Below the pieces are notes generated by a model. That model saw only the letters and a program-made list of their open reading frames with translations. It was not told the DNA's origin and did not search any database. From contig DAOVHI010000049.1 of NCBI GenBank assembly GCA_030671985.1, forward strand, positions 1 to 9,225: a stretch of DNA of 9,225 bases. Reading direction: 5' to 3'. The position numbers were made by a program, and so were the translations under genes. This DNA is from JAHJDO01 sp030671985 [NCBI: bacterium]. Its GTDB lineage: Bacteria; JAHJDO01. Positions 1-9,225 of this stretch are shown here, one piece after another (the stretch's first letter is position 1; the number at the start of each line of letters is the position of its first letter).

Positions 1-55
1 TATGGCTGTTCTCTATCTTGTCATGGGCAGCAAAACTCAGGAGGTGAGCGAATGA
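1..55 (+). CDS. pyrB: Aspartate carbamoyltransferase, C-terminal end only (partial)
   Basis: Reading from base 2, the frame gives 17 residues (MAVLYLVMGSKTQEVSE) and stops at TGA 53-55. A hydrophobic MAVLYL segment close to the C-terminus is typical of aspartate carbamoyltransferase catalytic chains, the enzyme that joins carbamoyl phosphate to aspartate in pyrimidine synthesis. pyrC follows directly, with its ATG sharing bases with this stop (ATGA), which is the usual pyrB-pyrC order. The body of the gene lies outside the window, so the assignment rests on these few residues and on context. Confidence 0.75.
   Translation, partial: MAVLYLVMGSKTQEVSE
39..46 (+). promoter_or_regulatory. Strong ribosome binding site for pyrC
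   Basis: AGGAGGTG lies inside the end of pyrB, five bases before the ATG at 52. It is a near-perfect Shine-Dalgarno sequence and fixes the pyrC start. Confidence 0.85.
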
Positions 56-1329
56 AACTACTCATAAAAAATGGAACCGTTATCGACCCATCCCAAAATA
101 TGGTGGAAAGAACAGACATATTTATAGAAAACAACAAGATATGCAAATTAGGTAAGAATATCAATGAGAAGGATTGTAAAATACTAAATGCCATGGGCAT
201 GATTGTTTCTCCCGGATTTATTGATATGCACGCTCATTTGAGAGAGCCCGGCAGAGAGGATGCTGAAACAATAGCTGCTGGAACAACATCTGCCGCAAAG
301 GGCGGATTTACATCGGTTTGCTGTATGCCAAACACAGAACCTGCTATAGATAATCAATCCGTTGTAAAATTTGTTTTAGAGAAAGCTAAAAAAGAGGGTA
401 AGGTCAATGTGTTTCCCATTGGCGCAATTACAAAGGCTCGAAAAGGAGCCGAACTTGCAGAAATTGGAGATATGAAGGATGCTGGAATAGTTGCTGTTTC
501 GGATGATGGTAATTGGGTAGAGAATGCCGCTCTCATGAGAAGAGCGCTTGAATATAGCGAGATGTTTAATATTTTAGTAATATCGCATTGCGAAGACAGG
601 TCTCTCTCAGAAAAAGGGGTGATGAACGAAGGTTATGCCTCAACTGTTTTAGGATTGGAAGGCATTCCAAGGGAATCGGAAGAAATCGCAGTTTTCAGAG
701 ATATAAGTCTAGCAAAGATGCTGAATGCCGGAATACATATTGCTCATGTATCAAGCAGAGGAACAGTAAAATTAATAAGAGAGGCAAAAAGCCGCAAAAT
801 AAAGGTCAGCTGTGAAGTAACGCCTAATCATTTCGCATTAACGGAACAAGCCGTTAAGGGCTATGATGCAAAGACAAAGGTTAACCCGCCGTTGAGAAGT
901 GAAGATGATATCAAAGCCGTAAAAAACGGGCTTGCTGACGGAACAATAGATGTTATAGCAACAGACCATGCTCCTCACACAGTAACAGAAAAAGAGTATG
1001 AATATAATAACGCTCCGTTCGGGATTGTCGGTTTTGAGACAGCAGTAGGGCTTGCTTTTACAGAACTTGTTCACAGCGGAGTTTTGTCATTATCACAGCT
1101 TATTGAAAAGCTCTCCTGCAATCCTGCGAAAATTCTTGGGTTTGAAACAAAAGGGACGCTGAAAATCGGCGCAGATGCAGACATAACAATAATAAATGAG
1201 AATAAGGAATGGACCGTAGATATAAACAAGTTTCTCTCAAAAAGCAAAAACTCACCGTATCACAATAGAAAATTAAAAGGCAAAGTAATAGCAACTATTG
1301 TTGGTGGGAAGATAGTTTGCAAAGATTGA
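52..1329 (+). CDS. pyrC: Dihydroorotase (type I, zinc metalloenzyme)
   Basis: This enzyme cyclises carbamoyl aspartate to dihydroorotate, the third step of UMP synthesis, in the cytoplasm. The 425-residue length fits bacterial type I dihydroorotases. The amidohydrolase metal ligands are all visible: H60 and H62 in DMHAHLREPG, D152 in SDDG, H179 in SHCED, H232 in IAHVSS and D305 in ATDHAPH. The pattern matches the two-zinc site of the Bacillus enzyme. R64 in HLRE and N94 in MPNT are the expected substrate contacts. The start follows a strong Shine-Dalgarno and overlaps the pyrB stop by four bases, which suggests translational coupling. pyrK begins three bases after the stop. All metal ligands are present, so the enzyme should be active. 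Confidence 0.97.
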   Translation: MKLLIKNGTVIDPSQNMVERTDIFIENNKICKLGKNINEKDCKILNAMGMIVSPGFIDMHAHLREPGREDAETIAAGTTSAAKGGFTSVCCMPNTEPAIDNQSVVKFVLEKAKKEGKVNVFPIGAITKARKGAELAEIGDMKDAGIVAVSDDGNWVENAALMRRALEYSEMFNILVISHCEDRSLSEKGVMNEGYASTVLGLEGIPRESEEIAVFRDISLAKMLNAGIHIAHVSSRGTVKLIREAKSRKIKVSCEVTPNHFALTEQAVKGYDAKTKVNPPLRSEDDIKAVKNGLADGTIDVIATDHAPHTVTEKEYEYNNAPFGIVGFETAVGLAFTELVHSGVLSLSQLIEKLSCNPAKILGFETKGTLKIGADADITIINENKEWTVDINKFLSKSKNSPYHNRKLKGKVIATIVGGKIVCKD

Positions 1330-1332
1330 TAA

Positions 1333-2124
1333 ATGAAAATTTTTAGTGTCAAAAAAGAAATAATAGAAAATAAAAAAATCTCTGCGGGTTGTTATAGGAT
1401 AACGTTTGAGTCGAGAAAAATAGCTTGCATGGCAAAGCCGGGGCAGTTCCTGCATATAAAATGCTCAGATACGTATGACCCGCTATTAAGAAGACCTATC
1501 AGCATTCATAGCGTAGAAAACAATGTTATTGAAATTCTTTATAAAGTAGTTGGAAGGGGAACAGGATTGTTATCTGAGAAGAGCTGCGGAGATTCGATAG
1601 ATGTTATGGGCCCATTAGGTAATGGTTTTGACTACCAGTCACTTGTCACTTGTCACCTGTCGCCGATTCTTGTTGGAGGAGGAATAGGAATTGCGCCATT
1701 ATATTTTCTTGCTCGGAAACTTGTTGAGAAATACTCAAATGTAACTGTTCTTATTGGCGCTGACGCTAAACACAACATTCTCTGCGTAGATAAGCTTAAA
1801 AAACTGGGCTGTAGAGTGAAAGTATCTACTAATGACGGGAGTACGGGAATAAACGGAACAGTTGTTAATCTACTAAAAAAAGAACTTAGCCCCGAAAATG
1901 TCAAATTAAAGATTTTTGCCTGCGGGCCTATTCCAATGCTGAAACAAATTAATAGACTGGTTTCCGTGTATAATGTTTCATCTCAAGTCTCATTGGAAAA
2001 ACGAATGGCATGTGGTATTGGAGCATGTATGGGATGCATAATAAAAGTAAAAAACGGTTATAAGCGGGTTTGTAAAGACGGTCCTGTTTTCGATATTAAA
2101 GAAGTTATTTGGGAGGATTTATGA
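1333..2124 (+). CDS. pyrK: Dihydroorotate dehydrogenase B, electron transfer subunit
   Basis: PyrK carries electrons from PyrD to NAD+ through FAD and a [2Fe-2S] cluster. The 263 residues show the family order: an N-terminal ferredoxin-reductase-like barrel with the FAD motif RRPISI (53-58), a nucleotide-binding domain with VGGGIGIAPL (114-123), and a C-terminal cluster site with C227, C232, C235 and C247 (MACGIGACMGC...C). Together these identify PyrK rather than another reductase. The ATG is only three bases after the pyrC stop and has no clear Shine-Dalgarno, so it is probably translated by coupling. The pyrD ATG overlaps its stop. The linker at residues 99-111 (DYQSLVTCHLSPI) is unusual because it is encoded by a 7-base tandem repeat at 1638-1661. 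No key residue is lost. Confidence 0.96.
   Translation: MKIFSVKKEIIENKKISAGCYRITFESRKIACMAKPGQFLHIKCSDTYDPLLRRPISIHSVENNVIEILYKVVGRGTGLLSEKSCGDSIDVMGPLGNGFDYQSLVTCHLSPILVGGGIGIAPLYFLARKLVEKYSNVTVLIGADAKHNILCVDKLKKLGCRVKVSTNDGSTGINGTVVNLLKKELSPENVKLKIFACGPIPMLKQINRLVSVYNVSSQVSLEKRMACGIGACMGCIIKVKNGYKRVCKDGPVFDIKEVIWEDL
1638..1661 (+). repeat. In-frame GTCACTT heptamer tandem repeat inside pyrK
   Basis: Three copies of a 7-base unit run head to tail: GTCACTT, GTCACTT, GTCACCT, then a final GTC. Since 7 is not a multiple of 3, each copy is read in a different frame, giving SLVTCHLS. The repeat fills the linker between the FAD and NAD domains of PyrK. The reverse complement of the same unit (GTGACAAGT) occurs again at 3869-3877, at the end of ispE. 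Confidence 0.85.
2111..2116 (+). promoter_or_regulatory. Ribosome binding site deciding the pyrD start
   Basis: GGGAGG lies four bases before the ATG at 2121. It favours that ATG over a possible TTG start 12 bases upstream at 2109, which would overlap the Shine-Dalgarno itself. Confidence 0.7.
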
Positions 2125-3029
2125 AACAGTTAAGTCTTGATGTAAACATTGCCGGGATAAAAATGAAAAATCCGGTAATGACGGCTTCCGGCACATTTGG
2201 ATACGGCTTGGAGTATTCGCAGCTAATAGATATAGAAAATTTTGGAGCAATCGTTACAAAAACTGTAACGCTGGAACCGAGGATTGGTAATCCCCAACCT
2301 AGAATTGTGGAGACAGCTAGTGGTATGCTGAATTCAATAGGACTGCAAAATCCCGGAGCAAAAATTTTTATTAAAGAGAAGTTACCAAAGCTAAAAGAGT
2401 ATGAGGTTCCGATCATAGCAAATATTTCAGGCAGAAATGAGACAGACTTTGTAAAACTTGCCGGACTACTGAAAGATATTGGATTGTCAGGTCTTGAGCT
2501 GAACATTTCCTGTCCAAATGTAGAACATTCAGGACTGTTTGCTCAGAATGCAGATACAACTTATAAACTCGTTAATAAGGTAAGAAAGGTTACAGGCTTG
2601 CCATTGATTGTTAAACTTACTCCCAATGTTACAGACGTTACACTAATTGCCGGAGCCGCAGAAGACGGGGGCGCAGATGCAATATCTCTAATCAATACTC
2701 TAATAGGTATGAGTATTGATATTCAAACAAAAAAACCTAAGCTGGCAAATGTCGTTGGCGGGCTGTCAGGGCCTGCAGTCAAACCGGTAGCGTTAAGAAT
2801 GGTTTATGAAGCATCTAAAAAAGTCAGTATTCCTGTAATTGGTATGGGTGGGATAGTGACTTCAGACGATGCTATTGAATTTTTACTCGCCGGAGCAAGC
2901 GCGGTTGCTCTTGGTACAGTAAATTTTGTTAATCCTAATACTTGTTGTGAGATTATAGACGGAATTAAAATATATATGAGAGATAACAAATTCAACAAAA
3001 TATCGGATATTACAGGACGGGTTAAATGA
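2121..3029 (+). CDS. pyrD: Dihydroorotate dehydrogenase B, catalytic subunit (class 1B)
   Basis: This FMN enzyme oxidises dihydroorotate to orotate and works as a PyrD2PyrK2 complex with the neighbouring pyrK product, using NAD+ as acceptor. From the ATG at 2121 it has 302 residues, normal for the class. Visible features are the N-terminal NPVMTASGTFG (17-27), K47 in TKTVT, N71-G79 (NSIGLQNPG) in the substrate region, the catalytic cysteine C131 in NISCPN, K165 in VKLTPNV and the FMN phosphate loop GMGGI (241-245). A catalytic Cys instead of Ser, plus the adjacent pyrK, places it in class 1B rather than the membrane-bound class 2. The start overlaps the pyrK stop (ATGA), and the stop overlaps the ispE start in the same way. 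Confidence 0.97.
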   Translation: MKQLSLDVNIAGIKMKNPVMTASGTFGYGLEYSQLIDIENFGAIVTKTVTLEPRIGNPQPRIVETASGMLNSIGLQNPGAKIFIKEKLPKLKEYEVPIIANISGRNETDFVKLAGLLKDIGLSGLELNISCPNVEHSGLFAQNADTTYKLVNKVRKVTGLPLIVKLTPNVTDVTLIAGAAEDGGADAISLINTLIGMSIDIQTKKPKLANVVGGLSGPAVKPVALRMVYEASKKVSIPVIGMGGIVTSDDAIEFLLAGASAVALGTVNFVNPNTCCEIIDGIKIYMRDNKFNKISDITGRVK

Positions 3030-3886
3030 GCAGTCTTTCTTTAAAGTCTCATGCGAAAGTCAATTTATTCTTGGAAGTATTATGGAAAAGAGATGACGGT
3101 TACCACGAAATAGAAAGCCTGATGCAAGAAATAAGTTTATGCGACAATATCTTGTTGGAAGACAGATTGGAAGGGATAACCATTCTTTGTCCAAATAAAG
3201 AAATCAGCATTCCGTCTGATCACAACAATCTGGCACACAAAGCGGCAAGACTGCTTATAACAAAGTTCAATATAAAAAAAGGAGTTTCCATTACAATTGA
3301 TAAGAAGATACCTGTCGGTGCCGGTCTGGGAGGCGGCAGCAGTAATGCAGCTTCAGTTCTTAAAGGATTAAATCAACTCTGGAATATCGGGCTAAAGAAT
3401 AGACAACTGCAGGAATTAGGGGCGGAAATAGGTTCTGATGTCCCGTTCTTCATTAATGGTAAAACTGCGCTGGTAAAAGGCAGGGGAGTAAAAATACATA
3501 CATGGATTACTGTGCCTAAAACATGGATTATTTTAGCTGTTCCGAATATAAGCGTTTCAACAAAATGGGCATATGGAAGGCTGGATAGAGAGTTGACAAA
3601 AAACATAAATAGTGCTAGATTGCCAACACTTGAGAAATTGCAGTTTAAGGGTATAGTGGATAATTTGTTCAACAGATTGGAGGGGGTGGTGCTTAAGGAA
3701 TATCCTATTATTGAGACCGTTAAGGAGAAAATGACAGCTTGTGGAGCAAGAGGTGCTTTAATGAGTGGAACGGGGTCTGCGGTTTTCGGTATAGCCTCAA
3801 GCAAAAATAAGGCTTATAAAATAGCCGAAAAAATTTCTAATGACCTAAAATCAGAAGTAGTTTGTTATGTGACAAGTAGTTGCTAA
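3026..3886 (+). CDS. ispE: 4-diphosphocytidyl-2-C-methyl-D-erythritol kinase
   Basis: IspE is a GHMP-family kinase that phosphorylates CDP-methylerythritol with ATP in the non-mevalonate (MEP) route to isoprenoids. The 286-residue length is typical. Recognisable parts are the N-terminal AKVNLFLEV (10-18, with K11), DGYHEIESLMQ (24-34), the glycine-rich ATP loop PVGAGLGGGSSNAA (96-109), the catalytic Asp region IGSDVPFF (135-142, D138) and the C-terminal GHMP motif SGTGSAVFG (247-255). Its ATG overlaps the pyrD stop by four bases with only a weak Shine-Dalgarno, so coupling with pyrD is likely. The last residues (VTSSC) are encoded by GTGACAAGT, the reverse complement of the repeat unit found in pyrK. 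spoVG follows after 33 bases. Confidence 0.96.
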   Translation: MSSLSLKSHAKVNLFLEVLWKRDDGYHEIESLMQEISLCDNILLEDRLEGITILCPNKEISIPSDHNNLAHKAARLLITKFNIKKGVSITIDKKIPVGAGLGGGSSNAASVLKGLNQLWNIGLKNRQLQELGAEIGSDVPFFINGKTALVKGRGVKIHTWITVPKTWIILAVPNISVSTKWAYGRLDRELTKNINSARLPTLEKLQFKGIVDNLFNRLEGVVLKEYPIIETVKEKMTACGARGALMSGTGSAVFGIASSKNKAYKIAEKISNDLKSEVVCYVTSSC

Positions 3887-3904
3887 AGTGATAAACAACA
3901 AATT

Positions 3905-3910
3905 AAGGAG
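3905..3910 (+). promoter_or_regulatory. Ribosome binding site of spoVG
   Basis: AAGGAG stands nine bases before the ATG at 3920 and supports that start. There is no clear terminator or promoter in the 33 bases after ispE, so spoVG is probably in the same transcript. Confidence 0.7.
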
Positions 3911-3919
3911 TAAATTACA

Positions 3920-4435
3920 ATGGAAATCACAGAGGTAAAAGTCAGACTAAGGGATAGAGAGGGAAGCAAACTAAAAGCATATGCAACTATTATTTTTGAC
4001 AATTCTTTTGTTGTTAGAGATTTAAAAGTAATTGATGGGAGAAAAGGATTGTTTGTGGCAATGCCGTCTCGGCAGGTAAGAGAGGCGTGTCCCGGCTGTC
4101 GTCATCGCAATTCTCTCAGAAGTAAATTTTGTAATCAGTGCGGCAAAGCTTTGGAATTTCAGAGTGCTCCAAGAAAAGAAGGGGAGGATAGAGTAGATGA
4201 GCATAGGGATGTGGCGCATCCAATAACTTCGGAAACAAGAGACTATCTACAAACAAAGGTATTAGAAGCTTATGAGGCAGAGAGGGCAGCGCTACCTCAG
4301 GAAGTTAAACCTGAGACTGAACCTGCGGTTGAACCGCCTATAGTCGCTGAATCCGGTGCTGAGCAGTCTGAAGTTGCTCCTGAACAGTCAATAGAGACAG
4401 AGCCCAACGCCGATCAAGTGGAGAAAACCGAATAA
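3920..4435 (+). CDS. spoVG: SpoVG-family regulator with inserted zinc ribbon and acidic tail
   Basis: SpoVG proteins are small nucleic-acid-binding regulators, usually about 85-100 residues; this one has 171. Residues 1-50 are classic SpoVG (MEITEVKVRL, FDNSFVVRDLKVIDG, KGLFVAMPS). The usual end of the domain (HRDVAHPITSETR, then a helix to about 122) resumes at residue 95. Between them, at 57-74, is a four-cysteine zinc ribbon: C57 and C60 in CPGC, and C71 and C74 in CNQC. Residues 125-171 form a low-complexity tail rich in Glu, Pro and Ala, probably disordered. The ribbon sits in the loop where ordinary SpoVG has only a few residues, so the fold can remain intact. It follows ispE, as in the Firmicutes ispE/spoVG region, and precedes two tRNA genes. 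Its regulatory target is unknown. Confidence 0.92.
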   Translation: MEITEVKVRLRDREGSKLKAYATIIFDNSFVVRDLKVIDGRKGLFVAMPSRQVREACPGCRHRNSLRSKFCNQCGKALEFQSAPRKEGEDRVDEHRDVAHPITSETRDYLQTKVLEAYEAERAALPQEVKPETEPAVEPPIVAESGAEQSEVAPEQSIETEPNADQVEKTE

Positions 4436-4458
4436 AAAATTAATAATAGCAATTTAAT

Positions 4459-4529
4459 TGCCCGGTGGTGTAATGGTAACACATCAGTTTTTGGTACTGA
4501 GATTCGAGGTTCGAGCCCTTGCCGGGCAA
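4459..4529 (+). tRNA. tRNA-Gln (anticodon TTG)
   Basis: The acceptor stem TGCCCGG (4459-4465) pairs with CCGGGCA (4522-4528). The D stem is GTG/CAC (4468-4470, 4480-4482), the anticodon stem is TCAGT/ACTGA with TTG at 4491-4493, and the T stem is CGAGG/CCTTG around loop TTCGAGC. The discriminator is A4529. The 3' CCA is not encoded (ACAT follows), so it must be added after transcription. It lies 23 bases after spoVG with no visible promoter and may be cotranscribed with it. Confidence 0.95.
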
Positions 4530-4541
4530 CATACAATATAT

Positions 4542-4618
<77 letters not shown>

Positions 4619-4652
4619 AGTTAACAACTTGATACACAAAGAGTTAAGGATA

Positions 4653-4687
4653 AGCTAGGAGAGTTTTTCTTCTAGCTCTTTTCTTTT
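4653..4687 (+). terminator. Rho-independent terminator after the tRNA genes
   Basis: AGCTAGGAGA (4653-4662) pairs with TCTTCTAGCT (4668-4677), a ten-pair stem with one G-T wobble and a five-base loop. A T-rich run CTTTTCTTTT follows. Its position 34 bases after the initiator tRNA fits the end of the pyr-ispE-spoVG-tRNA transcript. Confidence 0.7.
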
Positions 4688-4802
4688 AGAGTAACTATAG
4701 AGTAACTTGAGAGCCATCTTCCCCCTCGATATTAGGAAGGGATTAGTTGAGATGCAAAGAAAAAAGAATCCCGAAACAAGCAGAACTTGAATTTTGAAGA
4801 TA

Positions 4803-4828
4803 CCACGTCCGTAAGAGCGTGGAGTTTT
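4803..4828. terminator. Small hairpin after the RES gene; terminator or IS-end remnant
   Basis: CCACG (4803-4807) pairs with CGTGG (4818-4822) around a ten-base loop, and AGTTTTAT follows on the + strand. It lies 15 bases beyond the stop of the - strand RES gene and could end that transcript. The T run is weak in both directions. Its shape also recalls the subterminal hairpins of IS200/IS605 elements, but no transposase is present. Confidence 0.35.
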
Positions 4829-4836
4829 ATAGATAG

Positions 4837-5967
4837 TTATTTTTGTAATTCAAATGAGCACGAGACATTCGTTACCCTAAACAATTCCGTGTTTGGTTCA
4901 ATTCTGACAACACTAGGCTCAAACAAGGCGATATTCTTTCCTCCCGTGAAAAGAGAACTTGCATATAAGATACCATCGTAATTAGCATTCTTGATAACCT
5001 CAGCCAGGTATTGTGTTGGTACATATTCGATATCAGAATCGTCCTTTCGAATCGGTATAGACAATGCATGATCTAAACAAGAGAGTAAAGCGTTTTGTCT
5101 GATCACCGTGGAAAGCTTCTCTCCTTCACAGGCAAACGGGCTTGGGATTCTTGGCACTGAAGTGAGATCCGCAAGGCGAACAAAGCTTTTGATATGAAGA
5201 GTCGCTACAGTGACATATGCGCCCTTTTCAGGGCAAACTTCGCTTATCGCTGTAGCTTTTTCAAGAGCTGTATAAAGCACAGGAATGCCGAGAGCATTGA
5301 TGCGACCACTACGCGTCTTATTCGGAAGGGGTGCATTCATTAGTTCAGGTTCAAGAGGTTTAGGTATCCCTTCTTTGGGATTTATTCGAGCTCGGTAAAT
5401 TATACTTCCTGCAGAGAGAGGCATTTCAAGCACTGGCAGTAAAAGAGGTAACCAGTCTTTCGGATCAGCGATTGGAGTCAATCCCTTCGGCTTCAGTATA
5501 AATCTTCTGTCGTATTTGATATGTTGGCAGAATCCACTCCACTGTTCTTCTTCAGAGACATGGAAGAGACTCTTGTCTTTGGATGCCCATAGTTCATTGC
5601 TTGGCGCAGGCGGACATTTGTAATCATAGTGACCCGAGCCTATACGAATCTCATCGAGAAGGTCACATTGCTGATTGTACAAGTCCAATTTGTCATAGTT
5701 AAAAATGTCCCCCCAGTCATCCTGAATTGCTTGAGGTAACGAATCTCCCACATCAATCGCTTCTTTATTCATTCCACGATCATAATGCTCGCCCTCCTCG
5801 ACAGGCTCATATAACTCAAGAAGCTCAGCAAAATTCTCGTACAACTCGAAAGGGTTAATCGTGTAAATACTCTTAGATGCACAGAACTCACAATCTCCAA
5901 TTTTACCATCAGAGCGAATGCGCTTCTTCAAGTACCTATCAACAAAACAATTTTCGCAACATTTCAT
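4837..5967 (-). CDS. RES-domain protein with N-terminal zinc-finger/helical domain
   Basis: The C-terminal half (about 188-355 of 376) is a RES domain: IYRARI (190-195), SGRINALGIPVLYTALEKATAISEV (220-244), YVTVATL, and PTQYLAEVIKNANYDGILYASS (317-338) followed by GGKNIALF. RES proteins have an ADP-ribosyltransferase-like fold, and characterised toxin members degrade NAD+. The R-Y-E set is present here (R192, Y232, E243). Residues 1-29 carry CxxC pairs (C4/C7 and C26/C29), and an acidic helical region (about 36-110) follows, like the HEPN/RES N-terminal domain fused to some RES proteins. The usual upstream Xre-type antitoxin is missing, so it is not a standard Xre-RES pair. The start has only a weak Shine-Dalgarno. 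It runs divergently from the kinase gene, 293 bases away. NAD cleavage is inferred from the family. Confidence 0.85.
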   Translation of the reverse strand: MKCCENCFVDRYLKKRIRSDGKIGDCEFCASKSIYTINPFELYENFAELLELYEPVEEGEHYDRGMNKEAIDVGDSLPQAIQDDWGDIFNYDKLDLYNQQCDLLDEIRIGSGHYDYKCPPAPSNELWASKDKSLFHVSEEEQWSGFCQHIKYDRRFILKPKGLTPIADPKDWLPLLLPVLEMPLSAGSIIYRARINPKEGIPKPLEPELMNAPLPNKTRSGRINALGIPVLYTALEKATAISEVCPEKGAYVTVATLHIKSFVRLADLTSVPRIPSPFACEGEKLSTVIRQNALLSCLDHALSIPIRKDDSDIEYVPTQYLAEVIKNANYDGILYASSLFTGGKNIALFEPSVVRIEPNTELFRVTNVSCSFELQK

Positions 5968-6082
5968 ACTTCATCAGTATTCAGACGAATGTACTCGACG
6001 TTATTCGGGACAGTTCGCCTAAATAATTCTTTCTCTTTATTTCATATTGTGCTTGTTTCTACTTTTCTATGTTTAGAACTGC

Positions 6083-6218
6083 TCATAACACTCCGCAATG
6101 CATTGATCTTCTATTATTACCATCAATACATATTTTGTCTATCATTTTTATTGAGGTTTTAAGCAATTTGAGCTATGGTAATATAGTAGTAGCAAACGTT
6201 CAATGGCTAATGTTAGGT
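6083..6218 (+). repeat. Imperfect palindrome ending in GTTAGGT; possible degenerate attC
   Basis: Nested paired blocks occur in the same order on both sides: TAACA (6086-6090) with TGTTA (6211-6215), CATTGA (6101-6106) with TCAATG (6200-6205), and CTATTATTACCAT (6111-6123) with ATGGTAATATAG (6175-6186, one unpaired T). The right end GTTAGGT (6212-6218) fits the attC consensus GTTRRRY, and the kinase ORF starts 48 bases after the cut point. Spacers are uneven (10 versus 5, and 4 versus 13), so it is either a diverged attC or a chance AT-rich palindrome. Confidence 0.4.
6151..6179 (+). promoter_or_regulatory. Possible promoter for the kinase gene
   Basis: TTGAGG (6151-6156), a 17-base spacer and TATGGT (6174-6179) form a fair sigma70-like promoter upstream of the kinase ATG at 6261. 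It overlaps the imperfect palindrome, and the -10 box is not ideal. Confidence 0.3.
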
Positions 6219-6260
6219 TGAAAAGCTAGATCTGATCATTGTGGATAAGGGACACAACTA

Positions 6261-7751
6261 ATGGCAGTACATATTATTAGGTTGCATAAAGGAGAATGGG
6301 AATATGATGATGCTTGTCCTCTTGGAAAAGCTGGAGGATTTGGAGAGGTATTCCATGGTCGTGGTGCGGACGGAGATGTCGCTGTAAAACGATTGAAACT
6401 TAATGCAAATCAGGTCGCCCATAGAGAGCTGACAATTGGGCGGCAATTGATGCAGAGGTCGCTATCTCACGTTGTCCAGATCATTGATGCCGGCCAAGAT
6501 TCTGAATCTGATCGGTATTTTCTCGTAATGCCTGTGTGTAAGTTCAGTCTTCAAGACAAGATTGATGAAGCGAATGGTGCTATTGATATGAAAACTGCTA
6601 GTGTAGCCATTTCTGCCATTATCGTTGGGCTCTCCGAAGTTAAAGACATAACACACCGTGATCTAAAACCTGCGAACGTATTATTTCATGATGGCAAGTG
6701 GAAAATTGCTGACTTTGGTATAGCGAAATTCATCGAAGACTCGACATCGGCTGAAACTCTCCGAAATAGTTTAACTCCAAAATATGCAGCACCAGAGCAG
6801 TGGCAAGGGGACAGGCCAACTACTGCAACAGACATCTACGCTCTTGGCTGCGTTATTCACGCTCTATTTGTTGGTCAGCCACCATTTTTAGGTTCGATCG
6901 ATGATATTCGAGAAAGCCATTTACATTCAACACCAGCCCCAATAACTGTTTTGCCTCCACGTTTTTCAGCATTTGTTTCCCACATGCTAAGGAAACTACC
7001 AAATGCAAGGCCAACGCTTGAGCGATGCGCACGAGTATTATTAGAACTCAATACCGCCCAGAAAGACAATAATGTAATACATTCATCAATTGATGAGGCT
7101 GCTAAACAAGTGGAAGAAATAGAAGCAAGAGAGGAAGCAGAACGTCAGGCAGCTACTACTTTATATAATGAGCGTAACGCACTGTTTAAAGACGCAGAAA
7201 CTGAATTAATGGCAATAAAAGATCGTCTTTTTTCAAAGATTAGTGACTCATCTGAAAGTGTAAAAATTAATTATAAAGGACTTCAGTTTGGTAAAGCTGA
7301 ACTTGGGTTTATGTCAAAACCTGCGAGGCTTGTCTCCTCATATGTTCGAGGGGAAAAGCCATATCAATACACAGGATGGGACGTTCTTGGATGGTCAATA
7401 ATTGATGTGACTTGTTGCAGCAGTCAAATAAATTCCTACACGTGGTCTGCTTCACTTCTATTTGCCGATCGTAAGGATGGGAACGGATTCCGATGGTACG
7501 AGGTTTCATTTTGGATTCATGCGCAATCAAGAAGCAGGAAAAACGAACCGTTCGGCTTGAAAGGCTATAAAGCTGATATTGACTTCGCGCTAGGGAACAT
7601 AACCCATTTTGTAAACGTTGCTTATGGGCCATTCCCAATCGATGGAGAGGATGAAGAAAGTTTCATCTCAAGATGGACCGAACTGGTTGCAAAAGCAGCG
7701 ATTGGCCAACTTACTAGGCCAAGTAGTATGCCCATTCGTGATTTTGGTTAA
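6261..7751 (+). CDS. Hanks-type Ser/Thr protein kinase with unknown C-terminal domain
   Basis: The 496-residue protein begins with a complete kinase domain (about 15-265). The ATP loop is LGKAGGFGEVFHG (21-33), the ATP lysine is K43 in AVKR, the helix-C partner is E56 in HRELTIG, the catalytic loop is HRDLKPANV (132-140, with D134 and N139), the metal site is DFG (151-153), and APE is at 177-179. DIYALG (191-196) and R250 follow. All catalytic residues are present, so it should be active. Residues about 277-325 are a charged, Ala/Glu-rich probable coiled coil. Residues about 330-496 form a Trp/Tyr-rich domain I do not recognise. There is no signal peptide or membrane span, unlike PknB/PrkC, so it is cytoplasmic. 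A TAAGGGA Shine-Dalgarno stands eight bases before the ATG. Its substrate is unknown, and it may be a cassette gene. Confidence 0.9.
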   Translation: MAVHIIRLHKGEWEYDDACPLGKAGGFGEVFHGRGADGDVAVKRLKLNANQVAHRELTIGRQLMQRSLSHVVQIIDAGQDSESDRYFLVMPVCKFSLQDKIDEANGAIDMKTASVAISAIIVGLSEVKDITHRDLKPANVLFHDGKWKIADFGIAKFIEDSTSAETLRNSLTPKYAAPEQWQGDRPTTATDIYALGCVIHALFVGQPPFLGSIDDIRESHLHSTPAPITVLPPRFSAFVSHMLRKLPNARPTLERCARVLLELNTAQKDNNVIHSSIDEAAKQVEEIEAREEAERQAATTLYNERNALFKDAETELMAIKDRLFSKISDSSESVKINYKGLQFGKAELGFMSKPARLVSSYVRGEKPYQYTGWDVLGWSIIDVTCCSSQINSYTWSASLLFADRKDGNGFRWYEVSFWIHAQSRSRKNEPFGLKGYKADIDFALGNITHFVNVAYGPFPIDGEDEESFISRWTELVAKAAIGQLTRPSSMPIRDFG

Positions 7752-7756
7752 ATAAT

Positions 7757-7779
7757 AAAAGGGGACAGCGACCTCTTTT
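7757..7779 (+). terminator. Terminator-like hairpin after the kinase gene
   Basis: AAAAGGGG (7757-7764) pairs with CCTCTTTT (7772-7779), eight pairs with one G-T wobble and a seven-base loop, starting five bases after the kinase stop. The T run is part of the stem. The GGGGACAGCGACC core resembles a short dispersed element I associate with REP-type transposases in environmental genomes, so it may be a mobile remnant instead. Confidence 0.45.
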
Positions 7780-7792
7780 GTTAAATCTCCGA

Positions 7793-7954
7793 AATAATAA
7801 AACTCATTATTATACAGCTACCAACTTAATAATAGGCATAGCTATGCAAACCGGAAAAGCCAAGCTCGTTTTTCGAATATATTTCTTGATATTTTACACA
7901 ATTGTCTGCTATCGTAACAAAACGAGGGTAGCGGCTCAATGATATATGTTATGC
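7793..7954 (+). repeat. Long imperfect palindrome ending in GTTATGC; candidate attC of kinase cassette
   Basis: The right arm is nearly continuous, AAAACGAG (7919-7926) then GGTAGC (7927-7932), then AATGA (7938-7942) and GTTATGC (7948-7954). The left arm carries the complements in matching order: TCATT (7804-7808), GCTACC (7817-7822) and CTCGTTTT (7865-7872). A 42-base insertion on the left contains a perfect 12-base palindrome GCATAGCTATGC (7836-7847). The outer left box reads ATAAT where attC should have ATAAC, so the site is degenerate. The GNAT gene begins 45 bases after the would-be cut point at 7948/7949. Confidence 0.45.
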
Positions 7955-7982
7955 TCCTAAAACGATAAGTGCAGTAATAATT

Positions 7983-7992
7983 AAAGGTGAGG
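7983..7992 (+). promoter_or_regulatory. Ribosome binding site of the GNAT gene
   Basis: AAAGGTGAGG lies just before the ATG at 7994. The AAAGGTG part is at a suitable distance and supports this start. Confidence 0.65.
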
Positions 7993-7993
7993 T

Positions 7994-8530
7994 ATGAATT
8001 ACCAAGTTCTTGGCAGTAAAAACAAAAAAGAAATCACAGAGCTTTTCACTTCTGTATTCACCTCATCTGAGGGCAAAGAGGAAGGAAAATTGATTGGCAA
8101 ACTTTCCTCAGAGTTGGCGTCAACCATCGACAATGAAGAAACAATCTGTTTCGGCTTATATGAAAATGAATCACTCATTGGCTCTATTTTCTTTACTCGC
8201 CTTCAGTTTAAAGTGCCTATTCAGGTTTACATGCTCGCTCCAGTTGCAGTAAGCACTAAATATCAGGGAAAAGGCATCGGACAGGCACTAATCAATTATG
8301 GGCTTAATGAGCTTAAAAAAAGCTCTGTAAATGTTGCTATCACATATGGCGACCCATCCTTTTATTCAAAGGTGGGATTTCAGGTGCTTTCAGAAAATGT
8401 CATTCAGGCTCCGCTAACGCTATCAATGCCAGTAGGCTGGCTGGGTCAATCTTTATCGGGAGAGTCAATTCCAGCCATCAATGAACGCCCCACATGTGTT
8501 AAGGAATTCAATGATCCTGTTTATTGGTAA
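7994..8530 (+). CDS. GNAT-family N-acetyltransferase
   Basis: The 178-residue protein has the GNAT fold that transfers an acyl group from acetyl-CoA to an amine. The acetyl-CoA loop is in motif A, VAVSTKYQGKGIGQALI (84-100), with Q91-G92-K93-G94-I95-G96 matching the Q/RxxGxG/A signature. Motif B is YGDPSFYSKVGF (118-129), where the Tyr is commonly the general acid. The N-terminal part (1-75) supplies the substrate side, and the C-terminal segment (about 140-178, ending DPVYW) resembles that of predicted YhbS-like acetyltransferases. The substrate cannot be read from the sequence. A good Shine-Dalgarno precedes the ATG. The gene sits alone in a cassette-like unit followed by an attC, which points to horizontal transfer. 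Confidence 0.92.
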   Translation: MNYQVLGSKNKKEITELFTSVFTSSEGKEEGKLIGKLSSELASTIDNEETICFGLYENESLIGSIFFTRLQFKVPIQVYMLAPVAVSTKYQGKGIGQALINYGLNELKKSSVNVAITYGDPSFYSKVGFQVLSENVIQAPLTLSMPVGWLGQSLSGESIPAINERPTCVKEFNDPVYW

Positions 8531-8538
8531 TTACAAGA

Positions 8539-8625
8539 ACATAACAATCACATGCACTCGGACTGCAAAAAGCGTTGCTCGTTCCTCGCTCTGCTTTATG
8601 CTGCCGGTGATGTGAGGCGTTATGC
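8539..8625 (+). repeat. attC: Integron attC recombination site
   Basis: The 87-base palindrome starts eight bases after the GNAT stop. The outer box CATAAC (8540-8545) pairs with GTTATG (8619-8624). In the inner arm, TCACAT (8548-8553), CAC (8555-8557) and CGG (8559-8561) pair with the uninterrupted CCGGTGATGTGA (8604-8615). This leaves G8554 and T8558 unpaired, the strand-selecting extrahelical bases expected of attC. CTGCAAAAAGC (8563-8573) then pairs at 9 of 11 positions with GCTTTATGCTG (8593-8603). A variable loop of about 19 bases lies in the centre. The end GTTATGC carries the G^TT cut point at 8619/8620. Only the known attC architecture explains these features together. Confidence 0.9.
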
Positions 8626-8633
8626 CTTTTTGT

Positions 8634-8637
8634 GGAG
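8634..8637 (+). promoter_or_regulatory. Ribosome binding site favouring the GTG start of the small protein
   Basis: GGAG lies seven bases before GTG 8645. It supports this start over the in-frame ATG at 8552, which is inside the attC. Confidence 0.5.
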
Positions 8638-8644
8638 CGTAATT

Positions 8645-8764
8645 GTGAATGATGCGATAAGGGGAGCAGTAGTAGCGGTAGTATCAAGCCTACTAGTCGC
8701 GATACTGTTTGCATACGTTTTTCGAATTCCCATTCCACTTTGCGGCATGCTTGGCCCTTGGTAG
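8645..8764 (+). CDS. 39-residue single-span membrane peptide (hypothetical)
   Basis: Reading from GTG 8645 to TAG 8762-8764 gives a 39-residue peptide beginning MNDAIRGAVVAVVSSLLVAI. Residues about 7-26 form one hydrophobic membrane helix. A short tail with FRIPIP (26-31) and GMLGPW follows. I do not recognise a family. The start was chosen because a GGAG stands seven bases upstream and because the codon lies 25 bases after the attC cut point, where a cassette gene is expected. The frame stays open upstream to 8552 only because it runs through the attC. No second attC was found after the stop, so the right edge of a cassette here is undefined. It is real only if translated; the Ala/Val/Leu-rich helix and Pro motif look protein-like. 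Confidence 0.55.
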   Translation: MNDAIRGAVVAVVSSLLVAILFAYVFRIPIPLCGMLGPW

Positions 8765-8896
8765 AAGGGAAAAGGGCTCAGGATCCCTGTGGATAAAGGT
8801 AGAGAATCTTTTGACAATTTTCGCATTGTTTACGCTTCAAGTTCTGAACGCTCTTACAATTTGAGCGCACCACATAGATAGGCATAATTTTATTTC

Positions 8897-8925
8897 TTTA
8901 CAATCCATTTCACCTTCTCTATAAT
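8897..8925 (+). promoter_or_regulatory. Sigma70-type promoter for the last gene
   Basis: TTTACA (8897-8902), a 17-base spacer and a perfect TATAAT (8920-8925) stand 55 bases before the ATG at 8980. An inverted repeat AATCA-N5-TGATT (8932-8936, 8942-8946) lies at the expected transcription start and could be an operator. Confidence 0.6.
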
Positions 8926-8979
8926 TTGAGTAATCATAGAGTGATTTTAAGAAAGATAACCTAGAAAAAAGGTTCCCAA

Positions 8980-9225
8980 ATGAAACCCATCGTATTAGCA
9001 ATAAACATATGTGATGATATTATTAGAGATGAAGTTAGCAAAAAAATGTCATTGATAGGGCTTTTTAATCGCATACAATCCTCGTCATTTCCTGCAACTC
9101 ATTCTTCCTTACATGTATACGTGAGTTTAACAAACGGACATAAGAAATATAAAGGGGAATTGCGTTTCGTAAATGAGAGCGACGATAACGTGATTTTCAA
9201 AACAAATGCCGATGTTCCATTGCAA
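8980..9225 (+). CDS. DUF6941-like protein, N-terminal part (runs off window)
   Basis: The ATG at 8980 opens a frame of 82 codons that continues past the window end. The sequence starts MKPIVLAINICDDIIRDEVS, continues KKMSLIGLFNRI (21-32) and has LHVYVSLTNGHKKYKGEL (44-61). This resembles the small uncharacterised DUF6941 family, whose members start with a similar hydrophobic strand, a KxSLIGLFNRI-like turn and a beta-rich body. No function is known to me. AAGG (8969-8972) is a suitable Shine-Dalgarno seven bases upstream, partly inside a small AACCT/AGGTT hairpin (8958-8974). It has its own promoter, so it is probably a separate unit from the cassette-like genes before it. Confidence 0.7.
   Translation, partial: MKPIVLAINICDDIIRDEVSKKMSLIGLFNRIQSSSFPATHSSLHVYVSLTNGHKKYKGELRFVNESDDNVIFKTNADVPLQ

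What the first reader, a model, noticed from the sequence alone, without database searches (positions are those of the whole stretch)
8539..8625. A well-formed integron attC site next to a housekeeping operon
The site has paired outer boxes, a 12-bp inner arm with exactly two one-sided unpaired bases (G8554, T8558), a 9/11 matching stem and a GTTATGC cut site. These are the features IntI reads on the folded bottom strand. The site lies eight bases after a GNAT stop codon. The host block looks like an uncultured low-GC lineage, where integron cassettes are less expected than in marine Gammaproteobacteria.
Basis: partly seen in the sequence, partly recalled or inferred. Interest (0 to 1): 0.8.

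Follow-up and report, generated by a model that had tools for sequence, protein, structure and literature searches.

The report
Lone integron cassette at attI-like site
A genuine mobile integron gene cassette sits in the chromosome of an uncultured bacterial lineage in which no integron recombinase was found, and the lineage carries scattered landing-site-like sequences with different genes behind them, as if an integron had been spread over the chromosome.

Summary
The attC is real. A covariance model trained on 16 attCs from other genomes (window excluded) gives one hit in the window, exactly 8539-8625 on the bottom strand, 81.6 bits. It ends a cassette (7949-8619) whose GNAT gene has close relatives in many bacteria, several with an attC behind them. 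No intI above the curated cut-off was found in this MAG or its four genus mates. The left part of the contig is native.

New: the cassette's left edge is the end of a 195-bp repeat; a second copy in the same MAG ends at the same G|TT before a different gene with its own attC. A related 74-bp module recurs in all five genus genomes and in none of 284 others. Three orthologous sites hold different genes between the same flanks, though only one of these breaks exactly at G|TT. I read them as dispersed attI-like sites filled by an integrase acting in trans or since lost. Integrase and reaction are inferred; 9 of 19 attC hits lack such a site, and most modules show no attC.

The parts
8539..8625 (-). 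attC site, read on the bottom strand; crossover G8619|T8620
   Evidence: CM hit 81.6 and 84.6 bits; fold z -3.96; 86-87% identical attCs in integrons
7949..8619 (+). the gene cassette in linear form
   Evidence: GTTATGC at 7948 and 8619; shared cassette head in GNAT relatives, by eye; left repeat ends here
7994..8530 (+). GNAT acetyltransferase gene, 178 aa, the cassette cargo
   Evidence: Pfam GNAT families; 45 relatives
7757..7948 (+). attI-like element (second type) with promoter-like hexamers TTGATA 7886 / TATCGT 7915; crossover G7948|T7949
   Evidence: 91.8% identical over 195 bases to G000:C143, homology ends at the same GTT; promoter-like match 9 of 12
6146..6214 (+). copy of the 74-bp genus module, ending in GTT before the kinase gene; promoter-like hexamers seen by eye only
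   Evidence: nhmmer E 4.1e-16; genus-wide BLASTN. Its hexamers do not reach the threshold of the promoter scan
6261..7751 (+). protein kinase gene behind the module; no attC found behind it
   Evidence: Pfam Pkinase 1.2e-35; only one CM hit in the window
4837..5967 (-). RES-domain gene, accessory
   Evidence: Pfam RES 2.4e-16
8620..8764 (+). DNA right of the attC; possible start of a next cassette with a 39-codon frame from GTG 8645
   Evidence: sequence only; no second attC before the contig end
8980..9225 (+). start of a DUF6941 gene, cut by the contig end
   Evidence: Pfam DUF6941 1e-11
1..4618 (+). native core block: pyrC, pyrK-type, pyrD, ispE-type, spoVG genes, tRNA-Gln, tRNA-Met (gene names partly from recall)
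   Evidence: Pfam, tRNAs, 82-86% DNA identity to genus mates

Best explanation
8539-8625 is the attC of a mobile integron cassette carrying a GNAT acetyltransferase. The cassette lies behind an attI-like element (7757-7948); the left junction is G7948|T7949. Such attI-like elements are scattered through the chromosomes of this genus and hold different genes in different species. Most likely mechanism: an integron integrase not resident in these genomes (brought by a mobile element, or since lost) recombined folded bottom-strand attCs of circular cassettes with double-stranded G|TT sites in these elements; the inserted gene is then expressed from the element's promoter, and attCs decay when no integrase is present. 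Shown: attC structure and homology, cassette edges, the repeated left element ending at G|TT, different genes at orthologous sites, no IntI above the cut-off. Inferred: integrase in trans, promoter activity, attI function, decay of attCs, and how the elements spread.
For: attC by CM without the window in training and by homology to attCs in integrons. GNAT relatives with attC just behind the stop. 195-bp left repeat on G000:C143 ends at the same GTT before another gene and attC. 74-bp module in all five genus genomes, in 5 of 289 genomes; core motif 30 hits in 5 genus genomes, 1 in 40 others. With a matrix built without the attC loci, 10 of 19 attC loci have a site scoring 14.7 or more upstream on the same strand, 0 of 19 on the opposite strand. 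Nine loci besides the window show site, gene, attC in a row. Three orthologous site pairs with different genes between matching flanks. No IntI over cut-off in five genomes; known IntIs score 402 and 508 bits against a cut-off of 265.
Against: 9 of 19 attC hits have no attI-like site upstream. Most modules have no attC behind their gene. The GNAT's own site scores only 8.6 on the matrix, within reach of chance (5 of 168 reversed 3-kb windows reach 9.7 with the full matrix, highest 16.6; 2 of 246 unrelated ones, highest 19.5). Several attC hits are weak: G000:C56 E 0.68, G000:C143 E 0.068. Homology breaks exactly at GTT(A) in only two of five orthologous pairs; in the others it ends inside the module. 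Some copies are promoter halves, and one stands before a purB-like gene without GTT. No integrase was found, and no reaction was tested.
Confidence: 0.6

Rival explanations
1. An ordinary lone cassette inserted by a passing integrase at non-classical attG sites; the repeat upstream is only a promoter repeat in which the site happened to lie.
For: attG insertion into genomes is published (seen in citing passages only). Nine of 19 attC hits have no module upstream. No resident IntI over cut-off.
Against: Two copies of a 195-bp element end at the same base before different cassettes, and in the own MAG all six attC loci have such a site, the window's own being weak. attG targets are not expected to share 18-195 conserved bases on the left.
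Confidence: 0.2
2. Remains of a normal chromosomal integron with one intI, broken up by rearrangement or by poor assembly; intI is missing from the MAGs.
For: MAGs lose mobile and repeated DNA; this contig ends 600 bases after the attC. Short arrays exist: two attC hits in tandem in G003:C43, and G004:C86 has a second gene directly behind an attC.
Against: No IntI over cut-off in five MAGs estimated 62-96% complete; the six attC hits of the own MAG are on six contigs, and sites lie between core genes at orthologous places.
Confidence: 0.15
3. The modules are promoters of a lineage-specific regulon or a small repeat element; they have nothing to do with recombination, and their nearness to attCs reflects shared hot spots for gene gain.
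For: Promoter-half copies and a copy before a purB-like gene without GTT; most modules have no attC behind; repeats of other kinds stand before many copies.
Against: Of 36 copies that reach the profile end, 34 read G, 36 T and 35 T there and A follows in 25, then sequences diverge (choosing copies that reach the end favours this). Genes start 0-11 nt behind the site in five of nine attC loci. Different genes at orthologous sites.
Confidence: 0.2
4. The right part of the contig is a chimeric or foreign piece binned by mistake, and the cassette belongs to another organism.
For: Cassette and attC resemble those of other phyla; reads are not available.
Against: One contig with the native operon; a genus-only module at 6146-6214; a near-copy of 7757-7950 on another contig of the MAG.
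Confidence: 0.04

Closest known systems
Integron gene cassette with attC (class 1 and other mobile integrons)
   Same: Gene plus attC, G|TT edges, 86-87% identical attC in Providencia and pALTS31 integrons
   Different: No intI in the genome over cut-off, and no canonical attI beside intI
Single attC without integrase, and CALIN (IntegronFinder classes, PMC9024848, passages seen; the name SALIN is recalled)
   Same: attC without intI
   Different: Here lone cassettes share a left element; the published classes say nothing about the left side in the passages seen
Integrons in archaeal MAGs (PMC9668308, passages seen)
   Same: Cassettes in uncultured lineages, mostly without IntI
   Different: That study counted clusters of at least two attCs and left out singletons; attI sites reported there are next to intI
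attG insertion sites (Loot et al. 2024, not held; seen through citing passages)
   Same: Cassettes inserted outside integrons
   Different: Sites here share 18-195 conserved bases and recur, which attG sites are not expected to do (recalled)
attI with Pc promoter, e.g. V. cholerae superintegron (PMC3948777, abstract start in a listing)
   Same: Promoter-like sequence upstream of a G|TT junction and first cassette
   Different: Many copies per chromosome and no intI beside them

Membership tests
attC site | Paired outer boxes with G|TT and inner stem with one-sided unpaired bases | tested here: met
attC site | At the 3' end of a cassette gene | tested here: met
   eight bases after the GNAT stop
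attC site | Recombined by IntI on the bottom strand | not testable with these tools
   needs a cell assay
Complete integron | intI gene in the genome | tested here: not met
   no TIGR02249 hit over 265 bits in five genomes; controls 402 and 508 bits
CALIN | At least two attCs within 4 kb, no intI | tested here: not met
   one attC in the 9225-base contig; the contig ends 600 bases later
attI site | Left neighbour of the first cassette, ending at G|TT | tested here: met
   window 7948 and G000:C143; 34 of 36 full-reaching modules have G there
attI site | Next to intI | tested here: not met
   no intI over cut-off
attI site | Promoter driving the cassettes | tested here: inconclusive
   consensus match at 7886-7915; the 74-bp module's hexamers are by eye and below the scan threshold
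attI site | Bound and recombined by IntI | not testable with these tools
   needs an assay
attG site | Target with little conservation beyond the cut-site motif (recalled) | tested here: not met
   74-bp and 195-bp conserved left sides

The most novel reading that the evidence does not exclude
A distributed integron: in this isolated bacterial lineage the usual single attI with a long array is replaced by many chromosomal attI-like landing sites, each with its own promoter and one or few cassettes between core genes, served by an integrase supplied in trans or by another tyrosine recombinase of the cell. Captured genes would be expressed at once instead of being stored silent.
Probability: 0.32. 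Interest if true: 0.86.

Novelty: new variant of a known kind. Interest (0 to 1): 0.64.

Why it matters
Lone attCs without an integrase are easily dropped as noise or remnants. Here many have a common left partner, so their origin can be tested: which site was used, whether a promoter comes with it, and who supplied the integrase. The genus also offers sites where different species hold different genes between the same core genes, which is what is needed to measure cassette gain outside classical integrons.

Tried and rejected
GTTATGC counts as evidence: not above chance. Rfam: two tRNAs only, no attC-type match. Phage records: no match to the attC. Viral contigs: no exact match to the module core. 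Plasmid tblastn for the DUF6941 fragment: none. Alignment A2 of 12 attCs was worse than A1 and not used. A first inverted-box scan printed far too many candidates to be useful. The modules as attCs: some copies hold an inverted pair TAACATTAA/TTAATGTTA by eye, no inner stem seen, not tested further. Hidden IntI among own recombinases: of the six recombinases scanned (four own, one each of G002 and G003), one own is XerC over cut-off, one is Xer-like below the cut-offs, two are short frames at contig ends that fit Xer models better, the G003 one is XerD; the G002 one reaches 193 bits to TIGR02249 (cut-off 265), lacks profile positions 181-243 and lies beside a frame that looks like an IS91-type transposase (by eye). 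The other rows were not scanned one by one.

Literature: searches (listings) showed no paper on several dispersed attI sites in one genome; the library lacks most subscription journals, so this is weak evidence of absence.

Full report
The site. Window 8539-8625 was read base by base. Folded alone, the 87 nt reach -18.5 kcal/mol on the bottom strand, z -3.96, 0 of 200 shuffles as stable; the top strand gives -19.1, so energy does not decide the strand. With flanks the z-score is -2.14. G8554 and T8558 are unpaired on one side; A8562 is too. I built a covariance model (R1) from 16 attCs of loci L008, L009, L011, L039, L043, L045, L046, L048, L049, L051, L060 and L062, without the window. It gives one hit in the window, 8539-8625 on the minus strand, 81.6 bits, E 7.5e-19; a realigned model R2 gives 84.6 bits.

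Relatives of the site and of the gene. In plasmids the attC is found at 86-87% identity in five Providencia records and pALTS31, at 91% over 68 bases in Nitrosococcus and 77% in Desulfosarcina. On p16Pre36-NDM it follows an erythromycin-esterase-family gene, on pALTS31 a hypothetical protein; both integrons have an annotated intI. The GNAT has 45 relatives in genome contigs; the best 18 are 68-80% identical. I printed flanks of 37 of the 45: several share a cassette head of the type GTTATGTTCCAAA...ATG and an attC-like start AAGAACATAACAA right after the stop (by eye). Of 23 GNAT loci searched with R1, 7 have a hit within 30 nt of the GNAT stop at E<0.03 and L040 at 0.17; five of the seven were in the training set, so only L053, L062 and L040 are independent. 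The window cassette thus runs from T7949 to G8619.

The host. The window is a whole contig (9225 bases) of a 1.25-Mb MAG in 152 contigs, 92% complete. Near kin in the held set are four genus mates; the next are only of the same domain. The left part aligns at 82-86% in the same order: 1-4620 with G004, 1-4174 with G001 (contig end), 1-1316 and 1332-4700 with G003, 1330-4726 with the stretch fetched from G002. After tRNA-Met the genomes differ: hrcA-, grpE- and dnaK-like genes in G004, restriction-type genes in G002 (names by eye). The right part of the window is accessory, yet it belongs to the lineage: it holds a module found only in this genus and an element repeated on another contig of the MAG.

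No integrase found. TIGR02249 gives hits in all five genomes, as in all 14 control genomes, none over 265 bits. Known IntIs reach 402 and 508 bits; the own candidates scanned fit Xer models better.

More attCs in the genus. R1 finds 17 hits at E<=1 in the five genomes: five in the own MAG, four in G002, two in G004, six in G003, none in the 62%-complete G001. R2 with stricter filters adds G000:C143; in the same run 10 of 54 unrelated genomes have a hit at E<=0.1 and 44 none. Several are plain attCs just behind stop codons. Some are weak by score: in the own MAG C120 E 1.4e-4, C133 0.008, C104 0.048, C56 0.68, C143 0.068. The six own hits are on six contigs.

The left edge. No attC stands left of the GNAT cassette. 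Instead 7757-7950 is 91.8% identical over 195 bases to a stretch of G000:C143; the homology stops at the same GTT, and C143 goes on with other DNA, a 97-codon frame 206 nt on, and an attC. Left of the kinase gene, 6146-6214 is a copy of a 74-bp module. BLASTN at E<=1 lists 63 rows: 10, 8, 17, 15 and 13 in G000 to G004, 50 of them at E<=1e-3. An HMM finds 56 matches at E<=1 in fetched loci, some partial. Of 36 matches that reach profile position 73, 34 have G, 36 T and 35 T there and A follows in 25, then the sequences diverge; picking matches that reach the end favours this result. The consensus is found at E<=0.001 in 5 of 289 genomes, all five of this genus. The core GTTCAATRATTAATGTT with up to one mismatch gives 30 hits in the five genus genomes, one in 40 others, none for the reversed pattern.

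Link between module and attC. I scored the 17 hits plus G000:C143 and G003:C34. With a 30-base matrix rebuilt from 27 sites outside the attC loci, 10 of 19 have a site of 14.7 or more within 3 kb upstream on the same strand; on the opposite strand 0 of 19 do, the highest being 5.4. With the full matrix 5 of 168 reversed 3-kb windows and 2 of 246 windows of unrelated loci reach 9.7, the highest 16.6 and 19.5, so the three lowest positives (14.7, 16.6, 17.3) are not beyond chance by score alone. In the window the strong site (30.0) is the kinase's; the GNAT's own scores 8.6 and rests on the 195-bp repeat and its place at the cassette edge. Nine loci besides the window show site, gene, attC in a row: in five the gene starts 0-11 nt after the site; the stop lies within 31 nt of the attC except in L104, where frame and attC overlap, and L163, 338 nt. 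Nine attC hits have no such site: G002:C120 (promoter half only), C44, C96, C81; G004:C14; G003:C48, both of C43, C71.

Different genes at the same site. Pair A: G000:C124 and G004:C7 match at 85% over 1974 bases through a plsY-like gene and most of the module, hold different frames for about 1 kb, then match at 87% over 2031 bases from just before a gpsA-like gene. Pair B: G001:C34 and G004:C19 likewise match on both sides. Pair C: G000:C56 and G004:C86 match through a coaX-like gene up to GTTA; G000 then has one 130-aa gene with a weak attC, G004 about 3.9 kb with an attC and a further site; both resume before a leuB-like gene. Two pairs match on the left only: G003:C34 with G000:C122 (module through GTTA) and G000:C76 with G003:C55 (gene names by eye). 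The break is exactly at GTT(A) in pair C and in G003:C34/G000:C122; in A it is a few bases earlier, and the G000 copy has no intact GTT; in B it lies inside the module, G004 having only the promoter half; in the last pair it is inside the module. In G003 the C133 unit is missing altogether, module included, with some flanking DNA, and mcsA joins the next gene.

Limits. Over 40 module loci R2 gives two weak hits, one placed as expected (G003:C34), and R1 one that is not. One module stands before a purB-like gene without GTT. Of 20 cargo proteins scanned 10 have no Pfam match at E<=1e-4. The promoter scan lists the hexamers at 7886-7915 but not those of the 74-bp module.

Reading. Attc and cassette are secure by sequence. 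The left elements look like attI (G|TT end, cassettes behind, a promoter-like sequence) but fail one defining feature, an intI beside them, so I call them attI-like and propose an integrase acting in trans or lost. After checking pair junctions and weak hits against the calls I lowered the novel-case odds from 0.35 to 0.32 and interest from 0.66 to 0.64.

Noticed in passing
L043 (Candidatus Hodarchaeota MAG contig JAEOTC010000142.1), 1878-2486: A GNAT 74% identical to the window's lies with an attC behind it and a second, weaker attC hit (E 0.44) before it, on a 3.9-kb contig binned as an Asgard archaeon.
   Followed up: partly
L111 (G004:C14) 3044-4967: A PtuA-PtuB pair (Septu defence) has an attC hit just behind ptuB, so a defence pair may travel as a cassette.
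   Followed up: partly
L113-L117 (mcsA loci of five genus genomes): The DNA just upstream of mcsA holds different accessory genes in G000, G001, G002 and G004 and none in G003.
   Followed up: partly
L110 (G003:C32) 1812-3588: A 547-aa gene that looks like hydroxylamine reductase (by eye) lies between an attI-like site and an attC hit.
   Followed up: no
L187 (G000:C143), right of 2076: Just right of the attC the sequence resembles the 3' end of a tRNA or tmRNA gene (by eye).
   Followed up: no
G005, G009, G031, G053, G058 (loci L190-L200): Unrelated genomes with strong or clustered attC hits, e.g. three in G005:C39; L198 (G031) has an IntI-like stretch at its contig end.
   Followed up: no
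upstream of many modules, e.g. L143, L178, L163, L103: Repeat-like or terminator-like sequences often stand directly before the module (by eye); they may bear on how modules spread.
   Followed up: no
L158 (G002:C33) 1571-1996 and window 8980-9225: A frame resembling the window's DUF6941 gene (by eye) stands behind a module half in G002, beside a gene followed by the left half of an attC.
   Followed up: no
window 6261-7748: The kinase behind the module resembles kinases of phage-defence models (mads_6, PD-T4-6) in its kinase domain; no full system is seen.
   Followed up: partly
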